The position numbers were made by a program, and so were the translations under genes. Under the pieces are notes generated by a model. It was not told where the DNA came from. It saw only the letters and a list, made by a program, of their open reading frames with translations, and searched no databases. DNA of 48,370 bases from Pseudomonadota bacterium (GTDB taxonomy: Bacteria > Pseudomonadota > Alphaproteobacteria > Rhodobacterales > Rhodobacteraceae). This document shows, in pieces, positions 1-48,370 of the stretch (position 1 is the first letter of the stretch; every line of letters starts with the position of its first letter). The stretch is taken from the NCBI GenBank assembly GCA_020161655.1, contig JAIUPC010000023.1, positions 80,231 through 128,600 of the forward strand, in the 5' to 3' direction.

Positions 1-93
1 GCGGCGGCCAGCCTCAAGGTCACGCGGACCGGCACGGCAGATGCGATTCCGCTACGGGCCGAGGTGGAGGCGTTCCGGAAGACGCTGGGCTAG
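1..93 (+). CDS. C-terminal end of a ribokinase-like (PfkB family) sugar kinase, partial
   Basis: The window opens inside a gene. Reading from base 1 gives 30 residues and a TAG stop. The tail has the sequence VTRTGTADAIPLRAEVEAF, which resembles the C-terminal end of ribokinases, where a conserved VTR-G-A---P-R-EVE-F pattern closes the protein. Ribokinase phosphorylates D-ribose at O5 in the cytoplasm. The catalytic and ATP-binding parts lie upstream of the window, so the substrate cannot be judged. It is followed by GC-rich hairpins and the convergent msrA. The identification rests on the short tail only. Confidence 0.55.
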   Translation, partial: AAASLKVTRTGTADAIPLRAEVEAFRKTLG

Positions 94-94
94 G

Positions 95-201
95 GCGCCC
101 GACCGGAAGTTGGGCGCTTCCCCTCCCCTTCGTGGGAGGGGTCAGGGGAGGGGGCTGGCCGAGGCGCCCCCACCCCATCCCTCCCCCACGCGGGGGGAGG
201 G
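95..201. repeat. Run of GC-rich stem-loops between two convergent genes
   Basis: Three stem-loops lie between the convergent kinase fragment and msrA. Bases 95-100 pair with 112-117 (6 bp). Bases 120-127 (CCCCTCCC) pair with 134-141 around a six-base loop. Bases 179-187 (CCCTCCCCC) pair with 193-201. The last two share the same C-rich/G-rich design and look like members of one repeat family. They may act as bidirectional terminators, although no clear T-tract follows. Confidence 0.5.
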
Positions 202-234
202 AGTCGCCATCCGTCATGCGTGAGGGCCTCCCCC

Positions 235-852
235 TCAATGCGTGAAGGCCGCAGCCCCCCAAAGCTCCTTAAGCCGCTGATCCCGCCCGCAGGCATTGCG
301 GTAGAACTTGTAGGCATTGGCCTTTGACTTCGGCCCGCGTCGGGTCAGGACGATGTCATCGCCCTTGTAGTAGTTCTGATGATAGTCCTCGGCCTTGTAG
401 AAAGCGCCCGCCGGCAGGATCTTCGTCACCACCTTCTGGCCCAGCGCCTTCTGCGCCCCGGCCTTCGCGGCCTCTGCCGCCGTCTTTTCATCACCCGTCG
501 CGGCAAAGACCGCCGTGCGGTAGGTCGGGCCACGGTCGCAGAACTGCCCGCCGGCATCGGTCGGATCAACCGAGCGGAAGAAAAGCTCCATCAGTTTCGC
601 ATAGCTGATCCGCGCCGGGTCGTAATAGATCTGCGCCGCCTCGTAGTGCCCGGTGCCGCCGCCGCTCACCTGATCGTAGGTCGGGTCCTTGACCGTGCCG
701 CCGGTATAGCCGGAGATGACCTTCCTTACCCCCGGCACGCTTTCGAAATCGGCCTCGACGCACCAGAAGCAGCCGCCGGCGACGGTGGCGATCTTGGTCT
801 CGGCAAGGGCGGGGGCGGCGGTCAGGAAAAGGGCAAGGGCAAGGCGCAGCAT
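235..852 (-). CDS. msrA: Peptide-methionine (S)-S-oxide reductase MsrA, exported
   Basis: This 205-residue protein reduces the S epimer of methionine sulfoxide in oxidised proteins. The active-site motif GCFWC is at residues 27-31 (Cys28 nucleophile), and a likely resolving cysteine sits near the C-terminus in NACGRD. The first 17 residues form a signal peptide (hydrophobic stretch ending ALA before ETK), so the enzyme probably works in the periplasm, unlike the usual cytoplasmic MsrA. Other family segments such as GHYEAAQIYYDP and GGQFCDRG are intact. It is convergent with the ribokinase-like fragment. A second periplasmic methionine sulfoxide system, msrPQ, lies near the other end of the window. 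Confidence 0.95.
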   Translation of the reverse strand: MLRLALALFLTAAPALAETKIATVAGGCFWCVEADFESVPGVRKVISGYTGGTVKDPTYDQVSGGGTGHYEAAQIYYDPARISYAKLMELFFRSVDPTDAGGQFCDRGPTYRTAVFAATGDEKTAAEAAKAGAQKALGQKVVTKILPAGAFYKAEDYHQNYYKGDDIVLTRRGPKSKANAYKFYRNACGRDQRLKELWGAAAFTH

Positions 853-939
853 GATGGTCCTCCCGGGTTTCGCCCAAGCTGCGCCGGGGGCTGCGCACGG
901 GGCAACTCATGTTCCCGTGACATCAGGAAGACGTGATCG

Positions 940-961
940 CGTCCCGACAGCTGTCGGGACG
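940..961. promoter_or_regulatory. Perfect 22-bp palindrome upstream of msrA
   Basis: Bases 941-960 read GTCCCGACAGCTGTCGGGAC, identical to their reverse complement, and the outer pair C940/G961 extends the match to 22 bp. It lies about 90 bases upstream of the msrA start and 35 bases past the end of the SCP2 gene, both on the minus strand. It could be a dimer-binding operator for msrA or a terminator hairpin for the SCP2 gene. The absence of a loop and of a T-tract favours an operator. Function is inferred. Confidence 0.5.
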
Positions 962-995
962 GATGCCATACGCAAAACCGACGGATGCCAGACGG

Positions 996-1280
996 TCAGG
1001 CCAGCAGTTTCGCCAACCCCATCGCCACCTTCATGTCGCCCGAGAGTTTCAGCTTGCCGGTGGCGAGGGCCATCATCGGATTGAGCTTGCCCTTGAGAAG
1101 GCTCATCAGGTTTTCGCGCGAGATGGTCAGGGTGCAGTCTGTCGGCTGTGGCACGGTCGAGGCGGTGCCATCGGCGAGCACGATCACCCCATCGGCGCCA
1201 CAGTCGAAGGTGAGCGAGCCGTTGAAGGATTTCGTCTCAAGGGCGCGGCGGATATCGGCGGCGATGGGTTCAAGCGGCAT
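996..1280 (-). CDS. SCP2 sterol-carrier domain protein
   Basis: This is a 94-residue protein made of a single SCP2 (sterol carrier protein 2) domain. The family binds lipids in a hydrophobic tunnel; bacterial stand-alone members have no firmly assigned role. Family features include FDCGADGVIVLADG, then CTLTISRENLMSLLKGKLNPMMALATGKLKLSGDM, in which the MALATGKLK and GDM segments are typical. I chose the ATG at 1280 because GAGGAG lies 7-8 bases upstream; an upstream in-frame start would add 13 residues without similarity. It is a single gene between msrA and an SDR gene, all on the minus strand. Confidence 0.85.
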   Translation of the reverse strand: MPLEPIAADIRRALETKSFNGSLTFDCGADGVIVLADGTASTVPQPTDCTLTISRENLMSLLKGKLNPMMALATGKLKLSGDMKVAMGLAKLLA

Positions 1281-1348
1281 GGTGGAATCTCCTCGCGTTT
1301 CCCGACCGTTAGCCCGCAACTGGCCGCAGGGGCAAGAAGAGCGTCACG

Positions 1349-2209
1349 TCACTCGCCCGAAGCCATCAGCGCCTTCAGGCCGGCATGGTAGTCGGGATAG
1401 GCCAGCGTCACGCCAAGCTCCGCCTTGATCCGCTCGTTCCTGACCCGCTTCGATTCAGCATAGAAGCTGCGCGCAAGGGGGGTCATCTCGGCCTCGTCGA
1501 AGCTGACTTCGGGCGGCAACGGCAGGCCTAGAAGCTGCGCGGCCTCGGCCAGAACATCCTCGGGCGGCGAGGGGTCGTCATCGGCGACATTGTAGATGGC
1601 ACCGGGGTCGGGCCGGGCGATCGAGGCCTGAAGGACGGTCGCGATATCATCGACATGGATGCGGCTAAAGTACTGGTTTTCCTTGACGATCCGCCGCGCT
1701 GTGCCGTTCCTCACCTTCTCGAACGGCCCCCGTCCCGGCCCGTAGATCCCCGCCAGCCGGAAGATATGGAGCGGCAGACCCGTCTCCGTGGCAAGTCCCT
1801 GCCACTGGCATTCCGCCAGCGCCCGCGACCTGCCCCTGACCGTGGTTGGCGTCAAGGGCGTCGTCTCATCGACCCAGCCGCCGTCATGGTCGCCGTAGAC
1901 CCCGGTGGTGGAGAGATACCCCAGCCATTTCAGATGCGGCGCGGCGCGGGCGAGGTCTTCGGCATGGGCCGCAAGGACCGGATCGCCGGCCTCGTCCGGG
2001 GCGATCGACATCAGGACATGGGTGGCCCGGTCGAGCGCCGGGCGGATGTCCTCGCCCGGCCAGATCAGCGCCTCGGTCCCGGCCGCGCGAAGCCGCGCAG
2101 CCTTTTCCGTGCGTCGGGTGGTGCCGATCACCTGCCACCCGGCGCCAAGGCGGCGGGCAAGTGCGGCGGCGGTGTAGCCGTGGCCGAAGGAAAGAAGCGT
2201 GTTCGTCAT
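1349..2209 (-). CDS. NAD(P)-dependent epimerase/dehydratase-like SDR (YeeZ-like)
   Basis: This 286-residue atypical short-chain dehydrogenase resembles the YeeZ branch of extended SDRs. The N-terminal LLSFGHGYTAAALA replaces the usual GxxGxxG dinucleotide motif with GHGYTA, as is common in this branch. LSTTGVYGDHDG matches the STxxVYG segment that carries the catalytic serine/threonine, and RLAGIYGPGRGP is a conserved substrate-side loop. A classic YxxxK pair is not obvious, so catalytic activity is uncertain. The substrate is unknown. The start at 2209 gives the family's usual N-terminus. The methyltransferase gene begins divergently about 80 bases away. Confidence 0.8.
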   Translation of the reverse strand: MTNTLLSFGHGYTAAALARRLGAGWQVIGTTRRTEKAARLRAAGTEALIWPGEDIRPALDRATHVLMSIAPDEAGDPVLAAHAEDLARAAPHLKWLGYLSTTGVYGDHDGGWVDETTPLTPTTVRGRSRALAECQWQGLATETGLPLHIFRLAGIYGPGRGPFEKVRNGTARRIVKENQYFSRIHVDDIATVLQASIARPDPGAIYNVADDDPSPPEDVLAEAAQLLGLPLPPEVSFDEAEMTPLARSFYAESKRVRNERIKAELGVTLAYPDYHAGLKALMASGE

Positions 2210-2287
2210 GGCGCAATTATCGGTGCTCGCCCGAGGCTTAGCAAGGCGGCGACTTGACGCCTTTGCCGTCCCGTGCGCCGATGGGGC

Positions 2288-2920
2288 ATGGGCGAAGGGG
2301 ACGATCTTGAAGGGGCCTATGCGTTGCGGACGCCGGAGGATTCCGTGCGTTACTACCGCGACTGGGCCGAACGCTATGACCGGGATTTCGCAGCAAGCAT
2401 GGCCTACCGCAGCCCCGACGCCGTGGCGGAGCTTTACGCCGCGCTGGGCGGGAAGGGGCCGGTCCTCGATGTCGGCGCCGGGACCGGGCTTGTGGCCGAA
2501 GCGCTCGCCCGGCGCGGGATCGGGCCTATCGACGGGATCGACATCTCCGAAGAGATGCTGCGCGTCGCGGCGGCGAAGGGTGTCTACCGGCAGGCGATCC
2601 GCGCCGACCTCACGCGGCCACTTGATCTACGGGACGGCGCCTATGCCGGTTGCGTCAGCGCCGGAACCTTCACGCAGGGCCATGTCGGCCCCTCTGCCCT
2701 GGGCGAGCTTCTCAGGATCACGGCGCCGGGCGGGCTCCTCGTCCTCACGGTTCACGCGGCGGTCTATGAGCGGGGCGGGTTCGCGGCGGCCTTCGCCCGG
2801 TTGGCAGAAGGGATCGCCGCCTTCGCGACACTGCCCATCGACATCTACGGTCCCGGCGCAACCGGGGACCATGCCGGCGATTCCGCCTGGCTCGTCAGTT
2901 TCCGAAGGCGGGCGAATTGA
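2288..2920 (+). CDS. Class I SAM-dependent methyltransferase
   Basis: This protein of about 210 residues has a Rossmann methyltransferase fold. The SAM-binding motif I is VLDVGAGTGLVAEAL, followed by the acidic loop GIDISEEML (motif II) and LLRITAPGGLLVLTV (motif post-III). The N-terminal segment GAYALRTPEDSVRYYRDWAERYD is common in small bacterial methyltransferases of the UbiE/Methyltransf_11 type. The substrate is not predictable. The ATG at 2288 gives a typical N-terminus (MGEGDDLEGAYAL). A GTG at 2273 would add five residues; neither start has a clear ribosome binding site. It appears monocistronic. Confidence 0.8.
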   Translation: MGEGDDLEGAYALRTPEDSVRYYRDWAERYDRDFAASMAYRSPDAVAELYAALGGKGPVLDVGAGTGLVAEALARRGIGPIDGIDISEEMLRVAAAKGVYRQAIRADLTRPLDLRDGAYAGCVSAGTFTQGHVGPSALGELLRITAPGGLLVLTVHAAVYERGGFAAAFARLAEGIAAFATLPIDIYGPGATGDHAGDSAWLVSFRRRAN

Positions 2921-2999
2921 GCGTTATGGCGGTTGACTGAACCGGCCCGATATTCGAGTTCTCCCAAGGCATCATTCGGCCATATCTATGCCGACGCCT

Positions 3000-3034
3000 C
3001 GTCATGCGAGGCTTCGCCCTCCGGGGCAATGACG
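3000..3034. repeat. Imperfect inverted repeat in intergenic DNA
   Basis: CGTCAT at 3000-3005 pairs with ATGACG at 3029-3034, with further pairing inside (GC-rich arms and a one-base bulge). It lies in the 252-base gap between the methyltransferase and AMP nucleosidase genes. The shape resembles short interspersed palindromes of proteobacteria. No further copy was recognised in the window, so repeat status is unproven. Confidence 0.35.
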
Positions 3035-3172
3035 CGGACACTTGCGGGCGGGCGGGTGTTCTGACACCTTTCGCCATGACAATGACCCTTCCCGATTTCC
3101 GGCCTGATCTTGCGCGGGCACGCCCCCTACGCGGCGCCCTGCTTTCGCCATGCCGGCCCCACGGAGCGATGA

Positions 3173-4651
3173 ATGACCGGCCCTGACCAGCTTGCCGTCC
3201 TGATGCCACCGATGCCGGCACCGGAACCCTTCATGGATGCCGAGGCGGCGGTAAGCCGGCTTGAGGCGCTTTACGCCCAGGCGACGAGCTTTCTTGTCGG
3301 CTGCTTCTCACGGACGCTGCGCGGTGAGCGGCCGACGACGCGGGTGCGCGCCTTCTACCCGGAAGTGCGGATCACCACGACCTCCCATGCCAAGGCCGAC
3401 AGCCGGTTGAGCTTCGGCCACCTCGCGGTTCCGGGGACCTATTCCGCCACGATCACCCGGCCCGACCTCTTCCGCCACTACCTCGTGCAGCAGCTTGATC
3501 TTCTGATCCGCAACCACGGCGTGCCGGTCGTGGTCGGCCCCAGCGACACGCCGATCCCGGTGCATTTCGCGGTTTCAGGGAGCAGCATGGGCGTGCCGCA
3601 GGAAGGCGTGCTCGACTTTCCCCTGCGCGACATCTTCGATGTGCCGGATCTCGCGACGACCAGCGACGACATCGTCAACGGCACGGCGAAATCAAATCCC
3701 GACGGGTCGGGGCATCTCGCGCCCTTCACGGCGCAGCGGGTGGATTATTCGCTGGCGCGGCTTGCCCATTACACCGCGACCGACCCGGCGCATTTCCAGA
3801 ACCACGTGCTTTTCACCAACTACCAGTTCTATGTCGATGAGTTCGAGGCCTTCGCCCGCGCCGCGCTGGGCGATCCGACCTCGGGCTATACGGCTTTCGT
3901 TGGCCCCGGCAATACCGAGATCACGACGCCGGACGGCCAGTTCGGCCATCTCCCGCGGTTGCCGCAGATGCCGAGTTATCACCTGAAGCGCCGGGGCGGG
4001 CAGGGGATCACGCTGGTCAACATCGGCGTCGGTCCGTCGAACGCCAAGACGGCGACGGACCATATCGCGGTGCTCAGACCCCATGCCTGGCTGATGGTCG
4101 GGCATTGCGCCGGCCTTCGCAACAGCCAGAGCCTTGGCGACTTCGTGCTCGCCCATGCCTATTTGCGCGAGGACAAGGTTCTGGACGATGACCTGCCGGT
4201 CTGGGTGCCGATCCCGGCCCTGGCAGAGATCCAGATCGCGCTTCAGGAAGCGGTGGCCGAGATCACCCAGCTTGAGGGGTTCGAGCTGAAGCACATCATG
4301 CGGACGGGGACGGTGGCCACCGTCGACAACCGCAACTGGGAGCTCCGCGATCAGACCGGCCCGGTGCAAAGGCTGAGCCAGAGCCGCGCCATCGCGCTTG
4401 ACATGGAAAGCGCCACCATCGCGGCGAACGGGTTCCGGTTCCGGGTTCCCTACGGCACGCTGCTGTGCGTTTCCGACAAGCCGCTCCACGGCGAGTTGAA
4501 GCTGCCGGGCATGGCGACGGAGTTCTACCGCACCCAGGTGGAGCGGCATCTTCTGATCGGCGTCCGGGCGATGGAGCGTATCCGCGAGATGCCGCTTGAG
4601 CGCATCCACAGCCGCAAGCTGCGCAGTTTCGAGGAAACAGCCTTCCTCTGA
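3173..4651 (+). CDS. amn: AMP nucleosidase
   Basis: This 492-residue enzyme hydrolyses AMP to adenine and ribose 5-phosphate and controls the cytoplasmic AMP pool. It has the two-part layout of bacterial Amn: an N-terminal AMN domain (about residues 20-190, including RVRAFYPEVRITT and HYLVQQLDLLIRNH) and a C-terminal purine nucleoside phosphorylase-like domain (from about 270, with GQGITLVNIGVGPSNAKT, LMVGHCAGLR and ALDMESATIAANGFRFRVPYG). The length is normal for the family. The ATG at 3173 follows a weak GGAG eight bases upstream. It is a single gene; HU follows after 129 bases with its own promoter-like elements. Confidence 0.95.
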   Translation: MTGPDQLAVLMPPMPAPEPFMDAEAAVSRLEALYAQATSFLVGCFSRTLRGERPTTRVRAFYPEVRITTTSHAKADSRLSFGHLAVPGTYSATITRPDLFRHYLVQQLDLLIRNHGVPVVVGPSDTPIPVHFAVSGSSMGVPQEGVLDFPLRDIFDVPDLATTSDDIVNGTAKSNPDGSGHLAPFTAQRVDYSLARLAHYTATDPAHFQNHVLFTNYQFYVDEFEAFARAALGDPTSGYTAFVGPGNTEITTPDGQFGHLPRLPQMPSYHLKRRGGQGITLVNIGVGPSNAKTATDHIAVLRPHAWLMVGHCAGLRNSQSLGDFVLAHAYLREDKVLDDDLPVWVPIPALAEIQIALQEAVAEITQLEGFELKHIMRTGTVATVDNRNWELRDQTGPVQRLSQSRAIALDMESATIAANGFRFRVPYGTLLCVSDKPLHGELKLPGMATEFYRTQVERHLLIGVRAMERIREMPLERIHSRKLRSFEETAFL

Positions 4652-4685
4652 TCGGCAGAAAATCCCCTAAAATGGGCAAAACCGC

Positions 4686-4738
4686 TTGCCTTGAAGCCCA
4701 AAAGATTGTGTAGCAGCACCATATGACGCCAATTGGCG
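4686..4738 (+). promoter_or_regulatory. Candidate promoter and palindrome upstream of the HU gene
   Basis: TTGCCT (4686-4691) and TGTAGC (4709-4714) are separated by exactly 17 bases and could be -35 and -10 boxes. A perfect 12-bp palindrome, CGCCAATTGGCG (4727-4738), lies just downstream, where the start of the transcript would be, and could be an operator. The -10 match is only moderate, so this is tentative. Confidence 0.4.
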
Positions 4739-4780
4739 CGGAATGCCCCCCATGGAGCGGGGCACAGCGAGGAGACAGAC

Positions 4781-5068
4781 ATGTCCAAACCGATGACCAA
4801 GACCCAGCTTGTCGCGGCTCTGGCCGAGGAAATGGGCGCCGACAAGAAGACCGCTTCTTCGGCCCTCGATGCCATCGCGAGTGTCGTGACGCGTGAAGTC
4901 GCTTCCGGTGGCGCGGTGACGCTGCCCGGGATCGGCAAGGTGCAATGCCGCGCCCGTCCGGAGCGCCAGGTGCGCAACCCGGCGACCGGCGAGTCGATGA
5001 CGAAGCCCGCCGACAAGGTGGTAAAGGTCGCCATCGCCAAGGCGCTGAAGGAAAGCGTGAACGGCTGA
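4781..5068 (+). CDS. HU family DNA-binding protein
   Basis: This 95-residue nucleoid protein bends and compacts DNA as a dimer. It shows the HU layout: an N-terminal helical body (TKTQLVAALAEEMGADKKTASSALDAI), the strand turn VTLPGIGKVQCRARPERQVRNPATGE containing the DNA-binding arm, and a C-terminal helix ending VAIAKALKESVNG. The arm has the RNPATGE signature, although the start of the arm is QCRARPERQ rather than the common FEVRERAAR. The ATG at 4781 is preceded by GAGGAG, and the longer frame upstream lacks similarity. A strong terminator follows within 40 bases, so the gene is probably monocistronic and well expressed. Confidence 0.93.
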   Translation: MSKPMTKTQLVAALAEEMGADKKTASSALDAIASVVTREVASGGAVTLPGIGKVQCRARPERQVRNPATGESMTKPADKVVKVAIAKALKESVNG

Positions 5069-5089
5069 TCGGCCGGAAATGCTGACGAG

Positions 5090-5116
5090 GGCCGCCTTCG
5101 GGCGGCCTTTTCTTTT
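5090..5116 (+). terminator. Rho-independent terminator after the HU gene
   Basis: GGCCGCC (5090-5096), the tetraloop TTCG and GGCGGCC (5101-5107) form a perfect 7-bp stem, followed by TTTTCTTTT. Confidence 0.92.
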
Positions 5117-5209
5117 GGGGCGGTCGGAATCCGCCGGAAGTGCCGCTTTTCCGGGTGGCCCGCGCCAGAAACCTTCGCTAGGTTCGCCGCCGCATCAGGA
5201 GGAAACGCC

Positions 5210-7039
5210 ATGCCCGCTTACCGTTCCCGCACCACCACGCACGGACGCAACATGGCCGGGGCGCGCGGCCTCTGGCGCGCGACCGGCATGAAGGACAGCG
5301 ATTTCGGCAAGCCGATCATCGCCATCGTCAACTCCTTCACCCAGTTCGTGCCGGGCCATGTCCACCTCAAGGACCTCGGCCAGATGGTCGCGCGGGAGGT
5401 CGAGGCGGCGGGCGGTGTCGCGAAGGAGTTCAACACCATCGCCGTCGATGACGGCATCGCCATGGGCCATGACGGGATGCTCTACTCGCTGCCCTCACGT
5501 GAGCTGATCGCCGACAGCGTCGAATACATGGTCAACGCCCATTGCGCCGATGCGATGGTCTGCATTTCCAACTGCGACAAGATCACGCCCGGCATGCTGA
5601 TGGCGGCGCTTCGGCTCAACATCCCTTGCGTCTTCGTCTCCGGCGGGCCGATGGAAGCCGGCAAGGTGGTCTGGGAGGGCAAGGAACATGCGCTCGATCT
5701 CGTCGATGCGATGGTCGCCGCCGCCGATGACAAGATCAGCGACGCCCAGGTCGAGGTGATCGAACGGTCGGCCTGCCCGACCTGCGGGTCATGTTCGGGC
5801 ATGTTCACCGCCAATTCGATGAACTGCCTGACCGAGGCCTTGGGCCTGTCGCTGCCGGGCAACGGATCGACCCTCGCCACCCATGCTGACCGCAAGCGGT
5901 TGTTCGTCGAGGCGGGGCATCTCGTCGTCGATCTGGCGAAACGGTATTACGAGGGCGAGGATGCCTCCGTCCTGCCGCGGTCGATCGCGAGCTTTGCCGC
6001 CTTCGAAAACGCCATGACGCTTGATATCGCGATGGGCGGGTCTACCAACACCGTCCTGCACCTCCTTGCCGCCGCACAGGAGGCCGAGGTTGATTTCACC
6101 ATGTCCGACATCGACCGGCTGTCGCGCCGGGTGCCGGTGCTTTGCAAGGTCGCGCCAGCGAAATCCGACGTCCACATGGAGGATGTCCACCGCGCCGGCG
6201 GGATCATGGCAATCCTTGGCGAGCTGGACCGCGCCGGGCTTCTCAACACCGCCGTCGGCAGCGTTCACGCCGGTTCCCTGGGCGAGGCGCTTGAGCGTTG
6301 GGACGTGAAGCGTACCTCGTCCAATTCCGTCCACGAGTTCTTCGCCGCCGCCCCCGGCGGCGTGCCGACGCAGGTCGCCTTCAGCCAGAGCCGGCGTTAT
6401 CCAAACGTCGATCTCGACCGCGAGGCCGGCGTGATCCGCAGCGCCGAGCATGCGTTTTCCAAGGACGGCGGGCTCGCGGTCCTATACGGCAACCTCGCGG
6501 AAGACGGCTGCATCGTGAAGACGGCGGGGGTCGACGAGTCGATCCTGAAGTTCAACGGCACCGCGCATATCTTCGAAAGCCAGGACGATTCCGTCTCGGC
6601 GATCCTGACCGGCAAGGTGAAACCGGGCGAGGTGGTGCTGATCCGCTACGAAGGGCCGCGCGGCGGGCCGGGGATGCAGGAGATGCTTTACCCCACGAGC
6701 TATCTGAAATCGAAGGGTCTCGGCAAGGAATGCGCCCTTGTCACCGATGGCCGCTTTTCGGGCGGCTCTTCGGGCCTGTCCATCGGCCATGTCTCGCCCG
6801 AGGCGGCGGAGGGCGGCACCATCGGTCTGGTAGAGACCGGCGACCGGATCGAGATCGACATTCCGAACCGGCGCATTCATCTGGCCGTCGATGACGCCAT
6901 TCTGGCCGAACGCCGGAAAGTACGCGAGGCGAAGGGCTGGCAGCCCGACCAACCGCGCCAGCGCAAGGTCAGCGCAGCCCTTCGGGCCTATGCAGCGCTG
7001 ACGACCAGCGCCTCCAAGGGTGCGGTAAGGAACATCTGA
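5210..7039 (+). CDS. ilvD: Dihydroxy-acid dehydratase IlvD
   Basis: This 609-residue iron-sulfur enzyme catalyses the third common step of valine and isoleucine synthesis, converting 2,3-dihydroxy-3-methylbutanoate or -pentanoate to the 2-oxo acid in the cytoplasm. Cluster cysteines lie in [11 protein letters not shown] (near residue 123) and [18 protein letters not shown] (near 195). Other family motifs are [12 protein letters not shown] and [25 protein letters not shown]. The length matches the E. coli enzyme class. The ATG at 5210 has an excellent AGGAGGA seven bases upstream. No other ilv gene is adjacent, so it stands alone; a short AzlC-like remnant follows. Confidence 0.97.
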
Positions 7040-7054
7040 CGGTCGGGTGAAGCC

Positions 7055-7144
7055 ATGTCGGCGCGGGAAGAGCTTCTTGCAGGGGCGAAGGACATCACGC
7101 CCTTGGCCATCGGCGCCGTGGTGCTGTTCCGGCATCTGGCCTGA
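7055..7144 (+). pseudogene. Possible remnant of an AzlC-type permease N-terminus
   Basis: A 29-codon frame begins 15 bases after ilvD and encodes MSAREELLAGAKDITPLAI and ten more residues before a TGA. The pattern R-EL-AGA-DI-PL-IG-V resembles the N-terminus of AzlC-type branched-chain amino acid exporters. Skipping one C in the TTCCGGCATC stretch would continue as FGIW in another frame. There is too little to be sure; it may simply be spacer DNA or a short leader. Confidence 0.22.
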
Positions 7145-7203
7145 GGGTCTTGCAACCGGCGCCCCGGCGGGCCACCAAGCGGAGGCGCGGCAAGGAGCGG
7201 CAG

Positions 7204-8097
7204 ATGGACTTCCGATCGGTACTGATGGGCCTTGCCTTCGCGCTGATGTGGTCATCGGCTTTCACTTCGGCACGGATGATCGTCGCCGATGCACCGCCGA
7301 TGACGGCGCTCGCCGCGCGGTTCTTCCTGTCCGGCCTGATCGGTGTCGCCATCGCCAAGGCGGTAGGGCAAAGCTGGCATCTGACGCGGGCGCAGTGGCG
7401 GTCGGTGGTGATCTTCGGCCTTTGCCAAAACGCACTCTACCTTGGCCTCAACTTCGTGGCGATGCAGTGGGTGGAGGCCTCGCTGGCCGCGATCATCGCC
7501 TCGACCATGCCGCTTCTGGTGGCGGTGCTCGGCTGGGTCTTCCTTGGCCAGAAGGTGCGCCCCTTGGGCATCGCGGGCCTTTTCGCCGGGGTGGCGGGGG
7601 TGGCGATCATCATGGGCGCGCGGCTTTCGGGCGGGGTCAGCATGACGGGCATCATCCTCTGCGGTTTGGGCGCGCTGGCGCTGGCGGTGGCGACCCTGAC
7701 CGCGCGCGGGGCCTCATCGGGCGGCAATGTCCTGATGATCGTCGGTTTGCAGATGTTCGTCGGGGCGGCGGTGCTGGCATTCGTGGCGCTGATCTTCGAA
7801 CGCGGCCAGCCGGTGAACTGGACGCCGCGACTGGCGCTGGCCTTTCTTTACACCACGCTGGTGCCGGGCCTCTTCGCGACCTGGGTCTGGTTCCGGCTGG
7901 TGGCGCGGATCGGTGCGGTCCGGGCCGCGACCTACCACTTCCTCAACCCGTTCTTCGGTGTTGCCGTGGCGGCGGTCCTGCTCGGCGAAAGCCTCGGCCC
8001 GTTCGACCTGATCGGCGTAGCCATCGTCGCCGCCGGCATTCTGGCGGTGCAGCTTTCGAAGCAGGTGGCGACGGCGAGCGCCAGCACGGCGAAGTAG
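7204..8097 (+). CDS. EamA/DMT-superfamily membrane transporter
   Basis: This 297-residue inner-membrane protein has about ten hydrophobic segments in two repeats of an EamA domain, the layout of drug/metabolite exporters of the RhaT/YdcZ type. Repeat 1 begins VLMGLAFALMWSSAFTSARM; repeat 2 begins near GGNVLMIVGLQMFVGAAVLA and ends with NPFFGVAVAAVLLGESLGP, a family hallmark. The transported compound cannot be inferred. I start at the ATG 7204, preceded by AAGGAG; an upstream in-frame ATG at 7150 would add an unlikely Arg/Lys-rich extension. It ends two bases before the convergent HD-domain gene. Confidence 0.9.
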   Translation: MDFRSVLMGLAFALMWSSAFTSARMIVADAPPMTALAARFFLSGLIGVAIAKAVGQSWHLTRAQWRSVVIFGLCQNALYLGLNFVAMQWVEASLAAIIASTMPLLVAVLGWVFLGQKVRPLGIAGLFAGVAGVAIIMGARLSGGVSMTGIILCGLGALALAVATLTARGASSGGNVLMIVGLQMFVGAAVLAFVALIFERGQPVNWTPRLALAFLYTTLVPGLFATWVWFRLVARIGAVRAATYHFLNPFFGVAVAAVLLGESLGPFDLIGVAIVAAGILAVQLSKQVATASASTAK

Positions 8098-8099
8098 CG

Positions 8100-8756
8100 C
8101 TACCAGCTCGGCGGGGGTGAGTTCAGCTCGACCGCCAGATCGGCAAGGTAGCGCCGCATCCGCTCGGCGCGTTCCTCGGCCAGCTTGCGGCCCGTGGGGG
8201 TCAGGAAGGTATCGGGAAGCCTGAGAAGCTTCACTGCGAAATGATCCAGCGCATAGGCGGTGTCGTCCAGTGGCCGGTCGCGGGCGAAAGGGTCTTCGGG
8301 GTGGAAGAGCGTGCGGTTGAGCGCACCCGACACGGCGAAGCAACGCGCGACGCCGATTGCACCCAGCGCTTCAAGCCTGTCGGCATCGCGCAGCACCCGC
8401 GCCTCGGCCGATCCGGGCGGCGTGCCGCCGGAATAGGAATGCGCCTCGATCGCATGGCGGGCGCGGGCGATCTCGGTCGGCGACAGGCCCAGCGCCTGCA
8501 TCACCGGGCCGGCGGCGGAGGCCGACATCATCGCCGCGCGGTCACGCTTCGGATGGTCCTTCGGCAGCGACACGATGTCATGAAGATAGGCGGCGCAGAG
8601 GAGGACCGGCGCGAGATCGACGCCTTCCCCCATCGCGATGGTGCGCGCCTGGGTCCAGACCCGGTCGGCATGGGCAAGGTCATGCGCCGCATCGGTGCCG
8701 TCGGACATCTTCGTCACCACGTCGCGAAGGGCGTTGCGAAGGCTTTGCAGGTTCAT
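8100..8756 (-). CDS. HD-domain metal-dependent phosphohydrolase (YedJ-like)
   Basis: This 218-residue cytoplasmic protein carries an HD domain: HDLAHADRVW (residues 25-34), then AAYLHDIVS with the defining His59-Asp60, then the distal Asp in LRDADRLEALGAIG. These residues bind metal in HD phosphohydrolases. The pattern around residues 55-165 (KRDRAAMMSASAA, AIEAHSYSGG) resembles E. coli YedJ, whose substrate is not firmly known. The start at 8756 is the first Met near the conserved region; the frame is open further upstream but encodes Pro/Arg-rich sequence. It is convergent with the EamA gene and divergent from the LacI-type regulator. Confidence 0.85.
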   Translation of the reverse strand: MNLQSLRNALRDVVTKMSDGTDAAHDLAHADRVWTQARTIAMGEGVDLAPVLLCAAYLHDIVSLPKDHPKRDRAAMMSASAAGPVMQALGLSPTEIARARHAIEAHSYSGGTPPGSAEARVLRDADRLEALGAIGVARCFAVSGALNRTLFHPEDPFARDRPLDDTAYALDHFAVKLLRLPDTFLTPTGRKLAEERAERMRRYLADLAVELNSPPPSW

Positions 8757-8929
8757 CGTCTGATCCCGGGTCTGGCCGGCGCGCCGGCGCGCCGCACGCC
8801 ATATGAAGCAGCCCGGCCTTGGCGGTCCAGTGCTTTTGCAGGGCGGGGCCCCTTGCCCCGTAACCCCTGTTTTCGGCGCCGGGCTTCCTCTAGACCTGAG
8901 GCGGGGCAAATCCGGATCGCCCGGCTAAG

Positions 8930-9958
8930 ATGCGGCAGACGGAAAGCAAAGCGGGCGGGATCGTGAAGCCGACGTTTCAGATGATTGCCGAACGCGCCGG
9001 TGTCGGGCGGGCGACGGCGGAACGGGTGCTGAACGGCCGAGGCGGCGTTCGGCCGGAAAAGGTGATGAAGGTCGTCGCGGCGGCGCGGGCGCTCGACTGG
9101 CCGGGGCGCCTGCCGGAACTGCATCGCGGTATCCTCAGGATCGAGATCCTGCTGGTGCGCCCGGATTCGGCCTTCTACACCCGGCTTACGCGGTCGTTTC
9201 AGCGCATCGCCGCCACGCTCGACCGGTCGGTCCAGCTTATCATCACGCATCTCGACGAATCCGATCCGGTGGCCATTGCCCGACACATTGCCGAGGCAAA
9301 GCTGCCCCGCGCCGGGCTGGTCGTCGCCGCCCCGGATGCCGGCCCGGTGCGTGAGGCGCTGAAGGCGGCGGTCGGCCAAGGGCTGCCGGTGGTGCAGGTG
9401 GTCGAGCGGATCGCCGATGAGGCGGATTTCGTCGGGATCGAGAATTACGCGGTCGGGCGGACCGCGGGGTTGATGCTGTCGCGCATGTGTGCGGCGGGTG
9501 GCCCGGTGCTGTCGATCTGCCACAGCGGCACTTACGAAGGCCACCGGGCGCGGATGCGCGGGTTTTCGGACTACCTGACCAGCCTTGAGGCGCCGCGCCA
9601 TCAGCTGATCTTCACCGCCTTTGGCCAGGATTCCCGCACGCTGAACGCAAGGCGGCTGAACGAGTCTTTGCGCGAATGGCCCGATCTTGTGGCAGTCTAC
9701 AACGCGGGCGGGGGGAATGCGGAACTGTTCGAGATCCTTTCGCGGCAGAAGCGGCACATCTTCTTCGTCGGGCATGAGCTGACCGATACCAGCGCCAGCG
9801 CGCTCCGTTCCGGTGTTGCGGATGTGATCTTCGACCAGTTACCCGAGGCGCAGGCGCGGCGGGCGGTCAACATCGTGCTGGCGCGCCTTGGCCTGACCGA
9901 CATCAGGATCGACAACCCGCCGATCCGGTTCACGACCGTCACCGCCGAGAATATTTGA
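8930..9958 (+). CDS. LacI-family transcriptional regulator of the sugar block
   Basis: This 342-residue regulator has an N-terminal helix-turn-helix (about residues 15-38, FQMIAERAGVGRATAERVLNG) and a periplasmic-binding-protein-like effector domain. The hinge region (RPEKVMKVVAAARALDW) follows as in LacI proteins. The domain with SICHSGTYEGHRARMRGFSDYL and VYNAGGGNAELFE resembles regulators of the sugar-binding PBP class. The effector is probably the sugar or derivative handled by the genes downstream, all in the same direction. Few canonical LacI HTH residues are kept, so it is a divergent member. ATG 8930 lacks a clear binding site; GTG 8963 is an alternative. Confidence 0.87.
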   Translation: MRQTESKAGGIVKPTFQMIAERAGVGRATAERVLNGRGGVRPEKVMKVVAAARALDWPGRLPELHRGILRIEILLVRPDSAFYTRLTRSFQRIAATLDRSVQLIITHLDESDPVAIARHIAEAKLPRAGLVVAAPDAGPVREALKAAVGQGLPVVQVVERIADEADFVGIENYAVGRTAGLMLSRMCAAGGPVLSICHSGTYEGHRARMRGFSDYLTSLEAPRHQLIFTAFGQDSRTLNARRLNESLREWPDLVAVYNAGGGNAELFEILSRQKRHIFFVGHELTDTSASALRSGVADVIFDQLPEAQARRAVNIVLARLGLTDIRIDNPPIRFTTVTAENI

Positions 9959-10036
9959 TCCGATCTGCTCAACCGAGCGCATGCCGCGCGCGGACCGCTC
10001 TGGTAAGACTCACCTTCGAACAGGGGAGGGGGAGCC

Positions 10037-10828
10037 ATGATGCGCAAGGTGTCGGTCCACGATCTCATCGCCGCCAAGGGGCAAAGGAAGTGGCTTCAGG
10101 TCCATGTCGACAGCGGTGCCGAAGCTGCCGCCGCCGTCGAGGCCGGCATCGCGATCCTGTCCTGCGAACCCGACCATACGCTTGAGCCGATCCGAAGGGC
10201 GGCCCCTCTGGCCTTCGTCTCGGCAGGGATGCCGCACGGGATGGTAAGCTCGCCCGATGAGGCAATCCGCGAGGGGTTCAGGATCCTGAAGCGCGGCGCG
10301 GATGCGGTCTATTGTTCGCACTCGCCCCGTTTCATCGAGGCGATGGCGCGGGAGGGCATCCCGGTGACCGGGCATGTCGGGCTGGTGCCCAACCTCGCCG
10401 CCTGGACCGGGTTCCGCGCCGTCGGCAAGACGGCGGATGAGGCGCTTTCCGTCCTCCGCAAGGTCAAGGATCTTGAGAACGCGGGTGCGGCCTGTGTGGA
10501 GGTCGAGGTGGTGCCGGTGGAACTGGCCGATCACATCACCCGCACCACGCCGATGGTCACGATGGGCATGGGCTGTGGCGATGTCTGCGATACGCAGTAT
10601 CTCTTTTCTTCGGACGTGCTCGGCACCAACACCGGCCACTATCCCCGGCATTCGAAGAAATACGCAGATTTTACGGCACTTGAGGCCGAGATGCAGGCCC
10701 GGCGCGTGGCCGCTTTCAGGGCCTTTGCCGAGGATGTCGGCACCGGCCATTATCCGGAGCCCCGGCACCAGGTGCGGATGGACCCGGGCGAGCATGATAC
10801 GTTCCAGAAACGCGCGCAGTCGATCTGA
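10037..10828 (+). CDS. PanB-like (ketopantoate hydroxymethyltransferase family) protein, divergent
   Basis: This 263-residue TIM-barrel protein resembles PanB, which adds formaldehyde to 3-methyl-2-oxobutanoate in pantothenate synthesis. Shared features: SVHDLIAAKG, GIPVTGHVGLVPN (PanB has GHVGLTPQ), and EVVPVELADHIT, where Glu157 aligns with the PanB catalytic Glu. The metal ligands look lost. Where PanB has GDS the protein has SCEPD (42-46); where it has DMPF it has GMPH (64-67); where it has KLEG it has YCSH (92-95). The loop between the first two motifs is also shorter. It is therefore probably not a pantothenate enzyme. Its stop lies ten bases before the hydroxylase start, so the two genes are likely coupled. 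Confidence 0.75.
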   Translation: MMRKVSVHDLIAAKGQRKWLQVHVDSGAEAAAAVEAGIAILSCEPDHTLEPIRRAAPLAFVSAGMPHGMVSSPDEAIREGFRILKRGADAVYCSHSPRFIEAMAREGIPVTGHVGLVPNLAAWTGFRAVGKTADEALSVLRKVKDLENAGAACVEVEVVPVELADHITRTTPMVTMGMGCGDVCDTQYLFSSDVLGTNTGHYPRHSKKYADFTALEAEMQARRVAAFRAFAEDVGTGHYPEPRHQVRMDPGEHDTFQKRAQSI

Positions 10829-10838
10829 GGAGATGGCA

Positions 10839-11858
10839 ATGGATGACCTGAAGTTCGGCAGGCGCGACAAGCGCGGCGACTATCACCCCGGCGAGGCTGC
10901 CGGGACGGCGCCCCTCTTCGTCTTTCCGCCACAGCCGCGCGCGCTTCTGAAATGGCTGCCGCACTACTTCTTTCCCTACAACGCCATCTTCTTTCTCTCG
11001 GCGCTCATCTGGTGGAACTGGATCATCCCGCCGGTCGAGGTGATGCGGACTCTGGCCTGGGGCTGGGTGCTCTGGCTTCTGGCGGTGAATGTGGTGGCGG
11101 TGTTCCTGTGGTACTCCGCCTTCGAGTTGCAGCTTTACATCCGCCGCACCCAGGGCAACCGTTTCAAGTACAACGGCAAGTTTCCCGCCGACACGCCCTC
11201 GGACGTGTTCTGGTTCAAGAGCCAGAACCTCGACAACTTCCTGCGCGGTCTCTTGTCAGGCGTGCCGATCTGGACCGGGCTTGAGGTTCTGGTGCTCTGG
11301 GCCTTCGCCAACGGCTATGTGCCCTGGCTGAGCTTTGCCGCCCATCCGGTCTATCTGGCGCTTCTCTGTCTTGTCGTGCCGGTGATCCATGAGTTCCATT
11401 TCTTCTGCATCCACCGGCTGATCCACACGCCCTTCCTCTACAAATGGGTGCATTCGGTGCATCACAACTCGATCAATCCCTCGCCCTGGTCCTCGCTGTC
11501 GATGCATCCGGTCGAGCATCTTCTCTACTTCTCGACGATCCTCTACCACCTCATCATTCCGTCGAACCCGCTGATCGCGCTTTATCAGCTGCATTACGCC
11601 GGGTTCGGCGCGGTGCCGGGGCATGTCGGCTTCGACAAGGTCGAGCTGGGCGAGGATCGGGCGGTCGATACCCATGCCTATATCCACTACCTCCACCACA
11701 AGTATTTCGAGGTGAACTACGGCGATGGTCTGATCCCGATCGACCGTTGGGTAGGTACGTTCCACGACGGGTCGAAAGCGGCGGAAGAGCAGATGAACGC
11801 GCGCTACCGCAAGAAGAAGGAACGGCTGAACGCCGGCAAGATACCCCCTGTTCAGTGA
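10839..11858 (+). CDS. Sterol desaturase / fatty acid hydroxylase family membrane protein
   Basis: This 339-residue integral membrane protein belongs to the di-iron FA_hydroxylase family, whose members hydroxylate or desaturate lipids using O2. The histidine boxes are present: HRLIH (192-196), HSVHH (205-209) and HYLHH (283-287), plus H184, H187, H223 and H227. Hydrophobic segments lie near 46-64, 72-92, 145-160, 168-186 and 228-250. ATG 10839 has GAGGAG eight bases upstream, overlapping the end of the PanB-like gene; the earlier ATG 10833 is too close to it. The family is intact, but its substrate here is unknown. Its place inside a sugar-import block is unexpected. Confidence 0.9.
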   Translation: MDDLKFGRRDKRGDYHPGEAAGTAPLFVFPPQPRALLKWLPHYFFPYNAIFFLSALIWWNWIIPPVEVMRTLAWGWVLWLLAVNVVAVFLWYSAFELQLYIRRTQGNRFKYNGKFPADTPSDVFWFKSQNLDNFLRGLLSGVPIWTGLEVLVLWAFANGYVPWLSFAAHPVYLALLCLVVPVIHEFHFFCIHRLIHTPFLYKWVHSVHHNSINPSPWSSLSMHPVEHLLYFSTILYHLIIPSNPLIALYQLHYAGFGAVPGHVGFDKVELGEDRAVDTHAYIHYLHHKYFEVNYGDGLIPIDRWVGTFHDGSKAAEEQMNARYRKKKERLNAGKIPPVQ

Positions 11859-11976
11859 CCTGATGGCGGGCTCTGAAAACAAAGGTTGAGAAAGTTTAGG
11901 TTCCGGTCGACTTTAGCGGTAACATCGGTTGGTGGGGTGCTGAGACGATCACCTCAAATATCCTGTACCTTGCCAG

Positions 11977-11986
11977 TTGGCGCCAA
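11977..11986. promoter_or_regulatory. Candidate LacI-type operator upstream of the ABC importer
   Basis: TTGGCGCCAA is a perfect 10-bp palindrome with a central CG step, the symmetry typical of LacI-family operators. It lies in the 259-base gap before the ABC ATPase gene, 131 bases upstream of its start. No second copy was recognised, so this is an inference from shape and location. Confidence 0.35.
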
Positions 11987-12117
11987 GCTATCGTCGGGGG
12001 AGGGGGACTGATTCCGTAGGGTCAAGGGGGGCCTGACAGTACCGAAACGACCACGGAACATGACCGGGGAGGTTCGTTTGAACCCAGGGGACCCCGGCGG
12101 CACGGAAGGGGAGGAAG

Positions 12118-13650
<1,533 letters not shown>

Positions 13651-13666
13651 ACAGGAGATACGGGGA

Positions 13667-14671
13667 ATGTCTGACACCACCTTGGGTAAGACGGGGACCG
13701 GAAAATCCGCGCTCCTTTCCGCAGAGACGATGCAGAAGGCGGTGGCCTTCGTCGTGCTGATCGCATTGATCGCGTTCTTCAGTGCCTTCGCCTCGAACTT
13801 CGCCACCGGGGCGAACATGGTCGGCATCATGCAGGCCACCGCCGTCAACGGGGTGCTGGGCGTGGCGGTGACCTTCGTCATCATCTCGGGCGGGATCGAC
13901 CTCTCCGTCGGCACGATGATGACCCTCACCGCCGTGATGGCCGGGATCATCCTCACGAACCTCGGGATGCCCCTGCCGATCGGCATCATCGGCGCGATCC
14001 TTTCCGGCGCGCTCATGGGGGCGATCTCGGGCGCCACCATCGCCAAGCTGAAGATCCCGCCCTTCATTGCCACGCTCGGCATGATGCAGATCGCGCGCGG
14101 CCTGGCGCTGGTCTTTTCGGGCGCGAAGCCGATCTACTTCAACGACACGCCGAACTATGGGCTTCTCTCGCCGGAAAGCAGCATCTCGATGCTGATCCCC
14201 GGTATCGAGATTCCGAACGGCGTGATGATCATGTTCATCGTCGCGATCATCGCCTCCATCGTGCTGAACCGCACCATCATCGGCCGGATGATCTTTGCGC
14301 TCGGCTCGAACGAAGAGGCCGCGCGGCTTTCCGGCATCAATGTCGACCGCTGGAAGATCCTGACCTATGCGATCTGTGGCGGGATTTGCGGCATCGCCGG
14401 GCTGATCGTCTCCTCGCGCCTGAACTCTGCCCAGCCAGCGCTTGGGCTTGGCTATGAACTTGACGCCATCGCCGCCGCCGTGATCGGCGGCACCTCGCTC
14501 GCCGGCGGGCGCGGCACGGTGATCGGCACGATCATCGGCGCCTTCATCATGTCGGTCCTGACGAACGGGCTCAGGGTGATGGGCGTTCTGGAAGAATGGA
14601 AGATCGTCGTGACCGGTGTGATCATCATCGTCGCCGTGTTCATCGACATCGTCCTGCGGAAGAGAGCCTGA
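13667..14671 (+). CDS. Sugar ABC importer permease (RbsC type)
   Basis: This 334-residue protein has about ten membrane segments and is the permease of the CUT2 importer. Hallmarks are VNGVLGVAVTFVIISGGIDLSVGTMM near residues 61-85 and GLGYELDAIAAAVIGGTSLAGGRGTVIGT near 262-290, the coupling and substrate-path segments of the RbsC/XylH family. The N-terminal 25 residues are cytoplasmic. It sits 16 bases after the ATPase and 88 bases before the binding-protein gene; the three belong to one operon. One permease gene is expected to form the pore as a homodimer. Confidence 0.93.
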   Translation: MSDTTLGKTGTGKSALLSAETMQKAVAFVVLIALIAFFSAFASNFATGANMVGIMQATAVNGVLGVAVTFVIISGGIDLSVGTMMTLTAVMAGIILTNLGMPLPIGIIGAILSGALMGAISGATIAKLKIPPFIATLGMMQIARGLALVFSGAKPIYFNDTPNYGLLSPESSISMLIPGIEIPNGVMIMFIVAIIASIVLNRTIIGRMIFALGSNEEAARLSGINVDRWKILTYAICGGICGIAGLIVSSRLNSAQPALGLGYELDAIAAAVIGGTSLAGGRGTVIGTIIGAFIMSVLTNGLRVMGVLEEWKIVVTGVIIIVAVFIDIVLRKRA

Positions 14672-14759
14672 ACAAGGGGGACCGACCGAACCTGCCACGA
14701 CAAGACCAGACGACCCCGGACGCGAAGTATCGCGCCGGATCCAACCTAGGGAGTGAGAC

Positions 14760-15692
14760 ATGAGAAAGACCATTCTGACCTCGGCATTGGCGCTCGGCCT
14801 TGCCATGGGTGCTGCGCCCTCGTTCGCGCAGGAAACCTATTTCCCGATCATCGCCAAGGGCTTCAGCCACCAGTTCTGGCAGGCGGTGAAGGCCGGCGCC
14901 GAAGAGGCCGCCGGGCGCAACGGCGTGACGATCACCTTCGAGGGCCCGAACACCGAGGCCGAGATCGACAAGCAGACCGACATCCTGAACGCTGCCATCG
15001 CCAAGAACCCGCAGGGTCTGGGCTTTGCCGCGCTCGACAGCCAGGCGCAGGTGCCAGCGCTGCAGAAGGCCGCCGATGCGGGCATTCCGATTGTCGCCTT
15101 CGACTCGGGCGTCGACAGCGACCTGCCGCTGACCACCTGCACCACCGACAACATGGCGGCGGCTGCGGCAGCGGCGGACGGTCTTGCCAAGGCCATCGGC
15201 GAAGAGGGCAAGATCGCCGCGGTGATCCATGACCAGACCTCGGCCACCGGCATCGGTCGCCGCGACGGCTTCCTGAACCGGATCAAGGAAGCCTATCCTA
15301 AGATCGAGGTGGTGGACGTCCAGTATGCCAATGACGCGCTGAAGGCCGCCGACAACGTCAAGGCGATGCTGCAGGCGAACCCGGAGATAAAGGGCATCTT
15401 CGCCTCCAACGAAGGGTCGGCCATCGGCCTTGCGGTGGCGATCAAGGAAACCGGCGCGGCGATCGTCGGCGTCGGCTTTGACTCAGGGAAAAGCCAGAAG
15501 GATGCGATCAACGAAGGCACGCTGATCGGCTCGGTGACGCAGAACCCGGTCGGCATCGGCCAGTGCGTGGTCGACAGCCTTGCCAAGGCGCTGAAGGGCG
15601 AGGAACTCCCGAAGGTCATCGACACCGGCTTCTACTGGTACGACAAGACCAACATGGCCGACGAGAAGATCGCCGCGGTTCTCTACGACTGA
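14760..15692 (+). CDS. Periplasmic sugar-binding protein of the ABC importer (RbsB-like)
   Basis: This 310-residue periplasmic protein begins with a signal peptide (RKTILTSALALGLAMGAAPSFAQ, cut after AQ or near it) and carries the type I sugar-binding fold of the ribose/galactose class. Family segments include KGFSHQFWQAVKAGAEEAAG, TDILNAAIAKNPQGLGFAAL and PIVAFDSGVDSDLPLT. Aspartate and aromatic residues typical of the ligand pocket are visible, but the sugar cannot be assigned. A strong terminator follows, allowing the binding protein to be made in excess over downstream genes. Start ATG 14760 has GGGAG about eight bases upstream. Confidence 0.92.
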   Translation: MRKTILTSALALGLAMGAAPSFAQETYFPIIAKGFSHQFWQAVKAGAEEAAGRNGVTITFEGPNTEAEIDKQTDILNAAIAKNPQGLGFAALDSQAQVPALQKAADAGIPIVAFDSGVDSDLPLTTCTTDNMAAAAAAADGLAKAIGEEGKIAAVIHDQTSATGIGRRDGFLNRIKEAYPKIEVVDVQYANDALKAADNVKAMLQANPEIKGIFASNEGSAIGLAVAIKETGAAIVGVGFDSGKSQKDAINEGTLIGSVTQNPVGIGQCVVDSLAKALKGEELPKVIDTGFYWYDKTNMADEKIAAVLYD

Positions 15693-15757
15693 TCCTTGCC
15701 GTCCTCCAGGGCGCTCCTGACCCCTCGGGCGGGGGCGACCCGTTCTTCCTCACCCGG

Positions 15758-15785
15758 CCCGGTCTTCCGACCGGGTCGGTTTTTC
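15758..15785 (+). terminator. Terminator or attenuator between the binding-protein and mutarotase genes
   Basis: CCCGGTC (15758-15764), loop TTCC and GACCGGG (15769-15775) form a perfect 7-bp stem, followed by TCGG and five Ts. It lies just 12 bases before the fucU-like start, whose AGGA binding site follows the T-run. This is a partial or regulated terminator if the downstream genes belong to the same operon. Confidence 0.85.
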
Positions 15786-15796
15786 AGGATTGATCC

Positions 15797-16225
15797 ATGC
15801 TGATAGGACTGGACCCTGTGCTTGGGCCCGATTTGCTGGCCGTGCTGCGAAGCATGGGGCATGGCGATGAAATCGCCATTGTCGACGGCAACTACCCGGC
15901 GCTGACCGACGCGCGGCGTCTGGTCCGGGCCGATGGCCTTGGCCTCATCCCGGTGCTGCGTGCCGTGCTTTCGGTCTTGCCCATCGACAGGTCGGTCCCT
16001 GAGGCGATCTTCCGGGCGGTGAATGCGGCGCAGCCCGACCGGCCCGATCCGGTGCACGAAGAGATCATCACCCTTTGCGCCGGGATGGCGCCGGCGCATC
16101 CGGTCGTTCCGCTTGAACCCGTGGCCTTCTACAGCCGCGTCAAGGCCGCCCATGCAATCGTCGCCACCAGCGAGCCACGGTTCTTCGCCAACGTGATCCT
16201 GCGCAAGGGCGTCATCGGCGGGTGA
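15797..16225 (+). CDS. RbsD/FucU-family sugar mutarotase
   Basis: This 142-residue cytoplasmic protein catalyses anomer interconversion of a free sugar so that later enzymes receive the right form. The family motif GHGDEIAIVDGNYPA (21-35, catalytic His22) is close to FucU (L-fucose mutarotase), more than to RbsD. The C-terminal FYSRVKAAHAIVATSEPRFFANVILRKGV is the FucU ending, with residues AIVATSE in the active site. It lies behind the ABC importer and before the SDR, which supports an aldose route. Whether the true sugar is L-fucose, D-arabinose or another is open. The ATG at 15797 has AGGA six bases upstream. Confidence 0.88.
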   Translation: MLIGLDPVLGPDLLAVLRSMGHGDEIAIVDGNYPALTDARRLVRADGLGLIPVLRAVLSVLPIDRSVPEAIFRAVNAAQPDRPDPVHEEIITLCAGMAPAHPVVPLEPVAFYSRVKAAHAIVATSEPRFFANVILRKGVIGG

Positions 16226-16307
16226 GCCTTCAGAGCAAAAAACCAGCCCTTGCCATCGGGCGCGGGGTGGAATTTTCTACTCCGGTCGCGTTGGGGTGTG
16301 TCGGTAG

Positions 16308-17087
<780 letters not shown>

Positions 17088-17093
17088 CCGGCC

Positions 17094-18644
17094 TCAGGTG
17101 ATGGCGCCGACCTGCCAGGGCACGAATTCGTTGTCGCCGTAGTCGAAGGTTTCGCTGACCGTCTTTTCGCCCGAGGCAACGGCGAGGATGCGCTCGAAAA
17201 TCCGTGTCCCTGCGCTTTCGATGCTGTCGGTCCCGGTGGCGATGCCGCCGGTGTCGATGTCCATGTCCTCGCGCATGTGCTCATACATTTCGGTGTTGGT
17301 GGCGATCTTGAGGGTCGGCGCCGGCTTCCAGCCCGAGACCGAGCCGCGCCCGGTAGTAAAGCAGACCACGTTGCAGCCGCCTGCAACCTGCCCGGTGACG
17401 GCTACGGGGTCGTAGCCGGGCGTGTCCATGAAGACGAAGCCGGGCTCATCGATGATCTCGGCATATTCGTAGACGGCCTTGAGCGGCATCGAACCGCCCT
17501 TGGCCACCGCGCCCAGCGACTTTTCAAGGATGGTGGTCAGCCCGCCCTGCTTGTTGCCGAAGCTCGGGTTGTTGTTCAGCTCCGCCCCGTTGCGGGCGGT
17601 GTAGTCGCGCCACCAGGCGATGCGATCCATCAGCTTCCGCCCGACCTCTGGCGTGACTGCGCGGCGGGTGAGAAGGTGTTCCGCGCCGTAGATTTCCGGC
17701 GTCTCGGCAAGGCAGGAGGTGCCGCCGTTCCGCACGATCAGGTCCGAGGCCACCCCAAGCGCGGGGTTGGCGGTGATCCCGGAATAGCCGTCCGACCCGC
17801 CGCATTCCAGCGCGACCTTCAGGCCGGAAAGCGGCTGCTTCGTCCGCCTTGCCGCGTTCACGCCGGGCAGCATCTCGCGGATCATGCTGCAGGCGGCGTC
17901 GATGGTCTTCCGCGTGCCGCCCATGGCCTGAATGTTCATGGTTCGGAAGCGCTCGCCCTCTTCCAGCTTGTAATGCTCAAGGATCGGCTGGATCTGGTTC
18001 GTCTCGCAGCCGAGGCCGACCATGATGATGCCGCCAAAGTTCGGGTGGCGGGCATAGCCCTGGATCGTGCGGGTCAGGTAGCGGTAGCCTTCCGAGGCAT
18101 TGCTGATCGCGCAGCCAAGGCCGTGGGTCAGGGCGACGACGCCGTCGACACTGTTGAAGCCGTCAAGTCCGCCCATCCGGTTGAAATGATCCGCGATGTA
18201 GCGCGACACGGTGGCCGAACAGTTGACCGTGGTGACGATGCCGATGAAGTTGCGGGTCCCCACCCCGCCCGCGCCCCGATCATAGCCCATGAACGTGCGG
18301 CAAAGGTCCGGGGGCAGCATTCCCGTCTCATCGGTCTCGACCGCGAACTGATGGTCGGCTCCGGTCTCGGACATGGCGAGGTTGTGCATATGCACATGGT
18401 CCCCCGCCGCGATGTCTTGGGTGGCGACCCCGATCACCTGTCCGAATTTGCGCAGCACCTTGCCGGCCGGAATGTACCGGAGCGCGACCTTGTGCCCGCG
18501 CGGGATCAGCTGGTTCGCGGTGACCCCCGACAGACCCGTCGGCTCGCCCTTGGCGATGCGGCGGCGGGCGACGGCGACATCGTCGGCCGGGTTCAGAAGC
18601 AGCGCGGCGGCGGTTTCCTCGAGGGGCATGGCGGCGGCCTTCAT
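17094..18644 (-). CDS. UxaA-family (altronate/galactarate dehydratase-like) enzyme
   Basis: This 516-residue protein is a full-length UxaA: an N-terminal SAF domain (about residues 15-105) and the large metal-dependent dehydratase domain. Motifs include GYDRGAGGVGTRNFIGIVTTVNCS, ALTHGLGCA, IIMVGLGCETNQI and ALECGGSDGYSGITANPALG, which carry the conserved Cys and acidic residues of the family. Members remove water from aldonic or aldaric acids such as altronate and galactarate, giving 2-oxo-3-deoxy acids. It probably acts on the product of the neighbouring SDR. ATG 18644 lacks a clear binding site; ATG 18629 has AAGG seven bases upstream and is an alternative. Confidence 0.9.
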   Translation of the reverse strand: MKAAAMPLEETAAALLLNPADDVAVARRRIAKGEPTGLSGVTANQLIPRGHKVALRYIPAGKVLRKFGQVIGVATQDIAAGDHVHMHNLAMSETGADHQFAVETDETGMLPPDLCRTFMGYDRGAGGVGTRNFIGIVTTVNCSATVSRYIADHFNRMGGLDGFNSVDGVVALTHGLGCAISNASEGYRYLTRTIQGYARHPNFGGIIMVGLGCETNQIQPILEHYKLEEGERFRTMNIQAMGGTRKTIDAACSMIREMLPGVNAARRTKQPLSGLKVALECGGSDGYSGITANPALGVASDLIVRNGGTSCLAETPEIYGAEHLLTRRAVTPEVGRKLMDRIAWWRDYTARNGAELNNNPSFGNKQGGLTTILEKSLGAVAKGGSMPLKAVYEYAEIIDEPGFVFMDTPGYDPVAVTGQVAGGCNVVCFTTGRGSVSGWKPAPTLKIATNTEMYEHMREDMDIDTGGIATGTDSIESAGTRIFERILAVASGEKTVSETFDYGDNEFVPWQVGAIT

Positions 18645-18730
18645 CGTCGGGGGATCGAGCGAAGCATGTCGCAGCCTGCGCCTGCGTCAAGGGTAGACGA
18701 TGGCGGCAAGCCCCTTCCGCGCGCCTACAC

Positions 18731-19384
18731 CTAGAGATAGGTCCGCGCACCATGGCGTTCGGGGCGGTCGAGATGCGGCGTGGCGCCGAACTGGGTCAGG
18801 TGCAGGGTGCCGTCGGAATAGTCGAACTTGTGGACGGAGGTATTGCCGACGCGCAGGAACATCCGGGCCTTGACCTCGGGCGTGAGGCCAAGCGCGATGG
18901 ACGTCAGGGTGGCGATGACCCCCGTCGAGGTGACGAGGACCGCGCCCGGCCCGTTGGCTGCCGCATCTCCGACGGCCGAAAGGATGCGGGCGCGAAAAGC
19001 CTCGTAGCCTTCGTGCAGGTCGTCGCTGTCGCCGCGCCGCCACATGTCCAGAACCTGCGGGATATGGGCGGCGAAGGACTCGGCGCTTGACGGGAAGGGG
19101 ACGCCGTGCCGGTCGTTCAGCACCTTCGAGAGAAGGAAATAGTCGATCTCGTTCAGCCGGGGATCGGCGTCATGGGGCCGGGCGTCGAGGTTGAGCCCCT
19201 CGGCCGTTTCGCGCTGGCGCCGCAGCGTGCCGGAAATCACCCGGTCAAAGCCGCCGGTGTCGCGCAGATGCTCGCCGAGCCACGCGGCCTGCCGGTGCCC
19301 GAGGTCGGACAGGCGGTCGTAGTCGGCTTCTGTCGTCGCGCCAAAATTGGCCTGGCCGTGGCGGATCAGGATCACTTCGGTCAT
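18731..19384 (-). CDS. Histidine phosphatase superfamily protein with altered second-histidine site
   Basis: This 217-residue protein has the phosphoglycerate-mutase fold, opening MTEVILIRHGQANFG with the nucleophilic His9 in the RHG motif and a phosphate-pocket Arg in SGTLRRQRETAEG. Where most family members have a second catalytic His in a VSHGG-like motif, this protein has VTSTGVI (151-157), placing Ser153 at that position. It follows the response regulator gene with a one-base gap, so all three genes of the minus-strand operon are cotranscribed. The substrate is unknown, and reduced or altered activity is possible. Confidence 0.85.
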   Translation of the reverse strand: MTEVILIRHGQANFGATTEADYDRLSDLGHRQAAWLGEHLRDTGGFDRVISGTLRRQRETAEGLNLDARPHDADPRLNEIDYFLLSKVLNDRHGVPFPSSAESFAAHIPQVLDMWRRGDSDDLHEGYEAFRARILSAVGDAAANGPGAVLVTSTGVIATLTSIALGLTPEVKARMFLRVGNTSVHKFDYSDGTLHLTQFGATPHLDRPERHGARTYL

Positions 19385-19385
19385 G

Positions 19386-20105
19386 TCAGCCCCAACTCAC
19401 GTCGCCGAGGAAAATGTAGCCGGCGCCGTAGATCGTCTTGATGAGGCGCGGGTTCTTCGGGTCCTCGCCAAGCTTGGTCCGCAGTCTCGATATCCGCACA
19501 TCCATCGCCCGGTCAAAGCTTTCGCCCGCCGCGCCGCCCAGCATCTCCTGCATCTGGGCGCGGGAGATCAAGCGCTTGGGGCTGTCGAGGAAAAGCTTCA
19601 ACACCTCGCCCTCGGCATGGCTGAAGGGCACTTCCTCGCCCTTGTCGCTGACGAGGAGGTAGCGGTCGAAGCTCGCGGTCCAGCCGGCGAAATGCGCGAT
19701 GGTCGCGGAGCGGTCCTGATCGGACCGCCCCTTCCGCAGCCGGGCCCGGATGCGGGCGACAACCTCGGCGGGATCGAAGGGCTTGATGATGTAGTCGTCG
19801 GCGCCAAGCTCAAGCCCCGTCACCCGATCTTGCACCTGCGCGCGGCCGGAAATGATGATGATCGCCGCGCCGCTTTCCAGTGCCAGCCGGTGGACCAGTG
19901 CCAGCCCGTCGCGGTCGGGAAGGCCAAGGTCGACAAGGCAGACATCGGGCGCGGTGCGCTTCAGCGAGGCTTCGAACTCCGTCGCGCGGGAGAAGGAGGA
20001 GGTGCGGAACCCGGCCTCTTCCAGCGCGTCCGACAGCATCCGGCGGATCTCCGGCTCATCGTCGAGGATCGCCACGTGGCTGCGCGTGTCGGGGGATTTC
20101 GTCAT
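19386..20105 (-). CDS. OmpR/PhoB-family response regulator
   Basis: This 239-residue regulator has an N-terminal receiver domain with the acidic pair Asp15/Asp16, phosphoacceptor Asp59 in LVDLGLP and Lys108 in YIIKPF. The C-terminal winged-helix DNA-binding domain spans about 135-235 and ends in RLRTKLGEDPKNPRLIKTIYGAGYIF, the standard OmpR signature. It overlaps the histidine kinase gene by four bases (ATGA) and is translated with it. The divergent acyl-CoA ligase/Liv operon is the likely target; a candidate site is described at 22096. Confidence 0.95.
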   Translation of the reverse strand: MTKSPDTRSHVAILDDEPEIRRMLSDALEEAGFRTSSFSRATEFEASLKRTAPDVCLVDLGLPDRDGLALVHRLALESGAAIIIISGRAQVQDRVTGLELGADDYIIKPFDPAEVVARIRARLRKGRSDQDRSATIAHFAGWTASFDRYLLVSDKGEEVPFSHAEGEVLKLFLDSPKRLISRAQMQEMLGGAAGESFDRAMDVRISRLRTKLGEDPKNPRLIKTIYGAGYIFLGDVSWG

Positions 20106-22030
20106 GCAGTCTCGGTCTCGCTCAGGAAGGCGGAAAGCTCCGCCGTCGTGAAGGGTTTGGTCAGGATCGGCAGCCTGCCGGCCTTTGCCCGCATCGGATC
20201 GCCGGGTGGCAGCGCCGTCATCAGGCGGACATCTGCCCCGGTCCCCTGATCGAGAAGCGTGCGGGCGAGGTCAAGCCCCGACATCGGGCCGGGCAGGCCG
20301 ATATCGCTCAGCACGATGTCGATGCCCTGGAGCTTTGCCAGTTCCAGCGCCTCATCGGCACTGCCGGTCTCGATGACGTTGTGGCCAAGGGCGCGCAGCA
20401 TTTCGCGCACGTCGGCGCGGATTTCATGCGTGTCCTCGACCAGCAGCACCAGACGCGGTTCGCTCCGGCTTTCCGGCGCACGGCGCAGGGGCAGGCGCAG
20501 GGTGACGCGGGCGCCGCCCTCGGGCCGGTTGGCGAGCTTCACGGTGCCGCCGGCGAGCTTGATGTGATCGTAGATCATCGAGAGGCCGAGGCCGGAGCCT
20601 TCGCCGCCCTTGGTGGTGAAGAAGGGTTCTAGCCCGCGCCTCAGCGCCTCGTCCGAAAAACCCGGTCCGGTATCGGTGACGACGATCTCAAGCCAGGTTT
20701 CCTGCACCGGGCGGGCGGTCACGACGATGCGGCCGGCCTGCCGTCCGACGGCGTCGCGGGCGTTCAGGATCAGGTTCAAAAGCGCGTCCTGGACTGAACC
20801 TGCGTCGATCAGGATCTGGCCCGCAAGCCCGGCGACGATGATGTCGAGGCCAAGCCCCTCGGGCAGCGACGGCACCGCCATCAGCCTCAGTTCCTCAAGA
20901 AGGACGGCGATGTCCGCCGGCTTCGGCCGCACTTCGCGCGGACCTGAAATGGCGGCGATGCGGTTGAGAAGGGTGCCGCCCCGCCGCGCCGCCGCGAGCG
21001 TGGCGCGGGCAAGGTCGGCAGCGACGGGGGGCAAGTCCTCCGTCCGCTCGATCCGGCCCTGCAGGCCCATGATGATGGTCAGGAGGTTCGCGAAGTCATG
21101 CGCGAGGCCGGAGGTCAGCTGTGCGGCCAGTTCGCGCTTCGCGGCCTGACCAAGTGCTGCGCGGGCCTGCGCTTCCTCGGTGACATCGGTCGATAGAACA
21201 TAGACCCCCCGGACGGTATCGTCGCTGCCGCGGTCGGGTGTCAGCGCGATGCGGATGCGGCGGCCGGAACTGTCATGGGTGATCTCGAAGACATTGGCCT
21301 CACCGGCGCGGGCGCGGTGGAAGCCGGGTTCGATCCGCGCGAAGTTGCGGGCACCGAGCGCCTCCTCGACATGGAAGCCGACGATCTCCGACAGGCTGCC
21401 GGGCATCACCGAGGACAGGCGGCGGTTGGAATAGGTGTAGCGCAGATCCGGGCCGACATGGGCGATATGGGCCGGCATCATCTCCGTCACCAGACGGGTG
21501 CGCGCCTCCATCTCGGTCAGTTCGCGCTTGGCTTCCTCTAGGGCCGCGTTGGCGGCGGCAAGCTCCCGGTTGGCGGCGGAGAGCCGTTCGGCATGGGCGA
21601 AGACCTGCCCCGACAGTTCCGCCGACCGCGCGCGCAAGAGGCCCTCCTGGCGCTTGATGTCGGTGATGTCGGTATAGACCGTCACCCATCCGCCCTGCTG
21701 GAGCGGCGAGCCTTCGACCGAGATGGTGCGCCCGTTCGACCGGGTCCGCTCCATGTAATGCGGCTGGAAGGTGCGGGCCTGTTCGACGCGGCTTTGCACC
21801 GCTGCCTCGGTGTCCTCGACCTCACCATATTCGCCGCGCTCGACAAGAAAGCGGATCGTATCCTCGAAGGTGGCGCCGGGTTGCGTCAGTTCCAGGGGAA
21901 GGTCGAACATCTGCCGGTACTGCCGGTTCGACACCGCGAGCTTCAGGTCGCGGTCGAAGATCGACAGCGCCTGCTGAATGAGGTTCAGCCCGGCCTGAAT
22001 GAGGCGGGCGCGCGGGTCCTCCCTTTCCAT
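20102..22030 (-). CDS. Hybrid PAS-domain sensor histidine kinase
   Basis: This 642-residue soluble kinase senses an internal signal; no membrane segment is visible. Order: PAS 1 (about 15-125, LSIFDRDLKLAVSNRQYRQMFDLP), a coiled coil (about 128-185), PAS 2 (about 184-290), the HisKA domain with His311 in GLAHDFANLLTII, the ATPase domain (N-box NLILNARDAV, G boxes DTGPGFSD and GSGLGLSMIY) and a C-terminal receiver with Asp576 in LSDIGLPG. No Hpt domain is present. I start at ATG 22030, preceded by AAGGAG; an in-frame extension to 22198 has no similarity. PAS-hybrid kinases of this type often control carboxylic or fatty acid use. Confidence 0.92.
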   Translation of the reverse strand: MEREDPRARLIQAGLNLIQQALSIFDRDLKLAVSNRQYRQMFDLPLELTQPGATFEDTIRFLVERGEYGEVEDTEAAVQSRVEQARTFQPHYMERTRSNGRTISVEGSPLQQGGWVTVYTDITDIKRQEGLLRARSAELSGQVFAHAERLSAANRELAAANAALEEAKRELTEMEARTRLVTEMMPAHIAHVGPDLRYTYSNRRLSSVMPGSLSEIVGFHVEEALGARNFARIEPGFHRARAGEANVFEITHDSSGRRIRIALTPDRGSDDTVRGVYVLSTDVTEEAQARAALGQAAKRELAAQLTSGLAHDFANLLTIIMGLQGRIERTEDLPPVAADLARATLAAARRGGTLLNRIAAISGPREVRPKPADIAVLLEELRLMAVPSLPEGLGLDIIVAGLAGQILIDAGSVQDALLNLILNARDAVGRQAGRIVVTARPVQETWLEIVVTDTGPGFSDEALRRGLEPFFTTKGGEGSGLGLSMIYDHIKLAGGTVKLANRPEGGARVTLRLPLRRAPESRSEPRLVLLVEDTHEIRADVREMLRALGHNVIETGSADEALELAKLQGIDIVLSDIGLPGPMSGLDLARTLLDQGTGADVRLMTALPPGDPMRAKAGRLPILTKPFTTAELSAFLSETETA

Positions 22031-22095
22031 CCGGGCTCCTTTCGCCCCATCGCTACCATCCTTCCCGGCATGGGCAAACGAGGAATGGCGGCCTG

Positions 22096-22108
22096 TTACA
22101 ATTCGTAA
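22096..22108. promoter_or_regulatory. Candidate operator between the kinase and ligase operons
   Basis: TTACAATTCGTAA has 4-bp arms (TTAC/GTAA) around a 5-base centre that also partly matches. It is in the 196-base divergent gap between the histidine kinase and acyl-CoA ligase starts, in AT-richer DNA. It is a reasonable place for the response regulator or another factor to bind. Only one copy was seen. Confidence 0.3.
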
Positions 22109-22226
22109 GGATTGCGAAAAAGTCGGGCAAAGGTTCACCGCCCTTATTCTTCGGGTGACGTCCGGGCGGCTTGGAACCGCGACGGGCGTCCGGGGCACCG
22201 CAACGACCGGTGGGGGGAGGATACCT

Positions 22227-24194
22227 TTGGCAGAACCCGCGACCGGCGTTCAACCGCAGTCCATTCCCGGGCTTCTGGCGCGCAATGCCGCGCTCTGGGG
22301 TGATCGGCCGGCCTACCGGGAAAAGGAATTCGGCATCTGGCAAAGCTGGACCTGGGCCGAAACCGCCGCCGAGGTGCGGGCGATTGCGCTGGGCCTGATG
22401 ACCCTCGGGATCGAACGGGGCGACCATGTCGCCATCATCGGGCGAAACCGCCCGGCGCTTTACTGGTCGATGATTGCCGCCCAGATGTGCGGCGCGGTGC
22501 CGGTGCCGCTTTATCAGGACGCGGTGGCCGAAGAGATGGTCTATGTCCTCGACCATTGCGGCGCGCGTTTCGTCATCGCCGGCGATCAGGAACAGGTCGA
22601 CAAGGTGCTGGAGGTGCAGAACCGCCTGCCCGGCATCCACCACATCGTCTATCTCGACAAGCGCGGGATGCGGAAATACGACCATTCCCGCATGAACGCC
22701 CTTGCCGATGTCGCCGCCGAGGGTAGCGCCGGCCATGCCCGCGTCGAGGCCGAGCTTGACCGCCGCAGCGCCGAGCTGACCTACGACCATACCTGCGTGA
22801 TGCTCTATACCTCGGGCACGACCGGCAAGCCGAAGGGCGTGGTCCTGTCGAACCGCAATATCATCGAGACCTCGAAGAACACCGCCGGCTTCGACCACCT
22901 GAGCCAGACCGACGATGTTCTCGCCTATCTGCCGATGGCCTGGGTCGGGGATTTCATCTTCTCGGTGGGGCAGGCCTATTGGTCGGGGTTCACGGTGAAC
23001 TGCCCGGAAAACGCCGCCACCATGATGACCGATCTGCGCGAGATCGGGCCAAGCTACTTCTTCGCTCCGCCCCGCGTGTTCGAGGGGCAACTGACCAGCG
23101 TCATGATCCGCATGGAGGATGCCGGGCGGCTGAAGAAGCGCATGTTCGATCACTACATGGCGATTGCCCGCCGCGTCGGCCCGGCGATTCTTGACGGGAA
23201 GCCGGTCAGCGGGCTTGACCGCTTGCGCTACTGGCTCGGCGATGTCCTCGTCTACGGCCCCCTGAAGAACACGCTCGGCTATTCGCGCATCCGCGTCGGC
23301 TATACGGCGGGCGAGGCGATCGGGCCGGAGATCTTCGATTTCTACCGCGCGCTCGGCATCAACCTGAAGCAGCTTTATGGCCAGACCGAAGCCTCGGTCT
23401 TCATCACCCAGCAGCCGGATGGCGAGGTGAGGTCGGATACCGTCGGCGTGCCCTCGCCGGGGGTGGAGATCCGCATCGCCGAAAGCGGCGAGGTTTTCTA
23501 CCGGTCAGCCGGAACCTTCGTCGCCTATTTCAAGAACCCCGACAGCACCGCCTCCACCAAGGATGCCGAGGGCTGGGTGGCGACGGGCGATGCCGGCTTC
23601 ATCGAGGAAGGCTCGGGCCACCTTCGCATCATCGACCGCGCCAAGGACGTGGGACGGATGGCGGACGGGGCGCTTTTTGCGCCGAAATACGTGGAAAACA
23701 AGCTGAAGTTCTATCCGAACATCCTTGAGGCGGTGGTATTCGGCGCGGGTCGCGGCATGTGTACCGCCTTCATCAACATCGACCTGACGGCGGTCGGCAA
23801 CTGGGCCGAGCGCAACAACATTGCCTATGCCTCCTACCAGGAACTGGCCGGCCATCCGAAGGTCTACGACATGATCCAGGGCCATGTCGAAGAGGTGAAC
23901 CGCTCCGTCGCCGCCGACCCGATGCTCTCGGGCTGCCAGATCCATCGCTTCCTGATCCTGCACAAGGAACTGGATGCCGACGATGGCGAGCTGACCCGCA
24001 CCCGCAAGGTCCGCCGCAACATCATCGCCGAGAAATTCGCCGATCTCATCGACGCGCTCTATGGCGGCAAGGACGAGATCTACACCGAGACCGAAGTCAC
24101 CTACGAGGACGGCCGCAAGGGCGCGATCAAGGCGACGCTGACCATCCGCGACGCGGCGGTCGTCGCGCAGGAGCGGAGGATGGCGGCGGAATGA
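22227..24194 (+). CDS. AMP-forming acyl-CoA ligase (long-chain FadD-like)
   Basis: This 655-residue enzyme activates a carboxylic acid with ATP and CoA. The ATP-binding loop YTSGTTGKPKGV is at residues 194-205. YGQTEAS (near 460) and ATGDAGFIEEGSG with IIDRAKDV mark the adenylation core, and the C-terminal Lys lies in ELTRTRKVRRN. The length and N-terminal AALWGDRPAYREKEFGIWQSWTWAE match long-chain-type ligases. The TTG start at 22227 is supported by GGGGAGGA six bases upstream; there is no ATG/GTG start with such support. The stop overlaps the livG start (ATGA), so the ligase is coupled to the importer. Acid substrate unknown. Confidence 0.9.
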   Translation: MAEPATGVQPQSIPGLLARNAALWGDRPAYREKEFGIWQSWTWAETAAEVRAIALGLMTLGIERGDHVAIIGRNRPALYWSMIAAQMCGAVPVPLYQDAVAEEMVYVLDHCGARFVIAGDQEQVDKVLEVQNRLPGIHHIVYLDKRGMRKYDHSRMNALADVAAEGSAGHARVEAELDRRSAELTYDHTCVMLYTSGTTGKPKGVVLSNRNIIETSKNTAGFDHLSQTDDVLAYLPMAWVGDFIFSVGQAYWSGFTVNCPENAATMMTDLREIGPSYFFAPPRVFEGQLTSVMIRMEDAGRLKKRMFDHYMAIARRVGPAILDGKPVSGLDRLRYWLGDVLVYGPLKNTLGYSRIRVGYTAGEAIGPEIFDFYRALGINLKQLYGQTEASVFITQQPDGEVRSDTVGVPSPGVEIRIAESGEVFYRSAGTFVAYFKNPDSTASTKDAEGWVATGDAGFIEEGSGHLRIIDRAKDVGRMADGALFAPKYVENKLKFYPNILEAVVFGAGRGMCTAFINIDLTAVGNWAERNNIAYASYQELAGHPKVYDMIQGHVEEVNRSVAADPMLSGCQIHRFLILHKELDADDGELTRTRKVRRNIIAEKFADLIDALYGGKDEIYTETEVTYEDGRKGAIKATLTIRDAAVVAQERRMAAE

Positions 24195-25012
24195 ACGCAA
24201 TGAATACCGATGGTTACACCACCGCAGACGGCCGCAGGATCGGGCCGGTGCTGATGGAGATGAAGAACATCACGCTCCGCTTTGGCGGGGTGAGGGCGAT
24301 CACCGACATCTCCTTCGACATCCGCGAGGGCGAGATCCGCGCGATCATCGGGCCGAACGGGGCGGGCAAGTCCTCGATGCTGAACGTCATCTCGGGTTTT
24401 TATGTCCCGCAAGAGGGCGAGGTCTGGTTCCGGGGCGAAAGGCGCGGGCCGATGCGGCCCTATCAGGTGGCCCGTCTTGGCATCGCGCGGACCTTCCAGA
24501 ACATCGCGCTTTTCGACGGGATGAGCGTTCTCGACAACATCATGACCGGGCGTCTGACGCGGATGAAGGCTGGCCTTCTGTCGCAGGCGATCTGGTGGGG
24601 CGTGGCGGAGAAGGAAGAAACCGCGAACCGGGAAAAGGTCGAGAAGATCATCGACTTCCTCGAGATTCAGAATATCCGGAAAACTCCTGTCGGTCGTCTG
24701 CCTTACGGCCTGAAGAAGCGGGTGGAGCTTGCCCGCGCCCTTGCCGCCGAGCCGATGCTCCTGCTGCTCGACGAGCCGATGGCCGGCATGAACGTCGAGG
24801 AGAAGGAGGACATGTGCCGCTTCATCCTCGACGTGAACGATGAATTCGGCACCACCATCGCGCTGATCGAACATGACATGGGCGTGGTCATGGACCTCTC
24901 CGACCGGGTGGTCGTGATGGACTACGGCAAGAAGATCGGCGACGGCACGCCCGACGAAGTGCGGGCGAACCCGGATGTGATCAACGCCTACCTGGGGGTG
25001 GCGCATGACTGA
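24191..25012 (+). CDS. livG: Branched-chain-type ABC importer ATPase LivG
   Basis: This 273-residue ATPase is one half of the HAAT-class importer motor. Walker A is GPNGAGKSS (54-62), the Q-loop lies in ARTFQNIALFDGMS, the signature is the LivG-type LPYGLKKRVELA, and Walker B is LLLLDEPMAGMN. The H-loop is EHDMGVVMDLSDRV. It starts with ATG overlapping the ligase stop. Its sequence is closest in type to LivG proteins of importers for aromatic or aliphatic acids as well as for amino acids, and the neighbouring CoA ligases point to an acid. Confidence 0.92.
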   Translation: MNAMNTDGYTTADGRRIGPVLMEMKNITLRFGGVRAITDISFDIREGEIRAIIGPNGAGKSSMLNVISGFYVPQEGEVWFRGERRGPMRPYQVARLGIARTFQNIALFDGMSVLDNIMTGRLTRMKAGLLSQAIWWGVAEKEETANREKVEKIIDFLEIQNIRKTPVGRLPYGLKKRVELARALAAEPMLLLLDEPMAGMNVEEKEDMCRFILDVNDEFGTTIALIEHDMGVVMDLSDRVVVMDYGKKIGDGTPDEVRANPDVINAYLGVAHD

Positions 25013-25092
25013 TTTCGCCATGACACCATGCGTACACCGGGCGTACACCCCCCGTGCAGACGCCGCCACCCGCCGCCAAGGGGAGGATGCCG

Positions 25093-26079
25093 ATGTCTGA
25101 CCAGCTTCTCTATGCGATGGAGGCCGGCCTCAACGGCTTGATGGCGGGGGTGATGTATTCGCTCGTGGCCTTGGGCTTCGTCCTGATCTTCAAGGCCTCC
25201 GGCATCTTCAACTATTCGCAAGGCGTGCTCGCGCTGTTCGCAGCCCTCACGCTCGTCGGCTTCCAGCAGGGCCAGGTGCCCTTCGCCCATCTCATCAACA
25301 CGATCTTCGGCACCGACCTGGACAACTTCGGCTGGACTTTGCCCGCGGTTGTGGCCATCGTCCTCACCGCCGCCGTCATGGTCCTTCTCGCCGTGCTGAT
25401 CGAGAAGCTGGTGCTGCAGCACCTCGTCAACCAGGCGCCGATCATCCTCTTCATGGCGACGATCGGCCTCGCCTATTTCCTCGAAGGTCTCGGCGACATC
25501 ATGTGGGGCGCCGATATCAAGACGCTCGACGTCGGGCTGCCGCAGGGGATCAACGAGACGGTCGAAAGCGTGACCGACAGCCTCTTCGGCTATGGCTTCT
25601 TCATCGACAATCTCGACATCGTGGCGACAGTGGTGGCCGCACTCCTCGTCGTCTCGCTCACGCTCTTCAGCCAGTATTCGAAGCAAGGCCGCGCGCTTCG
25701 CGCCGTGGCCGACGACCATCAGGCCGCGCTATCGGTCGGCATCTCGCTCCGCTTCATCTGGGTCCTGGTCTGGTCCATCGCCGGCTTCGTGGCGCTTGTC
25801 GCCGGGATCATGTGGGGCGCGAAATCGGGGGTGCAGTTCTCGCTCTCGCTCATTGCCCTGAAGGCGCTGCCGGTCCTGATGCTCGGCGGCTTCACCTCGA
25901 TCCCCGGCGCCATCGTCGGCGGCCTCATCATCGGCATGGGCGAGAAACTGTTCGAGTTCTACATCGGCCCGATGATCGGCGGCGCGACCGAGAACTGGTT
26001 CGCCTATGTGCTGGCGCTTCTCTTCCTCGTCTTCCGGCCGCAGGGCCTTTTCGGCGAACGCATCATCGAGAGGGTATGA
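25093..26079 (+). CDS. livH: Branched-chain-type ABC importer permease LivH
   Basis: This 328-residue permease has about eight membrane segments. Family segments include GLMAGVMYSLVALGFVLIFKASGIFNYSQG and ALRAVADDHQAALSVGI, the cytoplasmic coupling loop. The C-terminal LALLFLVFRPQGLFGERIIERV is the standard LivH ending. It forms the channel with LivM, encoded three bases downstream. GGGAGGA lies five bases before ATG 25093; an ATG at 25087 and a GTG at 25054 are less likely. The 80-base gap from livG contains two copies of CGTACACC of no known function. Confidence 0.93.
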   Translation: MSDQLLYAMEAGLNGLMAGVMYSLVALGFVLIFKASGIFNYSQGVLALFAALTLVGFQQGQVPFAHLINTIFGTDLDNFGWTLPAVVAIVLTAAVMVLLAVLIEKLVLQHLVNQAPIILFMATIGLAYFLEGLGDIMWGADIKTLDVGLPQGINETVESVTDSLFGYGFFIDNLDIVATVVAALLVVSLTLFSQYSKQGRALRAVADDHQAALSVGISLRFIWVLVWSIAGFVALVAGIMWGAKSGVQFSLSLIALKALPVLMLGGFTSIPGAIVGGLIIGMGEKLFEFYIGPMIGGATENWFAYVLALLFLVFRPQGLFGERIIERV

Positions 26080-26082
26080 GCG

Positions 26083-27159
26083 ATGTTTTACCGCGAGGCC
26101 GGCGACTTCAAGACAAGCTACGCCAGTGACAGCCAGACCTTCCCGATCAGGTTCGACCGCTGGCGCTACTATGCGATCCTGGCGGTGGCCTTCGGGGCGG
26201 TGCCCTTCCTCATCAACGACTATTGGGCCAATGCGGTCTTCGTGCCCTTCCTGATCTATGCCATCGCGGCGATCGGGCTCAATATCCTCACCGGCTATTG
26301 CGGGCAGGTCTCTCTCGGCACCGGGGGGTTCATGGCGGTCGGGGCCTATGCGGTCTACAAGCTGATGACCGCCTTTCCCGATGTGCCGATCCTGATCCAC
26401 GTGCTTCTGGCGGGCGGGATCACGGCGGGGGTCGGCGTACTTTTCGGCCTGCCCTCGCTTCGGATCAAGGGGTTCTACCTTGCCGTCGCCACGCTTGCCG
26501 CGCAGTTCTTCCTCGTCTGGCTCTTCAACAAGGTGCCGTGGTTTTACAACTATTCCGCTTCGGGCCAGATCTCGGCGCCGGAGCGGGTGATGTTCGGCGT
26601 GCCGGTCACCGGGGCGACGGCGACTGCGCCGGTCAAGTATCTCTTCTGCCTCTCCATCCTTTTCGCGCTGGCCTGGTTGGCGCGGAACCTGACGCGGGGC
26701 ACGCTGGGGCGGAAGTGGATGGCGATCCGCGACATGGACATCGCGGCCGAGATCATCGGGGTCAATCCGCTGACGACCAAGCTTTCGGCCTTCGCGATTT
26801 CCTCCTTCTACATCGGCGTGGCCGGGGCCTTGTTCTTCTCCGTCTATCTCGGCGCGGTCGAGGTGGGCGAGGCCTTCGGCATCCAGAAGTCGTTCCTCAT
26901 CCTCTTCATGATCATCATCGGCGGTCTCGGCTCGATCTTCGGCAGTTTCGCCGGCGCGGCCTTCCTCGTCCTTCTGCCGGTTCTCTTGAAGAACCTCCTC
27001 GTCGGGCAGTTCGGCTGGGCCACCGATCTTGCCGCGCATGTGGAGCTGATGATCGTCGGCGCGCTGATCGTCGTCTTCCTGATTGCCGAACCGCATGGCC
27101 TCGCCCAGCTCTGGCGGCTGGCGAAAGAAAAACTCCGGCTCTGGCCCTTCCCGCATTGA
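26083..27159 (+). CDS. livM: Branched-chain-type ABC importer permease LivM
   Basis: This 358-residue permease has about ten membrane segments and pairs with LivH. Family signs are YAIAAIGLNILTGYCGQVSLGTGGFMAVGAY near residues 60-90, GLPSLRIKGFYLAVATLAAQF, and the cytoplasmic loop RKWMAIRDMDIAAEIIGVN. The C-terminus has the GGLGSIFGSFAGAAFLVLLPVLL segment. The intergenic gap to livH is only three bases; the binding protein gene follows after 73 bases. All these genes run in one operon with the ligases. Confidence 0.93.
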   Translation: MFYREAGDFKTSYASDSQTFPIRFDRWRYYAILAVAFGAVPFLINDYWANAVFVPFLIYAIAAIGLNILTGYCGQVSLGTGGFMAVGAYAVYKLMTAFPDVPILIHVLLAGGITAGVGVLFGLPSLRIKGFYLAVATLAAQFFLVWLFNKVPWFYNYSASGQISAPERVMFGVPVTGATATAPVKYLFCLSILFALAWLARNLTRGTLGRKWMAIRDMDIAAEIIGVNPLTTKLSAFAISSFYIGVAGALFFSVYLGAVEVGEAFGIQKSFLILFMIIIGGLGSIFGSFAGAAFLVLLPVLLKNLLVGQFGWATDLAAHVELMIVGALIVVFLIAEPHGLAQLWRLAKEKLRLWPFPH

Positions 27160-27232
27160 GGGGCCGCCCAAGCACAAGACCGGCAGAAAGTCCGGCTGTC
27201 CGAGAAACCAGTCCCAAGGGAGGAGACCCCCG

Positions 27233-28513
27233 ATGAAGAAGACCCTGACCGCCCTCGCCCTCGCGCTTGCCGTGGCAAGCCCGGCGATGGCAGAACTCGT
27301 GGTGCCGAACATGAGCTATCGCACCGGACCCTATGCGCCGGGCGGCATTCCCTATGCCGACGGCTTCAACGACTATTTCACCCTGCTGAACGAACGCGAC
27401 GGCGGCATCGGCGGCGAAAAGGTCGTCACGCCGGAATGCGAGACCGCCTACAACACCGAGAAGGGCGTGGAATGCTACGAGGCGACCAAGGGCAGCGGCG
27501 CGCTGGTCTACAACCCCTTGTCGACCGGCATCACCTACCAGCTGATCCCGAAAGCGGTGGCCGACAAGATCCCGCTCTACACGCCGGGCTATGGCCGCAC
27601 CTCCTCGGCCAACGGCAAGGTGTTCGAATGGGTCTTCAACTACCCGGCGAACTACTGGGACGGCGCCTCGGTGGCGGTCAAGTACCTGCTTGAGCAGAAC
27701 GGCGGCGACCTCAACGGCAAGAAGATCGCGCTCGTCTACCACAACTCGGCCTATGGCAAGGAGCCGATCCGCACCCTGACGGAACTGTCGAAGAAGCATG
27801 GCTTCACGCTTGTCGAGGTGCCGGTCGACCATCCGGGGCAGGAGCAGAAGAGCCAGTGGCTGCAGATCCGCCGTGACAAGCCGGATTACGTGCTGATGTG
27901 GGGCTGGGGCGTGATGAATGCCGTGGCGATCCAGGAAGCCGCGAACATCAAGTTCCCGATGGAGAATTTCATCGGCATCTGGTGGTCGGGGTCGGAGAAC
28001 GACGTGCTGCCCGCCGGCGACGGCGCCAATGGCTACAAGTCGCTCGCCATGCACGGGACCGGGATGGACTATCAGGTCTATGACGACCTGAAGAAGTTCG
28101 TCTACGACGCCGGCAAATCCTCGGGCGCGGGCGATCAGGTCGGATCGGTGCTTTACTCCCGCGGCATGTATGCGGCGCTGGTGATCTCGGAGGCGATCCG
28201 CAAGGCGCAGGAACTGGCGGGGACGGCGCAGATCACCGCGGCACAGCTTCGCGACGGGTTCGAGGCGCTGGAGATCACCGAGGCGCGGATGGCCGAGCTT
28301 GGCCTGCCGAACTTCGGCCAGCCCTTCGCGGCCTCCTGCGCCGATCACGGCGGTCCGGGGGCGGCGCTTTTGCAGCAATGGGATGCGACGGCGAAGAAAT
28401 GGAGCCTCATCACCGGCTTCATCGCGCCGGATGACGAGGTTCTGAATCCGCTGGTGGCCGAGGATTCCGCCGCCTTCGCGGCCGAGAACAAGATCACCGA
28501 GCGCTGCAACTAA
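27233..28513 (+). CDS. Periplasmic substrate-binding protein of the Liv-type importer
   Basis: This 426-residue type I binding protein begins with a signal peptide (KKTLTALALALAVASPAMA) and reads SYRTGPYAPGGIPYADGFNDYF, the start of the ligand lobe. KKIALVYHNSAYGKEP and KPDYVLMWGWGVMNAVAIQEA are segments of the Peripla_BP_6 family. It is larger than LivJ/LivK for leucine, and the SYRTGPYAPGG start is typical of proteins encoded beside acyl-CoA ligases, suggesting an organic-acid ligand. ATG 27233 follows GGGAGGAG. A strong stem-loop after the stop (28531-28553) may stabilise its message. Confidence 0.9.
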   Translation: MKKTLTALALALAVASPAMAELVVPNMSYRTGPYAPGGIPYADGFNDYFTLLNERDGGIGGEKVVTPECETAYNTEKGVECYEATKGSGALVYNPLSTGITYQLIPKAVADKIPLYTPGYGRTSSANGKVFEWVFNYPANYWDGASVAVKYLLEQNGGDLNGKKIALVYHNSAYGKEPIRTLTELSKKHGFTLVEVPVDHPGQEQKSQWLQIRRDKPDYVLMWGWGVMNAVAIQEAANIKFPMENFIGIWWSGSENDVLPAGDGANGYKSLAMHGTGMDYQVYDDLKKFVYDAGKSSGAGDQVGSVLYSRGMYAALVISEAIRKAQELAGTAQITAAQLRDGFEALEITEARMAELGLPNFGQPFAASCADHGGPGAALLQQWDATAKKWSLITGFIAPDDEVLNPLVAEDSAAFAAENKITERCN

Positions 28514-28530
28514 GCGGCATGCACAAACCT

Positions 28531-28553
28531 CCCCGGCCCGAGCAGGGCCGGGG
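28531..28553 (+). promoter_or_regulatory. GC-rich stem-loop between the binding-protein and livF genes
   Basis: CCCCGGCCC (28531-28539) pairs perfectly with GGGCCGGGG (28545-28553) around GAGCA. No T-tract follows, so this is more likely an mRNA-stability element or a processing block behind the highly used binding-protein gene than a terminator. Confidence 0.6.
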
Positions 28554-28586
28554 TCAACTGGATCAATCACTACACCGGGGGACGCC

Positions 28587-29408
28587 ATGCTCGATGCCGG
28601 CAAGACCGAGACCCTTCTAGAGGTCAACAACATCGAGGTGATCTACAATCACGTGATCCTCGTCCTGAAGGGTGTCAGCCTTTCGGTGCCGAAGGGCGGC
28701 ATCACAGCACTTCTGGGCGGCAATGGTGCGGGCAAGACCACGACACTAAAGGCTATTTCCAACCTTCTGAAATCCGAGAGAGGCGAGGTCACCAAGGGCA
28801 GCATCCTTTACCGGGGCGCCCGCGTGCAGGACATGTCGCCGGCGGACCTGGTGCGGATGGGGGTCATCCAGGTGATGGAGGGGCGGCATTGCTTCGGCCA
28901 TCTCACCGTCGAGGACAACCTTCTGACCGGCGCCTATACCCGGAAAGACGGCAGCGCGGCGGTCGCCCGCGATCTTGAGATGGTCTATGCCTATTTCCCC
29001 CGCCTCAAGGAGCGCCGCAAATCGCAGGCCGGCTATACCTCGGGCGGCGAGCAGCAGATGGTCGCCATCGGGCGGGCGCTGATGTCGCGGCCCGAGACGA
29101 TCCTTCTCGATGAGCCGTCGATGGGCCTGGCACCACAGCTCGTCGAGCAGATCTTCGAGATCGTGAAGGCGGTGAACGAGAAGGAGGGCGTGACCTTCCT
29201 TCTGGCCGAGCAGAACACCAACGTGGCGCTGCGCTATGCCCATTACGGCTACATCCTGGAATCCGGGCGCGTGGTGATGGACGGGCCGGCAAAGGATCTG
29301 CGCGAGAACCCGGATGTGAAGGAGTTCTATCTCGGCATGTCGGACGAGGGCCGCAAGTCGTTCCGCGACGTGCGGAGCTATCGCCGCCGCAAGCGGTGGC
29401 TCGCATGA
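28587..29408 (+). CDS. livF: Branched-chain-type ABC importer ATPase LivF
   Basis: This 273-residue ATPase partners LivG. Walker A is GGNGAGKTTT (near residues 46-55), the signature YTSGGEQQMVAIGRALM, and Walker B TILLDEPSMGLAP. The H-loop region reads LLAEQNTNVALRYAHYGY. The insert SERGEVTKGSILYRGARVQ is common in LivF proteins beside acyl-CoA ligases. Its stop overlaps the start of the PaaK-like gene (ATGA), so the two are translated together. Confidence 0.93.
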   Translation: MLDAGKTETLLEVNNIEVIYNHVILVLKGVSLSVPKGGITALLGGNGAGKTTTLKAISNLLKSERGEVTKGSILYRGARVQDMSPADLVRMGVIQVMEGRHCFGHLTVEDNLLTGAYTRKDGSAAVARDLEMVYAYFPRLKERRKSQAGYTSGGEQQMVAIGRALMSRPETILLDEPSMGLAPQLVEQIFEIVKAVNEKEGVTFLLAEQNTNVALRYAHYGYILESGRVVMDGPAKDLRENPDVKEFYLGMSDEGRKSFRDVRSYRRRKRWLA

Positions 29409-30592
29409 TGAAGGATGGCAAGGTGCGTTACTTTGACGACCAGGAAACCCGCTCCGCCGACCAGCGAGCGGCCGAGCATTTGCAGGCCCTGAACGGCCAG
29501 TTGCAGCGGAACGGCGTGGCGGCAATCGGTGATCTTGCGGGGCTGGCCGGGCTGCCGGTGCTGCGCAAGTCCGACCTTTCGGCGCGGCAGATGGCGAACC
29601 CGCCCTTCGGCGGGCTGCCGGTCAGGAACCTTGTCCATGTCTTCCAGTCGCCGGGGCCGATCTATGAGCCGGGGGGCAACAGCCTCGACTGGTGGCGGAT
29701 GGGGCGGTTCCTTCATGCCTGCGGCATCGGCAAGGGCGACATCGTGCAGAACTGCTTCGGCTATCACCTGACCCCGGCGGGGATGATCTTCGAGAATGGC
29801 GCGCGGGCGGTCGGGGCCGTTGTCCTGCCCGCCGGGACCGGCCAGACCGACCTGCAGGTGCGCGCGGCGGCGGATGTGGGCACGACGGCCTATGCCGGGA
29901 CGCCGGATTACCTGAAGGTGATCCTCGACCGCGCCGAGGAGATGGGGGTGAAGCTGAAGATCACCCGCGCGGCGGTGGGGGGCGGCGCCCTTTTTCCGTC
30001 CTTGCGCAAGGAATACGCCGACCGGGCCATCCTTTGCCTGCAATGCTATGCGACGGCGGACCTTGGCAACATCGCCTATGAAAGCCCGGCGATGGAGGGG
30101 ATGATCGTCGACGAGGGCGTGGTCGTGGAGATCGTCCGCCCCGGCACCGGCGATCCGGTCCCTGATGGCGAGGTCGGCGAAGTGGTGGTGACGACGCTGA
30201 ACCCCGACTATCCGCTGATCCGCTTCGCGACCGGCGATCTTTCCGCCGTGATGTCGGGGCCAAGCCCCTGCGGGCGGACCAACACGCGCATCCGTGGCTG
30301 GCTGGGTCGCGCCGACCAGACGACGAAGATCAAGGGCATGTTCGTGCGCCCCGAACAGGTGGCCGACCTTGTTGCCCGTCATGCCGAGGTGGCGCGCGCC
30401 CGGGTCATCGCCACCCGCGAGGGCGAGATGGATGCGATGACGGTGATGATCGAAACCAGCGGCGCGGACAGCCGCGCCTATGAGAAGTCGGTCATGGACG
30501 TGTTGAAGCTGCGCGGGCGGATCGAGATCGTGGCGAAAGGCTCTCTTCCGAACGACGGCAAGGTGATCGAGGATCGCCGCGTCTATGACTGA
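29405..30592 (+). CDS. PaaK-like (phenylacetate-CoA ligase family) protein with degenerate P-loop
   Basis: This 395-residue protein resembles phenylacetate-CoA ligase in its middle and end: NTRIRGWLGRADQTTKIKGMFVRPEQV (C-terminal hinge and strand), and the terminal lysine in LPNDGKVIEDRR. In PaaK the phosphate loop reads SSGTTGKP; here the aligned stretch is QSPGPIYEPGG (81-91), without the Ser-Gly-Thr-Thr-Gly-Lys core. Either the site has evolved a new way to bind ATP or the protein is not a normal ligase. It is shorter than PaaK (about 430 residues). The first of two adjacent ATG codons overlaps the livF stop. Confidence 0.8.
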   Translation: MMKDGKVRYFDDQETRSADQRAAEHLQALNGQLQRNGVAAIGDLAGLAGLPVLRKSDLSARQMANPPFGGLPVRNLVHVFQSPGPIYEPGGNSLDWWRMGRFLHACGIGKGDIVQNCFGYHLTPAGMIFENGARAVGAVVLPAGTGQTDLQVRAAADVGTTAYAGTPDYLKVILDRAEEMGVKLKITRAAVGGGALFPSLRKEYADRAILCLQCYATADLGNIAYESPAMEGMIVDEGVVVEIVRPGTGDPVPDGEVGEVVVTTLNPDYPLIRFATGDLSAVMSGPSPCGRTNTRIRGWLGRADQTTKIKGMFVRPEQVADLVARHAEVARARVIATREGEMDAMTVMIETSGADSRAYEKSVMDVLKLRGRIEIVAKGSLPNDGKVIEDRRVYD

Positions 30593-30635
30593 CATGCCGG
30601 CTGACGGGGCGGCGATCTCCGATAAAAAGAATCGG

Positions 30636-30665
30636 AATTGACTTTCCTGAGGGAAATTGTCAATT
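30636..30665. promoter_or_regulatory. Inverted repeat upstream of bfd-bfr, candidate iron-responsive site
   Basis: AATTGAC (30636-30642) and GTCAATT (30659-30665) are perfect inverted arms, and the inner TTTCC/GGAAA also pair. This AT-rich symmetry sits 51 bases upstream of the bfd start in otherwise GC-rich DNA. Iron storage genes in alphaproteobacteria are controlled by Irr, Fur or IscR/RirA-type regulators. I cannot say which would bind, and the TTGACT inside it might also be a -35 box. Confidence 0.5.
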
Positions 30666-30716
30666 GGCCCGGTGGCGGCATCGGGCCGCCGGACCTTGCT
30701 GACCGGGCCTTGCCGC

Positions 30717-30962
30717 ATGATCGTCTGTCATTGCATGGAAATCAGGGATAGCGACATCCGCGCCGCCGTGGACTGGATGCGCGCGTCTGACCCCGAGACG
30801 ATCATCACGCCGGGCAAGATCTACCGCGCGCTCGGCAAACGCGCCGATTGCGGTAGTTGCCTGCCGTTGTTCATGGACATCATGGCCGGTTGCGGTAGCC
30901 TTCAGGTACCCGCCGCCCTGCAGAATCTAAAGGGCGGGCAAGCGAGGAGGATTTTGCGATGA
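30717..30962 (+). CDS. bfd: Bacterioferritin-associated ferredoxin Bfd
   Basis: This 81-residue protein has Cys4, Cys6, Cys45 and Cys48 (CHC and CGSC), the four ligands of the Bfd [2Fe-2S] cluster. Bfd passes electrons to bacterioferritin to release stored iron. It is somewhat longer than the E. coli protein (64 residues), with a C-terminal tail rich in basic residues. The stop overlaps the bfr start (ATGA), so the two are made together. ATG 30717 has no strong binding site; no better start was seen. A symmetric AT-rich element precedes it. Confidence 0.92.
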
Positions 30963-31444
30963 AGGGTGACAAGAAGGTCATCGATTACCTCAATGCGGCG
31001 CTCCGGTCGGAACTGACCGCGGTGAGCCAGTATTGGCTGCATTACCGGCTGCAGGAAAACTGGGGCCTCGGCAGGCTCGCCGACAAGTCGCGCGCGGAAA
31101 GCATCGAGGAGATGCACCACGCCGACCGGCTGATCGACCGGATCATCTTCCTTGAAGGCCACCCCAACCTGCAAAAGCTCGACCCCCTGAAGATCGGCGA
31201 GTCGGTGAAGGAATCGCTTGAGGCCGACCTCGCGGCGGAGCATGGCGCGCGGACACTTTACATCGAGGCGCGCAACCATTGCGACAAGGTCGGCGACTAT
31301 GTCTCGAAGAACCTTTTCGAGGCGTTGATCGCCGATGAGGAAGGCCATATCGACTTTCTTGAGACCCAGATCGAGCTGCATGGCCGCCTTGGCGCCGAAG
31401 GTTATGCGCTGTTGCAAGCCAAGCCCGCGAACGAGGCGGAATAG
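30959..31444 (+). CDS. bfr: Bacterioferritin
   Basis: This 161-residue protein assembles into a 24-subunit haem-containing cage that stores iron as ferric mineral. The ferroxidase ligands fall at the same positions as in E. coli Bfr: Glu18, Glu51, His54, Glu94, Glu127 and His130, and Met52 is the haem ligand. Thus both the dinuclear and haem sites are intact. GAGGAGG about seven bases before the ATG is a strong binding site. It ends directly against the convergent Lrp-type gene with no base between the two stop codons. Confidence 0.97.
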
Positions 31445-31903
31445 TCAGGCGGGAAGGTCGATCCCGCGTTCGTCCTTCAGGGTCTTCAGCACAAGCTCCG
31501 ACCGCACCTGCGCCACTTGCGGGTGCGGCAGAAGGTCTTTGTGGATGAAGTCGGAGAACGCCTCTAGATCGCGGACGCGGATGTCGAGGACGTAATCGGC
31601 ATCGCCGGAGACGGAGAAGGCGGAGCGGACCTCGGGCTGGGCGGCGACGAAATGGGCGAAGGTGTTTTCCTTCTCTTGCCCGTGGCTGCGCAGGTTCACG
31701 CGGACGATGGCCCGCAGGCCGTAGCCGAGTTTTTGTGCGCTGAGCCGGGCGGAATAGCCTTCGATGATCCCCGCTTCCTCCAGCGCCATGCGTCTGCGGG
31801 ATATTTGCGAGGGCGAGAGGTTCACGACCTCGGCCAGCGCGGCGTTGGTCATGGCGCCGTCACGCTGCAGGGCGGCGAGAATTGCAAGATCGAATCCATC
31901 CAT
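31445..31903 (-). CDS. Lrp/AsnC-family transcriptional regulator
   Basis: This 152-residue regulator has the N-terminal helix-turn-helix (LAILAALQRDGAMTNAALAEVVNLSPSQISRRRMALEEAGII) and the C-terminal RAM effector domain (ending SELVLKTLKDERGIDLP). Lrp-type proteins sense amino acids or their products. It is transcribed divergently from hpd (139-base gap), so it probably controls tyrosine breakdown genes. The ATG at 31903 gives MDGFDLAIL, the common Lrp opening; ATG 31918 would add five residues. Neither has a good binding site. Confidence 0.9.
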   Translation of the reverse strand: MDGFDLAILAALQRDGAMTNAALAEVVNLSPSQISRRRMALEEAGIIEGYSARLSAQKLGYGLRAIVRVNLRSHGQEKENTFAHFVAAQPEVRSAFSVSGDADYVLDIRVRDLEAFSDFIHKDLLPHPQVAQVRSELVLKTLKDERGIDLPA

Positions 31904-31944
31904 GCGCGGATCGTGCATCAGATGGCGTTGAGGTGCAATCAACG

Positions 31945-31970
31945 TGTGCCGTGGCGGCGCAATCGGCACA
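31945..31970. promoter_or_regulatory. Candidate operator between the Lrp-type gene and hpd
   Basis: TGTGCCG (31945-31951) and CGGCACA (31964-31970) form a perfect inverted pair 12 bases apart in the divergent gap. GCAATC occurs twice nearby (31935 and 31959). Lrp-type dimers bind such spaced half sites, so this is a plausible site; it is an inference. Confidence 0.35.
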
Positions 31971-32042
31971 GAATGCATCCTTCGTGCGGGACTTTTCAGC
32001 GATACTGACAGGGACAGGACGCGATGAGAGGAGCTTTGCGCA

Positions 32043-33152
32043 ATGGGACCCTTCCCGCATGACGGCCCGAAGGCCACGATCAGCGAAAAGAACCCGGCCG
32101 GAACGGATGGATTCGAGTTCGTGGAATTCGCCCACCCGGAGCCGGAGGTTCTCGACCGCGTGTTCCGCCAGATGGGCTTCGTCCCGGTGGCGAAGCACAA
32201 GGCGAAGGCCATCACGCTCTACCGGCAGGGCGACGTCACCTATCTGCTGAACGCCGAACCAAAAAGCCATGCGGCGGAGTTCGTCGCCGAGCATGGCCCC
32301 TGCGCCCCGGCGATGGCCTGGCGGGTTGTCGATGCGAAGGTTGCGCTGAGGCGTGCGCTTGACCTTGGCGCCACGGAATACACCGGGCCGGGCAAGTCGC
32401 TGGACGTGCCGGCGGTCGTGGGCATCGGCGGATCGCTTCTCTATTTCGTCGATACCTATGGCGAGAAGGGCAGCGCCTATTCGGCCGAATATGACTGGCT
32501 TGGCGAGGCTGATCCGCGGCCCGAGGGCTTTGGTTTCTACTACCTCGACCACCTGACCCATAACGTGATCCGGGGCAACATGGACACGTGGTACAAGTTC
32601 TACCACGACACGTTCAATTTCCGCGAAATCCGCTTCTTCGACATTCAGGGCAAGCAGACCGGCCTCGTGAGCCGGGCGCTGACCTCCCCGGACGGCAAGA
32701 TCCGGATTCCGATCAACGAATCGACCGACGACAAGAGCCAGATCGAGGAATACATCCGCCGCTACAAGGGCGAGGGCATCCAGCATATCGCCGTCGCCTC
32801 GGAAGATATCTACGGCGCCACCGACCGGATCGCCGATGCCGGGATGAAGTTCATGCCCGGCCCGCCGGCGACTTATTACGAAATGTCGCGCGACCGTGTG
32901 CATGGCCATGACGAGCCGATCGAGCGGATGAAGAAATACGGCATCCTGATCGACGGCGAAGGTGTGGTCGGCGGCGGGGAGACGCGCATCCTCCTGCAGA
33001 TCTTCTCCAAGACGGTGATCGGGCCGATCTTCTTCGAGTTCATCCAGAGGAAGGGCGACGACGGTTTCGGCGAGGGCAATTTCCGCGCGCTCTTCGAATC
33101 GATCGAGGAAGACCAGATCCGGCGCGGCGTGTTGAAGCCCGACGCGGCCTGA
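32043..33152 (+). CDS. hpd: 4-Hydroxyphenylpyruvate dioxygenase
   Basis: This 369-residue non-haem iron enzyme converts 4-hydroxyphenylpyruvate to homogentisate in tyrosine breakdown. The three iron ligands are His170 (LDHLTHN), His248 (IQHIA) and Glu332 (FFEFIQRKGDDGFGEGNF), the last in the diagnostic HPPD ending. The C-terminal half carries the conserved QIEEYIRRYKGEGIQHIA. Length is normal. AGAGGAG precedes the ATG at 32043 by about ten bases. The homogentisate pathway genes are not in the window. The divergent Lrp-type regulator is its likely controller. Confidence 0.97.
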   Translation: MGPFPHDGPKATISEKNPAGTDGFEFVEFAHPEPEVLDRVFRQMGFVPVAKHKAKAITLYRQGDVTYLLNAEPKSHAAEFVAEHGPCAPAMAWRVVDAKVALRRALDLGATEYTGPGKSLDVPAVVGIGGSLLYFVDTYGEKGSAYSAEYDWLGEADPRPEGFGFYYLDHLTHNVIRGNMDTWYKFYHDTFNFREIRFFDIQGKQTGLVSRALTSPDGKIRIPINESTDDKSQIEEYIRRYKGEGIQHIAVASEDIYGATDRIADAGMKFMPGPPATYYEMSRDRVHGHDEPIERMKKYGILIDGEGVVGGGETRILLQIFSKTVIGPIFFEFIQRKGDDGFGEGNFRALFESIEEDQIRRGVLKPDAA

Positions 33153-33228
33153 GGGCGGGGAACTGTCCGTGATCGCATAACGTTACCTTCCCGGCTAGGC
33201 TCATACGAGTCTGTTGGGGAGGTGAAGG

Positions 33229-34866
33229 ATGTCGCGTCTGTCACTCATCGCCGTTGCGGCGGTGCTTGCCGGTCCGGCCGGCGCGCAGAATGTCGCGCTG
33301 GTGATCGGCAACGAGAATTACCGTCACGGGCCGGATATCGGCGGCGCGGCGGATGCGCTTGATGCGGCGAGTGCCTTGGAAGGCGTGGGGCTTGTCGTCG
33401 AGAAAGGCGCCGATCTTTCCACTGAAGCGATGCGGAGCCTTCTGCGCGGCTACTATGCCCAGACGCAAAGGCCGGGGCGGAGCGTAATCCTTCTCTCCGG
33501 GCAGTTCGTGTCGCACGGGGCGGAGACCTGGCTGCTTGGCACCGAGGCGAATGCGCCCGGCCTGCCGGATGCCGACCTTGCCGGGTTGCCTTTGGGCACA
33601 GTCCTTGAAATGGCGGCAGAGCGGCCGGGCGGGGCCATCGTGCTTCTGGGTGACGAAGAGGAAGAGCCGTCGCTGGGGCGGGGGCTGATCGCCGGGATCG
33701 GTGAGGTTGCCGTGCCGCAGGGGGTGACGCTGATATCCGGCGACGCGGGCGATGTCGCCGCCTTTGCCGCCGATGTGCTGACAAAGCCGGGGCAGAGTGC
33801 GGCGGAGATTGCGGCACAGGCGGGCGACCTCAGGATCAGGGGTTATCTCGGTGCGCTGACGCCGTTCCTGCCGGAAACCGCCGCGCCGCCCCCGGTTCAG
33901 AGCGGCGGCAATGACGCCCTGGCGGCGGAACTGGCGGAGCGGGAACTATGGGACACGACCCGCAGCATCGACACGGCGAAGGGCTACGAGTCTTATCTTC
34001 GGCGCTATCCGGACGGGCTTTTCGCCGATGCGGCGCGGAAGGCGATTGCGGCGAAGAATGATCCCTCGGCGCGGGCCAAGGCCGAGGAGGATGCGCTTGC
34101 GCTCAGCCGCGACCAGCGGCGGCAGATCCAGCGCGATCTTTCGATCCTCGACATCAATCCGCGCGGTCTTGACGGGCTATTCGGGCCGGGGTCGCGCACC
34201 GCCATCGCCACCTGGCAGAAGCGCAACGACTATCCCGCGACCGGTTTCATCACCGGGCGGCAGATGGCGGCGTTGGCGGCGCAAGCCGAACGGCGCGCGG
34301 CAGAGCTTGAGGCCGAGGCAGCGAAGCGGCAGGCGGATCAGGAACGGCAGGACCGGCTTTACTGGGAACAGACCGGCAAGGCCGGGGATGAGGCGGGCCT
34401 GCGCGCTTATCTCAAGCGCTATCCGGACGGGCTTTTCGCCGAGCTGGCGCAGGAGCGGCTGAAGGTCTTCGACGACCAGCGGAAGGAAGAGGCAGCGGCG
34501 GCGGACCGGGCGGCCTGGGACCGGGCGCTCAGGATGAACACGCCGGCAGCGTTCCGCGAATATCTCGCCGCCTATCCGAAGGGCGCCTTTGCCGATGACG
34601 CGCGGCAGATTCTTGATGACCTTGGCGCCTCGGAGGAAGATCAGGTGGCGAAACAGGCCGAGGATGCTTTGGGCCTCAACGCCGGGTTCCGGCGGATGAT
34701 CGAGGAACGGCTGGCGGCGCTTGGGCTGAAGCCGGGGCAGATCGACGGCACCTTCGATGCCGACACCCGCCGCGCGATCCGGCGCTATCAGGCGGCGCGC
34801 AACCTGCCGGTCAGTGGTTACCTCAACCAGCAGACGGTGGCGCGGCTTCTGGTCGATTCGATCTGA
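33229..34866 (+). CDS. Exported caspase-like protein with two peptidoglycan-binding domains; dyad absent
   Basis: This 545-residue protein starts with a signal peptide (to about residue 20) and then NVALVIGNENYRHG, the opening of the caspase/metacaspase fold. Usual members have a His in a SGHG motif and a Cys in DACR. Here the first reads LLSGQFVSHG (89-97) and the second IVLLGDEEEEP (137-147), so both catalytic residues appear missing. The rest has three similar W-x4-(YLxRYPxGLFA) repeats (near 248, 376 and 430) and two PG_binding_1 domains (about 290-345 and 480-540). A coiled coil rich in Ala/Glu lies near 348-368. It is likely a periplasmic, cell-wall-associated structural or regulatory protein. 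Confidence 0.8.
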   Translation: MSRLSLIAVAAVLAGPAGAQNVALVIGNENYRHGPDIGGAADALDAASALEGVGLVVEKGADLSTEAMRSLLRGYYAQTQRPGRSVILLSGQFVSHGAETWLLGTEANAPGLPDADLAGLPLGTVLEMAAERPGGAIVLLGDEEEEPSLGRGLIAGIGEVAVPQGVTLISGDAGDVAAFAADVLTKPGQSAAEIAAQAGDLRIRGYLGALTPFLPETAAPPPVQSGGNDALAAELAERELWDTTRSIDTAKGYESYLRRYPDGLFADAARKAIAAKNDPSARAKAEEDALALSRDQRRQIQRDLSILDINPRGLDGLFGPGSRTAIATWQKRNDYPATGFITGRQMAALAAQAERRAAELEAEAAKRQADQERQDRLYWEQTGKAGDEAGLRAYLKRYPDGLFAELAQERLKVFDDQRKEEAAAADRAAWDRALRMNTPAAFREYLAAYPKGAFADDARQILDDLGASEEDQVAKQAEDALGLNAGFRRMIEERLAALGLKPGQIDGTFDADTRRAIRRYQAARNLPVSGYLNQQTVARLLVDSI

Positions 34867-34888
34867 CCGAGGCCCCGGAAAAGACGAA

Positions 34889-34913
34889 GGCCGCCGGATT
34901 CCCGGCGGCCTTT
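34889..34913 (+). terminator. Terminator after the caspase-like gene
   Basis: GGCCGCCGG (34889-34897), loop ATTC and CCGGCGGCC (34902-34910) make a perfect 9-bp stem followed by TTT. It could also serve rpmJ on the other strand. Confidence 0.85.
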
Positions 34914-34934
34914 CGCATTCGGTATGCCCGAAGC

Positions 34935-35060
34935 TCAGCCCTGGCGGGCTTTGAAGCGGCGCTGCGTCTTGTTGATAACATAGACACGGCCCTTGCGGCG
35001 CACGACCTGACAGTCGCGATGGCGCAACTTCAGCGAGCGGAGCGAGTTCTTGACCTTCAT
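34935..35060 (-). CDS. rpmJ: 50S ribosomal protein L36 (bL36)
   Basis: This 41-residue ribosomal protein reads [18 protein letters not shown] and so on, ending [12 protein letters not shown]. The pattern [10 protein letters not shown]...[25 protein letters not shown] is that of alphaproteobacterial bL36 of the shorter, zinc-free type (one Cys). An AGGAGAAG binding site lies six bases before the ATG at 35060. It is transcribed away from the tRNA-Val gene and its stop lies 22 bases from a terminator. The gene is too short for ordinary ORF length cut-offs, but the sequence leaves little doubt. Confidence 0.95.
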
Positions 35061-35104
35061 CGGTCTTCTCCTATTCGCGGCGCGCGTCGCGCCTGGTGAA
35101 ACAC

Positions 35105-35128
35105 AAAATCGCCCCCGAATCGGGGGCG
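35105..35128 (-). terminator. Terminator after tRNA-Val
   Basis: On the minus strand CGCCCCCG and CGGGGGCG (35110-35117 and 35121-35128) pair around a three-base loop, followed by ATTTT. It lies between the tRNA and rpmJ and ends the tRNA transcript. Confidence 0.85.
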
Positions 35129-35130
35129 GA

Positions 35131-35205
35131 TGGTGGGCGGTACTGGGATCGAACCAGTGGCCACTACGATGTCAACGTAGTGCTCTACCGCTGAGCTAAC
35201 CGCCC
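35131..35205 (-). tRNA. tRNA-Val(GAC)
   Basis: On the minus strand this 75-base gene folds as a cloverleaf: acceptor GGGCGGT/ACCGCCC, D-arm GCTC-AGCGGTA-GAGC, anticodon arm CTACG-TTGACAT-CGTAG and T-arm ACTGG-TTCGATC-CCAGT. The anticodon GAC reads valine codons GUC and GUU. The terminal CCA is encoded (35131-35133 on the complement). A terminator follows at once. Confidence 0.96.
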
Positions 35206-35331
35206 GTTCCGTCAACGATTCCGCCGGTTCCAAAGTATTGGAACGCGGCAGGCCCCGCGTCAGTCCCGCGGTCTATAAAAGGAGTCGCTGGCGCTTTCAA
35301 GGGGTTTCGGGAATGGCGTATTTGCTCTTAT

Positions 35332-35343
35332 AGTTCGCGAACT
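35332..35343. promoter_or_regulatory. 12-bp palindrome just upstream of the amidohydrolase gene
   Basis: AGTTCGCGAACT is perfectly symmetric and lies 14 bases before the start codon, abutting the GGAGGA binding site. A protein bound here could block translation or transcription; its identity is unknown. Confidence 0.35.
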
Positions 35344-35356
35344 GGAGGACGATTGC

Positions 35357-36220
35357 ATGGCGCCGTTGCCTTTTGACCTGAGCATACCGGCCGAACGCCG
35401 GACAAGCGTCATCTTTTCGTCCCCGCACAGTGGCCGCGACTATCCGCATGGATTCCTCCGCAACAGCATCCTGGACGAGCGCACGATACGGTCCTCGGAG
35501 GATGCTTTCGTCGACGATCTTCTCGATTCCGTGCCGGGCTTTGGCGCGCCGCTTCTGGCCGCGCGCTGCCCGCGCGCCTATGTCGACCTGAACCGCGGGC
35601 CGGATGAGCTTGACCCGGCGGTGATCGACGGGCTCAGGCCTGCCGGCTACAACCCGCGCGTCTCTTCCGGCCTTGGGGTCATTCCTCGTGTCGTTGCGGG
35701 CGGCAAGCCGATCTATCGCAACAAGCTCAGCCCCGACGAGGTGATGACGCGGATCGACGGTTGCTGGACGCCCTATCACGATTGCCTCAAGGAGCTGATC
35801 GCGGAAAGCCGGTCGCTCTTTGGCGAGGCGATCCTAGTCGACATGCATTCGATGCCGCATGAGGCGGTCGATTCCATCGTGCAGGCCGGCGCGCGGCGGC
35901 CCGAGATCATCCTTGGCGACCGTTTCGGTGCGGCGGCGGCGGGCCATGTCGTCGACCGGATCGAGGAAGCCTTCGTGGCGGCGGGGTTCCGCACGCTGAG
36001 GAATGCGCCCTTTGCCGGAGCCTATATCGCCCAGACCTATGGCCGCCCGACCGCCGGCACGCATGTGGTGCAGATCGAGATCGACCGCGCGCTTTACATG
36101 AACGAGCGGGAAATCCGGCCGAACGGCAATTACAAGGGTTTCAAGAAGACCCTGTCCGGCATTCTGGGTGAGATCGCGGCCATTGGCCGGCCGCGCACCA
36201 TGCTCGCCGCCGCCGAATAG
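35357..36220 (+). CDS. N-formylglutamate amidohydrolase family protein
   Basis: This 287-residue cytoplasmic hydrolase resembles HutG-type N-formylglutamate deformylases of histidine breakdown: FSSPHSGRDYP (N-terminal His motif), YVDLNRGPDELD, and LVDMHSMPHE, which carry the probable metal-binding residues. GTHVVQIEIDRALYMNE is the usual C-terminal motif. No other hut genes are near, and many family members have other amide substrates, so the substrate is uncertain. The start at 35357 has CTGGAGGA before it. Its stop abuts the dinB stop with no gap between convergent genes. Confidence 0.9.
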   Translation: MAPLPFDLSIPAERRTSVIFSSPHSGRDYPHGFLRNSILDERTIRSSEDAFVDDLLDSVPGFGAPLLAARCPRAYVDLNRGPDELDPAVIDGLRPAGYNPRVSSGLGVIPRVVAGGKPIYRNKLSPDEVMTRIDGCWTPYHDCLKELIAESRSLFGEAILVDMHSMPHEAVDSIVQAGARRPEIILGDRFGAAAAGHVVDRIEEAFVAAGFRTLRNAPFAGAYIAQTYGRPTAGTHVVQIEIDRALYMNEREIRPNGNYKGFKKTLSGILGEIAAIGRPRTMLAAAE

Positions 36221-37474
36221 TCACCTGAGCGCACGCCCCTTTCTGATGGCATCCGCACCGAAGCGGGCGCGAATCGCGTCCGTGGCGCGTTCGGCACCGG
36301 CGCGGCGCCTGGCGTCGGGGTCGAGAAGGTCTGGCGTCAGGTCGGCGGCCTCGGCCGGGCAGATGTCCGAGAGGCCGACACCGATCAGCCGGTAGGCGTC
36401 GCGCCCGCCGACATGGGCCAGAAGTCCGGCGCTTTCGCGGTAGAGCCGGTCGGCCATCTGCGTCGGTTCGCGCAAGGAATGGCGGCGGGTGACAAGGCTG
36501 AAATCGGCGCGCTTCAGCTTCAGCGTTACCGTCCGCCCGGCCAGACCCTTGGCCTTGGCGCGGTCGGTCACGCGTTCCGCGAGACGCCAGATATGGCCGT
36601 CGAGCAGGTCGCGGTCGGAGGTATCCTCATCAAAGGTGGTCTCCGCCGAGATCGACTTCATCGGCTCATGCGGGTTGACGCGGCGGTGATCCTCGCCGCG
36701 CGCCAGGTGCCAGAGCCTCTCGCCGATCTGGCCGAAGCGGTGGATCAGGTCCTTGCGGTCCCAGCGGGCGAGGTCGTCGAAGGTGCGGATGCCGACCGCT
36801 TCCAGCTGCGCCTGCGAGGCGGCGCCGACGCCCCAGATCATGCGCACGGGCTTGCCTTTCAGGAAGGCGGCGGTGTCGGCGCGGCCGATCACCGAAAAGC
36901 CGCGCGGCTTGTCGAGGTCGGAGGCGATCTTGGCCAGGAACTTGTTGTGCGACAGGCCGACGGAGCCGGTCAGGCCGATCTCTTCCTCCATCCGCTTCAG
37001 GAGCCGGGCGAGAAGGACGACGGGCGGGGCGCGGTGCAGCCGTTCGGTGCCGGTGAGGTCAAGGAAGGCCTCGTCGAGCGACAAGGGCTCGATCACCGGG
37101 GTCAGTTCGTCCATGAGCGCGCGGATCTGGCGCGAGACGGCGGCGTAATGGCTGTGCCGGGGCTTGACCACGATGGCCTCGGGGCAAAGCTTCAGGGCCT
37201 GGAACATCGGCATGGCCGAGCGCACGCCCTTGATCCGGGCGAGGTAGCAGCAGGTCGAGACCACGCCGCGCCTTTCGCCGCCGACGATGACGGGAACGGG
37301 GCGCAGGTCCGGATTGTCGCGCTTTTCGACGCTGGCATAGAAGGCGTCGCAATCCATATGGGCGATGGAAAGCGTCAGAAGCTCAGGATGGCTGAGGACG
37401 CGCGGCGACCGGCAGGCCGGGCAGCGGGGGCCGGTCTCGAAGGTCGTCAGGCAATCGCGGCAGAGGGCGGGCAT
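36221..37474 (-). CDS. dinB: DNA polymerase IV (DinB) with N-terminal zinc finger
   Basis: This 417-residue Y-family polymerase copies damaged DNA. The catalytic acids are Asp41 and Asp43 (HMDCDAFYASVE) with Asp134/Glu135 in SLDEAFLD. The thumb and little-finger parts (WGVGAASQAQLEAVGI, KSISAETTFDED, TVTLKLKRADFS) are complete. The first 21 residues have four Cys (5, 8, 18 and 21) in a CxxC-x9-CxxC pattern, a zinc ribbon not found in E. coli DinB but seen in some alphaproteobacterial DinB proteins. A C-terminal clamp-binding motif (QLxLF) was not seen. It starts near 37474. Confidence 0.93.
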   Translation of the reverse strand: MPALCRDCLTTFETGPRCPACRSPRVLSHPELLTLSIAHMDCDAFYASVEKRDNPDLRPVPVIVGGERRGVVSTCCYLARIKGVRSAMPMFQALKLCPEAIVVKPRHSHYAAVSRQIRALMDELTPVIEPLSLDEAFLDLTGTERLHRAPPVVLLARLLKRMEEEIGLTGSVGLSHNKFLAKIASDLDKPRGFSVIGRADTAAFLKGKPVRMIWGVGAASQAQLEAVGIRTFDDLARWDRKDLIHRFGQIGERLWHLARGEDHRRVNPHEPMKSISAETTFDEDTSDRDLLDGHIWRLAERVTDRAKAKGLAGRTVTLKLKRADFSLVTRRHSLREPTQMADRLYRESAGLLAHVGGRDAYRLIGVGLSDICPAEAADLTPDLLDPDARRRAGAERATDAIRARFGADAIRKGRALR

Positions 37475-37518
37475 GGCATGAGGATAGCCGAAGCCGCCGA
37501 GCCGCGGGAGGGGTGGCG

Positions 37519-38718
37519 TCAGAGCTTCAGCGTCAGCACTTCGATCGGGTCGGGAATGCCGCGGACCGGGAAGGTGCCGATGGCGGTGAAGTCATCGGGG
37601 CGGTCCGCGCGGCGGGCGAAATCGCCGGTGACGAGAACCGGGCAATCAACCTCGCGCGTCAACCCTTGCAGCCGCGCGGCGATGTTGACAACCGGGCCGA
37701 TCACCGTGAAGTCGAGCCGGTTGCGGGAACCGATGTTGCCGTAGCTGACCTCGCCCAGATGGATGCCGACGCCCTGATGCAGCTCCGGCAGGCCGCTGGT
37801 GAGGTTCTCGGCGTTCAGGGCAGCGAGGCGTTCCTGGCCCTCGCGCACCGCCGCGATCAGGTTCGTGCAGGCCTCGGGCTGATCGAGCGGGAAGATCGCC
37901 AGCATGCCGTCGCCCATGAATTTCAGGATCTCGCCGCCATGCCTCTCGATCGGGTCGGCGATGGCCTCGAAATAGGTGTTGAGGACGGCGATCACCTCAT
38001 CGCGCGGGCGTTCGGCAGTCATGTCGGTGAAGTGGCGCAGGTCGGAGATCATCGTCGCCGCTTCGATGGAAGAGCCAAGCCCGCGCCGGGTTTCGCCGGC
38101 AAGGATGCGCTGCGCGGCGATGGGGCCGACATAGGTCTCCATCAGGGTGCGGAGGACGATGTTCTTCGACCGGACCTCGGTCACGAGGGCGATGAGCGGG
38201 GTGATGCGGCGCAGGAAGGCAACTTCGGCCGGGGAGAAGCCCTGCGGTGCATCGGAGGAGAAGGTCAGGACGTGGAACTTGCCGAGCGTGTAGTGGATCG
38301 GCCAGACGACATAGTCGGTCAGCCCCTGTGCCTTCAGATCCTTGAGGACCGGGAAGTCGAACTGATCCTCGGCAAGGTCGAAAAGACGCCGGCGAATCTC
38401 GGTTGCGCCTTCGCGAATGCGGAGGATCGGGCTGTTCCGGTATCCTTCGATCGGGTCGTCGGAATAGGCGTGGGTAATGACCTCGACCTCTTCCACGCCC
38501 AGTTTCCAGATCAGCGTCGCCCCGAACCATTCGCGGTGCTGGGTATGCAGGTGCAGGGACAGACGGGCGACGGAGAGGCCCGCCCCCCGCAGGCGGCCAG
38601 CAAGCTCCACCAGAAGATTGTCGATGAAGCGCTCGCCATAGGTGTGGTTCAGGAGCCAGTCGAAGACTTCTTCGGCGGCCTGGTGCCGGAAGGTCGCGGG
38701 TGAGTTGATCTCGTTCAT
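37519..38718 (-). CDS. Class III adenylate/guanylate cyclase
   Basis: This protein of about 400 residues makes a cyclic nucleotide. The C-terminal cyclase domain (about 215-395) has both metal-binding acids: Asp in ISDLRHFTDM and Asp in KFMGDGMLAIF. The transition-state residues are in VVNIAARLQ (Asn and Arg). The N-terminal half (about 1-190) is a soluble regulatory region of a type found in rhizobial and rhodobacterial cyclases; its ligand is unknown. No membrane segment is visible. I chose ATG 38718; GTG 38730 (with a GGGGGA upstream) would add four residues. Preference for ATP over GTP was not determined. Confidence 0.9.
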   Translation of the reverse strand: MNEINSPATFRHQAAEEVFDWLLNHTYGERFIDNLLVELAGRLRGAGLSVARLSLHLHTQHREWFGATLIWKLGVEEVEVITHAYSDDPIEGYRNSPILRIREGATEIRRRLFDLAEDQFDFPVLKDLKAQGLTDYVVWPIHYTLGKFHVLTFSSDAPQGFSPAEVAFLRRITPLIALVTEVRSKNIVLRTLMETYVGPIAAQRILAGETRRGLGSSIEAATMISDLRHFTDMTAERPRDEVIAVLNTYFEAIADPIERHGGEILKFMGDGMLAIFPLDQPEACTNLIAAVREGQERLAALNAENLTSGLPELHQGVGIHLGEVSYGNIGSRNRLDFTVIGPVVNIAARLQGLTREVDCPVLVTGDFARRADRPDDFTAIGTFPVRGIPDPIEVLTLKL

Positions 38719-38893
38719 GGGCCGACTCACTCTTCCCCCTGTGGCGCGTCCGTCAGATTTGGCGAGACGGCGACCGAATTCAATGCCTTGCCGATGAAAT
38801 CCGGGCAGGGTGGGGCTGCTTCGGCGCCGAAAGGCTTTTCAGGCCGCCAAGGCGCGGGCATAGTCGCCGCAACCAGAACTTTGGGGACACAAA

Positions 38894-39784
38894 TTGGATA
38901 ACCTGGATATCGAGCAGATCGTCGGCGGCAACGGCGTGATCCTTGCCATCGCCGTCTTCGTCATCATCTGCATCTACCTTGGCGTGCGGATTGTCCCGCA
39001 GTCGCAGAAATTCGTCATCGAGCGGTTCGGGCGGTTGCGCGCGGTGCTTGGGCCCGGGATCAACTTCATCGTGCCTTTCCTCGATCGCGTGGCGCACAAG
39101 ATCTCGATCCTCGAACGGCAGCTGCCGAATGCGACCCAGGATGCGATCACGACCGACAACGTGCTGGTGAAGGTGGAAACCTCGGTCTTCTACCGCATCA
39201 CCGAGCCGGAAAAGACCGTCTACCGCATCCGCGATGTCGATGGCGCCATCGCCACGACCGTCGCCGGCATCGTCCGGTCCGAGATCGGCAAGATGGAACT
39301 GGATCAGGTCCAGTCCAACCGTGCCCAGCTTATCTCGCAGGTGCGCGAGCAGGTCGCGGCGATGGTCGATGACTGGGGCATCGAGGTGACGCGGGCCGAG
39401 GTCCTGGACGTGAACCTCGACGAGGCGACGCGGGCGGCGATGCTCCAGCAGCTGAACGCCGAACGGGCGCGGCGGGCGCAGGTGACCGAGGCCGAGGGCA
39501 AGAAGCGGTCGGTTGAACTGGCGGCGGATGCCGACCTTTACGCCGCCCAGCAGCAGGCCAAGGCAAGACGGGTCACGGCCGAGGCCGAGGCTTTCGCGAC
39601 CTCGGTGATCGCCGAGGCGATCCAGAAGAACGGGCTTGAGGCGGCGCAGTATCAGGTCGCCGTTCGGCAGGTCGAAGCCCTTGAGGCGGTCGCAACCGGT
39701 GCTGGCAAGCAGACGGTGATCCTGCCGGCGAACGCCCTCGAAGCATTCGGGGATGCGTTCAGGATGTTCAAGGGGCGGGCGTGA
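38894..39784 (+). CDS. SPFH/Band 7 (stomatin-like) membrane protein
   Basis: This 296-residue protein has one N-terminal membrane segment (about residues 13-33) and a Band 7 domain beginning IVPQSQKFVIERFGRLRAVLGPGINFIVPFLD, followed by a coiled coil rich in Ala/Glu/Arg (about 180-240). Such proteins form large membrane ring complexes linked to membrane organisation or protease control. The TTG start at 38894 is supported by GGGGA six bases upstream and gives the normal length. It overlaps the NfeD-like gene, as is standard for SPFH/NfeD pairs. Confidence 0.92.
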   Translation: MDNLDIEQIVGGNGVILAIAVFVIICIYLGVRIVPQSQKFVIERFGRLRAVLGPGINFIVPFLDRVAHKISILERQLPNATQDAITTDNVLVKVETSVFYRITEPEKTVYRIRDVDGAIATTVAGIVRSEIGKMELDQVQSNRAQLISQVREQVAAMVDDWGIEVTRAEVLDVNLDEATRAAMLQQLNAERARRAQVTEAEGKKRSVELAADADLYAAQQQAKARRVTAEAEAFATSVIAEAIQKNGLEAAQYQVAVRQVEALEAVATGAGKQTVILPANALEAFGDAFRMFKGRA

Positions 39785-40059
39785 TGGCGTTCTGGCAGGA
39801 ATGGTGGATCTGGATGCTGGCAGGCGCCGTGCTCGCCATCATGGAGGTGCTGATCCCCGGCTTCATCCTTCTTGGCTTTGCCATCGGCGCGGGGCTGACC
39901 GGCGGGCTGATCTGGCTTGGCGTGCTTGGGGCTTCATTCGGCACGATCCTTCTGGTCTTTGCCTTTGTCTCGATCATTGCCTGGCTGGTGCTCAGGCGGC
40001 TGGTGGGTGTGCGGCGCGGTCAGGTGAAGGTCTGGGACCGCGATATCAACGAAGGCTGA
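39784..40059 (+). CDS. NfeD-family membrane protein
   Basis: This 91-residue short NfeD protein has two or three hydrophobic segments (WIWMLAGAVLAIMEVLIPGFILLGFAIGAG, then GGLIWLGVLGASFGTILLVFAFVSIIAW) and a short C-terminal tail. It lacks the soluble OB-fold that longer NfeD proteins have. It works with the SPFH protein encoded just before it. ATG 39784 overlaps the stop of that gene (TGATG); a GTG at 39781 is an alternative. A short CGCCC/GGGCG hairpin with TTT lies right after the stop. Confidence 0.9.
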   Translation: MAFWQEWWIWMLAGAVLAIMEVLIPGFILLGFAIGAGLTGGLIWLGVLGASFGTILLVFAFVSIIAWLVLRRLVGVRRGQVKVWDRDINEG

Positions 40060-40196
40060 CGCCCGGTGATGGGCGGGTTTCTGCAACTCTGGGCTGTTTT
40101 GTTCGGCGGGTCTGAGCCGGCGGGTAGAATTGCGACTCGCGCCCGGCGCCCTGATTTCCCATGCTTGGGGGAATCACGATCGGCACGGAGAGGCAT

Positions 40197-40418
40197 ATGT
40201 CCAGACAGGCAGCGAAGCGGGGTTTCGACCCTTCGCGCGGCGGGTCGCGTCGGCGGAACCGGCCGGGCAAGCCAAGGGAATCGGGTAGTTTCCTCACGAC
40301 CTTTGCCCTGATCGTCGCGGCGGGGACATTGGCGCTGTGGCTCATCGACCGTCCCGGCAAGGTTGAGCGTACCGGCATCGAGCCGCCACCGACGGCCCGC
40401 AATTCGGATGCCGGATAG
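40197..40418 (+). CDS. Small single-span membrane protein of unknown function
   Basis: This 73-residue protein begins with a basic, Arg/Gly-rich stretch (SRQAAKRGFDPSRGGSRRRNRPGKPRE) and has one hydrophobic segment (FLTTFALIVAAGTLALWLI). It probably spans the inner membrane once with a cytoplasmic basic tail. GAGAGG precedes ATG 40197 by four bases. It is followed closely by the convergent pyrF. I know no function for it. Confidence 0.6.
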   Translation: MSRQAAKRGFDPSRGGSRRRNRPGKPRESGSFLTTFALIVAAGTLALWLIDRPGKVERTGIEPPPTARNSDAG

Positions 40419-40424
40419 GCGGCC

Positions 40425-41126
40425 TCAAGCGGAGAGTTCGGCGATGATGGCGGCAGCAGCGGCGGCGGGATCGGGGGCGGCCCAGACCGGGCGGCCGACG
40501 ACGATATGGTCGGCGCCATCGGCGATGGCGCGCGCCGGTGTCGCGACCCGCTTCTGATCGCCAAGCGCGGCGCCCGCCGGACGGACCCCGGGAGTCACGA
40601 TCAGGCGGCCCTTCGCTTCCGGCAGGGCACGGATCGCCCGCGCCTCTTGCGGCGAGGCGATGACGCCGTCGGCACCGGCGGCCAGCGCGCGGCGTGCGCG
40701 TTCGGTGACGATGTCGGGAACATCGCCCTGCTGGATCAGCGCCGCATCAAGATCGGCGCGGTCGAGCGAGGTGAGGATGGTGACGGCGAGGATCTTCAGA
40801 TCCTTCCCGGCGGCACCCTCCTTGGCGGCGCGGACCACGTTCGGATCGCCGTGGACGGTCAGGAAATCGAGGTCATAGCGGGCGATGCTGCGCACCGCCG
40901 CCTCGATGGTCGCGCCGATGTCGAAGAGCTTCATGTCAAGGAAGATGCGCTTGCCGTGGTCCTGCTTCAGCTCATTCGCCAGGGCGAGGCCGCCGCCGGT
41001 GAGCATCCCGAGGCCAATCTTGTAGAAGCTGACGCTGTCGCCGAGACGGTTCGCCAGGTCGAGACCGGCCAGCGCGTTCGGCACATCGAGGGCGACAATC
41101 AGGCGGTCATCGGCGCGGATGGTCAT
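40425..41126 (-). CDS. pyrF: Orotidine 5'-phosphate decarboxylase
   Basis: This 233-residue TIM-barrel enzyme makes UMP, the last step of pyrimidine synthesis. The catalytic Asp-Lys-Asp array is in FLDMKLFDIG, and the phosphate-binding loop region is in VTPGVRPAG and AIADGADHIVVGRPVWAAPDP. Length is normal. It starts 90 bases from the divergent cutC. The genes around it are unrelated, as is usual for pyrF. Confidence 0.97.
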   Translation of the reverse strand: MTIRADDRLIVALDVPNALAGLDLANRLGDSVSFYKIGLGMLTGGGLALANELKQDHGKRIFLDMKLFDIGATIEAAVRSIARYDLDFLTVHGDPNVVRAAKEGAAGKDLKILAVTILTSLDRADLDAALIQQGDVPDIVTERARRALAAGADGVIASPQEARAIRALPEAKGRLIVTPGVRPAGAALGDQKRVATPARAIADGADHIVVGRPVWAAPDPAAAAAAIIAELSA

Positions 41127-41216
41127 CGGCGGCGTCCCCTATCGTTTCGCGCAGGGGTTTGCGGATTTGGCGCGCGGCTGTCAAGGTTCGCGGGCGAAGC
41201 GATGAAAGGATGCCTG

Positions 41217-41927
41217 ATGAAACTGGAAGTCTGCGTGGACAGCGTCGAGGGGATGATTGCGGCGGCGATGGCGGGTGCCGACCGGATCGAGCTTTGCTCG
41301 GCGCTGGAAGTGGGCGGTCTGACGCCCTCTGCCGGGCAGATGGCGCGGGCGATGGAGCTGGCGGTTCCGGTCCATGCGCTGATCCGGTCGCGGGCCGGCG
41401 ACTTCTGCTTTTCGGCAGACGAAGTGGCGACGATGGTCGCGGACATCAGGGCGGCGCGGCAGATCGGGCTGGCCGGCGTGGTGATCGGCGCGGCGGGCGA
41501 TGACGGGCGGCTGGACCAGCGTGCCTTGGCGGCGATGCGCGAGGCGGCGGGTCCGATGAGCGTGACGCTGCACCGGGTCTTCGACCTCGTCCCCGATTTC
41601 GCGGAAGCGGTGGAAACGGCGGTGGAGCTTGGCTGCAATCGCATCCTGACCTCGGGCGGGGCGGTCGGGGCGCCGGAGGGGACGGAAGCCATCGCGCGCA
41701 TCTGCGATCTGGCGGCGGGCCGCATCGGCATCATGCCCGGGGCGGGCATCACCTCGGCCAATGTCGGCGCGTTCCTGACGAAGGTGCGCGTGGATGAGGT
41801 GCATTCCGCCTGTGGCAAGCTTCGGCCCATGGACGCACGGGCGGTGGCGATGGATTTCTGCCATGCGGAGCGGCTGGAGACGGACGCGGACGAGGTGCGG
41901 GCGCTGAAATCAGCACTTCGGGCGTAA
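41217..41927 (+). CDS. cutC: CutC family protein
   Basis: This 236-residue TIM-barrel protein opens KLEVCVDSVEGMIAAAMAGADRIELCSALEVGGLTPSAG, the standard CutC N-terminus. The LHRVFDLVPDF and RILTSGGA segments are conserved in the family. Copper handling has been assigned to CutC from early genetics, but the direct biochemical role is unproven. ATG 41217 has AAGGA about seven bases upstream; an ATG at 41202 is less likely. Two small genes of unknown function follow. Confidence 0.93.
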   Translation: MKLEVCVDSVEGMIAAAMAGADRIELCSALEVGGLTPSAGQMARAMELAVPVHALIRSRAGDFCFSADEVATMVADIRAARQIGLAGVVIGAAGDDGRLDQRALAAMREAAGPMSVTLHRVFDLVPDFAEAVETAVELGCNRILTSGGAVGAPEGTEAIARICDLAAGRIGIMPGAGITSANVGAFLTKVRVDEVHSACGKLRPMDARAVAMDFCHAERLETDADEVRALKSALRA

Positions 41928-42103
41928 TGGAGCGGGAACGCCGGCGGGGTCCGTCCGGTTCCTTGCGAAATTTCGGGGCGGCGGGAACCCGCATGGTCCC
42001 AACCCCGGTTTCGGCCAGCTTTGGCCGGGAAAATTTCATCGTCTTGAACGGTTTATGATGCGCCCCACCTCTGAGGCAGGATGGCTTCAGAAAGGAGCAC
42101 ACC

Positions 42104-42451
42104 ATGAACAACGAGCAACCTGTGTCCGGCCGCTCCTCTTACGAGCCGGCCCCTGGCCGGGAGATGCAGCACCGGGAAGGCAGCAGCTGGAAGATCCTGA
42201 TCGCGGTTGCAGCGATCATCGCGGTGATCCTCGCGGCGCTGTGGTTCGGGTCGGGGACCGACAACAGACAGGCGCCCGAGCAGCCGGCAGCGATTGCGCC
42301 GGCTGATCCTTCGGCGATGCCCGAGACTGATCCGGTCGCACCTGCCGATCCTGCGGCCCCGGCGCCAGATGCGGCGGCCCCCGTGACCGATCCGGCGCAG
42401 CCTGCGCCGAGCGATACGGGCAGCGCGCCTGCGCCTGTGACCAACCAGTAA
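42104..42451 (+). CDS. Small membrane-anchored protein with Pro/Ala-rich tail
   Basis: This 115-residue protein has a short N-terminus, one membrane segment (WKILIAVAAIIAVILAALWF, about 29-48) and a periplasmic tail of 65 residues rich in Pro, Ala, Asp and Glu with PADP-like repeats. Such a tail suggests an extended spacer across the periplasm. AAAGGAG is seven bases upstream of ATG 42104. Function is unknown. A large GC stem-loop lies 43 bases after the stop. Confidence 0.65.
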   Translation: MNNEQPVSGRSSYEPAPGREMQHREGSSWKILIAVAAIIAVILAALWFGSGTDNRQAPEQPAAIAPADPSAMPETDPVAPADPAAPAPDAAAPVTDPAQPAPSDTGSAPAPVTNQ

Positions 42452-42493
42452 CCGTCCGCGACCAGCCACCACCGCGAATCGGACGGTTGGAGA

Positions 42494-42517
42494 GGCCGGG
42501 CGAGTTCTCGCCCGGCC
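42494..42517. terminator. Large GC stem-loop, probable terminator
   Basis: GGCCGGGCGAG (42494-42504) and CTCGCCCGGCC (42507-42517) are perfect complements around TT. It separates the small membrane gene from the opposite-strand small ORF. No T-tract is present, so efficiency as an intrinsic terminator is uncertain. Confidence 0.65.
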
Positions 42518-42544
42518 GATCCATGTGCCGGTGCCCCCGGAAGG

Positions 42545-42691
42545 TCAGTGCCGCCGGAAGGCGGAGGGCATCCCGGACCGCCGCGGCAAGGCGCCCGTTT
42601 CGGTCAGATGCCGGAGTTGGCGCGGGTGCGGAGCGGCGAGGCCAAGGTAAAGGCCGGCGGCGTTCAGAAAGGTTCTGGCATGCTGGTTCAT
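42545..42691 (-). CDS. Candidate 48-residue protein
   Basis: A short frame encodes MNQHARTFLNAAGLYLGLAA, then PHPRQLRHLTETGALPRRSG and MPSAFRRH. It is preceded by GGAGAAG five bases before the ATG, a good ribosome binding site. The N-terminal half could form an amphipathic helix and the C-terminal part is basic. No family was recognised. It lies in the 429-base gap between the small membrane gene and clpB, which otherwise holds only the stem-loop and the clpB leader. Expression and conservation are unproven. Confidence 0.45.
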   Translation of the reverse strand: MNQHARTFLNAAGLYLGLAAPHPRQLRHLTETGALPRRSGMPSAFRRH

Positions 42692-42880
42692 CGACGCTTC
42701 TCCGTTAAGGTTAAGGAGGATAAGGGCTGATTCCGGTTTCGAATTGGTTTCCTGCCGGGCGCTGCCGGAAACGCCTTGAATTCCCCCCGGACCATATCCA
42801 AGTCACTGCCAAGACCCGGGATGTGTCGTGCCGAAGCATGGGCGACCGAAGCGCCGGGGGCTAGCAAAGGAGAACTGCCG

Positions 42881-45496
<2,616 letters not shown>

Positions 45497-45517
45497 GGCG
45501 TCGGAAGTTGCGATATG

Positions 45518-45552
45518 GGGCCGCGCCTTTACCGGGCGCGGCCCGTTTCATT
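45518..45552 (+). terminator. Terminator after clpB
   Basis: GGGCCGCGCC (45518-45527) pairs with GGCGCGGCCC (45535-45544) around TTTACCG; GTTTCATTT follows. Confidence 0.85.
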
Positions 45553-45642
45553 TCGTTACAGCGCCGCCACCGAGACGTGAGGCAACTTTATTCGCCTGTG
45601 GATCGTATCCCCTGTAGCTTCGGCAGTATCGAAGGGGAGAGA

Positions 45643-46563
45643 ATGATGCGCCGCACCGCCAGCCGACTGACCTGGGCCGATGTCACGCCGAAGGCGGCGT
45701 TCCTCAACCGTCGATCGCTGATCGCGGGGGCGGCGGGGCTGGCGCTTGCCAGTCCGGCACTGGCGAAGCTGAGCTACGTGAAGTCGCGCTACTCGACCGA
45801 TGCCGCGCCGAACAGCTTCGAGGACATCACCAGCTACAACAACTTCTACGAATTCGGCCTTGGCAAGGAAGATCCCGCCGAGAATGCCGGCGCGCTGACG
45901 GTCGATCCGTGGTCGGTGGCGATCGACGGGCTGGTGGAGAAGCCGGGGAATTACGACCTCGCCGATCTTCTGAAGGGCGTGGCGCTGGAGGAACGGATCT
46001 ACCGTTTCCGCTGTGTCGAGGCCTGGTCGATGGTGGTGCCGTGGATCGGCTTCCCGCTGTCGCAGCTTCTTGACCGCGTCGGCGTTCAACCTGGCGGGAA
46101 GTATGTGGCGATGGAAACCCTCGTTCGGCCCAAAGAGATGCCGGGGCAGGCTTCGGCGATTCTCGACTGGCCCTACCGCGAGGGGCTGCGGCTCGACGAG
46201 GCGATGCATCCGCTGACGATTCTCGCGACCGGGCTCTATGGTGAGGAGATGCCGAAGCAGAACGGCGCGCCGATCCGGCTGGTGGTGCCGTGGAAATACG
46301 GCTTCAAGTCGATCAAGTCGGTGGTGCGGATCAGCCTGACCGACAAGGAGCCGCAGACCACCTGGAACATGCAGAACCCGAACGAATACGGCTTCTATTC
46401 CAACGTGAACCCGGAGATCGACCATCCGCGCTGGAGCCAGGCGACGGAACGGCGCATCGGCGCTGGCCTTTTCGGGGGACGGCAGCCGACGCTGATGTTC
46501 AACGGCTATGGCGACGAGGTGGCCGGGCTTTATGCCGGGCAGGATCTGGCGAAGGATTTCTGA
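45643..46563 (+). CDS. msrP: Protein-methionine-sulfoxide reductase catalytic subunit MsrP
   Basis: This 306-residue molybdenum enzyme reduces methionine sulfoxide in periplasmic proteins. A Tat-type signal ([20 protein letters not shown], residues 22-41) directs folded export. The molybdopterin-binding Cys is Cys124 in [11 protein letters not shown], and the family motifs [15 protein letters not shown] and [13 protein letters not shown] are present. Two start codons overlap (ATG 45643 and 45646); GGGGAG upstream favours 45646 slightly. MsrQ follows with a one-base gap. Confidence 0.95.
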
Positions 46564-46564
46564 G

Positions 46565-47194
46565 GTGTTGGCCGAGGCGCTGAACGGCTGGCTCCGCAAG
46601 TTCCCAGCGTGGCCTATATATATAGTGGCGCCACTGCCGGCGGTTTTCCTGTTCTGGCAGGGGGTGGCGGGGACGCTTGGCCCCGATCCGGTCAGGGCGA
46701 TCGAGCAGCAGACCGGGCTATACGCGCTCCAGCTCCTCATCGCCGGGCTTGCGGTGACGCCACTCCGCCGCTTCGCGGGCGTGAACCTCCTGAAGTTTCG
46801 CCGCGCTATCGGGATCATGGCTTTCAGCTACGTTGCCCTGCATCTTTCGACCTGGCTCGTGCTCGACATGGGGCTCTATCTGTCTCAGGCGCTGGGCGAT
46901 GTGGTAAAACGGCCCTACATCACGCTTGGCATGGCGGCGTTCCTGATGCTGGTGCCGCTGGTTGCAACATCGAATGACCGGGCGCTGCGACGGCTTGGGG
47001 CGCTCCGCTGGCGGAAGCTGCACCGGCTGACATATCCGGCCGCGGTGCTGGCCGCTGTGCATTTCGTCTGGCTGGTAAAGGCCTGGCCGCTGCAGCCGTT
47101 CCTTTATCTTGGCGCGGTGGTGGGGCTTCTGGCGCTGCGCGTCAAACCGAAGCGGCGGGCGCCTGACGCGGCCCGGGGTGCCGTTTCGCCCTGA
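46565..47194 (+). CDS. msrQ: Protein-methionine-sulfoxide reductase haem-binding subunit MsrQ
   Basis: This 209-residue membrane protein passes electrons from the quinone pool to MsrP and has five or six membrane segments. The ferric-reductase-like segments contain the haem His residues, for example in SYVALHLSTW and the later RKLHRLTYPAAVLAAVHFVW. The GTG start at 46565 is one base after the msrP stop, which indicates translational coupling. The sequence CTATATATATAG at 46614-46625 lies inside the gene. It is unusual for such GC-rich DNA but leaves the frame open. Confidence 0.93.
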   Translation: MLAEALNGWLRKFPAWPIYIVAPLPAVFLFWQGVAGTLGPDPVRAIEQQTGLYALQLLIAGLAVTPLRRFAGVNLLKFRRAIGIMAFSYVALHLSTWLVLDMGLYLSQALGDVVKRPYITLGMAAFLMLVPLVATSNDRALRRLGALRWRKLHRLTYPAAVLAAVHFVWLVKAWPLQPFLYLGAVVGLLALRVKPKRRAPDAARGAVSP

Positions 47195-47213
47195 CATGGG
47201 GCTCTCAGCCCCT

Positions 47214-47355
47214 GAATCGCTTGGCGAGTCGCCTGAATCAGGGGCGACTCGGGCGAAGAATCAGAAAAATCAGTGGTTTACGCAAGGTCAAGCAGCCTCG
47301 TCCGGCGAGTCGGGTTGCGTGAATCAGCGCCCTTCGGGGGCTGATCAGGGGAATC
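47214..47355. promoter_or_regulatory. Cluster of eight GANTC sites before the rRNA operon
   Basis: In this 755-base non-coding stretch (47195-47949), GANTC occurs at 47214, 47226, 47235, 47246, 47258, 47307, 47321 and 47351. The first five are 9-12 bases apart, close to one DNA turn. GANTC is the target of the alphaproteobacterial methylase CcrM. The same region has an inverted pair GAGTCGCC/GGCGACTC (47226-47233 and 47243-47250) and a stem-loop ATCAGC...GCTGAT around 47323-47346. Role unknown; an operator or methylation-dependent control is possible. Confidence 0.5.
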
Positions 47356-47516
47356 TTTACCCCAAACACCGCCCCTTCACCCGGCGAGCCCCCGGAAATC
47401 TTCCCAAGAGGGGTGTCGGCGCAGCGAGGCCGCGAAATCTTCTTTCGCCAAAACACGCCCAATTGTTGCCTTCATTGCGCTAACCCCTAGATTTTGGGGG
47501 TAAAACGGGGTCGCCG

Positions 47517-47576
47517 AAAAAAAACGCATCTTTCTCGAAAAAAGCCCTTGCGGACCCCAGCACCGATCCGTAAATA
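47517..47576 (+). promoter_or_regulatory. Predicted rRNA operon promoter with AT-rich upstream element
   Basis: TTGCGG (47548-47553) and TAAATA (47571-47576) are separated by exactly 17 bases, a good sigma-70 type promoter. Just upstream (47517-47543) are an A8 run and an A6 run in AT-rich sequence that could act as an UP element. The rRNA gene starts about 375 bases downstream, the usual leader length in the group. Confidence 0.75.
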
Positions 47577-47949
47577 CCGCCTCACCGAAGCGGCGGCGAC
47601 GCTGAAACGGCAGACGGAACGGCGGAGACGCCAGGAAGTCGAAGCAGAAAAAACGGTGACATGCAGGCGGATGCGTCAAGCAAGATATGACGCTTCCGGT
47701 TGATTTTGTCTCCACGCTCTTTGAAATCGCTGGTAACTGAAGAGATATGTGGGCGGTTTGGTCCTTTCGATGGACAAACGCTGCATATCGGCCTTCTAGG
47801 GCGCAAGCCCGATGATGAAGGTGTCAGCTTCACTGTTTGACGGACTTCGTTCCCTTGGAACGATGTGCATCAAACGGTTGATCCCCGATCTAGGTCGGGG
47901 ACAGATGTGCAGAGGTTCGAACGTCAAGGATAGCGGCGCAAGTCGCTTT
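47577..47949 (+). other. rRNA leader with boxA-like antitermination site
   Basis: This stretch between the promoter and 16S contains GCTCTTTGA at 47716-47724, close to the boxA element that binds NusB/S10, and GC hairpins such as CCCCGATCTAGGTCGGGG (47883-47900). These are expected for processing and antitermination of the rRNA precursor. No protein gene was recognised here. Confidence 0.65.

Positions 47950-48370
<421 letters not shown>

Follow-up and report, generated by a model that had tools for sequence, protein, structure and literature searches.

Gene content of the locus

The window, i.e., the whole stretch of 48,370 nucleotides of Rhodobacteraceae DNA that was analysed, contains the following features between positions 8930 and 18644.

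8930..9958, + strand: LacI-family regulator (PF00356 and PF13407)
10037..10828, + strand: PanB-like protein, here called PanBL (PF02548, E 2e-40), a putative C1- or hydroxymethyl-handling partner of the oxygenase
10833..11858, + strand: membrane di-iron oxygenase of the fatty-acid-hydroxylase superfamily (PF04116), a putative O-demethylase
12118..13650, + strand: RbsA-type ATPase of a sugar importer (profile matches)
13667..14671, + strand: RbsC-type permease (profile matches)
14760..15692, + strand: RbsB-type substrate-binding protein (PF13407)
15754..15779, + strand: terminator-like hairpin 3' of RbsB (11-bp stem, loop of 4, T run)
15797..16225, + strand: FucU/RbsD-type mutarotase (PF05025)
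16317..17087, + strand: SDR of the L-fucose dehydrogenase family (NF052481), accessory and outside the conserved core
17094..18644, − strand: UxaA/GarD-type sugar-acid dehydratase (PF20629/PF04295/PF08666), accessory

Gene calls and a profile scan bore out the positions and directions of all nine genes given in a first-pass annotation. That annotation had also reported no kinase or known aldolase, and none was found among the ten proteins scanned (positions 8103 to 18644), which likewise include no lactonase or DapA-type aldolase. Only 4 bases separate the PanBL stop from the hydroxylase start. The hairpin stands between RbsB and FucU. Four terminator-like sites were found in the region, against 5.2 expected from shuffled sequences, and none of the other three has a stem as long. 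A promoter scan and an inverted-repeat search of the region returned nothing usable as a LacI operator or promoter. The block is devoid of ferredoxin, reductase, folD and purU genes, and the 259-bp gap 5' of RbsA contains no ferredoxin frame. Elsewhere in this genome, close MocE-type ferredoxins (53 to 67%) occur only in two paralogous units (C13 and C23), besides one further weak match (29%), and the best MocF-like protein (39%) lies at C11.

The SDR scored 397.8 bits against the NCBIfam L-fucose dehydrogenase equivalog, above the cut-off of 300. The earlier reading of the SDR and UxaA proteins as an oxidation-dehydration pair is supported. FucU scored 83.4 bits against the L-fucose mutarotase model (cut-off 141), the UxaA-type protein 380 against the galactarate dehydratase model (731), and RbsB 73.3 against the rhizopine binding-protein model NF052284 (420). 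The solved structures nearest to RbsB include 4kqc, 5dkv, 4wut, and 4rxt; we take the ligands of the last two to be D-fucose and D-arabinose, respectively.

PanBL is linked to membrane di-iron oxygenases

Of 120 genomes from the family to which the window belongs, 23 encode PanBL, in 41 copies altogether. For 33 of the 41, a membrane oxygenase is encoded no more than 6 kb away; it belongs to either of two families, the PF04116-type hydroxylases or the MocD-type (PF00487) desaturases. All 41 PanBL rows, all 66 hydroxylase rows, and 59 of the 73 desaturase rows entered this count; the 14 weakest desaturase rows were left out, none of which is near an exception locus. When loci were fetched by PanBL alone, an oxygenase was found within 6 kb of 51 of 56 copies, and of 47 of the 50 copies with both flanks longer than 1.5 kb. 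Among these 50, the hydroxylase is near 25, the desaturase near 24, and both are near two. The window genes form such a unit. Exceptions are L043, where a ferredoxin is present, L065, and L072; in the 120-genome set, L091, L092, and L095 have neither oxygenase nor ferredoxin among the query proteins mapped, and L094 gave no matches beyond importer genes and one weak kinase-like hit. That two oxygenase families have one common PanBL partner argues for a link at the level of the reaction. Viewed from the oxygenases, 23 of 59 desaturase matches are within 8 kb of PanBL.

In SAR11-type bacteria, PanBL is located directly behind a desaturase-type oxygenase. These loci repeat one lineage, which supplies 22 of the 50 copies counted, and only L050 and L058 are labelled Pelagibacteraceae, the others Alphaproteobacteria. 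The first relative loci were retrieved with peptide patterns taken from the window protein, with a bias to near kin. Since gene calling by open-frame length is unreliable in G+C-rich loci, all counts rest on tblastn maps and genome searches.

LacI, PanBL, hydroxylase, and importer genes are grouped beyond chance in the relatives compared. In many of the fetched loci, a LacI protein 48 to 95% identical to that of the window is encoded upstream of PanBL, while six loci have a different LacI (28 to 30%) between PanBL and the hydroxylase. RbsA copies (79 to 95% identical) lie 3' of the hydroxylase in L021, L022, L028, L032, and L034, in some of them with a ferredoxin in between; a FucU homologue is downstream of RbsB in L021 and L022, and a glycosyltransferase is encoded upstream in L028. 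Ten hydroxylase His residues (189, 194, 198, 207, 210, 211, 225, 285, 288, and 289) are invariant in 23 aligned sequences (22 of 25 relatives and the window protein); the binding-protein alignment comprised 11 of 16 relatives and the window RbsB.

A tie of the sugar importer to PanBL and the hydroxylase, as first proposed, often holds: 21 of the 50 PanBL copies have importer genes no more than 6 kb away. Such genes are near 18 of the 28 copies outside SAR11-type genomes (3 of the 18 being weak RbsA matches only) and near 3 of the 22 inside them. On whether the homologues occur mostly away from importers, the outcome is mixed; the hydroxylase itself is usually encoded apart from PanBL, with 13 of 66 matches no more than 8 kb from it. 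The grouping of LacI, PanBL, hydroxylase, and importer recurs in relatives; SDR and UxaA do not belong to it. In a sister locus, whose PanBL is 94% identical, FucU runs directly into the next gene and both SDR and UxaA are lacking; UxaA is within 6 kb of none of the 50 PanBL copies, and an SDR is near two, with matches of only 30 to 34%. The SDR and UxaA genes are accessory and outside the conserved PanBL core. The block is a conserved core (LacI regulator, PanBL, membrane di-iron oxygenase, and often an Rbs-type importer) with a local add-on, and not one undescribed sugar route.

PanBL is distinct from canonical PanB

Public records name PanBL copies as pantothenate enzymes, and 252 plasmid records match the PanBL of the rhizopine locus described below at E 1e-60. 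The window PanBL scored 105 bits against the panB equivalog and 125.8 against a second curated panB model, below the respective cut-offs of 207.6 and 272 (equivalog/subfamily scores). A tree places PanBL in a clade separate from PanB (support 100/100). The predicted structure (pLDDT 91.2) has its best PDB matches among PanB structures, with a TM of about 0.7 to 3vav, 1oy0, and 1m3u, and weaker fold matches to 2,3-dimethylmalate and methylisocitrate lyases.

Residues were compared in 88 PanBL rows; some rows are near-identical, and the 59 rows remaining at 90% identity gave the same result. One set of PanBL rows was restricted to those of at least 230 residues that contain no stop, and one PanBL alignment comprised 32 of the 56 copies and the window protein. 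Asp84, Lys112, and Glu114 of E. coli PanB are each kept in 0 of 88 PanBL rows, while these residues and the GDS motif (Asp45) are each present in 9 of 9 canonical PanB proteins of the relatives. The Asp45 zone of the PanBL/PanB alignment is gapped and uncertain, so loss of the GDS motif was judged by a motif test instead; within the first 60 residues, the motif occurs in 0 of 88 PanBL rows. We take Asp45, Asp84, and Glu114 of PanB to serve the metal and the ketoacid. Equivalents of His136 and Glu181 are kept in all 88 rows, all 88 contain a new Glu, and PanBL has conserved Glu, Tyr, Trp, and His residues that are absent from PanB. A canonical PanB is encoded elsewhere in 10 of 12 chosen genomes; the other two are marine genomes of 1.1 to 1.2 Mb, one of them labelled Pelagibacteraceae. 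Because Asp84, Lys112, and Glu114 are lost throughout and a separate canonical PanB exists in these 10 genomes, PanBL is, by sequence criteria, not PanB, despite its PF02548 domain and PanB barrel fold.

Rhizopine, inositol, and folate genes adjoin PanBL

In Rhizobium indicum plasmid pPR13E04 (L100), a MocR gene (739 bits, cut-off 650) is followed by mocD-mocE-mocF-PanBL-purU, and the same mocDEF-PanBL-purU order follows MocR (764 bits) in Sinorhizobium meliloti BL225C. Both R. indicum binding proteins score below the rhizopine binding-protein model (39.8 and 138, cut-off 420). The primary mocDEF paper is said to be Bahar 1998. In the passages cited here, mocDEF is tied to catabolism of the rhizopine L-3-O-methyl-scyllo-inosamine (PMC3538637) and named as rhizopine genes (PMC10107442), although for mocDEF of Pseudomonas syringae a role with opine-like or aromatic compounds is raised as an alternative (PMC5132102). 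mocDEF homologues, iol genes, and idhA of Rhizobium mesoamericanum are upregulated in an exudate that contains pinitol, an O-methyl inositol, at a higher concentration than any other component (PMC5789663). The moc passages of these four sources mention neither PanBL nor PurU, and a literature search for rhizopine with hydroxymethyltransferase, in which subscription journals are thinly covered, yielded PMC5320631, a passage about serine hydroxymethyltransferase.

Beside the PanBL unit, L085 carries iolB, iolE, iolD, and iolC, all above curated cut-offs, and L078 an iolC domain; L102 and L103 have iolG or iolC as annotated. Iol names on the locus maps were assigned by hand, and those of L085 and L078 were confirmed with profile models. 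Among the genes mapped near SAR11-type copies there was no iol match. In L024, L049, L074, L077, L093/L103, and L100, no more than 4 kb separates purU from PanBL, and L104 also has purU, while folD is near PanBL in L077 and L093/L103. The PanBL unit is related to rhizopine degradation and is widespread in bacteria. The hydroxylase had earlier been described as having no place in known sugar routes, which does not agree with a membrane oxygenase being the usual partner of PanBL, nor with rhizopine degradation (mocDEF), a sugar-like route already on record that employs an enzyme of this type.

A proposed oxidative demethylation route

We favor, at a probability of roughly 0.58, a reading in which the core (LacI, PanBL, hydroxylase, importer, and mutarotase) serves to import an O-methylated aldose, to demethylate it oxidatively, and to move the C1 unit to tetrahydrofolate (THF) through PanBL. 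We infer its reactions and substrate throughout, drawing on the observed linkage, rhizopine context, altered PanBL site, and folD/purU neighbours. The importer would take up the methyl sugar, with LacI responding to it or to a product. The di-iron membrane enzyme, with electrons from a MocE-type ferredoxin, would hydroxylate the methyl ether, giving the hemiacetal RO-CH2OH. PanBL would then move the formaldehyde-level carbon, as the hemiacetal or as released formaldehyde, onto THF, and the resulting methylene-THF would yield formate and free THF via FolD and PurU. FucU would equilibrate the freed aldose; in the window species, oxidation by the SDR and dehydration by the UxaA-type enzyme may follow. 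PanB is a THF C1 enzyme, and it is this homology, together with the gene neighbours, that suggests a THF role for PanBL; the substrate in the window may be a methylated sugar, as a passing guess in the first-pass annotation had it. Several observations speak against this reading: the window block lacks ferredoxin, reductase, folD, and purU genes; some PanBL copies have no oxygenase nearby; most oxygenase homologues are distant from PanBL; the R. indicum binding proteins score below the rhizopine model; and the P. syringae genes may act on other compounds.

More tentatively, at somewhat less than even odds, PanBL may be a THF-dependent, C1-capturing PanB descendant that lost the metal site and supplies the fourth part so far missing from membrane di-iron O-demethylases. 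It would form methylene-THF directly from the hemiacetal or formaldehyde, with rhizopine or pinitol as the source in rhizobia and methyl aldoses in Rhodobacteraceae, and it would do so in SAR11-type marine bacteria as well. If so, a family that routinely receives the name of a vitamin B5 enzyme would mark the oxidative removal of methyl groups from methylated sugars and cyclitols, the long-known rhizopine operon would be completed with its C1 step, and a C1 source would be indicated in SAR11-type bacteria.

Alternatively, PanBL and the oxygenase could act on a methylated cyclitol or sugar with PanBL not handling C1 at all, but serving as a lyase, isomerase, or scaffold for the demethylated or oxidised ring. 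The strong linkage of the two proteins, the iol and TIM-barrel neighbours, and the conserved PanBL residues absent from PanB fit this idea, which we nevertheless consider unlikely in view of the purU and folD neighbours, the THF chemistry of PanB with Glu181 retained in PanBL, and the lack of iol matches near SAR11-type copies.

It is improbable that the window encodes a single undescribed aldose route, as first suggested, in which SDR and UxaA would make a 2-keto-3-deoxy acid and PanBL would be the aldolase. All genes are adjacent there, the block has no other aldolase, and the PanB fold is common to lyases, including those among the weaker structural matches. Distribution disfavours this role, however: with UxaA near none and an SDR near two of 50 copies, and with the sister locus free of both, PanBL and the oxygenase occur together without that route, and the PanB residues of the GDS motif, Asp84, and Glu114 are gone.

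It is quite improbable that the hydroxylase modifies lipids or sterols in a membrane-lipid role and that the importer is incidental; PF04116 and PF00487 are named after lipid enzymes and L028 has its glycosyltransferase, but the linked genes are those of soluble-sugar importers, iolBEDC, and the rhizopine system, and the regulators are of LacI or MocR type. That PanBL is a normal enzyme of pantothenate synthesis whose gene was duplicated into the operon, as the database name and PF02548 match would have it, is very improbable and is rejected on the model scores, the separate clade, the active-site loss, and the separate canonical PanB of 10 of the 12 chosen genomes.

Comparison with known systems

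The demethylation route that we favor has partial counterparts. Alkylglycerol monooxygenase, of the same PF04116 superfamily as the window hydroxylase, cleaves ethers by alpha-hydroxylation, although its substrates are lipid ethers and it uses tetrahydrobiopterin. PanB itself shares with PanBL the fold and the His136 and Glu181 equivalents, while in PanBL the other active-site positions are replaced. For the add-on, the SDR and UxaA genes resemble the Campylobacter fucose route, whose Cj0485 belongs to the SDR family and whose Cj0488 is a mutarotase. The L-fucose/D-arabinose cluster Cj0480c-Cj0490 is described as encoding FucX (Cj0485) and the altronate-dehydratase-type Cj0482/Cj0483, of which Cj0483 is not essential for L-fucose use (PMC9100392). 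An L-fucose dehydrogenase SDR and an altronate-dehydratase-type enzyme are thus common to both, but in the window they are attached to a PanBL unit, and its block contains no lactonase or DapA-type aldolase.

A demethylation operon, purU-mabO-folD, is described in a nicotine context, where it couples demethylation to methylene-THF, FolD, and PurU (PMC3891541). The same folate genes are near PanBL in some relatives; however, the N-methyl amine oxidase of that system yields methylene-THF directly, while the oxygenase proposed here would attack an O-methyl group, and PanBL would provide the link to THF. The rhizobial Moc rhizopine system (mocDEF, mocBA, mocC, and mocR) differs from the window in having a PF00487 MocD in place of a PF04116 hydroxylase and MocR (in L100 and L104) in place of LacI; the window block also lacks its ferredoxin, reductase, and iol genes and has a mutarotase. 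Both nevertheless combine an Rbs-type importer with a membrane di-iron oxygenase, and in the two MocR loci PanBL and purU lie directly 3' of mocDEF.

Linkage of a PanB-like protein to membrane oxygenases

All nine genes that the first-pass annotation placed in a sugar-utilization block were confirmed in the window. Two of them form the pair considered here, separated by four bases:

10037..10828, + strand, PanB-like protein (PanBL)
10833..11858, + strand, membrane di-iron hydroxylase (PF04116)

A terminator-like hairpin lies 3' of RbsB. The window derives from a Rhodobacteraceae-type alphaproteobacterium, with MAG UBA6273 as the closest named match (PanBL 94% identical). Below, L numbers denote loci with or near PanBL copies and G numbers denote genomes of a set of 120 from the window's family.

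PanBL is firmly linked to membrane oxygenases. Separate searches of the 120 genomes for each of the three proteins (PanBL, hydroxylase, and desaturase) placed 33 of 41 PanBL copies within 6 kb of a hydroxylase or desaturase, with one further copy at 6.7 kb (G049:C60). In other relatives the neighbor of PanBL is of the fatty-acid-desaturase type (PF00487 in L038), and a MocE-type Rieske ferredoxin frequently lies between the two. Eight copies lie beyond 6 kb, of which seven were inspected and a fragment with a stop (G049:C20) was left out. The PanBL operon of G065, a circular N. shimadae plasmid, runs on across the record start. G125 has a ferredoxin 5' and an FAD-binding monooxygenase-type protein (PF01494) 3' of PanBL, G121 has importer genes nearby, and the copies in G069 (inside cell-wall genes), G111, and G090 resemble orphans. 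The window genome itself carries three PanBL units: the window block, L078, and L079. A close MocE-type ferredoxin is present only in the latter two, so the window hydroxylase would borrow electrons or rely on another donor.

PanBL units and their genes
G065, in operon order: LacI, PanBL, hydroxylase, RbsB, RbsC, ATPase, MocE, TIM barrel, reductase, second PanBL, folD, purU, iolG
L078 (window genome), neighbors: desaturase, ferredoxin, TIM-barrel, importer, iolC-domain
L079 (window genome), neighbors: hydroxylase, importer, ferredoxin, TIM barrel

Several loci showed individual features. A lone PanBL gene lies on the opposite strand amid genes reading as peptidoglycan (mur) genes (L091:5953-6783). 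In L097:3799-8962, a Rieske-oxygenase-like protein (named from sequence, without assignment to a family) shares a row with two PanBL copies, a member of the M24 family, and a hydroxylase; it is perhaps a third oxygenase type next to PanBL. The R. lentis hydroxylase is apparently decayed, with PanBL, reductase, and purU retained (L074:12845-13267). In the sister genome, a MAG with a 94% identical PanBL, PanBL and hydroxylase fragments adjoin a seemingly complete TIM-barrel and ferredoxin gene (L105:3178-5304). Contigs of Actinomycetota-labelled MAGs (L037, L072) carry an alphaproteobacterial-type PanBL (71% identity), reflecting either misbinning or transfer. Some SAR11-type genomes have a second, divergent PanBL that faces an operon of desaturase, reductase, and ferredoxin genes; an RbsA-like importer gene lies farther on (L050:13877-17330, L052, L068). 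In marine genomes a 140-residue protein with no Pfam match is encoded 5' of desaturase and PanBL (L038:8555-8977); the same cluster occurs in 21 loci.

Conserved core and local additions

A contig scan with the PanB-like protein alone as query yielded 52 loci, onto which the window genes were mapped. Of the gene order proposed for the window, LacI, PanBL, and hydroxylase recur as a core outside marine genomes, often beside an Rbs-type importer of at least two kinds (RbsB 71 to 97% or 22 to 24% identical to that of the window), and FucU is present again at two of the loci, L021 and L022. The SDR and UxaA did not recur at the mapped PanBL loci, UxaA being near none of 50 PanBL copies, and the sister locus L021 has no space for either between FucU and the following gene. 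Counting the window's own genome, the SDR was found in 3 of 61 genomes (E 1e-70) and UxaA in 19 of 61 (E 1e-80). The sister genome, only 84% complete, has a 60% identical SDR at another site and no UxaA at E 1e-80. Adjoining the SDR/UxaA pair is a phosphatase-like gene (window 18731-19384) with 63% identity to the sister versus 92 to 99% for other shared genes there, possibly a recombination edge.

PanBL is distinct from PanB

PanBL is an enzyme distinct from PanB. Its clade is separate from canonical PanB (support 100/100), it scores below curated panB cut-offs, and canonical PanB accompanies it in 10 of 12 chosen genomes, the other two being marine (1.1 to 1.2 Mb). The PanBL model has the PanB fold (pLDDT 91.2), with PanB as the top structure matches (TM about 0.7). 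With positions assigned by counting along 1m3u, H136 and E181 are retained in all 88 PanBL rows and D84, K112, and E114 in none; a new invariant Glu lies two residues N-terminal of the E181 position. This pattern is unchanged in 59 rows at 90% identity. In PanB, we take D45, D84, and E114 to serve the metal and ketoacid and E181 to contact the hydroxymethyl oxygen. On that reading, the PanBL site would have retained the C1 side and lost the ketoacid side.

Comparison with rhizopine, folate, and fucose systems

Two rhizopine-type (moc) loci of rhizobia also pair PanBL with a membrane oxygenase. Plasmid pPR13E04 of R. indicum carries clustered genes for IolE, a MocA-like protein, a binding protein, and a MocR that scores 739 bits (cut-off 650), after which come mocD, mocE, mocF, PanBL, and purU. 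S. meliloti BL225C (MocR, 764 bits) has the same order, with PanBL spread over two frames, and R. johnstonii 3841 combines LacI, mocDEF-like genes, and PanBL. Among plasmid records, 266 matched MocD of 3841 and 252 matched PanBL of the rhizopine locus, the two counts being close genus by genus. We infer that mocDEF strips the O-methyl group. The available part of Sullivan et al. (PMC3538637) ties mocDEF to rhizopine (L-3-O-methyl-scyllo-inosamine) and describes adjacent FixV-type LacI regulators; "panB" has no occurrence in that part. In R. mesoamericanum STM3625, which also has a hydroxylase-type PanBL unit (L024), Mimosa exudate, in which pinitol has the highest concentration of all components, induces mocDEF homologues, iol genes, and idhA (PMC5789663, in part). 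For P. syringae mocDEF, a section of PMC5132102 leaves aromatic or opine-like substrates as options. The PanBL-oxygenase unit likely acts in oxidative demethylation.

A folate role for PanBL is plausible. Within 4 kb of PanBL, purU occurs at L024, L049, L074, L077, L093/L103, L100, and L104, and folD at L077 and L093/L103. In a purU-mabO-folD operon, as excerpted from PMC3891541, the demethylation product is channelled via methylene-THF. Inositol genes also adjoin PanBL units: iolB, E, D, and C at L085, each above curated cut-offs, an iolC domain at L078, and iolG at L102 and L103.

In the window block, the presence of FucU points to a reducing sugar as substrate. The SDR scores above the L-fucose dehydrogenase model cut-off, and its best solved-structure relatives are 4gkb and 6drr, presumably Burkholderia and Campylobacter fucose enzymes. 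Together, the SDR and UxaA resemble the Campylobacter fucose/arabinose cluster, in which Cj0483 is not essential according to the accessible portion of PMC9100392. Because of FucU, the SDR model match, and this likeness to the Campylobacter cluster, our guess, rather than a finding, is that the window substrate is a methylated fucose- or arabinose-like sugar.
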